The notes under the pieces were generated by a model, which saw only the letters and a program-made list of their open reading frames with translations, did not search any database and was not told the origin of the DNA. Both the position numbers and the translations under genes were made by a program. DNA of 64,000 bases, from contig CM045733.1 in assembly GCA_024760905.1 (NCBI GenBank), positions 41,341,001 to 41,405,000 of the forward strand. Direction: 5' to 3'. Positions within the stretch are counted from its first letter, which is position 1, and the number at the start of each line of letters is the position of its first letter. This document shows positions 1 to 64,000 of this stretch, piece after piece. The DNA comes from Plotosus lineatus. Lineage: Eukaryota; Chordata; Actinopteri; Siluriformes; Plotosidae.

Positions 1-299
1 AATGATACGGTTCCCTTTTCCATCCATTCCTACCTAAACTTGTTTTTCATGACTTTGTCTATTTCTTTGATTCGAGTAGAATCTTTTCTCTGGATAACCG
101 ACATGCTTTCAATAGCTGAACAGATAGGAAGTGGCGCGAATGTCTACGTACATGTTTCAACATCATCGATTGGCTATTAGAAAACCATCAGCCAATCAGC
201 AGTAACGTTTCAAGAGAGGTCATTTTATTCAAAACTTGGAACGGGATAAAAGTGTGAAAGGTTATTTTGACATATTCGGCGTGAAAAAATCTATTTTTT

Positions 300-423
300 T
301 TTAAAGTGGGCCAATGAAAAAAAAAATCAGAATTCCTTGAATTCACGGAAACATCACATGCTTGCATATTATGGGGGGGGGGGGTGCTGGTCCCCATTAA
401 CCGTGAAATAAGGGGGATTACTG
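300..423. mobile_element. Right end of a TA-target MITE (CAGTAATCCCCC termini)
   Basis: The stretch ending at 423 reads, on the minus strand, CAGTAATCCCCCTTATTTCA and then a copy of the GGTTAATGGGGACCAGC block. It matches the left end of the complete 877-bp element at 32631-33507. The left boundary is not visible and may lie outside the window. CAGT termini with TA duplication are typical of pogo/Tigger-type elements. Confidence 0.6.
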
Positions 424-424
424 T

Positions 425-433
425 CTGTGTGTA

Positions 434-486
<53 letters not shown>

Positions 487-489
487 ACA
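425..489. repeat. (TG)n(TA)n microsatellite
   Basis: TG-rich then pure TA dinucleotide repeat, immediately left of the Tc1 element. Together with the CA/TA tract at 2048-2104 it shows the Tc1 landed in a dinucleotide repeat. Confidence 0.9.
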
Positions 490-2045
490 CTAGTCCTTCT
501 CAAAAAATTAGCATATTGTGATAAAGTTCATTATTTTCTGTAATGGACTGATAAAAATTTTACTTTCATATATTTTAGATTCATTGCACCCCAACTGAAA
601 TATTTCAGGTCTTTTATTGTTTTAATACTGATGATTTTAGCATATAGCTCATGAAAACCCAAAATTCCTATCTCAAAAAATTAGCATATTTCATCCGACC
701 AATAAAAAAAGTGTTTTTAATACAAAAAAAAGTCAACCTTCAAATAATTATGTTCAGTTATGCACTCAATACTTGGTTGGGAATCCTTTTGCAGAAATGA
801 CTGCTTCAATGCGGCATGGCATGGAGGCAATCAGCCTGTGGCACTGCTGAGATGTTATGGAGGCCCAGGATGCTTCGATAGCGGCCTTAAGCTCAGCCAC
901 AGCGTTGGGTCTGGTGTCTCTCAACTTTCTCTTCACAATATCACACAGATTCTCTATGGGGTTCAGGTCAGGAGAGTTGGCAGGCCAATTGAGCACAGTA
1001 ATACCATGGTCAGTAAACCATTTACCAGTGGTTTTGGCACTGTGAGCAGGTGCCAGGTTGTGCTGAAAAATTAAATATTCATCTCCATAAAGCTTTTCAG
1101 CAGATGGAAGCATGAAGTGCTCCAAAATCTCCTGATAGTGAGCTGCATTGACCCTGCCCTTGATAAAACACAGTGGACCAACACCAACAGCTGACATGGC
1201 ACCCCAGACCATCACTGACTGTGGGTACTTGACACTGGACTTCAGGCATTTTGGCATTTCCTTCTCCGCAGTCTTCCTCTAGACTCTGGCACCTTGGTTT
1301 CCGAATGACATGCAAAATTTGCTTTCATCTGAAAAATGTACTTTGGACCACTGAGCAACAGTCCAGTGCTGCTTCTCTGTAGCCCAGGTCAGGCGCTTCT
1401 GCCGCTGTTTCTGGTTCAAAAGTGGCTTGACCTGGGGAATGCGGCACCTGTAGCCCAGTCCACTGCTTCCACAGGTCCCCCAAGGTCTGGAATCGGCCCT
1501 TCTCCACAATCTTCCTCGGGGTCCGGTCACCTCTTCTGTTTGTGCAGCGTTTTCTGCAACACTTTTTCCTTCCCACAGACGACTCACTGAGATGCCTTGA
1601 TACAGCACTCTGGGAACAGCCTCTTCGCTCAGAGATTTCTTTCTGTGTCTTAACCTCTTGCTTGAGGGTGTCAATGAAGGCCTTTCTGGACAGCAGTCAG
1701 ATCGGCAGTCTTACCCATGATTGCGGTTTTGAGTAATGAACCAGGCTGGAAGATTTTAAAAGCCTCAGGAATCTTTTGCAGGTGTTTAGAGTTAATTGGT
1801 TGATTCAGATGATTAGGTCACTAGCTCGTTTAGAGTACCTTCTCATGATGTGCTTATTTTTTGAGATATGAATTTTGGGTTTTCATGAGCTGTATGCCAA
1901 AATAATCAGTATTAAAACAATAAAAGACCTTAAATATTTCAGTTGGGGTGCAATGAATCTAAAATATATGAAAGTTTAATTTTTATCAGTACATTACAGA
2001 AAATAATGAACTTTATCACAATATGCTAATTTTTTTAGAAGGACT

Positions 2046-2047
<2 letters not shown>
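490..2047 (-). mobile_element. Tc1/mariner DNA transposon, copy a
   Basis: A 1,558-bp element bounded by inverted repeats starting CTAGTCCTTCTC, with a long imperfect TIR reaching past 650 on the left and starting near 1860 on the right. TTAGCATATT recurs at the outer and inner edge of the left TIR, the spacing expected of paired transposase-binding repeats. The gene runs on the minus strand. A closely similar copy lies at 52854-54417 in the opposite orientation. Tc1 elements of this general type are known in teleosts and lampreys, with reported horizontal transfer; membership of that particular lineage is an inference. Confidence 0.95.
766..1718 (-). pseudogene. Tc1 transposase, frameshifted, with a catalytic Asp replaced
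   Basis: The reading starts at an ATG at 1718 (MGKTADLTAVQ) and ends with a stop at 766-768. The N-terminal helix-turn-helix, a middle region (1279-1674) and the C-terminal half (766-1257, 163 residues) lie in different frames, so at least two frameshifts separate them. DDE landmarks are visible: FSDESKF for the first Asp, FQHNLAPAHSAK where the second catalytic Asp should be, and SPDLNPIENLCD for the terminal Glu (DD34E type). The second site is Asn here but Asp (FQHDLAPAHSAK) in the copy at 52854-54417. The protein would normally cut and paste the element at TA sites. This copy cannot encode an active enzyme. Confidence 0.9.
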
Positions 2048-2103
<56 letters not shown>

Positions 2104-2104
2104 A
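2048..2104. repeat. (AC)n(AT)n microsatellite
   Basis: Dinucleotide tract directly right of the Tc1 element, the other half of the repeat into which it inserted. Confidence 0.9.
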
Positions 2105-2940
2105 AGTAGACAGTATGTGGTTAAGTCAAAACATTCAAGCTTTCTTCACTATAAATGAAGATTTATGACTATGGTGTTATATAACCCACAAGAGAAAGGT
2201 GGATCTGAGAACTGCCTTTACAGAAATAAAAAGGAAAACAAATCCAAAAGTTGTGATTTGAATATACTGTATGTACTTCAGTAACAAGTTATGTTAAACA
2301 AATTAGTTTCTGAAACAATCGCTCACTGAGAATATCACTGCCATCAAACAACACATCAAAGTAAATAGCTCAAAATTGAGCAAAAGGGGGTTATGCCAGC
2401 ATGTGGGGCTCTGAAATTCAGCATCATGCATTATCAGAATAATGCATTGCTGCAGTTATCAAGAGAAGTTCCTTAATGCCAAATAATCCTCACCTGCAAT
2501 TTCTGAAACCAGACAAAGTGATTAATAATAAACACAGAAACCTCTATCTGTGAATAACTGTAGACTAAATAAGGCCGTCAACAGCAATTGTCGGCAGCTG
2601 TACCAATAGTCTAGTTGGCTTCTGGTTGAACTGATGACAAGACCAAGCTAATTTGAGCTTTCTTGCAGTTCTGCAGAGCTTGAAGACACAGACTACAAGT
2701 GGGCCCTGTTCTGCACTGCCATTAAGGTGGTGTTACAGAATTACGACTGTAAGGCTGCTGGTGTTTTTCATGGATAAGCATTTTAGCTCAGTGGTTAAGC
2801 TGTTAATGTCCAAGTGACATTGACTAGATGGTAGTACTGCATCTGAATGTTACTGTCAAGCCAAGAGAAGGGGAAGCAGTGCTGTATCCATCTGTACTGA
2901 ACTTAAGTGTGGAGGTACCATGCATCCCCAATGTATAAAT
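2105..2940. other. Intergenic, nothing recognised
   Basis: AT-rich unique-looking sequence with no long ORF, terminal repeats or RNA gene that I can support. Confidence 0.5.
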
Positions 2941-3748
2941 ACCGTATTCGACGTGATAAGCACTCAGGGTGCTTTAAAAATTGGAGTGGGTGGGCGCTTA
3001 TTAAAATGTTGCCAGTGGAGTGGAACGGTAAGTGTTTATTACCATCGAGGTGGAAAACATGAATAATAACAGAACAATAAAAGAGTTTTACTGGTATTTG
3101 TGTTATTCATTTTGTGCTATCAACCAAACTACTTTTACTTATGAAAACTGAAAATAAACCGAAAACAGCATAAATTAAAAAAAAAAAAAAAAACCCTGAC
3201 TTTTCCCACCCAGTGCTGTTCCTTTAAAGATTTTCCCGGAAGTAAAATCAATCCAATCAACACGAATGTCAACTTTAGCACATGGCACGTTGAGCCAATT
3301 AACATGAACATAAACAAGCACATGGCCAGGAACGTCCTTAAATTTATGAAGTTAGTGAGCAGGAGAATCGCGTTCTGATAGGTCCATATCTGGCTCATTG
3401 CTCCATTCATTCAGAGCATCCGATAGTTCTGCTGTAGCAGTTTCTAATGGTTCATCAGATGTTTGACAGTTACCAAGAGAAAACACGGCGGAACAGTCAA
3501 ATGTGTTGTTACTGATGAACATTATAGACATTCCCCAGTGGCAGGGGTCTTGAAATACCGTGTAAACTCAGTTTTACAGGCAGTGAACGCCTCATTTTAC
3601 GGTTACAGAGACTGACCGAATAAAATTGGTAAGTTTGATCTACCATTTTGCTCCCAGTACACATTGGTGGTTATTGGACGTAAGATCAAAAACACTGGGG
3701 GAGGGGGGGCGCTTATTGTAGCAAGATGCTTATTACATCTGATACGGT
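2941..3748. mobile_element. MITE family P, complete copy
   Basis: It starts ACCGTATTCGACGTGATAAG and ends with GATACGGT, the inverse of ACCGTATC, giving an imperfect TIR of about 20 bp. The body matches 42725-43515 closely (shared blocks include GTGGGCGCTTATTAAAATG and GAGTGGAACGGTAAGTG). A broken minus-strand ORF (3135-3410) corresponds to a longer one in the second copy whose acidic tail reads NEWSDEPDMELSESDDEY, suggesting the end of a former transposase. ACCGTATT termini resemble pogo-group MITEs. This copy preserves the target sequence interrupted by the transposon at 37733-42716. Confidence 0.8.
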
Positions 3749-3823
3749 CAACAAAAAATACTTTGAGAGTCTCCTGAATTTTTATTGAAACAATTTCTAC
3801 TCTCGTATTGAACTCTATTACAT

Positions 3824-3935
3824 ACCATATTTTTCAGACCATAATGCACACTTAAAAGCCTTCAATTTTCAAAAAATAAAAATACAGTGCACCTTATAAT
3901 CCGGTGCACTTTATGTGTGGATTAAGCCGCACGAC
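3824..3935. mobile_element. Fragment of an ACCATATTTTTCAGACC-type MITE
   Basis: The sequence resembles a widespread vertebrate MITE whose end reads like CCATATTTTCCGCACTATAAGG, followed by a CAGTGCACCTTATAATCC block and an inverted GGTGCACTTTATG segment. Only one end is recognisable. Confidence 0.5.
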
Positions 3936-4538
3936 TCCATCCCCTTGATACTGTCAAAGCCCAAGTGAAGCAAACTATTGAGAACACCACGATCCTTGAT
4001 GACACTACCAAGAGCTCTACTCGAGAGAAACCACCGTCTCAAACACGGTCCTTGAGAATACCCCTCCACTGTCCATCACAGATAAACTTGATGCTCCACC
4101 CACCATCAAGGATCTTAGCAAGGCAATAGACTCAGCGTTACTGCTATCATAATAAGGTGACTCACTGAGTAATGTGTGAGTGGTTTTTCCACCTAATCTC
4201 AGTCTCTACGGACCAGCTGTCTTGTTACAAGGATGCTTCTGTGTCTTAGGACGCTCAGCTGGCTTAATGAGAATCTCACGTTCATCACGAGGATAAAGCA
4301 CTGCTACAGGTCTCGTCCTGACACCTCAGACTAACCTTCTTGAATTTAAAGTTGCACTGATACAGCTCCTTAAAAGTAATGACCTCTGTTCTGTAATGAA
4401 CACAATACTCACTCTGCGAATGAGCATCAACATATTTGTGACTGTAAATGTGCTGTCGCTTTATGGAGGCATGGCTGAGAGAAGTTTAGGTCACCACTTG
4501 GAAGATTTCTAATCTCTATTGATCTACATGAGAGAATA
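3936..4538. other. Intergenic, nothing recognised
   Basis: No ORF, RNA gene or repeat boundary supported between the MITE fragment and the LINE 3' end. Confidence 0.4.
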
Positions 4539-4927
4539 ATCATCATCTTCTTTCGCTTATTCTGGGGTCGGGTCACGGGGACAGCAACCTAAGCATTGAG
4601 GTCCAGACATCCCTCTCCCCAGTCACTTCCTCCAGCCCTTCCGGGGGGAAGGGACATCGAGGCATTCCCAGACAAGCTGAGCAACATAGTCCCTCAAGCG
4701 TGTTCTAGGTCGATCCTGGGGTCTCTTCCGGGTTGGACATGCCCAAAACACCCCACCAGGGAGGCATTCTGACCCGATGCCCGAGTCACCTCAACTGGCC
4801 CCTCTCAATGCGGAGAACCACTGGTTCTACTCCGAGCTCTCCCCGAATGGTTGAGTTTCTCACCTTATCTCTAAGAGAAACACCACTCGGCAAAAGAGTT
4901 CATTTCAGCCACTTGTATCCGTGATCT

Positions 4928-7530
4928 TTATCTTTCAGTCACTATCAAAAGCTTGTGACCATAGGTAAGGGTTGGAATGTAGATTGACTGGTAAACTGAG
5001 AGTTTTGCCTTGCAGCTCAGCTGCCTCTTCGCCATGATGGACTGGTACAGGCTCCGCTTTACAGCAAAGGCTGTAGCAATCCATCTGTCGACCTCTCGCT
5101 CCATCCATTCCTCACTCATGAAGAAGACCCTGAGATACTTGAACTCCTCCACTTGGTGCAAAATCTCGTTCCCGACCTGGAGGGTGCATTCTACCCTTGT
5201 CCAACTGAGAACCATGGCCTCGGACTTGGAGGTGCTGATTCACATCCCGGCTGCTTCACATTCGATTGAAAATCACTCCAATGAGAGCTGGAGGTCCAAG
5301 CTTGATGAAGTAAAAAGGACAACGTAATCCGCAAAAAGCAGAGATCCAATAGCAAACAAACCAGAACCCCTCAACACCTCGGCTGCGCCTAGAAATTCTG
5401 TCCATAAAAATTATGAACAGAATCGGTGACAAAGGATAGCCTTGGTGCACTCCAACCCTCACTGAAAACGAATTTGACCTGTTGTTACCAATATGGACCA
5501 AAATCTGGCTCCGGTGATACAGCGATCGAATGGCCCATAGCAATGGGTCCGGAAAGCTATAGTCACGTCGAAAGCCTTATCCAAATCCACAAAACACATG
5601 TGGACAGATTGGGTAAACTCCCATGTCTTCTCCAAGAGCCTGTGGAGCATATAGAGTTGGTCAAGAGTGCAACAGCCAGGACAAAAAAAACACATTATTC
5701 CTACTGTATCCAAGGTTCAACTATCGGTCGGATCCTCCTCTCCAGTACACCTGCATAGACTTTCCCTGGTAAGCTGAGGAGTGTGATTCCACGGTAATTG
5801 GAATACAACATACTTTTTAAAAGGGGATTACCACCCCATTGCCAATCCGGAGGTATGTCCCCCGATGTTTCAATGAAATGTTGCAGAGACATTTCAACCA
5901 AGACAGTCCTACAGCATCCAGAGCCCTGAGATATTCAGGGCGGATCTTATCCACCCCTGGAGTCCACCCACCGAGGGGCTTTTTGACTACCTCAGTGACC
6001 TCATATCCAGTGATAGGCAGACCTCCAGCCAAACCCCCAGGGGCTTCCTCCTCCATGGAGGGTGTGCTGGTGGGATTGAGGAGGTCCTTGAAGTATTCAT
6101 TCCACCTCCCAACGACATCCCCAGTTGAGGTGAGCAGCCGCCCACTTCCACTGTCTGTCTTCCTTTCGGCTTTTTCCCTTTTACTCGGGAGTCGCCACAG
6201 CGAATCATCTCATTCGCACATTTGATTTGGCAGAGGTTTTTACGTCGGATGCCCTTCCTGACACAACCCTTTTTAGCAAGGGACAGAAACACGCTGACGA
6301 CTTTGCAGCCTACTCTTTACGAAAGTCAGCAATGGTTCTTTTACATGCCTCTCACCACAGACAGTGAGAGACATGGCCGGCCTTTGATAACCCAGTTAGC
6401 TGCACTGGGGGGACAGTGACAACCTTGTGGAGAGTGGGACTCGAACCCCCAACCTTTGGATCAGCGATCCAGTGCCCTATACCACTAGACCACCACTGCC
6501 CGCCCCCCCACTTCCACTGCAAACGGTATTTATGGGGAACAGCTTCCCCCTCCTAAGGTGGCAGACAGTGGTCCAGAACCTTTTTGAGGCCAACCGATAA
6601 TCACTCTCCAGACTCTCACCAAACTCCTCTAACTTTTGTGTCTGCAACAGCTTTGGGTGCAGCACATTTGGCCTGCCAGTGCCTGTCTGAAGCCTCGGGA
6701 GTCCTACAGGCCAATAAGACCCGATATGCCTTTTTCAGCTGAATGGCCCCCTTCACCAAAGGTATCCGGGTGCTATGGGCTGCCGCTTCAGCAATGGAGG
6801 CACAAAACATAGCCCATTCGGATTCCATGTCACTTGCCTCCTTCGGGACATGGTTGTAGCTCTGCCGGAGGTGGGAGTTAAAGGCCTCTCTGACAGGAGA
6901 CTCCGCTAAATGTTCCCAGGAGACCCTAACTACATGCTTGAGCCTGCCAGGACTGGAGCCTCCCCCGCCATCGAAGCCAGCTCATCACCAGGTAGTGATC
7001 GATTGACAGCTCAGCTCCCCTCTTCACCTAAGTGTCCAGAACATGCAACCACAAGTCTGGTGATACAACTACAAAGTCAATCATCGAACTGCAACAAAGG
7101 GTATCCTGGTGCCAAGTGCACTTATAGACACCCTTATGTTTAAACATGGTGTTCGTGATCGACAAACTGACATGAGCACAGAACTCCAACAACGAAACAC
7201 CATTCAGGTTCAGACTGGAGAGGTCGTACCTACCGATAACACCCTTCCAGGTCACACTATCATTGCCTACATGGACGTTGAAGTGTCCCAGGACGAGTGA
7301 GTCTCCCAGGGGAGTGTTCTCCAACACACCCCTTCAGACTCCAAGAAGTGTGGGTATTCTGAATTGTCATTTGGTGCATAAGCACAAACAACAGTCAGGA
7401 CCCTTACCCCCACCCGAAGGTGGAGGGAAGCTGCCCTTTCATCGACCGGAGAGAACCCCAAAGTGTGAGCACCGAGACGAGGCAACAAGAATGCCTACAC
7501 CAGCTTGCCGTCTCTCCCCATGAGCAACTG
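4928..7530 (-). pseudogene. LINE X endonuclease/reverse transcriptase, multiply broken
   Basis: Read on the minus strand from 7500 down, the endonuclease domain comes first: GHFNVHVGNDSVTWKGVIGR at about 7270, then CTWHQDTL and SMIDFVVVSPDL near 7080. The RT follows: NYRGITLLSLPGKVYAGVLE (about 5800), CFVDLDKAFD (about 5600), GVHQGYPLSPILFIIFMDR (about 5440), and a C-terminal part with EFKYLRVFFMSE and PTLTYGHKLL (about 5000-5150). Segments lie in different frames with stops, and the SINE separates the endonuclease and RT halves. The YADD-box region is degraded beyond clear reading. The protein once provided target-primed reverse transcription; this copy is dead. Confidence 0.85.
6154..6506 (-). 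mobile_element. tRNA-headed SINE with RTE tail, copy S1 (full length)
   Basis: A 353-bp insertion in LINE X, flanked by a perfect 13-bp TSD CCCACTTCCACTG (6141-6153 and 6507-6519). Read on the minus strand it begins with a tRNA-like head: A-box-like TGGTCTAGTGGTATAGGGC, then GGATCGCTGATCC and B box GGTTCGAGTCC. A unique body follows, then AGGAAGGGCATCCGACGT and a tail ending TGGCGACTCCCGAG...AAAGCCGAAAGG. The last two blocks match the 5' leader and 3' tail of the RTE elements in this window, which presumably supply reverse transcriptase for it. Confidence 0.9.
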
Positions 7531-8105
7531 GAGAATGAAATAAGGTCCAACCTTTCTCAAGATGGGTGGTTCCAGAACCCAAGCTATATGTTGAGGTGAG
7601 TCCGACTATATCTAGTCACCAGCTCAGGCTCCTTCCCTGCCAGACAGGTGGCATCCCATGTCCCAAGAATCAGAGTCAGCTGTGGAGGATCGGTCCGACA
7701 GAACCAATGCCTTCAACTGCCACCCAACTCACATTGTACCCAACCCCTATAGCCACTCCCACAGGTGGTGGGTCCATGGGAGGGCGGACCCATGTCTCCT
7801 TTCAGGCTGGGCCCAGCCGAGCTCAATAGTCCGACCACCAGGCGCTCAACTTAGAGTTCCTCCCCCAGGCCTGGCTCCAAGTAGGAACCCCGGTGACCCA
7901 CATCCGGGCAAGAGAAACTGTGTCCTTGTTTTCTGTTTATGTTTCATAGAGGTCTTCTGAACCACACTTCGTCTGAACCTTCACCTAAGACCTGTTTGCC
8001 TTGGGTGACCCTACTAGGGGCATAATGCCCCTGACAACATAACTCCTAGGATCATTAAGACATGCAAACCCCTCCACCAGGTGGCAATTCAACAAGGGGG
8101 CAAGG

Positions 8106-8398
8106 GAATAATAGATAATAAAATATTCTAATATAATGTAATAATAAAAGGGATCCGGGCTTCATGTCCAACTTGTGCAAATACTCAGACACTGAAGATG
8201 AAGAATTTGATTGATTTGTGGAAGATGAATGAACTGAAAAAGTGAGTTTAAAGTTTATTATTACAACTGAACAATGTTGAGAGTTATTGTGAAGTGTATT
8301 ATTTTATATTTTGTATTACAACTGAACAATGTTGAGAGTTATTGTTTGTCTGTCTTCCTTTCGGTGCAATAACAAAGACTATCGACTTATTTAGGTCT
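8106..8398. repeat. Short spacer with a tandem duplication
   Basis: The segment ATTACAACTGAACAATGTTG plus AGAGTTATTG occurs twice, near 8264 and 8318, a tandem duplication with a period of about 55 bp. The left TSD of the RTE (ATCGACTTATTTAGGTCT) is at 8381-8398. Confidence 0.7.
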
Positions 8399-11300
8399 AA
8401 TGCAGCCGTGAGGGGGGGGCACAAACCAGTGTCTCTCCCTCACGCCGGTCCCAAGCCCGGATAAATGCAGAGGGTTGCGTCAGGAAGGGCATCCGGTGTA
8501 AAACAAATGCCAAATAAACTATGCGAATCACAAGAAAGAATGACATACCGGATCGGTCGAGGCCCGGGTTAACAACGACCGCCATCAGTGCCGTCAACCA
8601 ACAGGGTGCTGATGGAAATTGGACTACTGTTGGTCGAAGACGTCGAAGAAGGAGAGGTGGGAGGCGTGTCCGTTGCCAGAGAGAGAAGAGGAAAGGCATG
8701 AGTCTAGGACTGAAAGTAGGGACTTTGAATATTGGAACTATGACAGGAAAAGGTAGAGAGCTGGCTGACATGATGCAGAGGAGGAAGGTGGACATACTGT
8801 GTGTTCAGGAGACCAGGTGGAAAGGTCGCAAGGCTAGAAGCATAGGAGCAGGGTTTAAGCTGTTTTATCACGGTGTGGATGGGAAGAGAAATGGAGTCGG
8901 AGTCATCTTGAAGGAGGAGTTTGCCAGGAATGTTCTAGAAGTGAAAAGAGTGTCAGACAGAGTGATGAGTCTCAAGTTAGAAATTAAAGGTGTGATGGTC
9001 AATGTTGTTAGTGCTTATGCCCCACAGACAGGATGTGAGCGAGAAGAGAAGGAGAGATTCTGGAGTGAGTTAGATGAAGTGATGCAGAGTACCCCCAGAG
9101 GTGAAAGAGTGGTCATTGGGGCAGACTTCAATGGACATGTTGGTGCAGGAAACAGAGGGGACGAGGAAGTGATGGGTAGGTTTGGTATCCAGGACAGGAA
9201 CATAGAAGGACAGATGTTGGTAGATTTTGCAAAAAGGATGGAAATGGCTGTGGTGAATACTTTCTTCCAGAAGAGAGAGGAGCATAGGGTGACCTATAAA
9301 AGTGGAGGTAGGAGCACACAGGTAGACTACATCTTGTGCAGGCGATGTAATTTAAAGGAAGTCAGTGACTGCAAAGTAGTAGCGGGTGAGAGTGTTGCCA
9401 AACAGCATAGGATGGTGGTGTGCAGGATGATGCTGATGGTGAGGAAGGTGAAGAAGGCAAAGGCAGAGCAGAAGACAAAGTGGTGGAAGGTGAAAAAGGA
9501 AGAGTGTCGGGTTGTCTTCAAGGAGGAGTTGAAACAGGCTTTGGGTGGTCAGGAAGTGCTTCCAGATGACTGGACAACTACAGCGAATGTGATCAGGGAG
9601 ACAGGTAGGAGAATACTTGGTGTGTCATCTGGAAGGAAAGTAGATAAGAAGACTTGGTGGTGGAATGAGGAAGTGCAGGAGTGTGTACAAAGGAAGAGAT
9701 TAGCCAAGAAGAAGTGGGACATTGAGAGGACCGAAGAGAGTAAACAGGAGTACAGGGAGACACAGCGTAAGGCAAAGGTAGCAGTGTCAAAGACAAAACA
9801 GAGTGCGTATGATGACTTGTATGCTCGGTTGGAAAGTAAAGAGGGAGAAAATGATTTATACAGGTTGGAACAGCAGAGAAATAGAGATGGGAAGGACGTA
9901 CAGCAAGTTAGAGTGATTAAGGACAGAGTGGGCAATGTATTGACTGATGACAGAAGTGTGCTGGGAAGATGGAAAGAGTACTTTGAAGAGCTGATGAATG
10001 AGGAAAATGAGAGAGAACAAAGAGTAAAAGAGCTGACTGTTGAGGACGAGGAAGTAGCAAAGATTAGTAAGGGTGAAGTGAGGAGGGCATTGAAGAGGAT
10101 GAAGAATGGAAAGGCAGTTGGTCCTGATGACATACCGGTGGAGGTATGGAAGTGTCTAGGAGAGGTAGCAGTAGATTTTCTGACAAGAACATACAACAAG
10201 GTCTTAGAGAGTGAGAGGATGCCAGAGGAATGGAGGAGAAGTGTGCTGGTGCCCATTTTTAAGAACAAGGGAGACGTGCAGAGTTGTGGCAACTACAGAG
10301 GGATAAAGTTGATGAGCCATACGATGAAGTTATGGGAAAGAATAGTGGAAGCTAGACTAAGGGCAGAAGTCAGCATTTGTAAACAACAGTTTGGTTTCAT
10401 GCCAAGAAAGAGCACCACAGATGCAGTGTTTGCCTTGAGGATGTTAATGGAGAAGTACAGAGAAGGTCAGACGGAGCTGCATTGTGCCTTTGTGGATCTG
10501 GAGAAAGCATATGACAGGGTGCCGAGAGAAGAACTGTGGTATTGCATGAGGAAGTCTGGAGTGGCAGAGAAGTATGTTAGAGTGGTGCAGGACATGTATG
10601 AGAGATGTAAGACAGTGGTGAGGTGTGCTGTCGGTGTGACAGAAGAGTTCAAGGTGGAGGTGGGACTGCATCAAGGGTCAGCTCTCAGCCCCTTCTTGTT
10701 CGCTATGGTGATGGACAGGCTGACAGACGAGGTTAGACAAGATTCCCCATGGACTATGATGTTTGCAGATGACATTGTAATCTGTAGTGAGAGCAGAGAA
10801 CAAGTGCAGGAAAATCTAGAGAGGTGGAGGTATGCCCTGGAAAGGAGGGGAATTAAGATTAGCCTCAGTAAGACAGAATACATGTGCATGAATGCCAAGG
10901 ACCAAAGAGGAACGGTGAGATTACAGGGAGCAGAGATAAGAAAGGTGGAGGATTTTAAGTACTTAGGCTCAACAATCCAGAGCAATGGAGAGTGTGGAAA
11001 AGAGGTCAAGAAGCGTGTGCAGGCAGGTTGGAATGGTTGGAGAAAAGTGTCCGGTGTGATGTGTGATAGGAGGGTATCGGCAAAAATGAAAGGAAAAGTG
11101 TACAAGACGGTGTTGAGGCCAACGTTGCTGTATGGGTTAGAAACAGTGGCCCTGGGGAAAAGACAGGAGGCAGAGTTGGAGGTAGCAGAGATGAAAATGT
11201 TGAGGTTCTCTTTGGGAGTAACGAGGATGGATAGGATTAGGAATGAGCACGTCAGAGGGACAGCACATGTAAGACGTTTTGGAGACAAAGTCAGAGAGGC

Positions 11301-11552
11301 TAGATTGAGATGGTTTGGACATGTACAGAGGAGGGATAGTGAGTATATTGGTAATAGGATGCTGAGGCTGGAACTACCAGGCAAAAGGCCTAGAGGAAGA
11401 CCAAAGAGACGATTCATGGATGTGGTAAAGGAGGACATGAAGGTCGTTGGTGTAAGAGAAGAAGATGCAAAGGATAGGGTGAGATGGAGGCAGATGATTC
11501 GCTGTGGCGACCCCTGAAGGGAAAAGCCGAAAGGAAAAGAAGAAGAAGAAAG
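8399..11552 (+). mobile_element. RTE-type non-LTR retrotransposon, copy A, full length
   Basis: A 3,154-bp element with an 18-bp TSD: ATCGACTTATTTAGGTCT at 8381-8398 and ATCGACTTCTTTAGGTCT at 11553-11570, one mismatch. A short leader (AATGCAGCCGTGAGG) precedes one long ORF. The 3' end is TGGCGACCCCTGAAGGG, AAAGCCGAAAGG and a GAA-rich repeat. An intact frame plus a nearly perfect TSD indicate a young insertion. Copies B, C, D and E in the window share the same tail. Confidence 0.95.
8521..11517 (+). CDS. RTE endonuclease-reverse transcriptase, intact ORF
   Basis: This 998-residue single ORF is uninterrupted. Residues 1-60 are basic (an RRRRRRRGGRR run). An apurinic-like endonuclease follows at about 65-300, with QETRW near residue 95, SAYAPQ near 164, GADFNGHVG near 200 and VDYILC near 270. 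The usual Ser-Asp-His end reads KQHRM, keeping the His. The RT domain spans about 530-850, with PVEVWKCLG, NYRGIKLMSHTMKLWERI, HCAFVDLEKAYDRV, GLHQGSALSPFLF and the catalytic FADD near 748. The C-terminus has RLRWFGHVQRRDSEY and RGRPKRRF, a feature of RTE-like proteins. The ATG at 8521 is the first in frame and follows the leader; a later Met is possible. The protein nicks DNA and reverse-transcribes its own RNA, and probably that of the SINEs. Antisense ORFs over the same span are composition shadows. Confidence 0.95.
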   Translation: MRITRKNDIPDRSRPGLTTTAISAVNQQGADGNWTTVGRRRRRRRGGRRVRCQREKRKGMSLGLKVGTLNIGTMTGKGRELADMMQRRKVDILCVQETRWKGRKARSIGAGFKLFYHGVDGKRNGVGVILKEEFARNVLEVKRVSDRVMSLKLEIKGVMVNVVSAYAPQTGCEREEKERFWSELDEVMQSTPRGERVVIGADFNGHVGAGNRGDEEVMGRFGIQDRNIEGQMLVDFAKRMEMAVVNTFFQKREEHRVTYKSGGRSTQVDYILCRRCNLKEVSDCKVVAGESVAKQHRMVVCRMMLMVRKVKKAKAEQKTKWWKVKKEECRVVFKEELKQALGGQEVLPDDWTTTANVIRETGRRILGVSSGRKVDKKTWWWNEEVQECVQRKRLAKKKWDIERTEESKQEYRETQRKAKVAVSKTKQSAYDDLYARLESKEGENDLYRLEQQRNRDGKDVQQVRVIKDRVGNVLTDDRSVLGRWKEYFEELMNEENEREQRVKELTVEDEEVAKISKGEVRRALKRMKNGKAVGPDDIPVEVWKCLGEVAVDFLTRTYNKVLESERMPEEWRRSVLVPIFKNKGDVQSCGNYRGIKLMSHTMKLWERIVEARLRAEVSICKQQFGFMPRKSTTDAVFALRMLMEKYREGQTELHCAFVDLEKAYDRVPREELWYCMRKSGVAEKYVRVVQDMYERCKTVVRCAVGVTEEFKVEVGLHQGSALSPFLFAMVMDRLTDEVRQDSPWTMMFADDIVICSESREQVQENLERWRYALERRGIKISLSKTEYMCMNAKDQRGTVRLQGAEIRKVEDFKYLGSTIQSNGECGKEVKKRVQAGWNGWRKVSGVMCDRRVSAKMKGKVYKTVLRPTLLYGLETVALGKRQEAELEVAEMKMLRFSLGVTRMDRIRNEHVRGTAHVRRFGDKVREARLRWFGHVQRRDSEYIGNRMLRLELPGKRPRGRPKRRFMDVVKEDMKVVGVREEDAKDRVRWRQMIRCGDP

Positions 11553-11570
11553 ATCGACTTCTTTAGGTCT

Positions 11571-13521
11571 CACTGGGCTGCAGGGTAATTAATGGTGTTC
11601 GTTTGCTGGTCTGTTAGTGTTATTAATATTTTCGTGCTATGAGTGTTGTGGTACTTGAGGGACTAAGTTCTTTATTTTGTTTTCTTTTTTTTTTTTTTTT
11701 CAATTTTGCTAGGTTATTTGTTTCTGCCCTGATGGTTGCTTCCATAGCAGGTTATTAAAGTTTCTATACAAGGATACCAAAGAGGACATGGTACAACCAT
11801 CCAAGTCATGGTCAATGACTATGAGCTCCATTAAAATTAACTCTCAAAAATAATCTTCTGTAAAACCAAATGCTATTGAATATGTGAATTAATTAAGGTT
11901 ATATAACTCAACCGCTTCTAAATGGTGAATAAAAATGTACATCTTAAATGACAAGTCATTTTCCAAAAAGCTAAAGTTCCAAATATGTGGTACATTCTGA
12001 TGCTGCTGTACCACATGTGTTCAATTGAACTTCATTTTCCCCAAAGCAAGGAGTGGCACACTGTAGGGTCTGCATCAAAATATTTACTGTCTGGCTTTTG
12101 CAACCTAAGTCTAATCAAAATCGACAAGATATGTTGTCTGATAGCAGTGGCACAGTCCTGCTTGATTTGGTTCATGGTGCTGAACCCTTTCCCAACCTTT
12201 GCACTGGATTAAGGACAAAGGGAAATGAAATATATATTTTTGTATTTGTCTCTCACCAAAAAAGGATAAAATATGAGTTGTAAGCATGTCTGTCATCTTT
12301 CTACATACAACAGTTTTCATTTCCAGCCACTCCTCAAGAATCTAATTGTTATATCATGATGTTAAATAAATTGATTGAAAAGTCTTTCAAACTCTTGGCT
12401 GCCATTCAAGATAAGTGAATATTTTTAGTTGGCAAATAATTTAGACTAAACGCTTTAAGAGAACACTGGTAGCTTCTATGCTGATGCAAACCTTTTGCAC
12501 ATATATCCACTAGAATGAATAAATGAATCCTTCATTTTCCTTTGAACAGTACAACTTTCTGCTCCAGGAACATGAATAAACATTTTGCCTTCAGGTGCAC
12601 ACTTCAGCATACCCACTTCACTGTCATAGTTCTGCAGGAATTGAGTACATATGGGCCCAGGTTTTTCTTTTAGGTCTAGAAGCTTTGGAATCCCCTTCTA
12701 CAGTTTCTGAGTCACATCACTAGTTAACAGTTCATCATGATAAAAAATACTTACTATAAATACAAAGAACTTGCCAGAATGTCATATAGAAAGTGCATAA
12801 GGGTAAAACTTGTAATTTGACTTCACAAACTGTTCTATCTGATCTACTTCACATACTTTCTTCAGTAAATTCAGAATAGCAAATAAACAGTAGATGGCAG
12901 ATATGGGTATGGCTTTCTTAATTATCATCCACAATATTTGTTTTTCTACAACTTCTGCAATGCTTCAATGAACTCTTGAAACATTTATCTTTGTGATAAA
13001 GTCTTCAAAAATCATTCCGACAACATTCTTCTATTGCTACGTTGGTGAATATGGATTAGAGCAAGCATGGCAGAAACTTTTTTGAGATGGTGTGGAAGTG
13101 CTGACAAGGAATGCTACACTTATGATGTTTCTCGTCTGCACTGCTTGCCAAGAAAAAGTGAGGATCAGGGGTGCACTTTCTGTTACTGCTTTAACATTCC
13201 AGACAGGATTTACACTTTGTGTTTCCTGGAACTGCACTGGGTTACTAAAGTATCCATGCCACATGCTGCCTGAGCCTCTAACCACAAGATGACTGCTAGG
13301 TTTGGAAATGCAAGAAAATTGTTTGCACCAAGTACAAGTTATAACACCATTTTCAAGCCTCGACAATTGATGCAACCCAACGGTCGGTCCTGTAACTGGT
13401 CGCCGGTCTTTCGAAACCCGCAAACGATGAAACAGGCGTATACATATTTCACTTCCGTAATGCAGTGCCTGATACCGTGCATTGCCGAAAGCAGGTTCAT
13501 ATGTTCTAAGCAAAAACAAAA
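11571..13521. other. Intergenic, nothing recognised
   Basis: AT-rich sequence without repeat boundaries that I can define. A 160-codon minus-strand ORF at 13037-13519 has no recognisable domain. The stretch 13370-13500 is locally more GC- and CG-rich (CAACGGTCGGTCC, GGTCGCCGGTCTTTCG) and precedes a small ORF. Confidence 0.4.
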
Positions 13522-13668
13522 ATGGCTGATACAGTGAGGGTACATGTCAAAATGTTCAGAAAATATTTGTTTAAAGATGACTTTGAAATACTAAACATCT
13601 ATGGAGATGGACATATTACCAAAATAAGATGCAAGATTTGCTACAAGTATATAGTACAATTTATGTAA
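13522..13668 (+). CDS. Hypothetical small ORF with a CxxC pair
   Basis: ATG in the context AAAAATGGC opens a 48-residue reading that starts MADTVRVHVKMFRKYLF and ends in TKIRCKICYKYIVQ, giving a Cys-x2-Cys near residues 38-41. A GC-richer block lies just upstream, as in a promoter. The end contains GTAC and GTAAG strings that could be splice donors, so this might be a first exon, possibly of a decayed transposase gene with a BED-like finger. I do not recognise it and no function can be assigned. Confidence 0.25.
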   Translation: MADTVRVHVKMFRKYLFKDDFEILNIYGDGHITKIRCKICYKYIVQFM

Positions 13669-13976
13669 GAATCTATTCTACATTTAATAATTAATACCTT
13701 GTGAATTATCAAAATAATGTTATAGCGACAAAATGGTGATGATATTTGTATCAAACATTAATTTTTAAAATAATTATTTGTGTTGTCAATAATTTAATCC
13801 TTTAATATTAGAAAATACAGCAATACATAAGATATTACACAGTCATCTACAGAACTTAAAAGCACAAACCTAGTCTTGATTCAACAACACAGATTTGTTT
13901 ACAGGGATCCCAGTGAGGTTTAAAAAAAAATAGAGGAAACGGGTTTAGAAATAGAGGAAATGAAATATTTCAGCTG
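13669..13976. other. Intergenic, nothing recognised
   Basis: AT-rich spacer. The left TSD of RTE copy B begins at 13977. Confidence 0.4.
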
Positions 13977-13994
13977 GGGGTCAAGGGAGCCGCA

Positions 13995-16900
13995 ATGCAG
14001 CCATGAGGTGGGGGGGCACTAACCAGTGTCTCTCCCCCTCATGCCGGTCCCAAGCCCGGAGAAATGCAGAGGGTTGTGTCAGGAAGGGCATCCGACGTAA
14101 AACCAATGCCAATTATTGATTATGCAAATCAAAAGTATTACCTCCATACCGGATCGGTCGAGGTCTGGTTAACAACGACCGCCATCAGTGCTGTCAATCA
14201 ACAGGGTGCTGATGGAAATTGGACTACTGTTGGTCGAAGACGCCGAAGAAGGAGAGGTGGGAGGCGTGGTCCAGAGGCAGAGAGAGAAGAGGAAAGGCAT
14301 GAGTCTAGGACTGAGAGTGGGGACTTTGAATGTTGGAACTATGCACAGAAAAGGTAGAGAGCTGGTTGGACATGATGCAGAGGAGGAAGGTGGACATACT
14401 GTGTGTTCAGGAGACCAGGTGGAAAGGTAGCAAAGCTAAAAGCTTAGGAGCAGGGTTTAAGCTATTTTATCACGGTGTGGATGGGAAGAGAAATGGAGTC
14501 GAGTCATCTTGAAGGAGGAGTTTGTCAGGAATGTTCTAAAGTGAAAAGAGGTCAGACAGAGTGATGAGTCTCAAGTTAGAAATTGAAGGTGTAATGCTCA
14601 ATGTTGTTAGTGCTTATGCCCCACAGGCAGGATGTGAGCTAGAAGAGAAGGAGAGATTCTGGAGTGACTTAGATGAAGTGATGCAGAGTACCCCAGAGGT
14701 GAAAGAGTGGTCATAGGTGCAGACTTCAATGGACATGTTGGGGCAGGCAACAGAGGGACGAGGAAGTGATGGGCAGGTTTGGTATCCAGGACAGGAACGC
14801 AGAAGGACAGATGTTGATAGATTTTGCAAAAGGATGGAAATGGCTGTGGTGAATACTTTCTTTGAGAAGAAACAGGAGCATAGGGTGACTTATGAAAGCG
14901 GAGGTAGGCGCACACAGGTAGACTACATCTTGTGCAGGCGATGTAATTTGAAGGAAGTCAGTGACTGCAAAGTCATCGTGGGTGAGAGTGTTGCCAAACA
15001 GCATAGGATGGTGGTGTGCAGGATGACTCTGATGGTGAGAAAGGTGAAAAAGGCAAAGGCAGAGCAGAAGACAAAGTGGTGGAAGCTGAAAAAGGAAGAG
15101 TGTCGTGTTGTCTTCAAGGAGGAGTTGAAACAGGCTTTGGGTGGCCAGGAAGTGCTTCCAAATGACTGGACAACCACAGCAAATGTGATCAGGGACACAG
15201 GTAGGAGAGTACTTGTGTGTCCTCTGGAAGGAAAGTAGATAAGGAGACTTGGTGGTGGAATGAGGAAGTGCAGGAGTGTGTACAAAGGAAAAGGTTAGCC
15301 AAGAAGAAGTGGGACATTGAGAGGACCTAAGAGAGTAAACAGGAGTACAGGGAGACACAGCGTAAGGCGAAAGTAGCAGTGGCTAAGGCCAAACAGAGGG
15401 CGATGATGACTTGTATGATAGGTTGGATAGTAAAGAGGAGAAAATGATCTATACAGGTTGGCACAGCAGAGAAATAGAGATGGGAAGGACGTGCAGCAAG
15501 TTAGATTGATAAAGGACAGAGAGGGAACTGTATTGACTAATGACAGAAGTGTGCTGGGAAGATGGAAAGAGTACTTTGAAGAGCTGATGAATGATGAAAA
15601 TGAGAGAGAAAAAGAGTAGAAGAGGCAACCATTGAGGAGCAGGATGTAGCAACGATCAGTAAGGGTGAAGTGAGAAGGGCATTGAAGAGGATGAAGAATG
15701 GAAAGGCAGTTGGTCCTGATGATATACCTGTAGAGGTATGGAAGTGTCTAGAGAGGTAGCAGTAGATTTTCTGACAAGAACATTCAACAAGGTACGAGAG
15801 AGTGAGCAGATGCCGGAGGAGTGGAGGAGAAGTGTGCTGGTGCCCATTTTAAGAACAAGGGAGACGTGCAGAGTTGCAGCAACTACAGAGGGATAAAGTT
15901 GATGAGCCATACGATGAAGTTATGGGAAAGAATAGTGGAAGCTAGACTAAGGGCAGAGGTGAGCATTTGTGAACAACAGTTTGGTTTCATGCCAAGAAAG
16001 AGCACCACAGATGCAATGTTTGCCTTGGAGGATGTTAATAGAGAAGTACAGAGAAGGTCAGAGGAGCTACATTGTGCCTTTGTGGATCTGGAAAAGCATA
16101 TGACAGGGTGCCAAGAGAAGAACTGTGGTATTGCATGAGGAAGTCTGGAGTGGCAGAGAAGTATGTTAGAGTGGTGCAGGACATGTATGAGAGATGTAAG
16201 ACAGTGGTGAGGTGTGCTGTCGGTGTGACCGACTAATTCAAGGTGGAGGTGGGACTGCATCAAGGGTCAGCTCTGAGCCCCTTCTTGTTTGCTATGGTGA
16301 TGGACAGGCTGACAGACGAGGTGAGACAAGAATCTCCATGGACTATGATGTTTGCAGATGACATCGTGATCTGTAGTGAGAGCAGAGAACAAGTGCAGGA
16401 AAATCTAGAGAGGTGGAGGTATGCCCTGGAAAGGAGAGGAATGAAGGTTAGCCTCAGAAAATCAGAATACATGTGTGTGAATGAGAAGGGACCCAGGAGG
16501 ACGGGTGATGTTACAGGGAGCAGAGATAACGAAGGTGGAGGATTTTAAGTACTTAGGCTCAACAATCCAGAGCAATGGAGAGTGTGGAAAAGAGGTGAAG
16601 AAGCGTGTGCAGGCAGGCTGGAATGGTTGGAGAAAAGTATCCGTGTGATGTGCGATAGGAGAGTGTCAGCAAGAATGAAGGGAAAAGTGTACAAGATGGT
16701 GGTGAGGCCAGCGATGTTGTATGGCTTAGAAACAGTGGCGCTGAGGAAAAGGCAGGAGGCAGAGCTGGAGGTAGTGAGATGAAAATGTTGAGGTTCTCCT
16801 GGGAGTAACGAGGATGGATAGGATCAGAAATGAGTATATCAGAGGGACAGCCCAATGAAGATGTTTTGGAGACAAAGTCAGAGAGGCTAGATTGAGATGG

Positions 16901-17131
16901 TTTGGACATGTACAGAGGAGGGATAGTGAGTATATTGGCAGTAGGATGCTGAGGTTGGAACTACCAGGCAGAAGGCCTCGAGGAAGACCGAAGAAGAGAT
17001 TTATGGACGTGGTGAAGGAAGACATGAAGGTCGTTGGAGTCAGAAAAGAAGATGCGGAGGACAGGGTGAGGTGGAGGCGGATGATTTGCTGTGGCGACCC
17101 CTGAAGGGAGCAGCCGAAAGTAAAAGAAGAA
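13995..17131 (+). mobile_element. RTE retrotransposon, copy B, full length but damaged
   Basis: A 3,137-bp element with a perfect 18-bp TSD GGGGTCAAGGGAGCCGCA (13977-13994 and 17132-17149). The leader and 3' tail match copy A. The body carries many small indels and stops. It is more diverged from copy A than copy C is. Confidence 0.95.
14121..17104 (+). pseudogene. RTE endonuclease-RT pseudogene (copy B)
   Basis: The same protein as copy A is recognisable throughout but broken into about ten frame segments. Readable pieces include VDILCVQETRWKGS (about 14390), VDYILCRRCNLKEVSDC (about 14930), NYRGIKLMSHTMKLW (about 15890), GLHQGSALSPFLF and FADD (about 16250-16360), and the C-terminal GRPKKRFMDVVKEDM (about 17000). 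Single-base deletions dominate, as expected of a neutral relic. No function remains. Confidence 0.9.
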
Positions 17132-17642
17132 GGGGTCAAGGGAGCCGCAGGGCCCCTTGCAGGGTAAAGGGGCAAAGCATGTCACGTAAAAAATTTCATG
17201 CGAACAAGTTAATCATTGTTTTGTAACATGCATAAACACTAAACAAAACAGCTCAAATAATGTAAAAAATACTAAAAGGTTATTTCAGTGAAGATCAGGC
17301 GTCAGAAACCTTTGCCATTCAAAGAGCCATTTTGACCCGTTATCCACAGTAAAGAAAACACTGGGAGCCACAAATCCTTTTTTGACATTGAAAATCAAAT
17401 AATACTGCATATAATGTTTCACCATTTTTTCTTTCATGTTCATATAAAAAACAATGTATTGCATTAATTTAAACGACTGCAGAGACAATTAAATCACAAT
17501 TCTGCTTGCAACAAAAACATTTAGATTTAAAAAAAAAAATTGCCAGCCTCCCTGTGACCCTAATTAGAATTAAGCGGTTCAGAAATTGAATGAATGTCTT
17601 TCCGTCCTTCTTGTATTTTTATAAAGAACAAGAATATGTATC

Positions 17643-17718
17643 CCACGAAGCGAGGGATGGAGTGCAGCCAGATGTGCTAATGGGTTGAATAGCTCCCAAT
17701 CACTCCCTTCGTGGAATC
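17643..17718. repeat. Small hairpin inside the hAT element
   Basis: CCACGAAGCGAGGGATGGAGTG on one side and CACTCCCTTCGTGG on the other form an imperfect stem around about 40 bp. It may be a subterminal structure or a tiny nested insertion. Confidence 0.5.
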
Positions 17719-18620
17719 TTCTTTTTCTTTATTTGTCAAATTAATGTTGTTTTGTCATCGTTTTAATTTACGAAAACAACAGCAACACAGAAAAGTATAC
17801 GCAGACTTATTTTAAGAAAGAGCCTGCTCAACATTCTTTTCAATAATATTAATGCTGAACACTGCACTGACCGCCCCATTCTCAGAGTGGAGACTGAACC
17901 AGACCGCAGCCTTTTATTTTGTCACTGGGAGGAGAGTTATTTAATTCGGAGATTGCTCTGCATAATCCAAATCTCATCCACCATCTCTTATTTGAGCTGT
18001 GATTTCCGTTCCTAGACTACAAACCCCAGCAGTAGAAGAATCTCTTTCGCTTGCTGCGCTGCTGCTGGGATGGCAAGAACACTCTTTGCCATGAGCGCAA
18101 TGGTTTGGAAATCCACTAACACAGCAGATTAAAACCACTGAGACTCTCAATGTAGCTGATTAATATAACGATATCCATGTCCACAAGAAAACACACAAAA
18201 TCACCCCGCCCGCACCAAATAAATATCCACCTGCAGCCGTGACTGTCAATTTTCATCTATGTAATTTTCAATCCTAAAAGAGTATTTTTTGCAAGGTTAA
18301 GAATTATTATATTATATTAAGAATAAATATAGATATTTGACCTGTGGGTACTCGACCGTTGCAGCACTCTGCCTTAAGCAGATTTTCCCGTCATTCAGGT
18401 GAAAGCTGGTTTAACTCTCTACCCCTGGGAGCCCAGAGTGCTTCCGATGTGAGTAAATAAGCGGCATGTTCTTTTTGCAGATGATTTGGTGATGGAGTGG
18501 TTTTTGTGTATGAAGCACGTTTCCCTTGCCACTTCACGATTTGAACTTCGCAGTCTTGGTACATCGCGGCATTTTAATAATAGAAAATTTTCTTTTCATA
18601 GTGTGTCATATATATATATA

Positions 18621-21605
18621 AAATGCAGCCGTGAGTGGGGGGCACAAACCAGTGTCTCTCCCTCACGCCGGTCCCAAGCCAGGATAAATGCAGAGGGTTG
18701 CGTCAGGAAGGGCATCCGGCATAAAACAAATGCCAAATAAAATATGCGAATCACAAGAAAGAATGACATACCGGATCGGTCGAGGCCCGGGTTAACAATG
18801 ACCGCCATTAGTGCTGTCAACCAACAGGGTGCTGATGGAAATTTGACTACTGTTGGTCGAAGACGTCGAAGAAGGAGAGGCGGGAGGCGTGTCGGTAGGC
18901 AGAGAGAGAAGAGGAAAAGCATGAGTCTAGGACTGAAAGTAGGGACTTTGAATGTTGGAACTATGGCAGGAAAAGGTAGAGAGCTGGCTGACATGGTGCA
19001 GAGGAGGAAGGTGGACTAACTTGTGTTCAGGAGACCAGGTGGAAAGGTAGCAAGGCTAGAAGCATAGGAGCAGGGTTTAAGCTGTTTTTTCATGGTGTGG
19101 ATGGGAAGAGAAATGGAGTCGGAGTCATCTTGAAGGTATAGTTTGTCAGAATGTTCTAGAAGTGAAAAGAGTGTCAGACAAAGTGATGAGTCTCAAGTTA
19201 GAAATTGAAGGTGTGATGTTCAATGTTGTTAGTGCTTATGCCCCACAGGCAGGATGTGAGCGAGAAGAGAAGGAGAGATTCTGGAGTGAGTTCGATGAAG
19301 TGATGCAGAGTACCCCCAGAGGTGAAAGAGTGGTCATTGGGGCAGACTTCAATGGACATGTTGGTGCAGGCAACAGAGGGGACGAGGAAGTGATGGGTAG
19401 GTTTGGTATCCAGGACAGGAACGCAGAAGGACAGGTGTTGGTAAATTTTGCAAAAAGGATGGAAATGGCTGTGGTGAATACGTTCTTCCAGAAGAGAGAG
19501 GAGCATAGGGTGACTTATAAAAGTGGAGGTGTAAAAGCAGGCGATGTAATTTAAAGCTGAAAAAGGAAGTGTCGGGTTGTCTTCAAGGAGGAGTTGAAAC
19601 AGGCTTCGGGTGGTCAGGAAGTGCTTCCAGATGACTGGACAACTACAGCCAATGTGATCAGGGAGGCAGGTAGGAGAATACCTGGTGTGTCATCTGGAAG
19701 AAAAGTAGATAAGAAGACTTGGTGGTGGAATGAGGAAGTGCAGGAGTGTGTACAAAGGAAGAGATTAGCCAAGAAGAAGTGGGACATTGAGAGGACCGAA
19801 GAGAGTAAACAGGAGTACAGGGAGACACAGCGTAAGGCAAAGGTAGCAGTGTCAAAGACAAAACAGAGTGCGTATGATGACTTGTATGCTCGGTTGGAAA
19901 GTAAAGAGGGAGAAAATGATTTATACAGGTTGGAACAGCAGAGAAATAGAGATGGGAAGGACGTACAGCAAGTTAGAGTGATTAAGGACAGAGTGGGCAA
20001 TGTATTGACTGATGACAGAAGTGTGCTGGGAAGATGGAAAGAGTACTTTGAAGAGCTGATGAATGAGGAAAATGAGAGAGAACAAAGAGTAAAAGAGCTG
20101 ACTGTTGAGGACTAGGAAGTAGCAAAGATTAGTAAGGGTGAAGTGAGGAGGGCATTGAAGAGGATGAAGAATGGAAAGGCAGTTGGTCCTGATGACATAC
20201 CGGTGGAGGTATGGAAGTGTCTAGGAGAGGTAGCAGTAGATTTTCTGACAAGAACATACAACAAGGTCTTAGAGAGTGAGAGGATGCCAGAGGAATGGAG
20301 GAGAAGTGTGCTGGTGCCCATTTTTAAGAACAAGGGAGACGTGCAGAGTTGTGGCAACTACAGAGGGATAAAGTTGATGAGCCATACGATGAAGTTATGG
20401 GAAAGAATAGTGGAAGCTAGACTAAGGGCAGAGGTCAGCATTTGTGAACAACAGTTTGGTTTCATGCCAAGAAAGAGTACCACAGATGTAGTGTTTGCCT
20501 TGAGGATGTTAATGGAGAAGTACAGAGAAGGTCAGAAGGAGCTGCATTGTGCCTTTGTGGATCCGGAGAAAGCAAATGACAGGGTGCCGAGAGAGGAACT
20601 GTGGTATTGCATGAGGAAGTCTGGAGTGGCAGAGAAGTATGTTAGAGTGGTGCAGGACATGTATGAGAGATGTAAGACAGTGGTGAGGTGTGCTGTCGGT
20701 GTGACAGAAGAGTTCAAGGTGGAGGTGGGACTGCATCAAGGGTCAGCTCTTAGCCCCTTCTTGTTTGCTATGGTGATGGACAGGCTGACAGACGAAGTTA
20801 GACAAGATTCCCCATGGACTATGATGTTTGCAGATGACATTGTAATCTGTAGTGAGAGCAGAGAACAAGTGTAGGAAAACCTAGAGAGGTGGAGGTATGC
20901 CTTGGAAAGGAGGGGAATGAAGATTAGCCTCAGTAAGACAGAATACATGTACATGAATGACAAGGACCCAAGAGGAACGGTGAGGTTACAGGGAGCAGAG
21001 AGAAGAAAGGTCGAGGATTTTAAGTACTTAGGCTCAACAATCCAGAGCAATGGAGAGTGTGGAAAAGAGGTGAAGCAGCGTGTGCAGGCAGGTTGGAATG
21101 GTTGGAGAAAAGTGTCCAGTGTGATGTGTGATAGGAGGGTATCGGCAAGAATGAAAGGAAAAGTGTACAAGACGGTGTTGAGGCCAACAATGTTGTATGG
21201 TTTAGAAACGGTGGCCCTGGGGAAAAGACAGGAGGCAGAGCTGGAGGTAGCAGAGATGAAAATGTTGAGGTTCTCTTTGGGAGTAACGAGGATGGATAGG
21301 ATTAGGAATGAGCACATCAGAGGGACAGCACATGTAAGATGTTTTGGAGACAAAGTCAGAGAGGCTAGATTGAGATGGTTTGGACATGTACAGAGGAGGG
21401 ATAGTGAGTATATTGGTAATAGGATGCTGAGGCTGGAACTACCAGGCAGGAGGCCTAGAGGAAGACCAAAGAGACGATTCATGGATGTGGTGAAGGAGGA
21501 TATGAAGGTCGTTGGTGTAAGAGAAGAAGATGCAAAGAATCGGGTGAGATGGAGGCAGATGATTCGCTGCGGCGACCCCTGAAGGGAAAAGCCGAAAGGA
21601 AAAGA

Positions 21606-21608
<3 letters not shown>
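18621..21608 (+). mobile_element. RTE retrotransposon, copy C, nested in the hAT element
   Basis: Leader AATGCAGCCGTGAG at 18622 and tail GGCGACCCCTGAAGGG to about 21608. Both ends abut TA repeats (18611-18620 and 21608-21671), so the TSD is hidden in TA. It is closely similar to copy A over long stretches. An internal deletion of about 130-150 bp lies at about 19530. Confidence 0.9.
18744..21582 (+). pseudogene. RTE endonuclease-RT pseudogene (copy C)
   Basis: The start corresponds to the copy A start (MRITRKNDIPDRSRPGL). The frame breaks at about 19016 and again in the 19130-19160 region. The end of the endonuclease is removed by the deletion near 19530. Two stops then interrupt an otherwise open RT: TAG at about 20113 (GAG in copy A) and TAG at about 20872 (CAG in copy A). 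The last 226 residues, including GRPKRRFMDVVKEDM, are open. Few differences from copy A mean this copy died recently. Confidence 0.9.

Positions 21609-21671
<63 letters not shown>
21608..21671. repeat. (TA)n microsatellite
   Basis: Pure TA repeat directly after the RTE tail. Confidence 0.95.
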
Positions 21672-21675
<4 letters not shown>

Positions 21676-21814
21676 AATTTTATTTAAATATTAATACATT
21701 ACAGTACTGACATATGCATATAACTGTGTAATGTTTAATATATACTTCTTGATATTGTATAGATGCGCACGAAAACATATAGAAATGAGACAACATGGCA
21801 GAAATGAGAGGGGT

Positions 21815-21896
21815 GATCCTATTTCGCGGTTTTTCAAATATTGTGGCCAGGTCTGGTCTACATTATCCGCGATATTCAAGGGATGACTTACACATT
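21815..21896. repeat. CGCG-type repeat end
   Basis: The inverted reading ATCCCTTGAATATCGCGG followed by AAAAACCGCGAAATAGG resembles the CAGTAATCCC...CGCGG ends of the MITEs at 28809 and 32631. No partner end was found. Confidence 0.35.
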
Positions 21897-22093
21897 ATTT
21901 TTAAAAGCCACGGAGCCGCATCAAAGAGGTCAAAGAGCCGCATGCGGCTCCAAAGCCTTGGGTTGCCGACCACTGGTGTAGATAAACACACATAATTCAA
22001 GTAGCATAGCTCTATGGCTTATGAATCATGCGTAACATAATTATGAAATAATTATAAACTAATTTGTAGAATGATCACATAACACATGACATA

Positions 22094-22366
22094 GTGCGTG
22101 CAAGCCGAGCTGTCCGGAAACCAGGTCAGGGTGACCGGAATGCACTGGTGATAGCTACGCTGGACAGTGAAGATGCGGTGAAAAAGTTTTTGAAGGTGAA
22201 GAGATCGCTAAAAAACTCCAAGACGTACGAAAATGTCTACATTGAAAACGATCTGCCAAAGGAAACCCGGGATACCCAAGCGTCATTTAGAACTGTGCTC
22301 AAACAACTTGGGAAAGAAAAGGACTTCTGGCTACACGGTACCAAGTTAGTACCCCGCAAACAATAG
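22094..22366 (+). pseudogene. Remnant of LINE ORF1 C-terminal domain
   Basis: This 90-residue open segment contains ALVIATLDSEDAVKKFL and NVYIENDLPKETRD, and ends WLHGTKLVPRKQ. That resembles the C-terminal part of LINE ORF1 RNA-binding proteins, and it sits directly 5' of the endonuclease region, as expected for ORF1. The N-terminal part is not readable. The assignment rests on position and motif style only. Confidence 0.5.
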
Positions 22367-22374
22367 GATAGTGT

Positions 22375-25300
22375 GTCGTGGGTTTGCTGTTGGAACTGTC
22401 ATGGATAGAGTATAAATGTGAGTGAAAATTCGGACTTTAGATCTTTTGCCGTTTCATCGAGTGACTATGATGTGATTGCTGTATGTGAAACGTTCTTAAA
22501 AGGTAATGCGGTTTTGTCTCTAGATGGTTTTACGTTTTACAATAATAACAGACTCCACTTACATAAATGAGCAAAGCGAGGCTCTGGTGGAGTGGGACTG
22601 TTTATTAGAAACTCTATTCTTGCTAAATATGACTGTAAGATTGTTGATGACACGTCAGAGGACATATTGTGGTTGGAATGTGCGCCATGTACGAGTGGTG
22701 TCCCTATATACCTCTTTGTGTGTTACCTACCTCCCAAAGGTTCCTCGTATCAGAGACCCTGAGGAGTTCTACAATACACTCCTACACCAGGTGTATACCT
22801 ACCAGAACCAAGTTATTATGCAAATATAGGGCGACTTTAACGCCAGGACTGGCGACTTACCTGATTTTATACAAGGTGTTGACTCTGTCCCGGACCGTAT
22901 TTGTACTGACAATACTGTTAACAATTATGGTGAGCTTTTGATTGATTTTCTTATAGATATCAATTTTTGTATGTTAAACGGATGTTTTAGCTCAAATGAT
23001 TTTACTTGTATTGGCCTGAATGGTAGATCCATTGTTGATCATGTTTTAGTCCCCCATGAGCAGCTATCTCTCTACTCTGAGTTTAAAGTGGTATCAATGG
23101 CATCTCTAATCGTTAAGCACAGTATTAGTGTGCCTAACTCCATCCCAGATCATTCCCTGTTGACCTACTCTTTGGACCTCTCAGTGTTTGACAACAAGAC
23201 CCCGGTAAACCAGCCTCAATCCCCTGACGATGTAGAAGAGGGAAAGATACGATATAATGTCAGAAATATCCACAGTGACTTCCTCTCTACCGAATCATCA
23301 CGTGACCTGATAGAACGCACTATCTCCCGGATAGAACAGAGTTTAAGTGCCTCTCAAGAGGTGAATGAAGCATATTCAGAGTTTGTCGACCTGGTTCAGT
23401 TAGAGATGTCCAACAGACTCCCAGTTTTTAATAGTAAACGAAAAAACAAGAAAAATTCTTTTAGAAAACCCTACTGGAATGACGAGCTTCAGAAGCAGTG
23501 GGATCTTACTTGTAAATATGAAAGGAATTGGTTGCAGTGTAAAGATGGGACTAACAACAGATCAAGACTGAAACAACAGTATTGTGTTCAGAGAAAAACT
23601 TTTGATAAACTGAACAGAAAGCATAAAGGACGTACCAAGCAGAGAAACAGAACAATTTACTAGAGAAATTAAACCAAGCGGATATGAACTTCTGGCGGCT
23701 CATCAGTAAAATAGGAATATCTAACGATATAATGAAAGTGACTATTCCTGAGGAAGTGATGCTTGAAGATGGTAATGTTGTCAATGATGTTCACGCTGTC
23801 CTGGATCACTGGAAAACTGACTTTGAACGTCTGTATTCAGGGGGCGACACCTCTGACACGTATGATGAGGACCACCTGAGACGAGTGTTGCACGACCTTG
23901 AACAATTAACTACATCAAATGGTACCTACGAGCAGGAAGATTCACCACTAAATGTGCCTATCTCGCGCGAGGAAGTGACGCAAGCCGTGCACGGAGCTAA
24001 AAATAGAAAAGCAGCCGGTGTTGACAATCTGCCAGCGGAAGTCCTGAAAAATTACAACTGTGTGGACATTCTGTCTCGTATCTTCACTTACTGCTTTGAC
24101 AATGGGGTCATTCCAAGCACCTAGACTGAATCAATAATCAACCCCATTGTGAAAAGTGGAACCAATCTACGTAAACCGTTATCATATCGTGGTATATCAC
24201 TTTTATCTGTTTCATGTAAAATATACTGTGATATCCTTAATCAACAGATAACCAAGTGGCTCGACTTCAGCAATTTACTATCAGATACACAAAATGGTTT
24301 TAGGAAAGGGAGAAGTTGTTTCCATCACATATATTCTTCATACACTGTTTTAAAGGCAAGGTTGGATTGTAAAACAAACACTTTTACATGTTTTATTGAC
24401 TTGAAGAAAGCATTTGACAATAATTTTGATAGAAACTGCTTGTGGCTCAAGTTACTGAAGGCCGGAATAAATGGAAAAATGTTCTCCACGATTCAATCAA
24501 TGTACCACAACACAACTAGTGCTGTAAAAGTGAACGATAATCTGACGTCTTTCTTCAAGGTGAATACAGGAGTAAAGCAAGGCTCTATTCTGTCCCCAAT
24601 GTTGTTCTCAGTATATATTAATGACTTAGCAAATGAGATCGACAGTTTGAACCAAGGAGTACCTGTTGGTGATATTTTTGTTTCAGTTTTGTTATACGCT
24701 GATGACATTGTTTTAATAGCCCCCACCGAAGAAACGCTACAGTTAATGCTCAACGTTGTGTCCATCTGGTGAAGGAAATGGCGTCTTGGCATCAACAAGG
24801 ATTCGTTATGCCGAATCGTACAAGTATCTCGGTTTCTGGTTCAATGAACATTTGAACATGAAGTTTGCTGTGAGAGAACTGGCTAAAAGTGCGAGTAGAG
24901 CACTCTCCTTGTTGATTACAAAGTACAGACTGTGGTGATATGGCTTATATGGCTTACAGGAAGCTGTTCGAATCCACTGTTGAACCCATCATGTTATATT
25001 GTGCACCGATCTGGGGTTTATACGGTCAGTGTGAGATCAGCAACGTACAACACAGGGCTATGAGGTTTTTCTTAGGAGTACCAAGAAATACGTCAACTAC
25101 AGCTCTTCATGGTGAAATGGGCTAGCCAACCTGTCTAACAAAACAACGTATGGAAGCTTTTCGTTTTTATATCAAGCACTGTTAGAGTGAAGGTGACAGA
25201 TTGCTGACTAAACTGTATAACTGGTCCAAGGGAAGGAGAGGCTCATTCGTGTACAAAGAACAATATTTATGCACAAAACTGAATATTGATACAACCTCAA

Positions 25301-25799
25301 CTATTAATACAGCTATAAAAGAGATGAAGAAACGCCTGATGAGACTAGACGAAGAACTGTGGTTTTATGAACTATGGAATGATAGAAACAAATTGAACGG
25401 GAATAAATTAAGAATTTACAGACTCTGCAAGAAGGACCGACAACCTGAGATGTACATCAAGACAATTTTAAACAGGAACATATGACAAAAAACCTCACCA
25501 AACTACGCTGTGGCAATCTCGCCCTCCACATCGAGACAGGAAGATACAGCAAGCCCCCCACCCCACCATCTGAGAGAACCCGCCCCTTCTGTCACTGCAT
25601 GGAAGACAAAATTCACTTCCTTTTAAATTGCCATTTTTACCATGATCTGAGATTTAAATTTTTATCCTTGTTAGATACTTCGTTTTACGAAAATCATATT
25701 CAAATTTTAAGTCTTTTGATGGCTTCATATCCCCATCTTTTATATATCTTAGCAATATCTCTTAACGAAATGTTTAAAAGGAGGGAATGTTTTCTCTGA
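22375..25799 (+). pseudogene. LINE endonuclease-RT with zinc-knuckle-like C-terminus, broken
   Basis: Segments in order are: endonuclease start (CWNCHG, about 22390), a second endonuclease piece with RSIVDHVLVP and IPDHSLLTYSLD (22938-23663), then RT. RT motifs are KNRKAAGVDNLPAEVLKNY (about 24000), CFIDLKKAFDNNF (about 24400), GVKQGSILSPMLFSVYINDL (about 24570) and YADDIVLI (about 24700). The C-terminus includes VQHRAMRFFLGVPRNT (about 25050) and CHCMEDKIHFLLNCHFYHD (about 25600), a Cys/His cluster like the end of several LINE proteins. A TAG at 24122-24124 interrupts one frame, and other breaks fall near 22370, 23663, 24772, 24938, 25125 and 25485. The clade is not assigned. Confidence 0.85.
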
Positions 25800-25997
25800 G
25801 TACTATACATTATGCAATATTTAAATTTTTATATTCTTAAGTACATTATATTGTTTTAATAGTGTCTCATAAGCATATACTAGGCTGGGTGTATGTAATC
25901 TTTTATCCGTATAATTTACATTTTTTTATTAAATTTTAAATATTTTTATTTCATACATGTGATACTTTAATAAACTACATCTGTCTGTCTGTCTGTC

Positions 25998-26299
25998 ATA
26001 TTATCACAACAAACATTTGTGTTCAACTAGTGAGCATACCTGCTATAAGTTAGTATGTTAATAGTATGACACTATAATTCAAAATGTAACATTTACTCTG
26101 CACTACTAGTCTTACACTGTACTTATTGCATAAATTTATAAAAATAGCGTAATTCCGCGAAATAGGCGAGTAAAAATAGCGCAATTCTGCTAAATAGCGG
26201 AGATCTGGGATTCCTGTGTTTAATAATTGTACTTCAGGGGACCACTTTGCGCAACCTGTTGGGCACTTGGAAATTTGGACACTCAGAGAGCAAGGAGGA
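25998..26299. other. Spacer with CGCGAAATA-like repeat remnants
   Basis: AATAGCGTAATTCCGCGAAA and a similar unit AATAGCGCAATTCTGCTAAA lie in tandem near 26144-26200. They recall the CGCG-type MITE ends but no element boundary can be drawn. Confidence 0.35.
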
Positions 26300-26492
26300 C
26301 TTCAACTGCTTCAAAATGAAATGTTACCCTATACTTGCGACATTCTTGGTCTAGCAGAAACTTGGTCTAGCAGAAACTCACTGGGCGGGTAGTGGCAAGC
26401 TAAGTGGGGGTGAAATTATCTGGTCTGGTGAGGAGAAAACTCACAGAAAGGGAGTAGGGTTCCTGCTCAGCAAACATGCCAGAGAAGCACTT

Positions 26493-28294
26493 TTGGGTTA
26501 TAACTCAATTAGCCTCAGAATTATTCTTGCACATTTCAAAGGCCAACCACTCAGTCTCTGTATCATTCAAGTTTATGCTCCAACTGCAGATCGTCGTGAA
26601 GATGATATTGTTTCATTCCATGATAAACTTGAAGTCACAATGAAATATACCAACAAGAAGGACATCAAGATAGCCATGGGTGATTGGAATGCAAAAATTG
26701 GTTGTGATAACTCTGGGTACAAAAGGAGTATGGGAAGATATGGTTACGGAGAGCAAAACGATAGAGGGAGGCGATTACTGGAATTTGGCCTGAAGCATAA
26801 ACTATATATTGCCAATTCTTGTTTTAAGCAAAAAGAAAGTAAGAAATGGACCTGGACAACACCAAACGGGACCAGCCACAACATGATCGACATGATTCTA
26901 TTTGAAAGACGATGGCTTATGGCTGTTAGAAACTGTAGATCATATCAAGGAGCAGATATCACATCGGATCATAACCCCATCCTCAGCAAATGTCAAGTCA
27001 GATTCAAGAGAAAAACTAAAAAGAGCGTGAGATTTGGCACCAATATTGAAGCACTCAAAAATGTATTCGCACCACATTCACCACTAAGCATTAGGAAAGT
27101 ATTGACAGTAATAGAAGTACCCACAATTTGGAAGAAAGAACTAACAATGTATACAAAGCAATGTGCAAAGCAGTGGAGACTACCCCTTGCATTCAGAAAC
27201 CCAACAACAAGTGGATTACGGAAGATAGCCCACTAATGGACTTTGTCCATTCTTCTGGCAATCTTGTCTCTCTCCAAACATCGTTGCAGAGAGACAAGAT
27301 TGCCAGAAGAATAGACAAAGTCAATCATTGTCACTCTTCCAAAAAAAAAAAAGATCTCAGCAAATGCAAGAACTATCGCACACTATACCTTATTAATCAC
27401 ATATGCAAAGTCTTCCTCCTCGTCCTTCTCGAAAAGCTTAAGTACAGTACAATACCCTTCCTGGCGGAAGAACAAGCCGGGTTTTACAAAAATCACAGTA
27501 CGACTCAACAAATCCTCATGCTTCGCTTAACTGCTGAAAAATATTTACAGAATCAGGACAGACTAATTTACAACTGCTTCATTGACTTTACAAAACCATT
27601 TGACAGCATTACGCATGAGTCAATTTGAATTCAAATCCTATGGCATAAAGATGAAATTGGTTGACATGCTTGAATGTATTTACACGAATAACTAAGCCAC
27701 AGTCCACATCAAAAACAACATTGGTGATTGGTTCAAGCAGGAGAAAGGTACAAGGCAAGGGGATCCTATCTCTAAAGAAAGCTTTCAGAAGCTTCAGAAT
27801 AGCCTGACATTGGCTAACAATGCTGCAGCGAAAGCTGGCCTTAAAATCAATACCAATAAAACAAAAATGATGGAAAAGGATTGCATTGGAAACTGGAGCT
27901 TTTCAACACTTTCAACACTGTTAAGAGAAGCAGAACTATTAGCATCAAAACCAAGGTTTGAATCATCCACACATGTGTCTATAGTGTTCCCCTATACACA
28001 GCTGAGACATGGACACTCCGCAAAGATGACATCCATAGACTTAATGCATTTGAAATGTACTGCTTCAGAAATATACTTAACATCTGTTGGTTTCATCATA
28101 TTTCCAATACCAAAGTCATTCGCTTTATTAAGCCGGACAACAATCTGATGCAAATGATCAGCCTTTTTGGCCACATCTGCCTTATGACAGATAATCGTCT
28201 TATCAAGCAAGTGCTCTTTGGCATTATGGGGGCCAGAACAGAAGATCCAGATCAAGTAGAAAACGGGCAGATGATCTTGAATTTTTATTGCTAA
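26493..28294 (+). pseudogene. RTE-like endonuclease-RT pseudogene
   Basis: The endonuclease (26493-27236) shows IIQVYAPTADRRED, AMGDWNAKIGCDNSGYK, ANSCFKQKESKKWTWTTPNG, NMIDMILFERRW and SDHNPILSKCQV, so both the catalytic Asp-Asn pair and the final Ser-Asp-His are present. The RT N-terminal half (27340-27628) shows CKNYRTLYLINHICKVFLL, EEQAGFYKNHSTTQQI and CFIDFTKPFDSI. GTRQGDPIS follows at about 27750, but the YADD region is absent. The C-terminal piece (28055-28294) has MYCFRNILNI and LFGHICLMTDNRLIKQVLFG. The protein is not functional. Confidence 0.85.
27239..27322. repeat. Near-perfect 35-bp inverted repeat in the LINE ORF
   Basis: The arm at 27239-27273 and the arm at 27288-27322 are reverse complements with one mismatch and a 14-nt loop. 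Neither arm is expected from the protein sequence of the element. Confidence 0.9.
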
Positions 28295-28300
28295 ACTTTC

Positions 28301-28808
28301 CAAAATAGCCCTGAGCAGAGCCAATTGGAGAACATGGACACTGCTGATCATTCTCACCTACGGGTTCGCAAGAACCCAGGGTGATTAACGATAAGGAACA
28401 AACGGTTACGCAACTCATTTTCAGCTGAACGAACTCTGGGTTACCAGTCATTTATCCATGAACCATAAACTGGTTCCACAAATATTTGAAATGTCGAGGC
28501 CTGCATTTGTATTATTATAATTTTACCCTAAAACAGTTGTATACACATTGCTTTATAACATCTATTACCAAATTTATGTCTTGGGTGAATCCCACCAAGT
28601 CATTTGTTATTTTGGCTGTATGGATTCTTTCTCATTGATGGCTCACAGATTTGTTGCCTGACCGCTTCACCCAGACTACTCGTTGTCCTTAGCTCATTAT
28701 GCTTTCATCTCAGGGCTACAATAATCCGGTATACATGAACACATGTACACATCAGCCTATCATGAAATAAGATAAATACATATGCATAATTTTGTCAAAA
28801 TGGGTCTA
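28301..28808. other. Intergenic, nothing recognised
   Basis: AT-rich spacer between the LINE relic and the next MITE, with no supported feature. Confidence 0.4.
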
Positions 28809-28906
28809 CAGTAAGTCTCCCGTTATTCGCATGGGTTGCGTTCCGCTCCTTTGCGCAAATCCTGAAAATCCGCGAATTATTGATGCGGTTTTAAGACCCT
28901 ATGTAT

Positions 28907-31807
28907 TAGGGTGCGTCTAAATTTTGAAGGTTGGACATTAATACTGGCCAGGTTACTAATGCGTGCCAATTGATAAAAAAATGATGTGGGCCAATTTTTA
29001 TAAAAATTGGATAAATTTAGAACTTGCTCAAAGCCTTGAAAGATTTACTCTATATATATATGAGTATATAAGTATATAACATAATAATAGCGAAATGTGG
29101 AATAATGAACTTTATTTCAATGCTGTGTTTAAATTACTGAATAACCCACCATTTATGCAAAACTAACAAAAGTACAGTCTGTTGAGAGAACAAAATGCAA
29201 GAACAATCACTGTTAATAATGATAATTTCCCTTAACTGCTTTCAGGAATTTTCTTCGTTGGTACTCAACCATTTGCAGTACAAATTGTTTTTGTTCTTCG
29301 TTGCAGACGAGCGAGGCATTGAACGTTTGCATAAGAGCCACTGCTCTGTCTGCTAAGTCATTTGTTACTCTAAGGGCAGAAATGGTATTCTTTGCCTCCG
29401 TGTATGATTTGTTTGCTTCCCATTGTTGTGGGTCTTCTTGAAGAAAGGCTTCATCCAGTCTCAGGATCTGGAACAGCTTGATGGTTGAAGTGGTGAAGAA
29501 ATCAGCCAGTGCCATTGAAGATGGATCATTTAAAGGAGGAAGCCTTTTAGGAGGTTCATCAGAGCCCCGATTAGTGCGCATGTTGTCAACCATGCATCGC
29601 TTTTCGTCAACAGTGATCGATTCATCAAAAAGGCTAAAGCCTATCAATGTCTCCGACAAATACCAAAGATGCCTGGAAAATGCAGCCACTGCAGCACGAG
29701 ATATTTCCTTGTCTGGGTAACTGTGTAGAGACTTCAAGAATTGAAGATCATTCTTTGGAGCTTCACAAGCTGATGTGCAGGTGAACCAGTATTCAACGTA
29801 GGTTGTGGTTATAAAGAGCGACACTCGAAGTAAGTGTTTCCACATCTTCTGGGATTGAGATTGTGTGGATGCTCTTGCTCTTGTGCTCTGGCATTGTCCG
29901 ATGCGGAACTGTTCTCTGAAAAGCCACATCTTGATAGCATAGATGGCACGTGCCATCCAATGTGCACGGTGAACTGCTCCTGGGTACCTGAACTTAACAC
30001 CATTAGGTGGCACAGCCCCTAAGAAGATGACCGTCAACTGCAAGAGTTCCTCATAGTCATCTATGGGGTGCTTTGCATCCAGTTGCTGCACAGCAAAAGA
30101 GATAATTCTCTCTCGAACAGCATCGACCTGCTCAGCTGCACCTGCTTCATCCAAAGCAGTGTGATACTTTGTTTGATCTATGTTTGGCCAGAAATCACGG
30201 AACTTACTGAAGATCTCGATTTTGGGAGATTTAGAAACATCATACAAAGAAAACACCTTTTCAAAGACAATTTCAGACACATGGTGTCGACACGCAAGAT
30301 TCAGAAGATCCTTTCCTAACTCTGTCTCAAGTTTGATGCAGACGCCACCCTTCATACTAGTATTACTTGCTGTTGTATCGAAACATAAGGCAACAATTCT
30401 GTCCTCCAGTTCCCAGCTCCTTATCTCAGCCATACAAGCCTCAGACATAACAGCAGCAGTGCTGCAATTGAGTTTGGGAATGGCAAGAAGTTTGGTCATT
30501 TCCTTTCCAGAAACCATAATCGGAAGTCGATCAACAGACAGTTGTTCAGTTTCAGTGTTGGTGTAATTTGGCATTAACTTGCCATCCCAATGCAATGTCA
30601 ATGGTACTTGTGGATCAAACGAATCACGGATTTCAGCTGCTAGTTCTGCACCTTGAACTCTTCTTGCCCGATGGACAGCAGATGGGCTGATGATGAGTTC
30701 AGTACCTGGTGATGTAAACTGACTGGATGTAGCCATGGCAGAAAAAATATGGGCAGCATTCCTGCTGCTAGTATTTGTGCAATTTAAAGCTGCTGCGACT
30801 TCACGCTTAACAATGGGAATTGTCCCGCTTTTCCGCCGCTGTGGTCGAGAAGATGTTGAAGGTTTTACTTCGTCTGAGCCCTCTGCAGCTGATGAGGCAG
30901 TTTCCTCACTTGATAAATCAAGCACTACATTGTCTGAGGCTACAGATGTGCTTGCAAGATATTTATTCTTATGAGCTGCAGCAGCTGCTGATCTTGCTTT
31001 TGCTCTCTCTTCTTGCTTTGAGAGCTTCATGTCAATTCCTAACATTGAACCTTATCGTCCCTTTTCACACTGAGCATTTAGAAACTGCCGGTCTTCTTCT
31101 ATCTTGATCATCGCCATGGCCTGCTCGTGTGCGATATCAAATACATTGTTCAAAGAATCCTTGAACTCTTCACGCTTTCTTTCTTCTGTTGCTGACTTCC
31201 TGTTGATATTCTTTTTCAGGCCTTGCCATTCTCTGTGAAGATGCCGCAGTTGTTCCCAGATATGATTCTTAGCCCTTGTTGGTATTCGTGCTCGTTCCCA
31301 AATTGGCAGGATCATTGCAACTGTTTCTTTCACACTGTCATTTAAACTCTTCTTGTTCCATGTATGGAAATCAAACAAAACCTTGAGCACCTCTCCTCTT
31401 GAAGGAAGTTTAGCACAGCTGAAGTTGTCTTCTGTGCTGCCAAGTAACCAAATTTCGGCCTTCTTTCTTGTAGTAGTACTAGTTACCTTTGCCGCCATTG
31501 CTGCTGCAAAGATAAAATTAAAAGTTGGTATTGTCACAAAGATTTCATCGGCAGACTGTTGATTAGCTTAAATAATAGTATATGTATGGGATTATGAGCC
31601 ATTTGGAAGCCGCTGTCCAAAATACAAGTAGCCACAGTAATGAGCGTAACTGTACAGAAATTTGAGGTCGTTGAGCAAGTAGTACATATTTACCTATCAC
31701 AATTTAATTTTGCATGTGATGTTTTCATGTGAAGTGGCACCAAAATTTCACCTGGCCGATATAAAATATCAAACTTTAATTTTTAAGCCTCCCTAAGACA
31801 CGCCCGA
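28907..31807 (-). mobile_element. hAT-like DNA transposon 1 (2.9 kb, TAGGGTG ends)
   Basis: The left end TAGGGTGCGTCTAA (28907) pairs with the inverted right end TCGGGCGTGTCTTA (ending 31807), 10 of 14 matching. The flanks are CTATGTAT (28899-28906) and CTACTGTAT (31808-31816), an 8-bp TSD with a one-base indel. The ends resemble those of transposon 2 (TAGGGTGGAGTG). It carries one transposase-like gene on the minus strand and lies wholly inside the MITE at 28809-32269. Confidence 0.7.
29213..31537 (-). pseudogene. hAT-like transposase gene 1, one internal stop
   Basis: The reading is open for 775 codons except one TAA at 31052-31054, in the same frame as the 610-residue downstream part, so a single CAA-to-TAA change would explain the break. 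Translation may begin at the ATG at 31498, just after a splice-acceptor-like TTTATCTTTGCAG. N-terminal helical region: LPSRGEVLKVLFDFH, PIWERARIPT, NVFDIAHEQAM. Then GSMLGIDMKLSKQEERAKAR and a low-complexity linker. The core has LHWDGK (putative first Asp, about 30586), CFDTTASNTS (second Asp, about 30379), LACRHHVSE (CxxH-like) and AVHRAHWMARAIYAIKMWLF. This order fits an RNase H-like transposase with a hAT-style insertion domain, though similarity to standard hAT proteins is weak. The gene at 40305-42215 shares every block. The final Glu is not assigned. Confidence 0.75.
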
Positions 31808-32630
31808 CTACTGTATGTATGATATTACATACGCTAAAATATGCTTCATAAACACATTTTTAGACAGTCTTACTCATTAATACAGTAATAATGTAGTAAC
31901 ATGTAATGATTAAGTAAAAACTTTTTAATTTTGTACTGTGATAATATTTATGAATAAATAAAGCACTTAGGCTTCTTATCAGAAACTAGAGAAGATGCAG
32001 GCCGTTTGGGTGACATCATAAGGCTTAAATAATAATTAAAAACACACAAAAAATTGAATTCACAATTCAAGCAATCACGTTGATATGTGTGCAAAAGGAG
32101 AAAAAAGAGGTGTACACATCATCTGATACTGATCAGCAGGAGGGATAAAACAAAAGCTCTCAGCCATTGGCTAAATTTGAATCACGTTCCAGTAACTTCC
32201 AGGGCTGCCGCTAATCTGTAAGTATGCTGGGCCGCGACCGGTGAACCACGAATGGACGGGGGGTTACTGTATTGTAATTTTGTATTATTTCATTTTAGTA
32301 CTGACAATTTCATACTTCACAATTTAGTACTGACATTTTGCAAAATGCAAAGTCTTTTTAAACAAGACTAATCACTACAGACTGCCTTCCCACAGTGTGG
32401 CATGTTATATAATGCTTATAGAATTATGACAAAACTAGTCCAGCAAAACAGAATCAACAGCTATCAACAATCTTATGCCAATGATGTCATGACACTACCT
32501 CACAGATGTCACATGATGGGTTTTACCAGGTGGAATAACACTGAAACTAAGTTACCAATAGGTGTGTGAGGCAGTTCTTTATTGTATTAAACCAATGATG
32601 ACTGCCTCATCTTCGTCCAGTCCCAATATA
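31808..32630. other. Right part of the split MITE plus spacer
   Basis: 31808-32269 completes the TA-target MITE. 32272-32628 is unique AT-rich DNA without supported features. Confidence 0.6.
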
Positions 32631-33507
32631 CAGTAATCCCCCTTATTTCGCGGTTAATGGGGACCAGCCCCCCTCGCAAAATGCGAAAAACCGCAAAATG
32701 ACTTCTGCCACTTCTTAAGGACACCCACTCACCTATATATTATATAAAATTTATATAGAAGTTAATTTTAAAGTGTTCTATGCATGTTAATGTCATACAG
32801 GCAACGTGTATTAATATATAAATAAATTATACATCTTATAATGACAATAAATATATATAAATACTGTATAACAAACCTTATTAATAACAAATCCATGACC
32901 ATGTCGAGAAGGAGAATCACTGGTGGCACCGGTGCTTGGTTGGGGCTCGTCAGTGCCTCCAGAGCCTTTGCTTTAGTACGCATCATGTTCGTGTCTAAAC
33001 TTACAGATGTTTAACTCCCTTTCTCTCTCCCCCCCCCCCGAAAATACACTGCATGCACTGGTGAGGGGCGTGGCTGTTAACCGCAGGCAAAATCCAGAGA
33101 GCGCACCTGAATTCACTCAGCCATCAGTGCACTCCGTGCTCGACCAGTTTCTCTGTTGATACTCTCCCAGTGATTTTGGTTTTTGTTTTTCCCTCATCAC
33201 TACGGTGAACACCATTTTTCCCGCACCCCAGTGCTTGCCCTGAGCTAAAAAAAAAACATTGTTTCATGATGGAGGAAAGGTGTGTTGGATGCTGAGAAAT
33301 ATAATCTCGACCAATCAGCTTGCTGGATTCACAGCCAATCAGAGAACACTCAAGCAAGAGAACAGAGCATGTTGGGTAGCGTAGTTCAATATATACGTAG
33401 TGCTGTAGTGTGCGTGAATTTTGAATAATTTTTAATTTTTCTATGGGAAATCACGCGATATTGCGGGGACGCAAAGTAGGAAACATGAAAGTGGCGGGGG
33501 ATTACTG
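32631..33507. mobile_element. TA-target MITE, complete (877 bp)
   Basis: The left end CAGTAATCCCCCTTATTTCG and the inverted right end CAGTAATCCCCCGCCACTTT are flanked by TA on both sides (32629-32630 and 33508-33509). The interior holds CCAATCAG boxes near 33313 and 33338 and a C-run. The element at the left window edge is the same family. No transposase remains. Confidence 0.85.
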
Positions 33508-33509
33508 TA

Positions 33510-34769
33510 TCATAAAAATATCAAGGTGGTCCCTGTGCATTATGTAAATGACTGTCTCAAAGCGTTCCTCATGTGGAGTAATATTTAAATTGATCATTCT
33601 CATGAAGTATTTGGGACATGAATCTCAGGCATCTGTACTGTAATTTAAATTTTTACTGTGAGGTCTAAATCCAAGTTTTAACTGAGCATGCAATAGAGAG
33701 TAATACAGAAAATCGTTGCTATCATGGCTCTGCTGCTGAAATAATGCGTACATTTTCTTTAAATTCAAATCACTGCTCAAGTACTTTCTACATGGCACAC
33801 ATCTATGTCTATTATGGAGTTAATAATTAAAAGCCTGGATATGACTACCTTCAATTAATTCCTTCACTAAATTATTTTACTCAACTTAATGAGCAGCCTT
33901 CTTTTTCTCTGAGTATGACTTGTTCAGAACAATACCTGACAACTCAAGGACTTTAACTAAAATAAAAACTTTTAGTTTAACATCCTGGATATGACATTAA
34001 ACTGCACCCAGGCTCCCAAGTGGCGAATGATGGCAAATTCAAATCCGGTTTCATTCCACAGCCATCTATGCCCAGGAGTCCATGGGAGTTAACGCTCTGA
34101 GCTCTCATAGGAGGAAGTGATGGCATAAGATTACTTTCCTGTCACTCACAGTGATTGCCAGCCAATCATGGCCATATTTGAGCCGATTTGTACAAGGGAG
34201 CGGCTAGCACTTTCGCTTCGCTTTTTTATATAGACTGCCCGCAAAATGCATCGCAGTTCAAAAAGAGGCAGGCAGCAAGCATTGCATGTCACGGAAAATG
34301 CATGCACATACTCTCACCTCCCTGGTTAATGATCATTATGTGATAGGGAAGGCAATACTTGATGGCTGGGAATTGCATATGATGAAATTAGGGAGAAAAC
34401 CAGGGGGGGTGATACATTCAAAGATCAGATGAAGGCCTGTCACTGACACCCCAATGCCAGCCAAATGAGGGTCACTCAGATGCCCCAATGGCAGCCAGAA
34501 AAAGTCCACTCACAAACAAACCAGCAGTACAACAAATATGGAAAGACCTGACCATCCACCACAATTTCCTGGTCGCGTTTGCCAAAAATGGCTCATCAAA
34601 TAATAATTCATATTGTGCCGTCAAGTAATACGCCCCATAGGTTTCTTCAATGGTTGAATACTACTGGGAGAGAGGTAACGGACTCCTTGAATACAGCCGC
34701 CAAGGATGAAGGACCGACTTCAAACTCCAATCAGGGAACCGTCATATTGGAAGGCCGTGAGCAGGAAAG
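33510..34769. other. Intergenic, nothing recognised
   Basis: AT-rich sequence. A B-box-like TTCAAATCCGG near 34040 lacks a matching A box and is not called as a SINE. Confidence 0.4.
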
Positions 34770-36150
34770 GTTAGCTTGAACCTTCATCATGTGTCAAATT
34801 TCGGTACTTAGAACATCAGAGGAATGAGCACTGGAAAGCTACAAATTATCACAAAAGAAATGGAAGAGCAGATCATCATGGCTCTCAGAACTACAGAAAA
34901 ATAGTTGCATGACCAAAAGACATTCATGACAGAAAGTGGTCAAACAATGGTGTTCTCCAGAAAATAAAAGGGAAGAAGGAGGCAAGGGGTGAGCTTCATC
35001 TTGAAAAACAATTGATAAACAAGAACACAAAGACCCACATGTTGGAGTACATGGTTTGGGAAACCAGAGTGAAAGAGGAGTAACCCTAAAAGAATTGTGT
35101 GCAGACGATGACAGTCATTTGAAATACCTGCTTTCCACATCACCATCGCAAATTTTATGCATGAACAAGAACTGAAGATCAGGTCAGAAACCAAATAAAT
35201 GACATCATGCTAAAGCAGACTGTGGAAGTGACCAACTTCTGAATGCAAGAACAAAAATAAAACTTAAAGTTAACAGTAAAAAAGATTGAGTCATCCACTA
35301 TAAGGTCCTGTCAATACCAGAAACATTCAAAGTTGAGATCAAGAGCTGATTCATACATCTCTAATGCAGTATGCACATGAAGACTGCACTGCAGAAGAAC
35401 TCTGGCCACAAATGAACTCCAACATAAAACAAGCTGCAGAAAAACATGTTGCAAAGAAAAGAAAAGCAACCCTGGCAGAGTGATGAGACCCAACTACTGT
35501 ACTAACAAACCAAGGTAAACAAGCAAAAGCTAGAGGATTATGGTGGATAGTTACAACTGAACAAAGATTTCACTAAAGAAGATCAGTGCATTTATTTGAA
35601 CAAGCTTGTATAAAGTGGGAAGATCGACAGATGCCGTCACAACCCAGGTAAAGTCAGCAAAACCATGAAAGAAATAACAAAATGTCACCCACAGACAGCA
35701 GTCATTACCAATAAAGACAAAACAACAGTGACTGAGAATGAAGTGCTACCATCAAGATGGGCAGAATATTGTGAGAAGCTGTAGAAAGAAAGTGAAAGCC
35801 TTTGAGATGTAGACTCACCGCAAAATACTGTGTCATGGTGCTACAAAAAACTAAAAACAAAAATAATTTTATTCCAACAAATTATCCTCTAAAAAATGTG
35901 ACACTTTAGCCACGTAATCGAATATGATGGCCTGGAGAAGGCCATCTTCCAAGGCAAAGTAAAAGGAAGCTCCCAGGGAAGACTCCTAGATATTGAGGAT
36001 GGGCAGGATGCACTCTACACGAGGCATCCCAGCGTGCACAGCAACATGAGCAGTGGGGTCGCCCCATGGAGGCCACATCGCTTGTCTGAGCGCCAAATGA
36101 ATTCGAGAGAGAGAATCTTTCATTTAAAAAAAGCCGGAGTGAATCTTGAA
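34770..36150 (+). pseudogene. RTE-like LINE relic
   Basis: Scattered readable pieces occur in consistent order. LRTSEE and GKLQIITKEMEEQIIMALR (about 34808) mark the start of an endonuclease. A middle region contains KCHPQTAVITNKDKTTVTEN and SRWAEYCEKL (about 35690-35780), the segment before the RT. A C-terminal segment FSHVIEYDGLEKAIFQGKVK near 35900 resembles the FGHV...GLEK C-terminus of RTE-type proteins. Most of the RT is missing. The similarity is weak at any one point; the order of the three blocks is what supports the call. Confidence 0.55.
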
Positions 36151-37287
36151 GATAAGATAAGCAAATTGGAATATTGACTACCTGTATTTTACATACATCA
36201 TTTACTTTATCCTATCAAGTCACGTAATTCATTCATCATGTTTAGTCATAGATGAATAAACCGGTGTTCTGTAATTCATAGATGAAGGAGTAATGGAACA
36301 GACGCTTACCAAGAACCCTCACAAAAGGTTGATTTGGACACAGATAGCTTGCTTGAATGCGCCTCAGTTATGAGGTTCTATCTGAAAGATACATTCCTGT
36401 CCACATCTTATCTTTTACATGTGGATGCTGCTTATAGATTATCAGGAGGAGAAAGAGTGCCTGGTCCAGCTGTATCTTCTTTCAGTGTTCACAGAATGAG
36501 TCAAAGTTCAGGTTTACATCTCCTGAAGTAGACGACGCATGGCAGAAGTTCCTGGTGTTCAGCTTACATACACACAGATGCAATAAACACTGTTTTTATA
36601 CCGCCAGAAAATCTAATTTATTCTTTACTTGTTTGTTGGTCTTACTGTACTCTGAAGGTCTGTGTTTCTCAACAACTGGAAGGAGAAGAAATTATATTTC
36701 CGGTCTGACAAAAAAAAAAAAAAAAAAATGCATTTTTAATAATAAATTCCATCCAAAAACACAACACGTTCTATTAAGTCACATCACTGGAAAACTATTA
36801 CTGTCAAAAGGACATGTCATGGTTTGCATGGAATGGACGTGGCACTTGATGAATTATGGGGTAAATGTACAAAATAAAATGTATAGATATTGTAGAGAAA
36901 TCATATCTTGGGGGGGGGTATTTTAAGGCATTTGTATTGCCAAAGTTAATGCAAGTTTTCATTTGTTATTAACTGTTTCTAGAATCAAAACCTTCATATG
37001 TTCTCAAAGAACATTGTCTCATGAGGATTCAACTTTGTGAATAAGTTATTTCCAAACATGTATGGAGCCTAGCTAGCATAGCAATTAAATTTTCTAGCTA
37101 CTACTAAATATCAGCTGCTCTTGCAAGTGGATTGTCTGGTTGTCAAAATGTACGATTAAAATATGTTTTGAAGCACTTTATATTAGATATTATTTAAATA
37201 ATAATTTAAGAAAATGTGGATGTTTCTTCTTTTGGGATTATGTTGACCCAATAAAGTAGCAACTAATATTTATTTTAGAAATGTTAG
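36151..37287. other. Intergenic, nothing recognised
   Basis: AT-rich. A short A-rich run (36711-36728) sits in an ORF without domain features. Confidence 0.4.
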
Positions 37288-37596
37288 TCCAAGGTTGGGG
37301 GTTCGAGTCCCACTCTCCACAAGGTTGTCACTGTCGCCCCCAGTGCGGCTAACTGGGTTATCAAAGGCGGGCCATGTCTCTCACTGTCTATGGTGTGAGG
37401 CATGTAAAAGAACCATTGCTGACTTTCGTAAAGAGTAGGCTGCAGAGCCGTTGGCGTGTTTCTGTCCCTTGCTAAAGGGTTGTGACAGGAAGGGCATCCG
37501 ACGTAAAAACCTCTGCCAAATCAAATGTGCGAATCGGATGATTCGCTGTGGCGACTCCCGAGAAAGGGGAAAAAGCCGAAAGAGAAGAAGAAGAAG
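37288..37596 (+). mobile_element. SINE with RTE tail, copy S2, 5' truncated
   Basis: Starts in the tRNA-like head with B box GGTTCGAGTCCCACTC at 37309, continues through CTAACTGGGTTATCAAAGGC, AGGAAGGGCATCCGACGT and TTCGCTGTGGCGACTCCCGA, and ends in GAAGAAGAAG. The A box half is missing. No convincing TSD. Confidence 0.85.
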
Positions 37597-39337
37597 AGTT
37601 CTGCCTTCATCAAAAATCAATTTTGATGAAGTGTCAATAGTTTTTGTGTTATTGATGTTGGTACCGACAGAGCTACCTCACCATACAAATATAACTGAAC
37701 ATACCGTATTTGACGTGATAAGCACCCAGGGCTAGGGTGGAGTGAAAATTGTGAAAATTTTAATTTTTGATTATTTTTTTTACTTGGAATAGCAATAAAA
37801 ACATGTGGAGTGGTGTCATCTAAAAGATGACAAGATAAGTTGATATCTTAGGCTCCCCCAAGAGCGATGAAAATGACCACATTTAATTCTGTTATAGTGA
37901 TCCAATTTTCTTCTCTATCATCAAAAACATATTTTAGGCAGTTTGGCACAGTGATAACATATATGTGAGGCGCTCCTCCGAAAGTACGCGCTTGTCACAC
38001 AGACCACTTTTGAGATAAAGGCAAGAAAAGTAAAAATGGTCCATTTTTATCTAAATTCGGATTTTTGCATAAACTATTAAAACAAGTATTGAACTATCAC
38101 TTGCTCACGTGAAATTGACTAAAACTCACTAAAAATGTCTTTTTTCCCCCCATTTTTCTGGTGAGTACCGTCATAAAACTAGGTATAAGAACAGCAGTAA
38201 AACTTACTGGTTTTCGTTGGAATTATTCACCGAGTTCAATACAAGACACACTATAATCCATAGTGCGTTTTGGATACTGTTTTGATACTAAAATGCTGTT
38301 TCAGTGAACAAAATAAAGGTTATGAAGACGATATGCTCGTAAACAATGCAGGCTAGTTGCTAAGGAAGATCTGAAACGAGTACACTGATTGGTCAGCTCG
38401 GGCTTGCACAAGCGCAGTGCCCATTACACGTTAACTTCCAGTGTTAACTTCTGGTTTACTGCATGCGGAATTTATCTCCGACTTTCTCTTCAATAACAGT
38501 CATTAAGTTTCTTTATAAGATTGTGAATACACATAATTTCTGGAAAAGGAGAGTGAAATGTCATCTGTGATGTCTACCAGCATTAGTATAGATGTTAAAT
38601 TCGACGCGAGGATTGGGCTTTGAAGTTGCCGGAATGCTTGGCGTTCTTGAAGATTATTTCACCAGTGAGTATTTTTCTCTGCATGCAAAATTTGATTAAG
38701 GAATTTTTTTGATTATGTGATTTGTGTGTAATCTTGTCTGGACTGGACATGCTGGATCGTGGTTTTTTTAGTTTTGTACAAAAATTGGTCATGACCTGAA
38801 AAATACTTAAATGTTTCATTCCTTTTACAGATGAACAAACTGATGATAATGATGATGCCAGCTGTGTTGATGAATATTTTGATTTTGATGTTGATGAAGA
38901 GGCATCTGTTAATAAACGTGTGCATGAGTGGTGTTTGTGATGATGTGATCCTTTCTGCTGAGCAGGATATAGATTAAGATAATAATGCTGAGGACAGAAT
39001 TGATGACGCTTACGTGTATACAGAGATCAGAGTTTTGTTATATAGTTTTCTTATATACAGTTTTCTTAATTTCAGTGTGATTGTTTAAACCTGACAGTGT
39101 CTTTTTTTTTTTCAAATCAGTATCATTTGAAGGCATTTGAACTTTTATATTATGGTCAAAAAGATACATACTGATCTTATTGGAATAAACAGAAATGAAA
39201 AAAATAGTCGGTTTTTTTTTCATTCAGGGGGGTTGCTACAGTGACTGATGGGTTTAAAAAGGGCCTGTCAGATTAAAATCCTCCGATTTCTCTTATCATC
39301 TCTTCCGAAAACTTTTCCTAGACATGTTTTCTAAAAG

Positions 39338-39676
39338 GGTGAGAAGCTCCGCCATCCGGGGAGAGCTCGGAGTAGATCCGCTGCTCCTCCGCATTGAGAG
39401 GGGCCAGTTGAGGTGGCTCGGGCATCTGGTTAGAATGCCCCCCGGACGCCTCCCTGGTGTGGTGTTTCGGGCATGTCCAACCGGGAAGAGACCCCGGGGT
39501 CGACCTAGAACACGCTGGAGGGACTATGTCTCTCGGCTTGTCTGGGACCGCCTCGGTGTCCCCCCGGGAGAGTTGGAGGAAGTGGCTCGGGAGAGGGATG
39601 TCTGGACCTCTTTGCTAAGGTTGCTGCCCCCGCGACCCGACCCCGGACTAAGCGGAAGAAGATGAGATGAGATGAG
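39338..39676 (+). mobile_element. LINE family X 3' fragment nested in transposon 2
   Basis: The 339-bp insertion has a perfect 14-bp TSD ATGTTTTCTAAAAG (39324-39337 and 39677-39690). It encodes a LINE C-terminus (QLRWLGHLVRMPPGRLPG, GKRPRGRPRTRWRDYV) and ends in (GATGA)n. It matches the inverted 3' region of LINE X copy 1 at 4540-4800. Its GC-rich, undecayed sequence contrasts with its surroundings and indicates a recent event. Confidence 0.92.
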
Positions 39677-40304
39677 ATGTTTTCTAAAAGTTTATATGGC
39701 TGAGGTACATAAAAATGTTTCGTTGCTAAAGACTAATGATCTTGGAAGAAGGGCAAACTTTGGGCTCATTTTTCTCTAAAATGTCTTTTGAAATTTTTAG
39801 TTGAATGCTGAAACAAATGGCATAGCTCAGTAAGTTTTCAAGGTACTGACAAAGTTTTTGCTGCATTTTGCAGCTTTGGGCCTACTTTGTCTGACTGTGT
39901 AAGAAGCTCATTTTTGGATGCAAGAGCCTACTTTCGGTGGAGTGGCTCACATATTGTCTCAAAAAAAAACATACACATATTGAGATGAGTCAATATGACT
40001 GTCACATATTGAAGTCTCGTGTTGTCTCGAAAACTGGCATTTTTGCCCTCGACTCCAGTCTTGTACGGATGAAGCTGTCTCATCGATTGTTGCCACATAC
40101 AGACTGTGATGCCTCAGTCACCACCTTGATGCACCTCTCCACAGGCTGTGTGTGTCATGGCTATCTGTCAAATGTGACGATAGGCGTAGTGGTTCTCGTA
40201 TGAATTCTCGGAGGTCATCGTTGCTGATACTCATTGTGACAGGTGGCTCAGTCACTCACACCATCGACCAGTCGAGCATTGTGGTATAGTCTGTGCAGTC
40301 AAAG

Positions 40305-42215
40305 TTAATCGGTGACACTGAACTCTCGAACAGCCTTCCTCTTTGGCTGGTCTCGTGCCTTCAGAATTCGGCGGAGGGCGAATTCACGAATGTGTAGTTG
40401 ATTGTCAGTCATCATGGACAGCAGCAGGTTTTCGGGGTGAGCAAAGCAGCTGTTGCGCTGGATGACAGGGTCCACGACAGCCTTCAGTTCATCTGTCAGG
40501 TACCGCGAGTTCTTGATCATCATGAACAAATGTCTTGCTCCATCATTACATGATGGCTTTTGCTTGATGTTGAACCATATCGGAGCACACATGCGAATGA
40601 TGAACATGACGATGGTGACCAAAGTGTCAGATGGATTTTCGCATCCCACGTACAAGCGCAGCAAGCGATTAGCTGTGGTCAGCCATCTTGAGTAATTGAG
40701 AACGCCTGGGTTTCTTAAAAACAGATCTCTCGAACAGTCACCACTGGAAACTGCTTGAGTGATTTCGTACAGATACCTCTGATACATACTGAGGTCGCGA
40801 GGGTCAACGTGTGGCAGGTCAGTCTCGACTGGTCGGTATTCATTGACAGGCAACTGTTTGCACTTGTTTAATGCTTTGCCGAGTGTTCCTGGAAATCCAC
40901 ACGGTCCCATCGTTGCACCATCAAGAGACTGGAACAGATGTTGAAGTGGCAGCTCGTGTGCATAAAGTAAGCACACCAGCCATTGCAAGGGGCATTTCAC
41001 TTTGAGTTGAAGCAGGCGTATCACACCACCTGTTCGGCCGGTATTCACAGCTGTGCCATCACAACCGACGATGGTGAACTCCTTGAGGTCCGTCTTGCCA
41101 ACCAGTGCGGCTGTCATTGCTTCAACGATGCTCTTGCTGGAGCTACCCTCTGGTGTTACATGGCAATAGTACGTTGATCCTGGCTCTCAGACGATAACAA
41201 AGTGTTCCTGGGTTATTTCGTCACGATGATATTTTCCTGTGTCAGCTTTAACGTTAACTAAAGTCTTGTCTTTGTGGCCATCAAAATATAACCCAGGGAG
41301 GCTCGGATCAGACTCAACTTGCTGATGTAGTTTCTCTTGCTTTGCACTTTGCTTCAGTCGATGATCATTGATGAGTCATCAGATGTCACAATGTCTAACT
41401 CGTGCAGTACTGTGGTCGTGATGGAGGCTGCTGTTCGATCCAACAATCCATATCTGTTGCAAGCCATCGCCGTGGCCGGTAGCTTCACTCTCATCTGTGT
41501 CTTCTTCATAGGGTTTTTTTGGTGAGGGTGGAAAGGTAAATGATATGTCACCTGGGTTGTCTCTATCATCATCGCTGTCATCATCAGCAATAATTATATC
41601 ATTGGCAATGTTATCAGCTACATTTGTAATTTTATCGGTACGTACTCTGAGTGATTCCCTTTCAGCGGCCTTGCACTTCTGATGCTTGAGTATTCTTGTT
41701 TTCTCTTTCATATCTACTCCTCCTATGCTCATTTTTCTTTCACCTCTCTGATCCAGTAAAAATGGTACCTCCTTGGCTGGAACTTTCCGTGATTTGTCAC
41801 AAGTACATTTGTCAGGACATTTGCAGCTACAAATGTCAAACAAATGGTCTGCCTCGTATCGAAATGTGTCAATTCGGCTGATGTAGCTGTGGCTGTCCTT
41901 TCTACTCTTGTATGGCTTGAGAAGATTCATGAATTTTGTGTGGTACACCTTCAATAACTGGACGGCTCGTTTGTACGACACAGTTGGTATCGAGGCTTTA
42001 CTCCAAATGTTGATGACATCAGTGATCACGATATCGGCGACATCAGTGAATGATGCCCGATACTTTTTTTGTTTCTCTGTGAGTGTATGTGCAGACAGGA
42101 GGTAGAACTTCATAACATCGCTGTACGTAGGAAGAACATTGGCTGGAAGTTTTACTGGAGCACCGAATACCGGACAGACCGGTGGAGCGCTTTTCTCTCT
42201 CGTACCTTGAGCCAT
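40305..42215 (-). pseudogene. hAT-like transposase gene 2, one frameshift and one stop
   Basis: It starts at ATG 42215 (MAQGTREKSAPP), just after an acceptor-like TTTTATATCAG. N-terminal blocks parallel gene 1: LPANVLPTYSDVMKFYLL, NIWSKASIPT, HLFDICSCK. A Cys-rich insert with CSCKCPDKCTCDKSRKVP is absent from gene 1. Then come FLLDQRGERKMSIGGVDMK (compare SMLGIDMK in gene 1) and an acidic linker. The core has LYFDGHKDK (putative first Asp, about 41280), a TGA near 41190, GCDGTAVNTGRTGGVIRLLQ (second Asp), LVCLLYAHELPLQHL and NYSRWLTTANRLLRLYV. The frame shifts near 41380-41390. Conservation with gene 1 is clear in order but low in identity, so they are different families of one group. Confidence 0.75.
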
Positions 42216-43553
42216 ATCTGATATAAAACCAAAACAAGAAAATATTAAATAAAATAACATCACGGTTATCAAGATATGGTCCGCAAGTGTTACTAGTACA
42301 TTAGGCCTAGTTGTGACACAATTTCAAAACCGCAAACCAGTTATTTAGTGCTAAAAAAGCAGATTTGACCTAATTTCACAAAGAAACGGAAAAGAGAGTT
42401 CAATCTTCTTTCCGGTGTGTGATGCTGTCGTCACCTTGTGATAGTTTCCTCTACTAAACTACTGAGTCCTGACCTTTCCAGTCATACCAAATCTGTGAAC
42501 TGTGAATGTTCTAATTTTTTAGAGTTATTCCCTTTGTCAACAACCGCATGCTCTCAAAATCGATTCAACATACCTTATTTTAAGTGAGTTGGGGGAACCT
42601 AGAAATTTTTTTTACAGATTTTTAATATTTTGCATATGCTTATAACTGGTATTGTTCCGTCTTTTGTACACTATCCGGAATTGATTGTGAAAAACTATAT
42701 GTTACACTCCACCCTACCCAGGGCGCTTTAAAAATTGGAGTGAGTGGGCGCTTATTAAAATGTTACCAGTGGAGTGGAACGGTAAGTGCTTATTACCATC
42801 AAGGTGGAAAACATGAATAATAAAAGAACAACAAATGAGTTTTACTGGTATTTGTATTATTCATTTTGTGGTATCAACCAAACTACTTACATGAAAGCTG
42901 AAAATAAACAGAAAACAGCATAAATTAAAAAAAGACCCCTTACTTTTCCCTCCCGGTGCTGTTCCTTTAAACATTATCCCGGAAGTAAAATCAAGCCAAT
43001 CAACACAAATGTCAACTTTAGCACATGGCACGTTGAACCAATGAACACGAACATAATAAAAGCACATGGCAAGGAACGTCCTTAAATTTTTGAAGTGAGC
43101 AGGAGAATCCGGTGAAAAATACTCGTCATCACTTTCTGATAATTCCATATCTGGCTCATCGCTCCATTCATTCAGAGCATCCCATAGTTTTGCTGTAGCA
43201 GTTTCTAATGGTTCATCGGTTGTTGGACATTTACCAAGAGAAAACAGCAAAATATTTTCCTGTTTGTTAAAGCACATCGGAACAATCAAATGGGTTGTTA
43301 CTGATGAACATTATAGACATTCCCCAGTAGCAGGGGGTCTTGAAATACCCTGTAAACTCACTTTTACAACAGTGAACGCCTCATTTTACAATTACAGAGA
43401 TTGATCGAATAAAATTGGTAAGTTTGATCTACGTTTTTGCGACCAGTACACATGGGCATTATTAGACGCAAGATCAAACACATTGGGGCAGGGCGCATAT
43501 TACGTCGAATAGGGTAATTAAAATTATCTAAAGTGTATATGGACAGACTTTAC

Positions 43554-43744
43554 CATTCATGGAGCACTTTTTGTTCCAGAGCCAGGGAAACACAGGACCG
43601 AGTTCTTTGGCATATTCCTCTTCATAATACATAAGGAGTTCCTGTCCAGGGTAAATGGGTTGACAGCAGCGATACAGAATTCCCCCTTGATACTGAAATG
43701 CCACAAGATTCTTTTCTTCATCATTATGAGCACAATTTACATAC
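43554..43744 (-). CDS. prdm9: PRDM9-like exon: C-terminal PR/SET domain
   Basis: A 191-bp exon with acceptor CATTCTTTTAG before 43744 and donor GTAAAG after 43554. It encodes [18 protein letters not shown], then [20 protein letters not shown] and a [11 protein letters not shown] stretch. This is the post-insert half of the PR/SET methyltransferase domain, including two tyrosines (in ILYRCC and MYYEEEY) that correspond to catalytic residues of PRDM9. The protein trimethylates histone H3 Lys4 and Lys36 and, with its zinc fingers, places meiotic double-strand breaks. The reading phase joins exactly to the exon at 43904-43971 (ATG AG|G TAT). No zinc-finger exon follows within the window. Confidence 0.93.
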
Positions 43745-43903
43745 CTAAAAGAATGAGGCAAATGGCAAAAAAAAAAAGTTAAAAAGTAAGACCAGCGTGA
43801 CAGACCAAGATAAAACATGGGCACTATATTAGATACAGAAAGATGTATATAAAGTCATTCCAATAAATCAGGAACTGCACTCGACAACTGGTGTATTTCT
43901 CAC

Positions 43904-43971
43904 CTCATCCAATTCGCATGTGATTCTCTTGTGGCATCTAAGTATTCTTCACACTGCCCATTCTTACATAC
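43904..43971 (-). CDS. prdm9: PRDM9-like exon: middle PR/SET domain
   Basis: A 68-bp exon with acceptor CATCTATCTACAG and donor GTGAGA. It encodes VCKNGQCEEYLDATRESHAN followed by WMR, the segment linking the two halves of the PR/SET domain. The upstream exon ends on a complete codon (GTG), and this exon begins with a complete codon. Its upstream intron is about 16.7 kb and packed with mobile elements; its downstream intron is 159 bp. Confidence 0.92.
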
Positions 43972-44224
43972 CTGTAGATAGATGTTCTTCATTAAATCAA
44001 TTAAAATATTCAAATTAAGTGAGGTACACAGGAATGAAGATTATGGATGTCAATATTACATTAAAGATTATGAAGGCAGAAATAGACACTGCTAATGTAT
44101 GTCCCTTGTGTTTTAGCCTTTAAAGAGATACAAAAAATTCTTCTCTATATATTGTATTCAATTGAAATTACTACTTTGCATTTAACCCATTGAAAGTGAA
44201 CATACATACAGGTGTGAACAGAGT
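43972..44224. other. PRDM9-like intron, 3' end
   Basis: Unique AT-rich intron DNA between the 68-bp exon and the SINE/CA tract. No feature recognised. Confidence 0.6.

Positions 44225-44265
<41 letters not shown>
44225..44265. repeat. (CA)n microsatellite
   Basis: CA dinucleotide tract at the 3' side of the reverse-oriented SINE. Confidence 0.9.
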
Positions 44266-44268
<3 letters not shown>

Positions 44269-44501
44269 AGCATGTGTGTACTCACAGTACTAGGCTGCCA
44301 CATACATTCGGAGTATTTGGCGAACAGTTGGTGATTAGATGCCTTCCTTGCTCAAGGGCACTACAGACATGCAGGTGAAGTAAGAGGAGGTGCAGCTAAC
44401 TCCCCCCACTGCCATATATTTTTCCTGATGGTCCAGGAATCAAACCAGAGATCTTTCAGTCCCAAAGCCACTTCTCTAACTATTGGGCTACAGCTGCCCC
44501 C
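44266..44501 (-). mobile_element. tRNA-derived SINE (second family), minus strand
   Basis: Read inverted from 44501: GGCAGCTGTAGCCCAATAGT, then TAGAGAAGTGG (A-box region) and GGTTTGATTCC (B box), followed by GTAGTGCCCTTGAGCAAGGA, a body motif common in fish tRNA SINEs. The tail runs into the CA tract. It differs from the RTE-tailed SINE. It is too diverged to be a functional tRNA gene. Confidence 0.7.
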
Positions 44502-44786
44502 AAAATAGAAACATACAGTGGTACCTCACTTTATGAAATTAATCCATTCCAGAGCCTTTTTCATAACCTGCATTTTTCGTAAATTGAACCGCATTTTAAA
44601 TGTAAAATGCATGATTCGTTCCAAGGCTCCCAATACTACCCCCTAAACCCTTGAAAAATTATAAAAGCATACCTTTTAAGACCTCATTCTGCTTCAATAT
44701 CGTACTGATGGTATACAGGTTTGGCCATATTCCTTTGTGATATCACTCGAGCCCGTTTCTTCTTCTCACTCGCACCGGAAATCACA

Positions 44787-44799
44787 CGTGTGTGTGCGC

Positions 44800-44836
<37 letters not shown>

Positions 44837-44841
44837 CGTGC

Positions 44842-44876
<35 letters not shown>

Positions 44877-44885
44877 TGTGTGTGT
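44787..44885. repeat. (GT)n microsatellite with CG interruptions
   Basis: About 100 bp of TG dinucleotides with GCGCGCG interruptions, inside MITE M1. Confidence 0.95.
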
Positions 44886-45019
44886 TGACCATGTTTTCTT
44901 AGCAGAGTTATAATCTTACACATGTTTATGGAAGTTTAAAAGCCTGAGTCAAGAAATAAAGCATAAAACAACAGTAACTCTGTCCTTTACACAAAAAGAA
45001 TCATGGTGGATTCAGCTCC

Positions 45020-45330
45020 ATAATAGCCAATGGGAGGAAGCTGCGTCATCCCTTCTAGCCAATGGGAGGCCAGCGGGGCGGGATGTTGGGAGATAGCCAA
45101 TAAGAGGGAGCTGTGTCATCCCTCCTAGCCAATGGGAGTCCAGCGGGGCGGGATGCTGGGAGATAGGCAATGGGAGGTAGCTGCGTCATCCCTCCTAGCC
45201 CATGGGATCCCTATCCAAGATGGCGTCAGGTGGAGCTGTCCAAGCTGGCACTCGAGTGAAGGCGACATGAACAACAGCTCAGTTGTTAGCCAATGGGAGG
45301 CCAGCGCGGCGGGATGTTTGAAAGTCATTG
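45020..45330. repeat. CCAAT-rich tandem array in MITE M1
   Basis: AGCCAATGGGAG or close variants recur near 45027, 45058, 45095, 45128, 45167 and 45289, with GGGGCGGGATG between several units. Inverted ATTGG boxes next to GC-rich boxes resemble a vertebrate TATA-less promoter with NF-Y-type sites. Confidence 0.8.
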
Positions 45331-45519
45331 ATGGGAGAGCAGCTTGTGCATTGTTTGAATGGCGCATTTTAATGTTTGAATGGCGCGTTTAAATTTTTAA
45401 GATGGCGCTTTCGTAACGTGAACTTGTTTCGTATACAGAGACAAAAAATTTAGGAAAATGCGTTTCGTAACCAACATTTTTCGTTTGGTGAGACTTTCGT
45501 AAAGGGAGGTACCACTGTA

Positions 45520-45940
45520 TTTAATAACTTGATAGGGTTTTGTACAAATTTAAGCCATTTATCAAAAGTAATTTAGCAATGGTCATGGTTTTAAGAATGA
45601 TTCGGTGGACTTGATTTGTTAAGCTCAACACAAGAAATGATATTCATAAAAACAATTTGTCATAAAATTCAAAATTCTGTTACTCCTAATTTGCTTTCTG
45701 TCAGAACTGTAATTAAAAACCCCTTAACCAATTTGTACAATGATTACTGCATTCAGACATGTGCTGGTTTTTACATAAAAAATAGATATAATTGAGAGTC
45801 ATTAAACCCACACAGATTCCTGATGTGCGTATGTTGGAAAACACACAGAGGTCTTAAAAGACATTTTTCATCCTCGCAAGTAATGTAAAACCAATATATT
45901 GAGTCATGTGGGGGGTTTTTTGTTACACTATTTCTACTAT
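45520..45940. other. Intron, nothing recognised
   Basis: AT-rich sequence with no supported feature. Confidence 0.4.
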
Positions 45941-46690
45941 TCTTAGTCAAGTGAAGTATTGGTGGATATCTGTCAAAGTGCTGATGAACTGGCTGACATC
46001 TTGGAAGGAACTAAACAGACAAAGAGAGACCCAAAGGGCCCACATAACATTTGATCAACTCTGTGAAAATTAACCATTGAATAAGCCCCAAGAAAGATAG
46101 AGAAACATACTATATTATGCATTCAATTGGGACATGAGAGTAGACCTTGGGAAAAGACTTGAGTTTCCAAACATTGTCACTACAAACCTATGACCTGATG
46201 TAGTGCTGTGGACAGAAAATGTAAAGAAACTCTTAATGGTAGAAATAAAAATACAATGGGAGAAAGACTTTGAAGAAGCATATGAGAGGAAAAGAGCTTG
46301 GTATGCAGAGTTGGAAGAGTCAATACTGAGTAAGGGGTGGTTGGTTTGGACCTTTCCAGTAGGGATTGGCAGCAGAGGTTTCCAGGAAGATCAGCATATC
46401 GCCTCTTGACATCACTGGGAGGAACAGGTAGAGATCTCCAGGAAGTATCAAGAAAACTTTGAGCTACAGAAGAGAAATCATGATGCTGGCTGAGGTGGAA
46501 ACAAAATCAGTGTAGCTGGAAGTACTCTTCAGAAGGGCAGTGATCTGGCCAATGACTGTCAACTTGCAACCAAGAGCCTATACCAGAGTTAAGAATCGAA
46601 ACGGTTGTAGACAGGTGGTGACCTGGAAGATGACATCTAAGGAAGAAGCAGAAAAAGATCCATCTGTTTATAGCAACTTAGTTACACTGG
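45941..46690 (+). pseudogene. C-terminal relic of a LINE (LINE Z type)
   Basis: Readable pieces are ILEGTKQTKRDPKGPHN (about 46005), EKDFEEAYERKRAWYAELEE (about 46262) and GWLVWTFPVGIGSRGF (about 46340). The EAYERKR...YAEL...GW...VEVGCRGF pattern is the C-terminus of a widespread animal retroelement protein; here some Cys and Glu positions are changed. The first half of the same kind of protein appears at 50200-51425, also on the plus strand but downstream, so these are separate fragments. Confidence 0.6.
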
Positions 46691-46729
46691 AAACAGTAAC
46701 TCTCTGGTAGGCTGAGGAGTGTGATTCCC

Positions 46730-48146
46730 CGATAATTGGATCACACCCTCCGGTCCACCTTCTTAAAAATCGGGACCACCACCCCAGTTTGCCAATCCAG
46801 AGGTACAGCCCCCGATGACCATGCGATGTTGCAAAGACATGTCAACCAAGACAGTCCTACAGCATCCAGAGCTCTGAGATATTCCAGGTGGATCTCGTCC
46901 AACCCTGGAGCTCAACCACCGAGGAGTTTTTTGACAATCTCAGTGACCTCCACTCCAGTGATGGGCAGACCCCCCCCAGGGTCTTCCTCTTCCAAGAAGG
47001 GCGTGTTGGTGGGATTGAGGAGGTCCTCAAAGTATTCCCTGCACCTCTCAACGACGTCCCCAGTCGAGGTAAGCAGCTTCCCACTTCCACCGTAAACAGT
47101 GTTTGTGGAGAACTGCTTCCCCCTCCTGAGGCATCAGATGGCGATCCGGAACCTTTTTGAGGCCAACCGATAATCACTCTCTAGGCCCTCACCGAAATCC
47201 TTCCACGCACAAGATTTTGCATCTGCGACAGCCTCGGCTGCAGCACGTTTGGCCTGCCGATACCTGTTTGCTGCCTCGGGAGTCCCACAGGCTAATAAAA
47301 CCCAATAGGCCTCCTTCTTCAGCTGGACGGCCCCTTTCACCGCAGGTGTCCACCATCAGGTTTGGGGGTTACCGCCACGACAAGCACCGACGACCTTCTG
47401 GCCACAGCTATGGGCTGCCTCAGCAATGGAGGCACGAAACATGACCCATTCAGATTCCATGTCCCCCACCTCCTCCGGGACATGGTTGTAGCCCTGCCGG
47501 AGGTGGGAGTTAAAAGCTTCTCAGACAGGGGACTCTGCCAAACGTTCCCAGCAGACCCTGATTACACGCTTGGGCCTGCCAGGTCTTGAAGGCAGCCTCC
47601 CCCACCACCGAAGCCAACTCACCACCAGGTGGTGATCGGTATACAGCTCTGCTCCTCTCTTCACCCCAGTGTCCAGAACATAAGACTGCAAGTCCGATGA
47701 CACGACTACAAAGTCAATCATCGAACTGTAACCTAAGGTGTCCTGGTGCCAAGTGCACTTATGTTTGAACATAGTGTTCGTGATAGACAAACTGTGACGA
47801 GCACAGAAGTCCAACGACGAAACACCATTCGGGTTCAGACTGGAGAGGCTGTACCTACCGATCACACCCTTCCAGGTCACACTACCGTTGTCCACATGGG
47901 CGTTGAAATCTCCCAAGACAACGAGTGAGTCTCCCGAGGGAGCATTCTCCAACACCCCCCCCCCCCAGACTCCAAAAAGGGCGGGTACTCTGAACTGTCA
48001 TTTGGTGCATAAGCACAAATAACAGTCAGGACCTGTCCCCCCACCCAAAGACAGAGGGAAGCTACCCTTTCGTCAACCGGGGAGAACCCCAACGTATGAC
48101 CCTGAGACGGGGGGGGGGGGGGGGAATGCCCACACTGGCTCACCAC
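46730..48146 (-). pseudogene. LINE X endonuclease and RT start, broken (copy 2)
   Basis: The endonuclease is well preserved at 47521-47955: VVLGDFNAHVDNGSVTWKGV, NTMFKHKCTWHQDTLG, SMIDFVVVSSDL and TDHHLVVSWLR, with the catalytic Asp-Asn and Asp-His. The region before it appears again at 49780-49950, beyond the LINE Y insertion (LTLERWNVTSLAGKEPDLVR, the endonuclease N-terminus). RT segments toward 46900 are fragmentary. Coding is dead because of frame breaks and the insertion. Confidence 0.8.
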
Positions 48147-48207
48147 CTCTCCCCATGAGCAACTCTCTATGTCCAGCCATGGTTCCAGATCCCAAGCAAT
48201 GCGGTGA

Positions 48208-49800
48208 GATGACTTACTTACTTAATCCTCTTTGTTCCCAGTGGAACATAAGTCCATGATGATTGTCCTCCATCTGGACCTATCCTGTGCTGCCTTTTGT
48301 GCTTTCCCCCATGTCAGGTTCATCTCTTTCAGCTCTGATGTTATTGTTCTTCTCCATGTTGTTTTTGGTCGTCCTCTGCTTCTCTTTCCAGGTGGAGTCC
48401 ATCTGAGAGCCACTTTGGGAATCCTGTTGTTATCCATTCTGAGCATGTGTCCAAGCCGTCTTAAGCGTTGGAGTTTTATCTGATGTCCAATGCTTGTACA
48501 TTTAGCCTTCTTGTGCAGTTCATAGTTTGAGATGGTTTTTGGCCAGAATATGCCGTAGATGTACCTCAGGCATTTGTTAAAGGAGGTCTTGATTTTCTTC
48601 ATGTCACTCTGCACCACATGCCAACACTCCAAGCCATATGGTAAGACAGATTTGACGTTGCTGTTGAAAAGCTGTACCTTTGTCCTCTGAGTGTACTGTT
48701 TATACTTCCAGATAGGGAGAAGTCTGGCAAAGGCACATCGAGCTTTGGAGAGTCTGGACTGAATATCTTTACTGGTGGAGTTTTCTTTGCTGACAAGGCT
48801 TCCTAGGTATGTGAATTTATCAACATTTTCAAGAGGTTGTTCATCAACTTTCACTGTTACATCTCTCTCTGCGCCAATGTTCATAATTTTAGTTTTGGAG
48901 GCACTGATGTATAGGCCAATTTGCTTGCCAAAGCCGTACAGTCGGTTGGTCTTCTCTTGGAGGTGGTTTACATTTGCTGAGAGTGCAGCGATGTCATCTG
49001 AAAAATCTAAATCCTCTAGCTGGGAAAAGAAGGTCAACTGTATACCTCTTGGTTTGTCAGATGTTGTTTTTCTCATGATCCAGTCCAGTGCAACAAGGAA
49101 GAGGATTGGAGAAATTATGCAACCTTGTCTCACACCTGATCTTACTCGGAACCACTCAAAGAGTCTACCATCTATGATCACAGAACATTCATACTTGTGG
49201 TAGAATATCTGAATCAGGTTTATGATTTTTGTGGGGATTCCATATGACTGCAAGATCTTCCATAAGGTGTCACAGTGCAGGCTGTCAAAAGCTTTTTGGA
49301 AGTCTATAAAGTTGATGTACAATGGTGTGTTCCATTCCACACATTGTTCAAGGATGTTCTTCAATGTGAAGATCTGGTCAACACAGCTTCTCCCACGTCG
49401 AAACCCCGCTTGTTCTTCGCGAAGTTTGGTGTCAATGCTGTTTTCAATTCTGTGTAGAAGGATATGACAGAAAACTTTAGATGGTACCGCGAGCAGTGTG
49501 ATGCCTCGCCAGTTATCACAGTTCTGTAGGTCACCTTTCTTTGGAAGTTTGACTATGAGACCTTTTGACCGACCTTCAGGGATGTCTTCCTCCTTCCAGA
49601 TGGTGTTGAACAGCTACTGAACAGTTGAACAGTTAGTACTCTTGTTGAGGTGCTAATATCAGCCTTTATCATTTCTGCATGAATGGAGTCAAACCCAGCA
49701 GCTTTTCCATTTTTTAAGTTCTTGATGGCTTTGTAGACTTCACTTTCAGATGGGGGTGGTGGTGTTGATGTTGAGTTCATCTGCTGTTAGTGATGGTGTT
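48208..49800 (-). mobile_element. LINE Y (RTE-like) inserted in LINE X copy 2, 5' truncated
   Basis: The 3' end at 48208 carries an (ACTT)n repeat and is followed by LINE X sequence on both sides. It is 5' truncated near 49800, within the N-terminal RT region. It is younger than LINE X copy 2. Confidence 0.8.
48222..49780 (-). pseudogene. LINE Y reverse transcriptase, 380-residue open C-terminal part
   Basis: The upstream piece (49553-49780) has VYKAIKNLKNGKAAGFDSIH, followed by a frame break near 49610. The open part (48222-49364) has YINFIDFQKAFDSL, GVRQGCIISPILFLVALDWI and, in place of the usual YADD box, FSDDIAAL, so the first catalytic-box residues are Phe-Ser. The C-terminus has LQRLRRLGHMLRMDNNRIP and GKRSRGRPKTTWRR and ends CSTGNKED. 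This matches the RTE-like C-terminal layout. The endonuclease is missing by 5' truncation. Confidence 0.85.
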
Positions 49801-50199
49801 AGGTTTGAGGTGAGCCCGACTATATTTAATCGGTATCTCTCCAGCTCACGGACCAGATCAGGCTCTTTCCCTGCCAGAGAGGTGACATTCCATCTTTCGA
49901 GGGTCAGAGTAAGTAGCCGAGGATCGGTCCGACAGAATCCATGCCTTCGGCTGCCACCCAACTCACACTGCACCCGACCCCTAAAACTCCTCCCATGGGT
50001 GGTAGAGTAACAACCAAGATAAATCGGTGATGCTGGAGAGACAGATGGCAATAGAAAAGACTTCAACATGTGTACAGACTGTTGGCAGTTCTCTGTGAAG
50101 TCTTTGCAAAAGGACACCCATTCCAAGCTACAAGTGACCAAGAGTAGACATACACCCAGGGTCTGACAAGAGTGGGGGAGAATGACAGACCCACCAGGA

Positions 50200-51425
50200 C
50201 GGATTCAACCGAAAAGACCCAACAATGACAACAAGTGACACAATCAACATAGAAACAGTTGACACTGATGGGAGAGGGGGGCAGAAGTGCCGTAAGATTG
50301 CGGCAAGTTACGCAAGTACATCAGGGGTCTGCGAGTGCATCAGGCAAGAGCTAAGTGTCAGTCTCAGAGAACGAAGCAAAAATGCACAGATCAACATGAG
50401 ACACAGGAGGTTATCATCGCAGCACAAAACCACAGTGATGGAAGCCTCTTTGCTGATGAGGTCCATTGGAATGGCAATGCTTATATGGCAGATGAAGAAA
50501 CACCAAAAAATCCATCTTTGGTGGCAGTAAAAGAGAAGGTTAAAAGTGGCCAGGTTCAACCGACAGGAGTAAATGGCAACAACTAGATGACCTCCAGGGA
50601 ATCCTTGAGTCAGCATTGGTGGAACGTGTAGCAGTAAAGTTGAAATCTATGAACACAATACATTCATATGGGAAACACAGGTTTGGGTGAGTGGAGAGCA
50701 AACAAGGCAAGAAAGTGTTCCATCAAAGTAGGTGCCAAAAGCACATTGCATACATCAGGAAAGAATAACAATCTGTGAAAAGACAATACCTGCCGGCCAG
50801 CAAGAAGGAGAAGTAGGGAATCTCAGACCTTCGTAACAGTGCACAAGATTGTTTATGTCGGTTTAAAAAGGCAGAGAACATCAGGATGAAAAGAAAAGGG
50901 AAATCAAGAACCAAAGCCAAGTTCATTAAAAATTCCATATTAGTTCTCATCATCTCTTCTGGAGGGGTGAAGGAGGAGAAGTTCGAAAGAGCAGCTGGGC
51001 GGAGATTGAACAGTATCTATCAGAAACACATTATGATCAGAAAGGAGATCAACCGCTGGAAGAGAAGGAAAAGTTATCCACAGTTCATCCACCCAATGTA
51101 AAAGTTGGTGTGAAGAAACCAACTTGGCAGGAAGTGAGAGGAATAATCTTGAAAGCCTGTAATAACACCTGGACAAAATGGGGTATCTTGCAAAGTTTAC
51201 AAGACGTGTCTCTTGCTGGCAAACCGGTTATGGAAACTTTTGGAAATAGTGTGGAGAAGTGGGAAGATTCCTGCATGCTGGTGCAGAGCAGAAGGAATAT
51301 TTATTTCCAAGAAAAAGGAATTCAAAGCCATCAGACAGTTTCGTACCATTTCTTTGTTGAATGTAGAGGGGGAAATCGGTTTCTCAGGGTCTGTTGAGCA
51401 TATCAATGCTATAAGGGAATTTTAG
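50200..51425 (+). pseudogene. LINE Z relic: region before and at the start of RT
   Basis: Pieces in order: EIEQYLSETYYDQKGDQPL (about 51001), PPNVKVGVKKPTWQEVRGII (about 51090), then in another frame LWKLLEIVWRSGKIPACW (about 51228) and FRTISLLNVEGEIGFS (about 51340). These resemble the linker, GP(x)GVPY region and RT motif 1-2 of the element whose C-terminus is at 45941-46690. The rest of the RT is absent. Confidence 0.6.
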
Positions 51426-51511
51426 TATTTACTAAATTTAGTATAGACGTACCTACGTAGTACGCTGACCTAATGACGCTGCATTCATCATTTACAAACT
51501 ACAGAGTGAGC

Positions 51512-51513
<2 letters not shown>

Positions 51514-51600
<87 letters not shown>
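51514..51600. repeat. (TA)n microsatellite
   Basis: About 87 bp of pure TA, directly left of MITE M3. Confidence 0.95.
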
Positions 51601-51602
<2 letters not shown>

Positions 51603-51990
51603 TCGGCCCTCAAATTACGAAGATCCCTGCGTACGAAATCCCCGGATTACGAAAAACATTTTCTTGAGTTTCCAGCCCCGAGATACGAAACAACCCCCTC
51701 TTACGAAAAGAAATTCAAAATTCAAATGCGCCAATCAAAATTTCACACGACGCGCGAATTGCTCTCTCATTGGCTGTCTCTCAACATCCCGCCCCGCTGG
51801 CCTCCCAGATAGAGACAGAAGGAAGCTTCTATCTTTAGTTTTTAGTTTAGTTTAAGTTGTTTTAATTCAGTAAATGTTTAATAAACGTGGGCGCATTTGA
51901 GCTCATCTGGAATTCCGATCCCTCAAGGAATCAAATTAAAGTTGAGTTTGTCAAGCAGGGAATGCGCTTTGAATTCATGTGCGCGTGCAC

Positions 51991-52035
<45 letters not shown>

Positions 52036-52211
52036 AAGAACGCTTTAGTTTTTAGTTTAGTTTTTTTAAGTTGTTTTAATTCAGTAAATGGTCAAGCAAG
52101 GAATGCGCTTTGAATTCCATGTCTTGTGGGCGTGGCCCGCAACGCTAGAATAAACATGTGCATTGTAATGCATCTGTGTGTGTGTGTATGTGTGTGAGAG
52201 AGAGAGAGAGC

Positions 52212-52278
<67 letters not shown>

Positions 52279-52461
52279 AAGAACGCTTTAGTTTTTAGTT
52301 TAGTTTTTTTAAGTTGTTTTAATTCAGTAAATGGTCAAGCAAGGAATGCGCTTTGAATTCCATGTTTTGTGGGCGTGGCCCGCAACGCTAGAATAAACAT
52401 GTGCATTGTAATGCATCTGTGTGTGTGTGTATGTGTGTGAGAGAGAGAGAGAGCGCGAGAG

Positions 52462-52503
<42 letters not shown>

Positions 52504-52810
52504 GTGTGTGTGTTAATAAAAAATGTTTAATAATGGTTTAATTAATAAATACGTTAATAAAATGGTTTAATATGTTAATAAAATGTTTAAATAGTTTAAT
52601 AAATCATTTTCTTTTACTTTTAACACATATTTTATACAAAATTGGTGTACTTTTATCATTTTTAAAGGGTTTATGGGGTTTATCCAGTCCAAAGACTGCA
52701 GCCTTGGAACGAATTAGGCGTTTAACATGTAAGGTGCGACCCCTACTTACGAAATCCCCACAATACAAAAGGCACTCTGGAACAGATTAATTTCATAAGT
52801 TGGGGGCCGA

Positions 52811-52813
<3 letters not shown>
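51601..52813. mobile_element. Tigger/pogo-type MITE M3 (AGTCGGCCC ends)
   Basis: The left end AGTCGGCCCTCAAATTACGA abuts the TA tract. The inverted right end is CAGTCGGCCCCCAACTTATG, with a TA tract following. Five TACGAA motifs occur at 51616, 51632, 51648, 51684 and 51702. The middle contains a CCAAT-like ATTGGCTG, a GA microsatellite and a duplicated block of about 243 bp. Closely related to M4. Confidence 0.8.
52028..52500. repeat. Tandem duplication of about 243 bp with (GA)n tracts
   Basis: GGGAGGGAAGAACGCTTTAG begins at about 52028 and again at about 52272, each followed by GTCAAGCAAGGAATGCG, GGGCGTGGCCCGCAACGC and a GTGTGTG(GA)n tract. The two units are nearly identical, so the duplication is recent. 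Confidence 0.9.

Positions 52814-52853
<40 letters not shown>
52814..52853. repeat. (TA)n microsatellite
   Basis: TA repeat between MITE M3 and Tc1 copy b. Confidence 0.9.
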
Positions 52854-52854
<1 letters not shown>

Positions 52855-54416
52855 TAGTCCTTCTCAAAAAATTACCATATTGTTATAAAGTTCATTATTT
52901 TCTGTGATGTACTGATAAAAATTAAGCTTTCATATATTTTAGATTCATTGCACACCAACTGAAATATTTCAGGTCTTTTATTGTTTTAATACTGATGATT
53001 TTGGCATACAGCTCATGAAAACCCAAAATTCCCATTTCAAAAAATTAGCATATCATGAAAAGGTACTCTAAACGAGCTATTAACCTAATCATCTGAAATC
53101 AACCAATTAACTCAAAACACCTGCAAAAGATTCCCGAGGCTTTTAAAAACTCCCAACCTGGTCCATTACTCAAAACTGCAATCATGGGTAAGACTGCCGA
53201 CCTGACTGCTGTCCAGAAGGCCATCATTGACACTCTCAAGCAAGAGGGTAAGACACAGAAGGAAATCTCTGAGTGAATAGGCTGTTCCCAGAGTGCTGTA
53301 TCAAGGCACCTCAAGTGGGACGTCTGTGGGAAGGAAAAAGTGTGGCAGAAAACGCTGGACAACCAGAAGAGTTGACCGGACCCTGAGGAAGATTGTGGAG
53401 AAGGGCCAATTCCAGACCTTGGGGGACCTGTGGAAGCAGTGGACTGGGCTACAGGTGCCGCATTCCCCAGGTCAAGACACTTTTGAACCAGAAACAGCGG
53501 CAGAAGCGCCTGACCTGGGCTACAGAGAAGCAGCACTGGACTGTTGCTCAGTGGTCCAAAGTACTTTTTTCGGATGAAAGCAAATTTTGCATGTCATTCG
53601 GAAATCAAGGTGCCAGAGTCTGGAGGAAGACTGGGGAGAAGGAAATGCCAAAATGCCTGAAGTCCAGTGTCAAGTACCCACAGTCAGTGATGGGCTGGGG
53701 TGCCATGTCAGCTGCTGTTGGTCCACTCTGCTTTATCAAGGGCAGGGTCGATGCAGCTAGCGATCAGGAGATTTTGGAGCACTTCATGCTTCCATCTGCT
53801 GAAAAGCTTTATGGAGATGAAGATTTAATTTTTCAGCACGACCTGGCACCTGCTCACAGTGCCAAAACCACGGGTAAATGGTTTACTGACCATGGTATTA
53901 CTGTGCTCAATTGGCCTGCCAACTTCTCCTGACCTGAACCCCATAAAGAATCTGTGGGATATTGTGAAGAGAAAGTTGAGAGACACCAGACCCAACACTG
54001 TGGATGAGCTTAAGGCCGCTATCGAAGCATCCTGGGCCTCCGTAACAACTCAGCAGTGCCACAGGCTGATTGCCTCCATGTCACGCCGCATTGAAGCAGT
54101 CATTTCTGCAAAAGGATTCCCAACCAAGTATTGAGTGCATAACTAAACATATTTATTTGAAGGTTGACTTTTTTGTATGAAAAACACTTTATTTTTTTTT
54201 TTTATTGGTCGGCTGAAATATGATAATTTTTTGAGATAGGAATTTTGGGTTTTCATGAGCTGTATGCCAAAATCATCAGTATTAAAACAATAAAAGACCT
54301 GAAATATTTCAGTTGGTGTGCAATGAATCTAAAATATATGAAAGTTTAATTTTTATCAGTACATTACAGAAAATAATGAACTTTATCACAATATGGTAAT
54401 TTTTTGAGGAGGACTA

Positions 54417-54417
<1 letters not shown>
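52854..54417 (+). mobile_element. Tc1/mariner DNA transposon, copy b
   Basis: A 1,564-bp element starting CTAGTCCTTCTCAAAAAATT and ending in the inverse, flanked by TA tracts. It is closely similar to copy a at 490-2047, in opposite orientation. Confidence 0.95.
53184..54134 (+). pseudogene. Tc1 transposase, stop and frameshifts
   Basis: Starts at ATG 53184 (MGKTADLTAVQKAIIDTLKQ). A TGA at 53274-53276 falls in the first helix-turn-helix (KEISE then stop). Frameshifts follow at about 53360, 53450 and 53930. DDE landmarks are intact as residues: FSDESKF, FQHDLAPAHSAK and SPDLNPIKNLWD (spacing fits DD34E). The C-terminus AVISAKGFPTKY matches copy a. The enzyme would bind the TIRs and cut at TA, but this copy cannot make it. 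Confidence 0.92.

Positions 54418-54420
<3 letters not shown>

Positions 54421-54479
<59 letters not shown>
54421..54479. repeat. (TA)n microsatellite
   Basis: TA repeat right of Tc1 copy b. Confidence 0.95.
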
Positions 54480-54480
<1 letters not shown>

Positions 54481-54739
54481 CGTGTTACGCTTATGTTAAG
54501 ACGTTCTCTCTGTGATCTTTGTGTTTACACTGTTTTGCGGACTTTTGTAACCCTAAGCAAATATGGTTGGTCAGAAGTGTAAGCCTACTAGCATGGGTGC
54601 AAGTCTCATACACAGAGATGAATTACCTATCTTCTCAGATTGGTACAATCTTTATATTTATTATCTTTTAGCAGAATCCTAAGTGCGTATACTTATTTTT
54701 ATATTAATATTCATTACGATTTGTACTTGTTCTTTGTAT

Positions 54740-54870
54740 CTTCTTCTTTTCCTTTCGGCTGTTCCCTTCAGGGGTTGCCACAGCAAATGATCCGCCTCCA
54801 TCTTTCCCTATCCTCCGCATCTTCTACTCTGACTCCAACTACCTTCATGTCCGCCTTCACCACATCCATA
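54740..54870 (-). mobile_element. RTE fragment, copy E (3' end only)
   Basis: The inverted tail reads GGCAACCCCTGAAGGGAACA then GCCGAAAGGAAAAG, preceded by coding sequence equivalent to the last about 30 residues of copy A. It is 5' truncated after ATGGATGTGG; a short CTTA repeat follows. Confidence 0.9.
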
Positions 54871-54879
54871 AAATGCATC

Positions 54880-55663
54880 TCTTGAATAAAGTTTACTTAC
54901 TTACTTACACAAAAGAAAGAGCTCTCCGCTTTGCTGAGAGACTGCATCAGTGCAGGCTGTGTTCTAAACGAGTTCAACGGCACCCTTGTGCACTTGAAAG
55001 ACCGGAAGTCCGTATAACCCACAGCAAGTACACTACTTTTGCAAGTACACTACTTTCAGTATTAAGCCCCTCACATATTGTAAGCGTTGATTAACTCTTT
55101 TAAGCTTCATGTAAAGTGACTCGGTATAAATAAATGTTGATATTATTTGATATTATTTTACATTGTTATGTTTATAATAATTGATATAGGGGTGTTTTAT
55201 GAGATACGGTAATGGTATTTATGGATGTATAGTACAGTATGAGCGTCACATGTCACACGTTGTAACAACTTACGTTCACTTTCACCTTACGTTCGGCCAC
55301 CTGGAAACAATTAAAAACGTAGGTCGGGGAGCATCTGTAATATGGGATTTTTCCTTATCAGCACAAGTTTGAAAGCTGATCTAGTCGATTACATGTGTCC
55401 AAAAGTGGTAATAAATATTCATGTTTCATTATTAAAGAGCTCTTCCAGGTAATTTTGCACCTAAGCACCTAAGGCCACTCTTTTTTTTTTTTCTTCTGGT
55501 TGACAGATCCACCGAAGTACTGGCAAAAGTGCCGGTAAAAATAATTTTTAACTTTTTCAATTTATTATTTTTTCCCCACCAATCTCTGTATTATATGCCG
55601 ATGTGAAAAAGTATATAAAATCTTAATCAGACACAAAATCGTATCTTTAAAGATTATGTATAA
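54880..55663. other. Intron, nothing recognised
   Basis: AT-rich; small ORFs here show no domain features. Confidence 0.4.
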
Positions 55664-55954
55664 CAGTGGTACATCACCTTACAAAAGACCCAACAAACGA
55701 AAAATCCAAGTTACGCAACACATTTACCTAAAATTTCCATCTCCAGATACGAAAAAAGTTCACGTTAAGAAACACGCCATCTAAAAAATTCAAACAATGC
55801 GCGAGTTGCTCTTCCATTGGCTATTTCCCAACACCCCGCCCCACTAGCCTCCCATTGGCTAGGAGGGAGCTGTATCTCCATAATACCCATGATGCTTTTC
55901 GTGTGCCTTTGACCATTGGCTAGGAGGGAGCTGAATCTCCACAATACCCATGAC

Positions 55955-56010
55955 TGAAATATGATAATTTTTTGAGATAGGAATTTTGGGTTTTCATGAG
56001 CTGTATGCCA
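55955..56010 (+). mobile_element. 56-bp fragment of a Tc1 terminal region
   Basis: CTGAAATATGATAATTTTTT and GAGATAGGAATTTTGGGTTT match the inner right TIR of Tc1 copy b (about 54214-54270). It is inserted between CCCATGA and CTCATGT with no second end. Confidence 0.8.
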
Positions 56011-56194
56011 ACTCATGTCCCTTCGACCCACTGTTCGTCACGGAGTTCTAACAAGCGTAAAGGACAGAGTTACTGTTGTTGCATGAGTTTTCGAGTGTGC
56101 TCATTACAACTTTATTTTTTAGCTCAGGCTTTTAACCTTGCATAAACATTTGTAACATTATAATTCTGCTAAGAAGATATGGTCAACACACATG

Positions 56195-56204
56195 CGCACA
56201 CACA

Positions 56205-56241
<37 letters not shown>

Positions 56242-56262
56242 ACACGCACACGCGCGCGCACA
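56195..56262. repeat. (CA)n microsatellite with CG part
   Basis: CA repeat with GCGCGCG interruptions, at the position in M2 corresponding to the TG tract in M1. Confidence 0.9.
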
Positions 56263-56302
56263 CATGCGTGCGTGTGATTCCCAGTGAAAGTGATTCCTGG
56301 TG

Positions 56303-56399
56303 CAAGCGAAAAGAAGAAGCGGGCTTGTGGCATGCAGTTGGGTGATATCGCAAAGGAATATGGCCAAAACGCATCTACCATCGGTACGATATTGAAGTA
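56303..56399 (+). pseudogene. Remnant of a CENP-B-type helix-turn-helix (Tigger transposase N-terminus)
   Basis: The frame from about 56306 reads ASEKKKRACGMQLGDIAKEY then GQNASTIGTILK and a stop. This resembles the helix-turn-helix start of Tigger/pogo transposases (basic run, then IAxxxGxxxSTIxxIL). It suggests that these MITEs descend from a Tigger-like element. MITEs M1 and M4 keep weaker echoes of the same coding segment. Confidence 0.6.
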
Positions 56400-56579
56400 G
56401 ACGGTGGCCTTAAAAGGTATACTTTTATCATTTTTAAAGGGTTTAGGGGGTAGTATTGGGGGCCTTGGAACAAATCACCCCTTTTACATGTAAAATGCTG
56501 TTCAACTTACGAAAAATTCAGGCTATGAAACCACTTCTGGAATGGATTAATTTCGTAAGGTGCGGTACCACTGTAATTT

Positions 56580-56690
56580 TATGTGTTCGCCACGCTAACA
56601 TCGTTTATATCCAAATTAAATCTCGAATCAGGTATCGTGAGTCAAGACTCCCAGCATGCTTTGCGAGCGACTCTAATGAAGTTCCTTCGT
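56580..56690. repeat. Dispersed repeat R, copy 1
   Basis: GGTATCGTGAGTCAAGACTC, CATGCTTTGCGAGCGACTCT and neighbouring bases recur with few changes at 58008-58117. Copy 1 lies directly 5' of an endonuclease relic, so R may be the 5' leader of that LINE. Confidence 0.75.
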
Positions 56691-56883
56691 GACCTTCCAA
56701 GATGGCGCTCCAAACAGGTGATGTCGCAGAGTTCTCAGAGTCAAGTTGTTTCTTTGTTTTGATTGTTTTTGTTTTTTTTTGCACTACGCTCGTCTATGAC
56801 CGGGCGATCCTACTACAGCTATGAGAGCGCAGTCTTTTCGGACATTTAGAACTGAGAATGCTTAACTCCCATCCTGAGCTAAT

Positions 56884-57240
56884 ATGCTACGGCAGCTCAA
56901 TGCTAGCCACACCCCGGATAACAATAAGCCCAGGCAGAGACGCAGCAGGCGGGGAGGGGCCGAAGGACAACTCCGGCGCTTGGTTAGCAGTGGAAGGATA
57001 GCACTCCTGGTCAGACTGTTTGCAAATGTTGAGTCTCTGCGAAAGAAGATGGACAAGTTTCATTCTCAAATTGCAATGAAGAGGGATCTACAGGACTGAT
57101 CCATGCTGTGTTTGTGTGAAACATTGCTCAATTAGAGTACACCCGAGGAAGAAGCGATTACACCAGAGGGCTATACAGCCTTCAGGGAGGACCGGAGCGC
57201 AGCGGATAGTGGCAAGGCCCGTGGGGTCCTCGTTAAATAA
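56884..57240 (+). pseudogene. LINE endonuclease N-terminal fragment (CR1/L2-like)
   Basis: The reading contains NVESLRKKMDKFHSQIAMKR and DLQD, then a stop, LCLCETLLN, EGYTAFREDRSAADSGKARG and VLVK. This is the start of an apurinic endonuclease (N-V/A-x-S-L and the C-x-x-E-T-x-L-N motif). The rest of the LINE is missing. A line typical of LINE leaders, CCAAGATGGCGCTCC, lies at 56697. The clade is inferred from motif style. Confidence 0.7.
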
Positions 57241-57495
57241 ACCTGGTGTACTGACTGTAGATTATATCTAAATCTTGCTCTGAGAATGTGGAATATCTAA
57301 CTTTGAAGTTGTGACAATTTGTTTACCCAGAGAATTGGTCATTGTTTTTCCCCAAAGAAAATAATAAGCATAGTGCAATATAATCATAATTATAATATAA
57401 TAATATAATGTAGTACAATTTTATTTATTGTTGTTGTATCTACTGATTTATTTATTTATTGTATTTTTATTTTATTTTTATTGCTATTATTATTA

Positions 57496-57532
<37 letters not shown>

Positions 57533-57597
57533 GTTTTAACGGGGCTGTGTAAAGTCCTTTTTAAATATAGGATTTTATGTATTTATTTTATAGAAAT
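57241..57597. repeat. AT-rich spacer with (TTA)n microsatellite
   Basis: A TTA trinucleotide repeat at about 57486-57531 is the only feature. Confidence 0.85.
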
Positions 57598-57615
57598 ATG
57601 TGTTTTTGTTGATTT

Positions 57616-57877
57616 CCCCCAGTGCAGCTAACTGGGTTATCAAAGGCGGGCCATATCTCTCACTGTCTATGGTGAGAGGCATGTAAAAGAACCACTGCTG
57701 ACTTTCGTAAAGAGTAGGCTGCAAAGTCGTCAGCATGTTTCTGTCCCTTGCTAAAAGGGTTGTGACAGGAAAGGCATCCGACGTAAAAACCTCTGCCAAA
57801 TCAAAACGTGCGAATCAGATGATTCGCTGTGGCGACTCCCGAGTAAAAAAGGGAAAAAGCCGAAAGGAAGACGAGAC
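57616..57877 (+). mobile_element. SINE with RTE tail, copy S3, 5' truncated
   Basis: Flanked by a perfect 18-bp TSD ATGTGTTTTTGTTGATTT (57598-57615 and 57878-57895). It starts after the tRNA-like head (CCCCCAGTGCAGCTAACTGG) and ends TCGCTGTGGCGACTCCCGAG plus AAAAAGCCGAAAGGAAG. Confidence 0.93.
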
Positions 57878-58007
57878 ATGTGTTTTTGTTGATTTGAGCC
57901 TTCCTTCCTGTTTTTAAACTTGACTCTTTGCATGACCGCACAAGAATTCCTGTGTGTGTAAAAGTACAAATGGCAAACAAAAATCTTGAATCTTTAAACG
58001 TAATTTC

Positions 58008-58117
58008 GTGTGTTCGCCTTCAAGATCACGCTTACATCTTTATATCCAAATTAATTCTTGTATCAGGTATCGTGAGTTGAGACTCCCCGCATGCTTTGCG
58101 AGCGACTCTAATGAACA
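58008..58117. repeat. Dispersed repeat R, copy 2
   Basis: Matches 56580-56690 (TATATCCAAATTAA, GGTATCGTGAGTTGAGACTC, GCATGCTTTGCGAGCGACTC). No coding sequence follows. Confidence 0.75.
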
Positions 58118-58914
58118 GATAATGCATTGTATTGAGACATATGTAATTTGCACACTATATTTGATGATATTCCCAGCACTTCTAGTTATCCACCAGATAT
58201 TATAAAAAAAGTTGAAAAAACACATGAAAAAAGTTTAAGTGACGAAACCTTCCTGTGCTAATAATATCAACAAAATAACAAAAACTTTTTTTTTCCCTCC
58301 AACACTTTTTCTTTCAAAATTGTAAATAATAATAGTCCCCTACTTACGAAACCCCCTGGGTACGAAAATTCCGGGTTACGAAAAACATTTTCCTAAGTTT
58401 TCGTCCCTGGGATACGAAAACAACCCCCTCTTACGAAAAAAAAATTCAAAATTCAAACGCGCCAATCAAACTTTCACACGATGCACGAGTTGCTCTCTCA
58501 TTGGCTTTCTCCCAACATCCCTCCCAGCTGGCCGCCCATTGGCTAGGACGTTACCCATACTTTGTGTACCCATACTTCCTGTTTGTCACACGCTTGAAGG
58601 AGAGTTGAATGTTGGCTTGTTTTGAGATTGATCATGCAGCATTATATTTCGTTATCGCCGAAACCCCTCTACAATCGGGATGATATTGAACCAGAAGGAG
58701 ACCTTAAAGTGGAAATATAGTGACGGAGGCGATTATTTCAGCACAATATTAAAACAGAGTGCTCCGTGGGAGAAGACCGCCGATCTCCCAAGGAAGCAAG
58801 TTAATATTGAAAGAGGACCTCTGATCTTTCAAACAGGTACTGTAATTCCACTTTAAATAAAACATCCCGTCCATTTAAGCATTTAAATAGAATTGTTCCA
58901 TAAGCTGTGCGTTG

Positions 58915-58917
<3 letters not shown>

Positions 58918-58968
<51 letters not shown>
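58918..58968. repeat. (TG)n microsatellite
   Basis: TG repeat inside MITE M4. Confidence 0.95.
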
Positions 58969-58970
<2 letters not shown>

Positions 58971-59271
58971 AGAGAGAGATAGAGACAGAAGGAGGCTTAA
59001 CTCTTTAGTTTTTAGTTTAGTTTTTCAAGTTGTTTAATTCAGTAAATATGTAATAAATGTGGCGCATGTGAGCAAAGCGTGGCTCATCTGGACCTCCGAT
59101 CCCTCAAGGAATCAAGTTAAAGTTGAGTTTCAACCACCAATCTGACAAGCAGGGAATGTGCTTTGAATTCCACGTCTTAAAATGCTCCGGTGTCCTGCTT
59201 GTGGGTGTGGCCCGCAGTGCCACAATAAATATTTAATGTGTATCCAATACACATATAATGCGTACTGTATT

Positions 59272-59316
59272 GTGTGTGTGTGTGTGTGTGGGTGTGTGTG
59301 TGTGTGTGTGTGTGTG

Positions 59317-59361
<45 letters not shown>

Positions 59362-59382
59362 TGTGTGTGTGTGTGTGTGTGT
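59272..59382. repeat. (TG)n(GA)n(TG)n compound microsatellite
   Basis: Compound dinucleotide tract in M4, at the place equivalent to the GA tracts of M3. Confidence 0.95.
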
Positions 59383-59827
59383 GAATAAAAAATGTTTAAT
59401 AATGGTTTAATTAATAAATATGTTAATAAAATGTTTACATGGTTTAATAATTAATTTTCTTTTACTTTTAACACATATTTCATACAAAATTGGTGTACCT
59501 TTATCATTTTTAAAGGGTTTATGGGGTAGTCTTGAAACGAATCAGGCGTTTTACATGTAAAATGTGCCCCTACTTATGAAACACCCACGTTACGAAAAAG
59601 GCGCTGGAACGGATTAATTTCATAAGTAGGGGGCCAACTGTATTTTAATACTAGGGGCCTTATTTTTTTTCTTATTTCCTCCGACATCATTGAATTTGTG
59701 CTGAAAAATCCATCAACCAGAAAAAAAAATGAGTGGCCTAAATGACATGCATTGAACACATTGCACAGGAAACAAATTGAAAGCCCAGTATTTATATTAT
59801 TAAGAACAATACATCATTTTTAATTAA

Positions 59828-60137
59828 GGGTAGTGGTGGCCTGGTGGTAAAAGGTGCTGGATCGCTGATCTCAGGGTAACTGGGTAATCAAAGGTCGGCC
59901 ATGTCTCTCACTGTCTATGGTGGGAGGCATGTTAAAGAACCATTGCTGACTTTCATCAAGAGTAGGCTGCATAGCCGTCAGGGTGTTTCTGCCCTTGCTA
60001 AAGGCTGTGTCAGGAAGGGCATCCGACATAATAACCTATGCCAAATCAAACATGCGAATCATATGACTTCCATGAAGATGGAGGCAGATGATTCGCTGTG
60101 GTGACCCCTGAAGGGAACAGCCAAAAGGAAAAGAAGA
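59828..60137 (+). mobile_element. SINE with RTE tail, copy S4
   Basis: The head GTAGTGGTGGCCTGGTGGTA and GCTGGATCGCTGATC is kept, but the B-box stretch is deleted, joining directly to AACTGGGTAATCAAAGG. Unlike S1-S3 the tail reads GGTGACCCCTGAAGGGAACA, closer to the full RTE 3' end, and about 20 more RTE-like bases (GATGGAGGCAGATGATTCGC) precede it. Confidence 0.85.
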
Positions 60138-60412
60138 TATCAGACCCTATGCTAAAAAAAATACAATATTTAAAAAATATTAAAACTTCAGCAGAATTGG
60201 ATGTTACATGTAAACCTCTGCTTCCTGTGAGTCTTTTCTTTCTTATACATATCTTTTAGGGTGACACAGAGATTGCTCATATGCATCTGAATTTGTGGAT
60301 AAAGTCTCTTTACATTATTGGCAAAAAGCAATCAATATAAAAGTTCATTGTATAAAAAGCACACAATAAACAAATCTTTGACGAAATGTATAACAAACTG
60401 GAGGTCACGCTA
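60138..60412. other. Intron, nothing recognised
   Basis: AT-rich spacer. Confidence 0.4.
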
Positions 60413-60640
60413 GCATCCACCTCACAGCAAAGTTTGAGTCCTGGGCCCAGCAACATCGTTTGTGTGACGTTTCCTCTGACAATTCAATAGATACGCACAT
60501 TAGGCTTACTGGCTGCTTTATATTCCCCCAAAGTGTGAGTGTGAATTGTTACATGTGTGTTGCCCGAAAATGTCCTGGCGAGCTGTTCAAGGTCTATTCT
60601 GCCTCCATTGGTCAGCAGATTCCAGTGTCCACACAATCCT
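60413..60640 (+). repeat. Diverged copy of a dispersed fish repeat
   Basis: CACAGCAAAGTTTGAGTCCT, the TTTCCTCTGACA region, CCCAAAGTGTGAGTGTGAAT and AAATGTCCTGGCGAGCTGTT follow the order of a repeat widespread in fish genomes (GGTTCGAGTCC ... GGCGACCTGTCCAGGGT). Heavily decayed; class not assigned. Confidence 0.45.
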
Positions 60641-60686
60641 AGTAGTAGGATTAAGTGTTTGGCAAATAAATGAGCAATAAACTCAC

Positions 60687-60958
60687 CACCCAGGAGTATG
60701 CACTGTTCAAGGCTTCCTCTCTGTCCACCAGCTCTCCCTGGTAGGGTCCGAAGTGTGCACCAACTGGAATAGTCTCTCCCTCATTAAACACTCCGAGGCC
60801 TGCATCAGGAATACTGGACTTCTGAATCTCTAATCCAAGGGGAAGAGTTTGTCTGGCACGGTCAGGAACTCCCATGGGTACAGGAGTATCAGTAATGTAC
60901 AGAGGTGCTCCATGAACTTCACATTTGTTGAAAAAGAATGACTGGCAGACTTCACAGA
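60687..60958 (-). CDS. prdm9: PRDM9-like exon: zinc knuckle and N-terminal PR/SET domain
   Basis: A 272-bp exon with acceptor TTTTCTGCACCCCTAG before 60958 and donor GTGAGT after 60687. It encodes CEVCQSFFFNKCEVHGAP, a CxxC...CxxH zinc knuckle typical of PRDM9. Then come LPLGLEIQKSSIPDAGLGVF, AHFGPYQGELVDREEALNSA and YSWV. The Tyr in HFGPYQG matches a conserved catalytic-pocket residue. The domain is the histone H3K4/K36 methyltransferase of meiotic hotspot specification. Splicing from 62927 joins CTC T|TC TGT GAA without a frame break. Wording is closest to PRDM9 of fish; PRDM11 is the nearest alternative but diverges in the SIPDAGLGV region. Confidence 0.94.
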
Positions 60959-61049
60959 CTAGGGGTGCAGAAAATACATACAAATAACTTCTCTCTCCTA
61001 TGTATGGTATTACACTTTCTATAGTGAAGAGTGGGGCTAGTTGGTACAA

Positions 61050-61657
61050 TGAGGAAAACTAGTACACCTAATATGTCAAAAGTGTTAGGCCTTTGCACTC
61101 TTGTCATATGATGGCTTCACTGCCATTTTGACTTCAAGTTTGAAACCAGGGTGAAAGGGGGGTGCCAAAAATATTTTTTTTCCAAGTTTTTTTAAAACTT
61201 CCACTACATCTAACCTAAGGATATGTTTGTACCATTAAGTTATAACTAATAATGACTTATTATTAATGTAAAAGATAAGCATCTATGCTGTCATCTTATC
61301 TAACAGAAGTGAAAGTTCAGAAAATTGGGCAAGGCATTGATTTTGTTTTTTTGTCTTGAACTCATTATTGGGAAAGTTGATACTGAACTTGATGACACGG
61401 ATGTTGTGTCTGAACAAGCTATTCTTCAGGTTCTGCTATCTCCGAGTGTATATGGTGGAACTGAACATGCTGTTTGAAGCTTGTATATTCAATGCAATCC
61501 TCGACAAGGTCAAGCAATAACACAGAGCTTCGACCTACACCACACAACTGTTTTCTTTTTTTTGTTAAAGAATTTTATTTTTGACTTCTCTATTCATTTT
61601 TTCAGTTTAAAATAAATGTTAGCAAAATAAACTTTTAGCTATATCTATTGTTATTTA

Positions 61658-61661
<4 letters not shown>
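61050..61661. other. Intron, nothing recognised
   Basis: AT-rich intron sequence upstream of the zinc-knuckle exon. Confidence 0.5.
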
Positions 61662-61720
<59 letters not shown>

Positions 61721-61721
61721 G
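61662..61721. repeat. (TA)n microsatellite
   Basis: TA repeat immediately 5' of RTE copy D. Confidence 0.95.
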
Positions 61722-61725
61722 TATA

Positions 61726-62146
61726 TATAGTTGTATGGTTTAGAGATAGTGGCACTGGGGAAAAGACAGGAGTCAGAGTTGGAGGTAGCAGAGATGAAAA
61801 TGTTGAGGTTCTCTTTGGGAGTAACGAGGATGGATTGGATCAGAAACGAGTACATCAGAGGGACAGCACATGTTAGATGTTTTGGAGACAAAGTCAGAGA
61901 GGCTAGATTGAGACGGTTTGGACATGTACAGAGGAGGGATAGTGAGTATATTGGTAGTAGGATGCTGAGTTTGGAACTACCAAGCAGAAGGCCCAGAGGA
62001 AGACCAAAGAGAAGATTTATGGATGCGGTGAAGGCGGACATGAAGGTCGTTGGAGTAAGAGTAGAAGATGCAGAGGATAGGGAGAGATGGAGGCAGATCA
62101 TTTGCTGTGGCGACCCCTGAAGGGAACAGCCGAAAGAAAAAGAAGA
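61726..62146 (+). mobile_element. RTE retrotransposon, copy D, 5' truncated
   Basis: Contains the last 129 codons of the RTE protein in one open frame (61731-62120), including RLRRFGHVQRRDSEYIGSRM and GRPKRRFMDAVKADM. The 3' tail GGCGACCCCTGAAGGGAACA plus GCCGAAAG ends in AGAAGA(TATA)n. It is sandwiched between TA-rich tracts, so no TSD can be read. Confidence 0.93.
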
Positions 62147-62175
62147 TATATAATGTATATATAATGTGTATATAT

Positions 62176-62397
62176 AATAAAAATAAAAGGACAGGACAAA
62201 GACTTTCTATTGAAACTCCATTTATCACTACAGATCTGTTTCGAGGGGTGGTGAAACCATCCTCTCTCTTCAAGTGATTTTCTATAATTGAAGAAAACTC
62301 TGAAGAGAGAGGATGGTTTCACCACCCCTCGAAACGGATCTGTACTGATAAATGGAGTTTCAATAGAAAGTCTTTGTCCTGTCCTTTTATTTTTATT
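62176..62397. repeat. Long foldback (97-bp arms, 28-nt loop)
   Basis: Arms 62176-62272 and 62301-62397 are reverse complements with only two mismatches. Each arm contains GGACAGGACAAAGACTTTCT, GAAACTCCATTTATCA and TTTCGAGGGGTGGTGAAACC. The 28-nt loop is AT-rich. No coding potential. It lies 30 bp from the RTE copy D tail. Confidence 0.95.
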
Positions 62398-62926
62398 GTT
62401 ATTTGCTCTACCAAAAAGTATTGAGCACTCTCCTACGGAAGGATCTACTCAGAAAATCCTCTAATGTGTGTGTATATATATATATATATATATGGAAGTT
62501 TTTTCATGCAGCTAAGTGCTGTATTAAAGTGCCCCCACATGGTGTACCCATGGGGCATATTGGTACACATGGCCTGAAATTTAAAAAGCATTTCCTTCTC
62601 AGAAATTATTTTCTTGACCTCAACTTCTTTTAAGCATTTGATAAGGCATAATAGAAGTTCTTGTTAACCAAATTTCTATTGGCACTGCTTGACATTTTAT
62701 ATCAACTTAACAGAAAAGTTTTGTACCAACTAGCCTCAATCCCTGCTAAACAGAAGGACCAGACCACACCTTACCAATAAAAATATTATAATTAATCACA
62801 GTCTTTGAGTAAATAATATGCGATAGAGGCTCCACCCCATATAACACCCTATTGTACTTAAAATGCACTAGTGTGATCACTACATCAATTAGTTTATTAT
62901 TGAACTCCAATGGCCTGATATCTTAC
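62398..62926. other. Intron, nothing recognised
   Basis: A short TA tract near 62471-62492; otherwise unique intron sequence. Confidence 0.5.
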
Positions 62927-63101
62927 AGAGGTAGTCTTTATTATCAGGATTTTCCTCTTTAATGGAAGAAACCTCAGGGGACATGTTGGGGACATTTCCA
63001 TGATCATATATGTCCAGCTCCAGCATCTCCTCTTTCACACATACTTCAATCACTTCGGATGCCCATCCGTCAGAGGTCTCAGGTTTCACATCTTCACATG
63101 T
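62927..63101 (-). CDS. prdm9: PRDM9-like exon: acidic linker before the zinc knuckle
   Basis: A 175-bp exon with acceptor GATCCTTAG and donor GTAAGA. It encodes TCEDVKPETSDGWASEVIEV, then VKEEMLELDIYDHGNV and SSIKEENPDNKDYL. The VKEE and IKEE patches are SUMOylation-consensus-like. It ends one base into a codon that is completed in the next exon as Phe, giving DYLFCEVCQ. This region lies between SSXRD and the zinc knuckle in PRDM9 and is poorly conserved; assignment rests on perfect phase and position. Confidence 0.85.
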
Positions 63102-63308
63102 CTAAGGATCAAATAACAATACTGTTTTTTTTTTTTTTAGCAGAGACTTAAGATTTTTTCATTTCTCATCATGTGTTATGAGGTTTTCAATGATTAACAA
63201 GGCTACCTAAATCATAGTCATGAAGTGAGGCAGTGAAATACAAACAATGGATAAACTTTAATATTACAATGTTTTGGTTTTTTTGTCAAACAAAACCTTA
63301 AGTTTTAC
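63102..63308. other. PRDM9-like intron
   Basis: 207-bp AT-rich intron with a T-run near 63126 and no other feature. Confidence 0.7.
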
Positions 63309-63381
63309 CTGTGAGGGATCAAGATGTAGAGATGTCATGGAGGAGTTCTGTCTGTCTTCTGATGAACTCATTAGAACAGCT
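63309..63381 (-). CDS. prdm9: Probable PRDM9-like upstream exon
   Basis: A 73-bp open stretch with acceptor-like TTTGTATAG before 63381 and donor GTAAAAC after 63309. It reads AVLMSSSEDRQNSSMTSLHL and DPSQ, and joins in phase 0 to TCEDVKPE of the next exon. No domain is recognisable. An AGAG at the acceptor leaves the start uncertain by two bases. KRAB and SSXRD exons, if present, would lie further upstream outside the window. Confidence 0.65.
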
Positions 63382-63499
63382 CTATACAAACATGACAAAA
63401 ATGTTATATTTTAAAATTTTATATGAAAATAAAAGAAAGCAGTAAGAATATCTAAACGTCTCAGTCAACATTTAGTCCACAAAATTTTCGATTAAGGTC

Positions 63500-63896
63500 C
63501 AATCTCATTTGGGCGTTTTTGGCGACTGTCTCAGACAGTCTCTGACCAACCACAACTGTGTATTTTATGCCCTCAATAAAATAATGCTCAAATGGAAATC
63601 TCTGATGGTCAGAAACTCAGACTGAAACTGTCTGTAACTAAGTTCCCAACTATCTGCGACTATCTGTGATCGACTACAACGGTCTCAGACTGTCAGCAAT
63701 AAAATAACAGATAGTTGACTACAGTAACTAAGTAGTAGATTATCGTGTGTAATCATTCAACATTTGGAAACAGGTTTAATAAACATGATGATTGCCCACA
63801 ATGGCGGATTCCTCACACACATCTCATGTGTGCTCCTGACCTAAAAATTAATTGAATCGTGGGCATTATCAGGCTTTATTGCCCAAATGAGGTTGA
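63500..63896. mobile_element. MITE with CTCATTTGGGC ends
   Basis: CTCATTTGGGC at 63504-63514 and its inverse GCCCAAATGAG at 63881-63891 bound about 390 bp, with partial matching outward (CAAT versus CAAC). The interior holds repeated ACTGTCTCAGACAGTCT, CGACTATCTG and GGTCTCAGACTGTC motifs. The superfamily is not clear. Confidence 0.65.
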
Positions 63897-64000
63897 GGAA
63901 TGATGAACAGTTAAGGATCAAAAATAAAACTGCAAACAAAAGACCAGTAGCTAAATGGTTACTTGCTTTTACAATTCACAATATTTTGCACATAAATATA

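Follow-up and report, generated by a model that had tools for sequence, protein, structure and literature searches.

The stretch between two identical 8-bp repeats at nt 37725 and 42724 of the window (the whole 64,000-nucleotide sequence analysed) had been predicted to be a single 5-kb transposon with an unfamiliar transposase. Whether these bases really are one mobile element, and to which kind of transposon the enzyme belongs, are the questions raised by this locus. The sequence is probably a degenerate, hAT-like cut-and-paste element, Hermes-like in its working, which inserted into a high-copy repeat and was later itself the target of nested insertions.

Boundaries of the insertion and the interrupted repeat

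The features that define the insertion and its target are:

37733..42716, (-) strand (that of the transposase): hAT-like DNA transposon, 4,984 bp in its inserted form and 2,994 bp once the nested insertion and the additional TSD copy are taken out
37725..37732, unstranded: left 8-bp target site duplication (TSD), CCCAGGGC
42717..42724, unstranded: right 8-bp TSD, CCCAGGGC
37733..37744, (+) strand: 12-bp terminal inverted repeat (TIR) TAGGGTGGAGTG, downstream 'B' end
42705..42716, (-) strand: 12-bp TIR TAGGGTGGAGTG, upstream 'A' end
37701..37732, (+) strand: left part of the outer repeat (interrupted target)
42725..43493, (+) strand: right part of the outer repeat
2939..3705, (+) strand: uninterrupted paralog of the outer repeat, where the empty site reads CTCAGGGT

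At one mismatch or fewer, TAGGGTGGAGTG matches the whole window only twice, at the two TIRs (0.29 matches expected; 3 of 100 shuffles likewise gave two), and the two copies of the TSD are identical (8/8). The TIR of the window copy is limited to 12 bp by one differing base, the 13th of its upstream end; in many printed copies the ends share 15 bp (TAGGGTGGAGTGAAA; window 42700–42716, L001–L031). When the flanks are joined with one TSD copy they align with nt 2939–3705 at 84% identity (686/818 columns, E 0.0), free of gaps at the junction, where the paralog has CTCAGGGT. The end matches and the flank alignment bear out the 12-bp TIR, 8-bp TSD and coordinates of the original prediction, and the paralogous empty site does prove the boundary. 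The intact copy had been placed at nt 2941–3748; it matches as far as 3705, leaving the last ~43 bp unmatched.

The proof had also been described as rare, which it is not. The outer repeat is a high-copy sequence of ~0.8 kb for which a first look at the genome gave 6,781 candidates, and all of the 40 that were scored match (one being the window itself). An empty paralog is therefore to be expected, and an uninterrupted copy ~34 kb away is no rarity. The label 'MITE' given to this repeat has in its favour short imperfect ends visible by eye; the repeat search listed no inverted repeat within it. Adjoining the interrupted repeat is an ORF (nt 43528–43824, (-) strand), possibly a PRDM9-like exon; it matches the Pfam PR domain of PRDM2 (PF21549, E 8e-19).

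Nested insertions and their order

Within the 4,984 bp lie the following:

40005..42215, (-) strand: broken transposase gene, 71% identical to relative P0002 over its full length
37965..39950, unstranded: nested later TIR element, 1,986 bp, ends GTGAGGC.../...GCTCAC, TSD ATAT
37961..37964, unstranded: left ATAT TSD of the nested element
39951..39954, unstranded: right ATAT TSD of the nested element
39338..39676, (+) strand: short LINE-like fragment within the nested element, 14-bp TSD ATGTTTTCTAAAAG

The nested element has the ends GTGAGGCGCTCC... and GTGAGCCACTCC..., with ATAT on either side, and can equally be read as having a TSD of TA and ends TGTGAG.... Together with one ATAT copy it forms a later insertion of 1,990 bp between the transposase gene and the left end, so that 4,984 bp is a composite span and the host transposon measures 2,994 bp. 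The '5-kb transposon' must accordingly be reduced by this stretch, which carries a TIR and a TSD of its own and is missing from other copies: none of 34 end-to-end copies matches nt 37965–39950.

That the 4,984 bp are nevertheless one large transposon, from which the other copies have lost the nested stretch by internal deletion, is extremely unlikely. Internal deletions do occur elsewhere in many copies, as such a history would have it, but 29 of the 34 copies can be aligned through the site and rejoin at a single point, with no more than 3 letters added (the other five, L016, L020, L032, L045 and L061, have no alignment across it), and of the 11 rejoined junctions that were printed 7 read exactly AACATATATTGTC and 4 are one base off. 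The stretch is, moreover, an independent and far more abundant repeat (2,682 first-look candidates), and 35 of 40 scored matches start at its first base. Equal 4-bp flanks were seen in two of the three copies of this nested family with both ends visible (AATT in L069, ATAT in L066) and unequal ones in the third, L070. The family (L063–L071) is very abundant, with ends GTGAG[G/C]C..CTCC.CCGAAAGTAGGC and TSDs that are apparently 4 bp and A/T-rich.

The LINE-like fragment is flanked by its 14-bp TSD at nt 39324–39337 and 39677–39690, and has an 84% copy at nt 4864–4543. We presume it to be a LINE from its repeat tail and TSD rather than from a database match. Five of nine inspected nested-family copies do without it, passing from position 1373 to 1710–1713 (L065, L068, L069, L070, L071), L066 jumps from 1240 to 1710, and the other three stop short of the site. 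Since copies of both the host and the nested family occur without the later pieces, the outer repeat was there first, followed by the hAT-like element, then the nested TIR element and finally the LINE-like fragment. The locus thus illustrates how a composite insertion can be mistaken for a single transposon.

Genomic copies and target preference

Further copies that share the TIR ends and 8-bp TSDs, which the original prediction had suggested looking for, were found by a search of the genome (1.33 Gb in 30 contigs, the window being part of contig 6). Genome-wide, the end 20-mer TAGGGTGGAGTGAAAATTGT, taken from the 'B' end at 37733, is matched exactly 94 times, against none for the reversed control. 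At the protein level 65 matches were obtained from the 60 of 386 candidates that were scored, and none of the 65 is a whole-length, stop-free transposase.

TSDs were sampled from 50 distinct loci, without the window copy and any locus that duplicated a place already taken; both ends were in reach at 34 and not at 16, and the outermost ends were used whatever their TSD. The flanking 8-mers are identical at 8/8 positions in 15 of the 34 copies, at 7/8 or more in 25 and at 6/8 or more in 27, while 1,122 cross-locus control pairings gave 3, 15 and 83, respectively. An alternative count, which takes the best pair per locus and includes two repeated places, finds TSDs in 26/36. The pattern nTnnnnAn fits 21 of the 25 TSDs (T2 in 24, A7 in 22), against 8.3% of the background 8-mers taken from the loci (their first 300 bases); the TSD of the window copy, CCCAGGGC, departs from it, as do the remaining 4.

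Many copies have internal deletions, and the junctions recur near element positions 925/2748, 295/2541, 250/2280 and 374/1821, which suggests a few non-autonomous subfamilies. Such deleted copies were presumably mobilised in the past by the transposase of the family. Nearest-neighbour identities range from 86.6 to 92.6% (29 copies with a qualifying partner), so that no recent burst is seen among the sampled copies. Two same-orientation 'B' ends are present in L028 and L038 and three in L057, a pair of them lying 143–150 bp apart in these copies, as if the end had been duplicated or alternatively used.

The transposase and its relation to hAT and other superfamilies

The transposase gene of the window has 10 in-frame stops in the aligned range, as well as frameshifts, and the element is a degenerate, dead cut-and-paste transposon of about 3 kb. 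The relative P0002 is uninterrupted (746 aa), and the family is a coherent one of ~750 aa. One search recovered 83 relatives and another 544, of which 120 were listed; the named sources are all animals, with insect, crab and hagfish relatives among them, and the named relatives are labelled uncharacterised, hypothetical or unnamed. No precomputed Pfam domain occurs among the 83 or among the 120 listed of the 544. With neither domain nor informative name, the family is probably overlooked by repeat and gene annotation. A Pfam search of the two transposase ORFs of the window gave no hits, and 60 relatives gave scattered matches only (25 of 51 families listed): COR-A in 2/60 (E 0.00055), DDE_Tnp_1_7 in 1/60 (E 0.00032) and PF14372, hAT-like_RNase-H, in 1/60 (E 0.072). 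The transposase is 'unfamiliar', then, in being missed by the sequence libraries tried, but not in its hundreds of relatives or its Hermes/hAT-like predicted fold, key residues and target preference.

Unlike hAT transposases, the family has a Cys-rich N-terminal domain in the place where a BED zinc finger was sought. No zf-BED was detected in the two ORFs, in the 25 of 51 Pfam families listed for the 60 relatives, or in 7 relatives searched alongside a control (this control, P0085, gave E 0.00051, which was itself slightly below the curated cut-off). The C-terminal dimerisation region (PF05699, Dimer_Tnp_hAT) was likewise unmatched in the two ORFs, the Pfam families listed for the 60 relatives and the 7 relatives, P0085 matching at 5.4e-15. 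Nor do profiles show sequence similarity to hAT: that of the 60 relatives, searched against the PDB, recovered no transposase with E of 10 or less (the profile of a genuine hAT family recovers Hermes there at 1.2e-9), and profile-profile comparison with a ZBED4-like hAT family gave a probability of 0.2 percent. As genuine hAT controls succeed where this family remains unconnected, it is not filed as a member of hAT.

L072 harbours a ZBED4-like reading frame derived from hAT, uninterrupted over a length of 584 aa and probably a domesticated gene. Its relatives in ray-finned fishes are 48–89% identical (120 listed of 157), the closest of those listed being the catfish proteins of Ictalurus punctatus (89%) and Silurus (85%), so that the host is probably a catfish or something closely related.

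The same lack of a sequence link where the hAT control succeeds, with the BED and hAT dimerisation domains not found and no confident match to a solved structure for the Cys-rich helical N-terminal domain in a fold search, is what a separate eukaryotic superfamily would present, its core fold and 8-bp TSD being due to deep descent or convergence. This is a rather doubtful alternative, and it overlaps the preferred explanation, the difference lying chiefly in rank and name and less in mechanism. Very tentatively, the family could be an unnamed animal lineage of superfamily level, sister to hAT, with Hermes-type catalysis and target, in which a Cys-rich helical DNA-binding domain has replaced the BED finger. 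Membership of the P superfamily or KDZ (Zisupton-like elements) is improbable. P elements make 8-bp TSDs, and a P element (6p5a, E 4.6e-3) is the top-ranked chain in Foldseek; the TIR of the P element differs from that of the window element, no P element is among the 50 matches listed by the VIA structure comparison, and THAP is absent from the 25 of 51 Pfam families listed. Zisupton also makes 8-bp TSDs, according to PMC12730594. No KDZ family is among the same 25 of 51 families. The Cys-x-Cys pairs near the N-terminus of the family may resemble the CxC domains of Zisupton/KDZ. No Foldseek match is as good as 1e-3, and the 50 listed of 324 do not include Hermes, which makes the hAT-like reading slightly weaker and a P or KDZ affinity slightly stronger; in the VIA comparison Hermes tops the 50 listed.

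On the preferred, hAT-like reading, a host element of 2,994 bp with one transposase gene and TAGGGTGGAGTG ends entered the ~0.8-kb repeat, duplicating 8 bp. Its transposase, putatively a DDE enzyme of RNase H fold that carries a helical insertion domain, would most likely work like Hermes, cutting at the TIRs, forming hairpins on the flanking DNA and joining the ends 8 bp apart, preferably at nTnnnnAn sites. The 3' non-coding part of the host was later entered by a TIR element whose TSD is apparently 4 bp long, and the LINE-like fragment then entered that TIR element. We infer the catalysis and hairpin chemistry from the fold, residues, ends and TSD. According to the Kat1 paper (PMC4763223), the hAT reaction runs from a nick at the end through a flanking-side hairpin to strand transfer, CxxH is important for hairpin formation in Kat1, and the motif is present in further superfamilies too.

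Several features tie the family to hAT. The 8-bp TSD is one (25/34 copies at 7–8 of 8, the window copy at 8/8), and another is the TIR, TAGGGTGG, which agrees with the plant hAT consensus start [T/C]AGNGNNG as given in PMC6027215. In the predicted fold a helical insertion domain splits the RNase H core, and candidates for D, D, R-W, E (D320, D394, R518-W519 and E702 in P0002) and CxxH, equated with those of hAT by order and conservation rather than superposed coordinates, keep their order and are conserved in 58–60 of the 60 relatives. The target, nTnnnnAn in 21/25 TSDs (the window copy excepted), is that of Hermes, as opposed to the nnnTAnnn of TcBuster. The family is most likely hAT-like in mechanism yet too distant in sequence for the tested hAT profiles to pick up. 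If so, sequence can drift far without any change in ends, TSD length or target preference, and the end-recognition domain of a Hermes-like transposase may be exchangeable.
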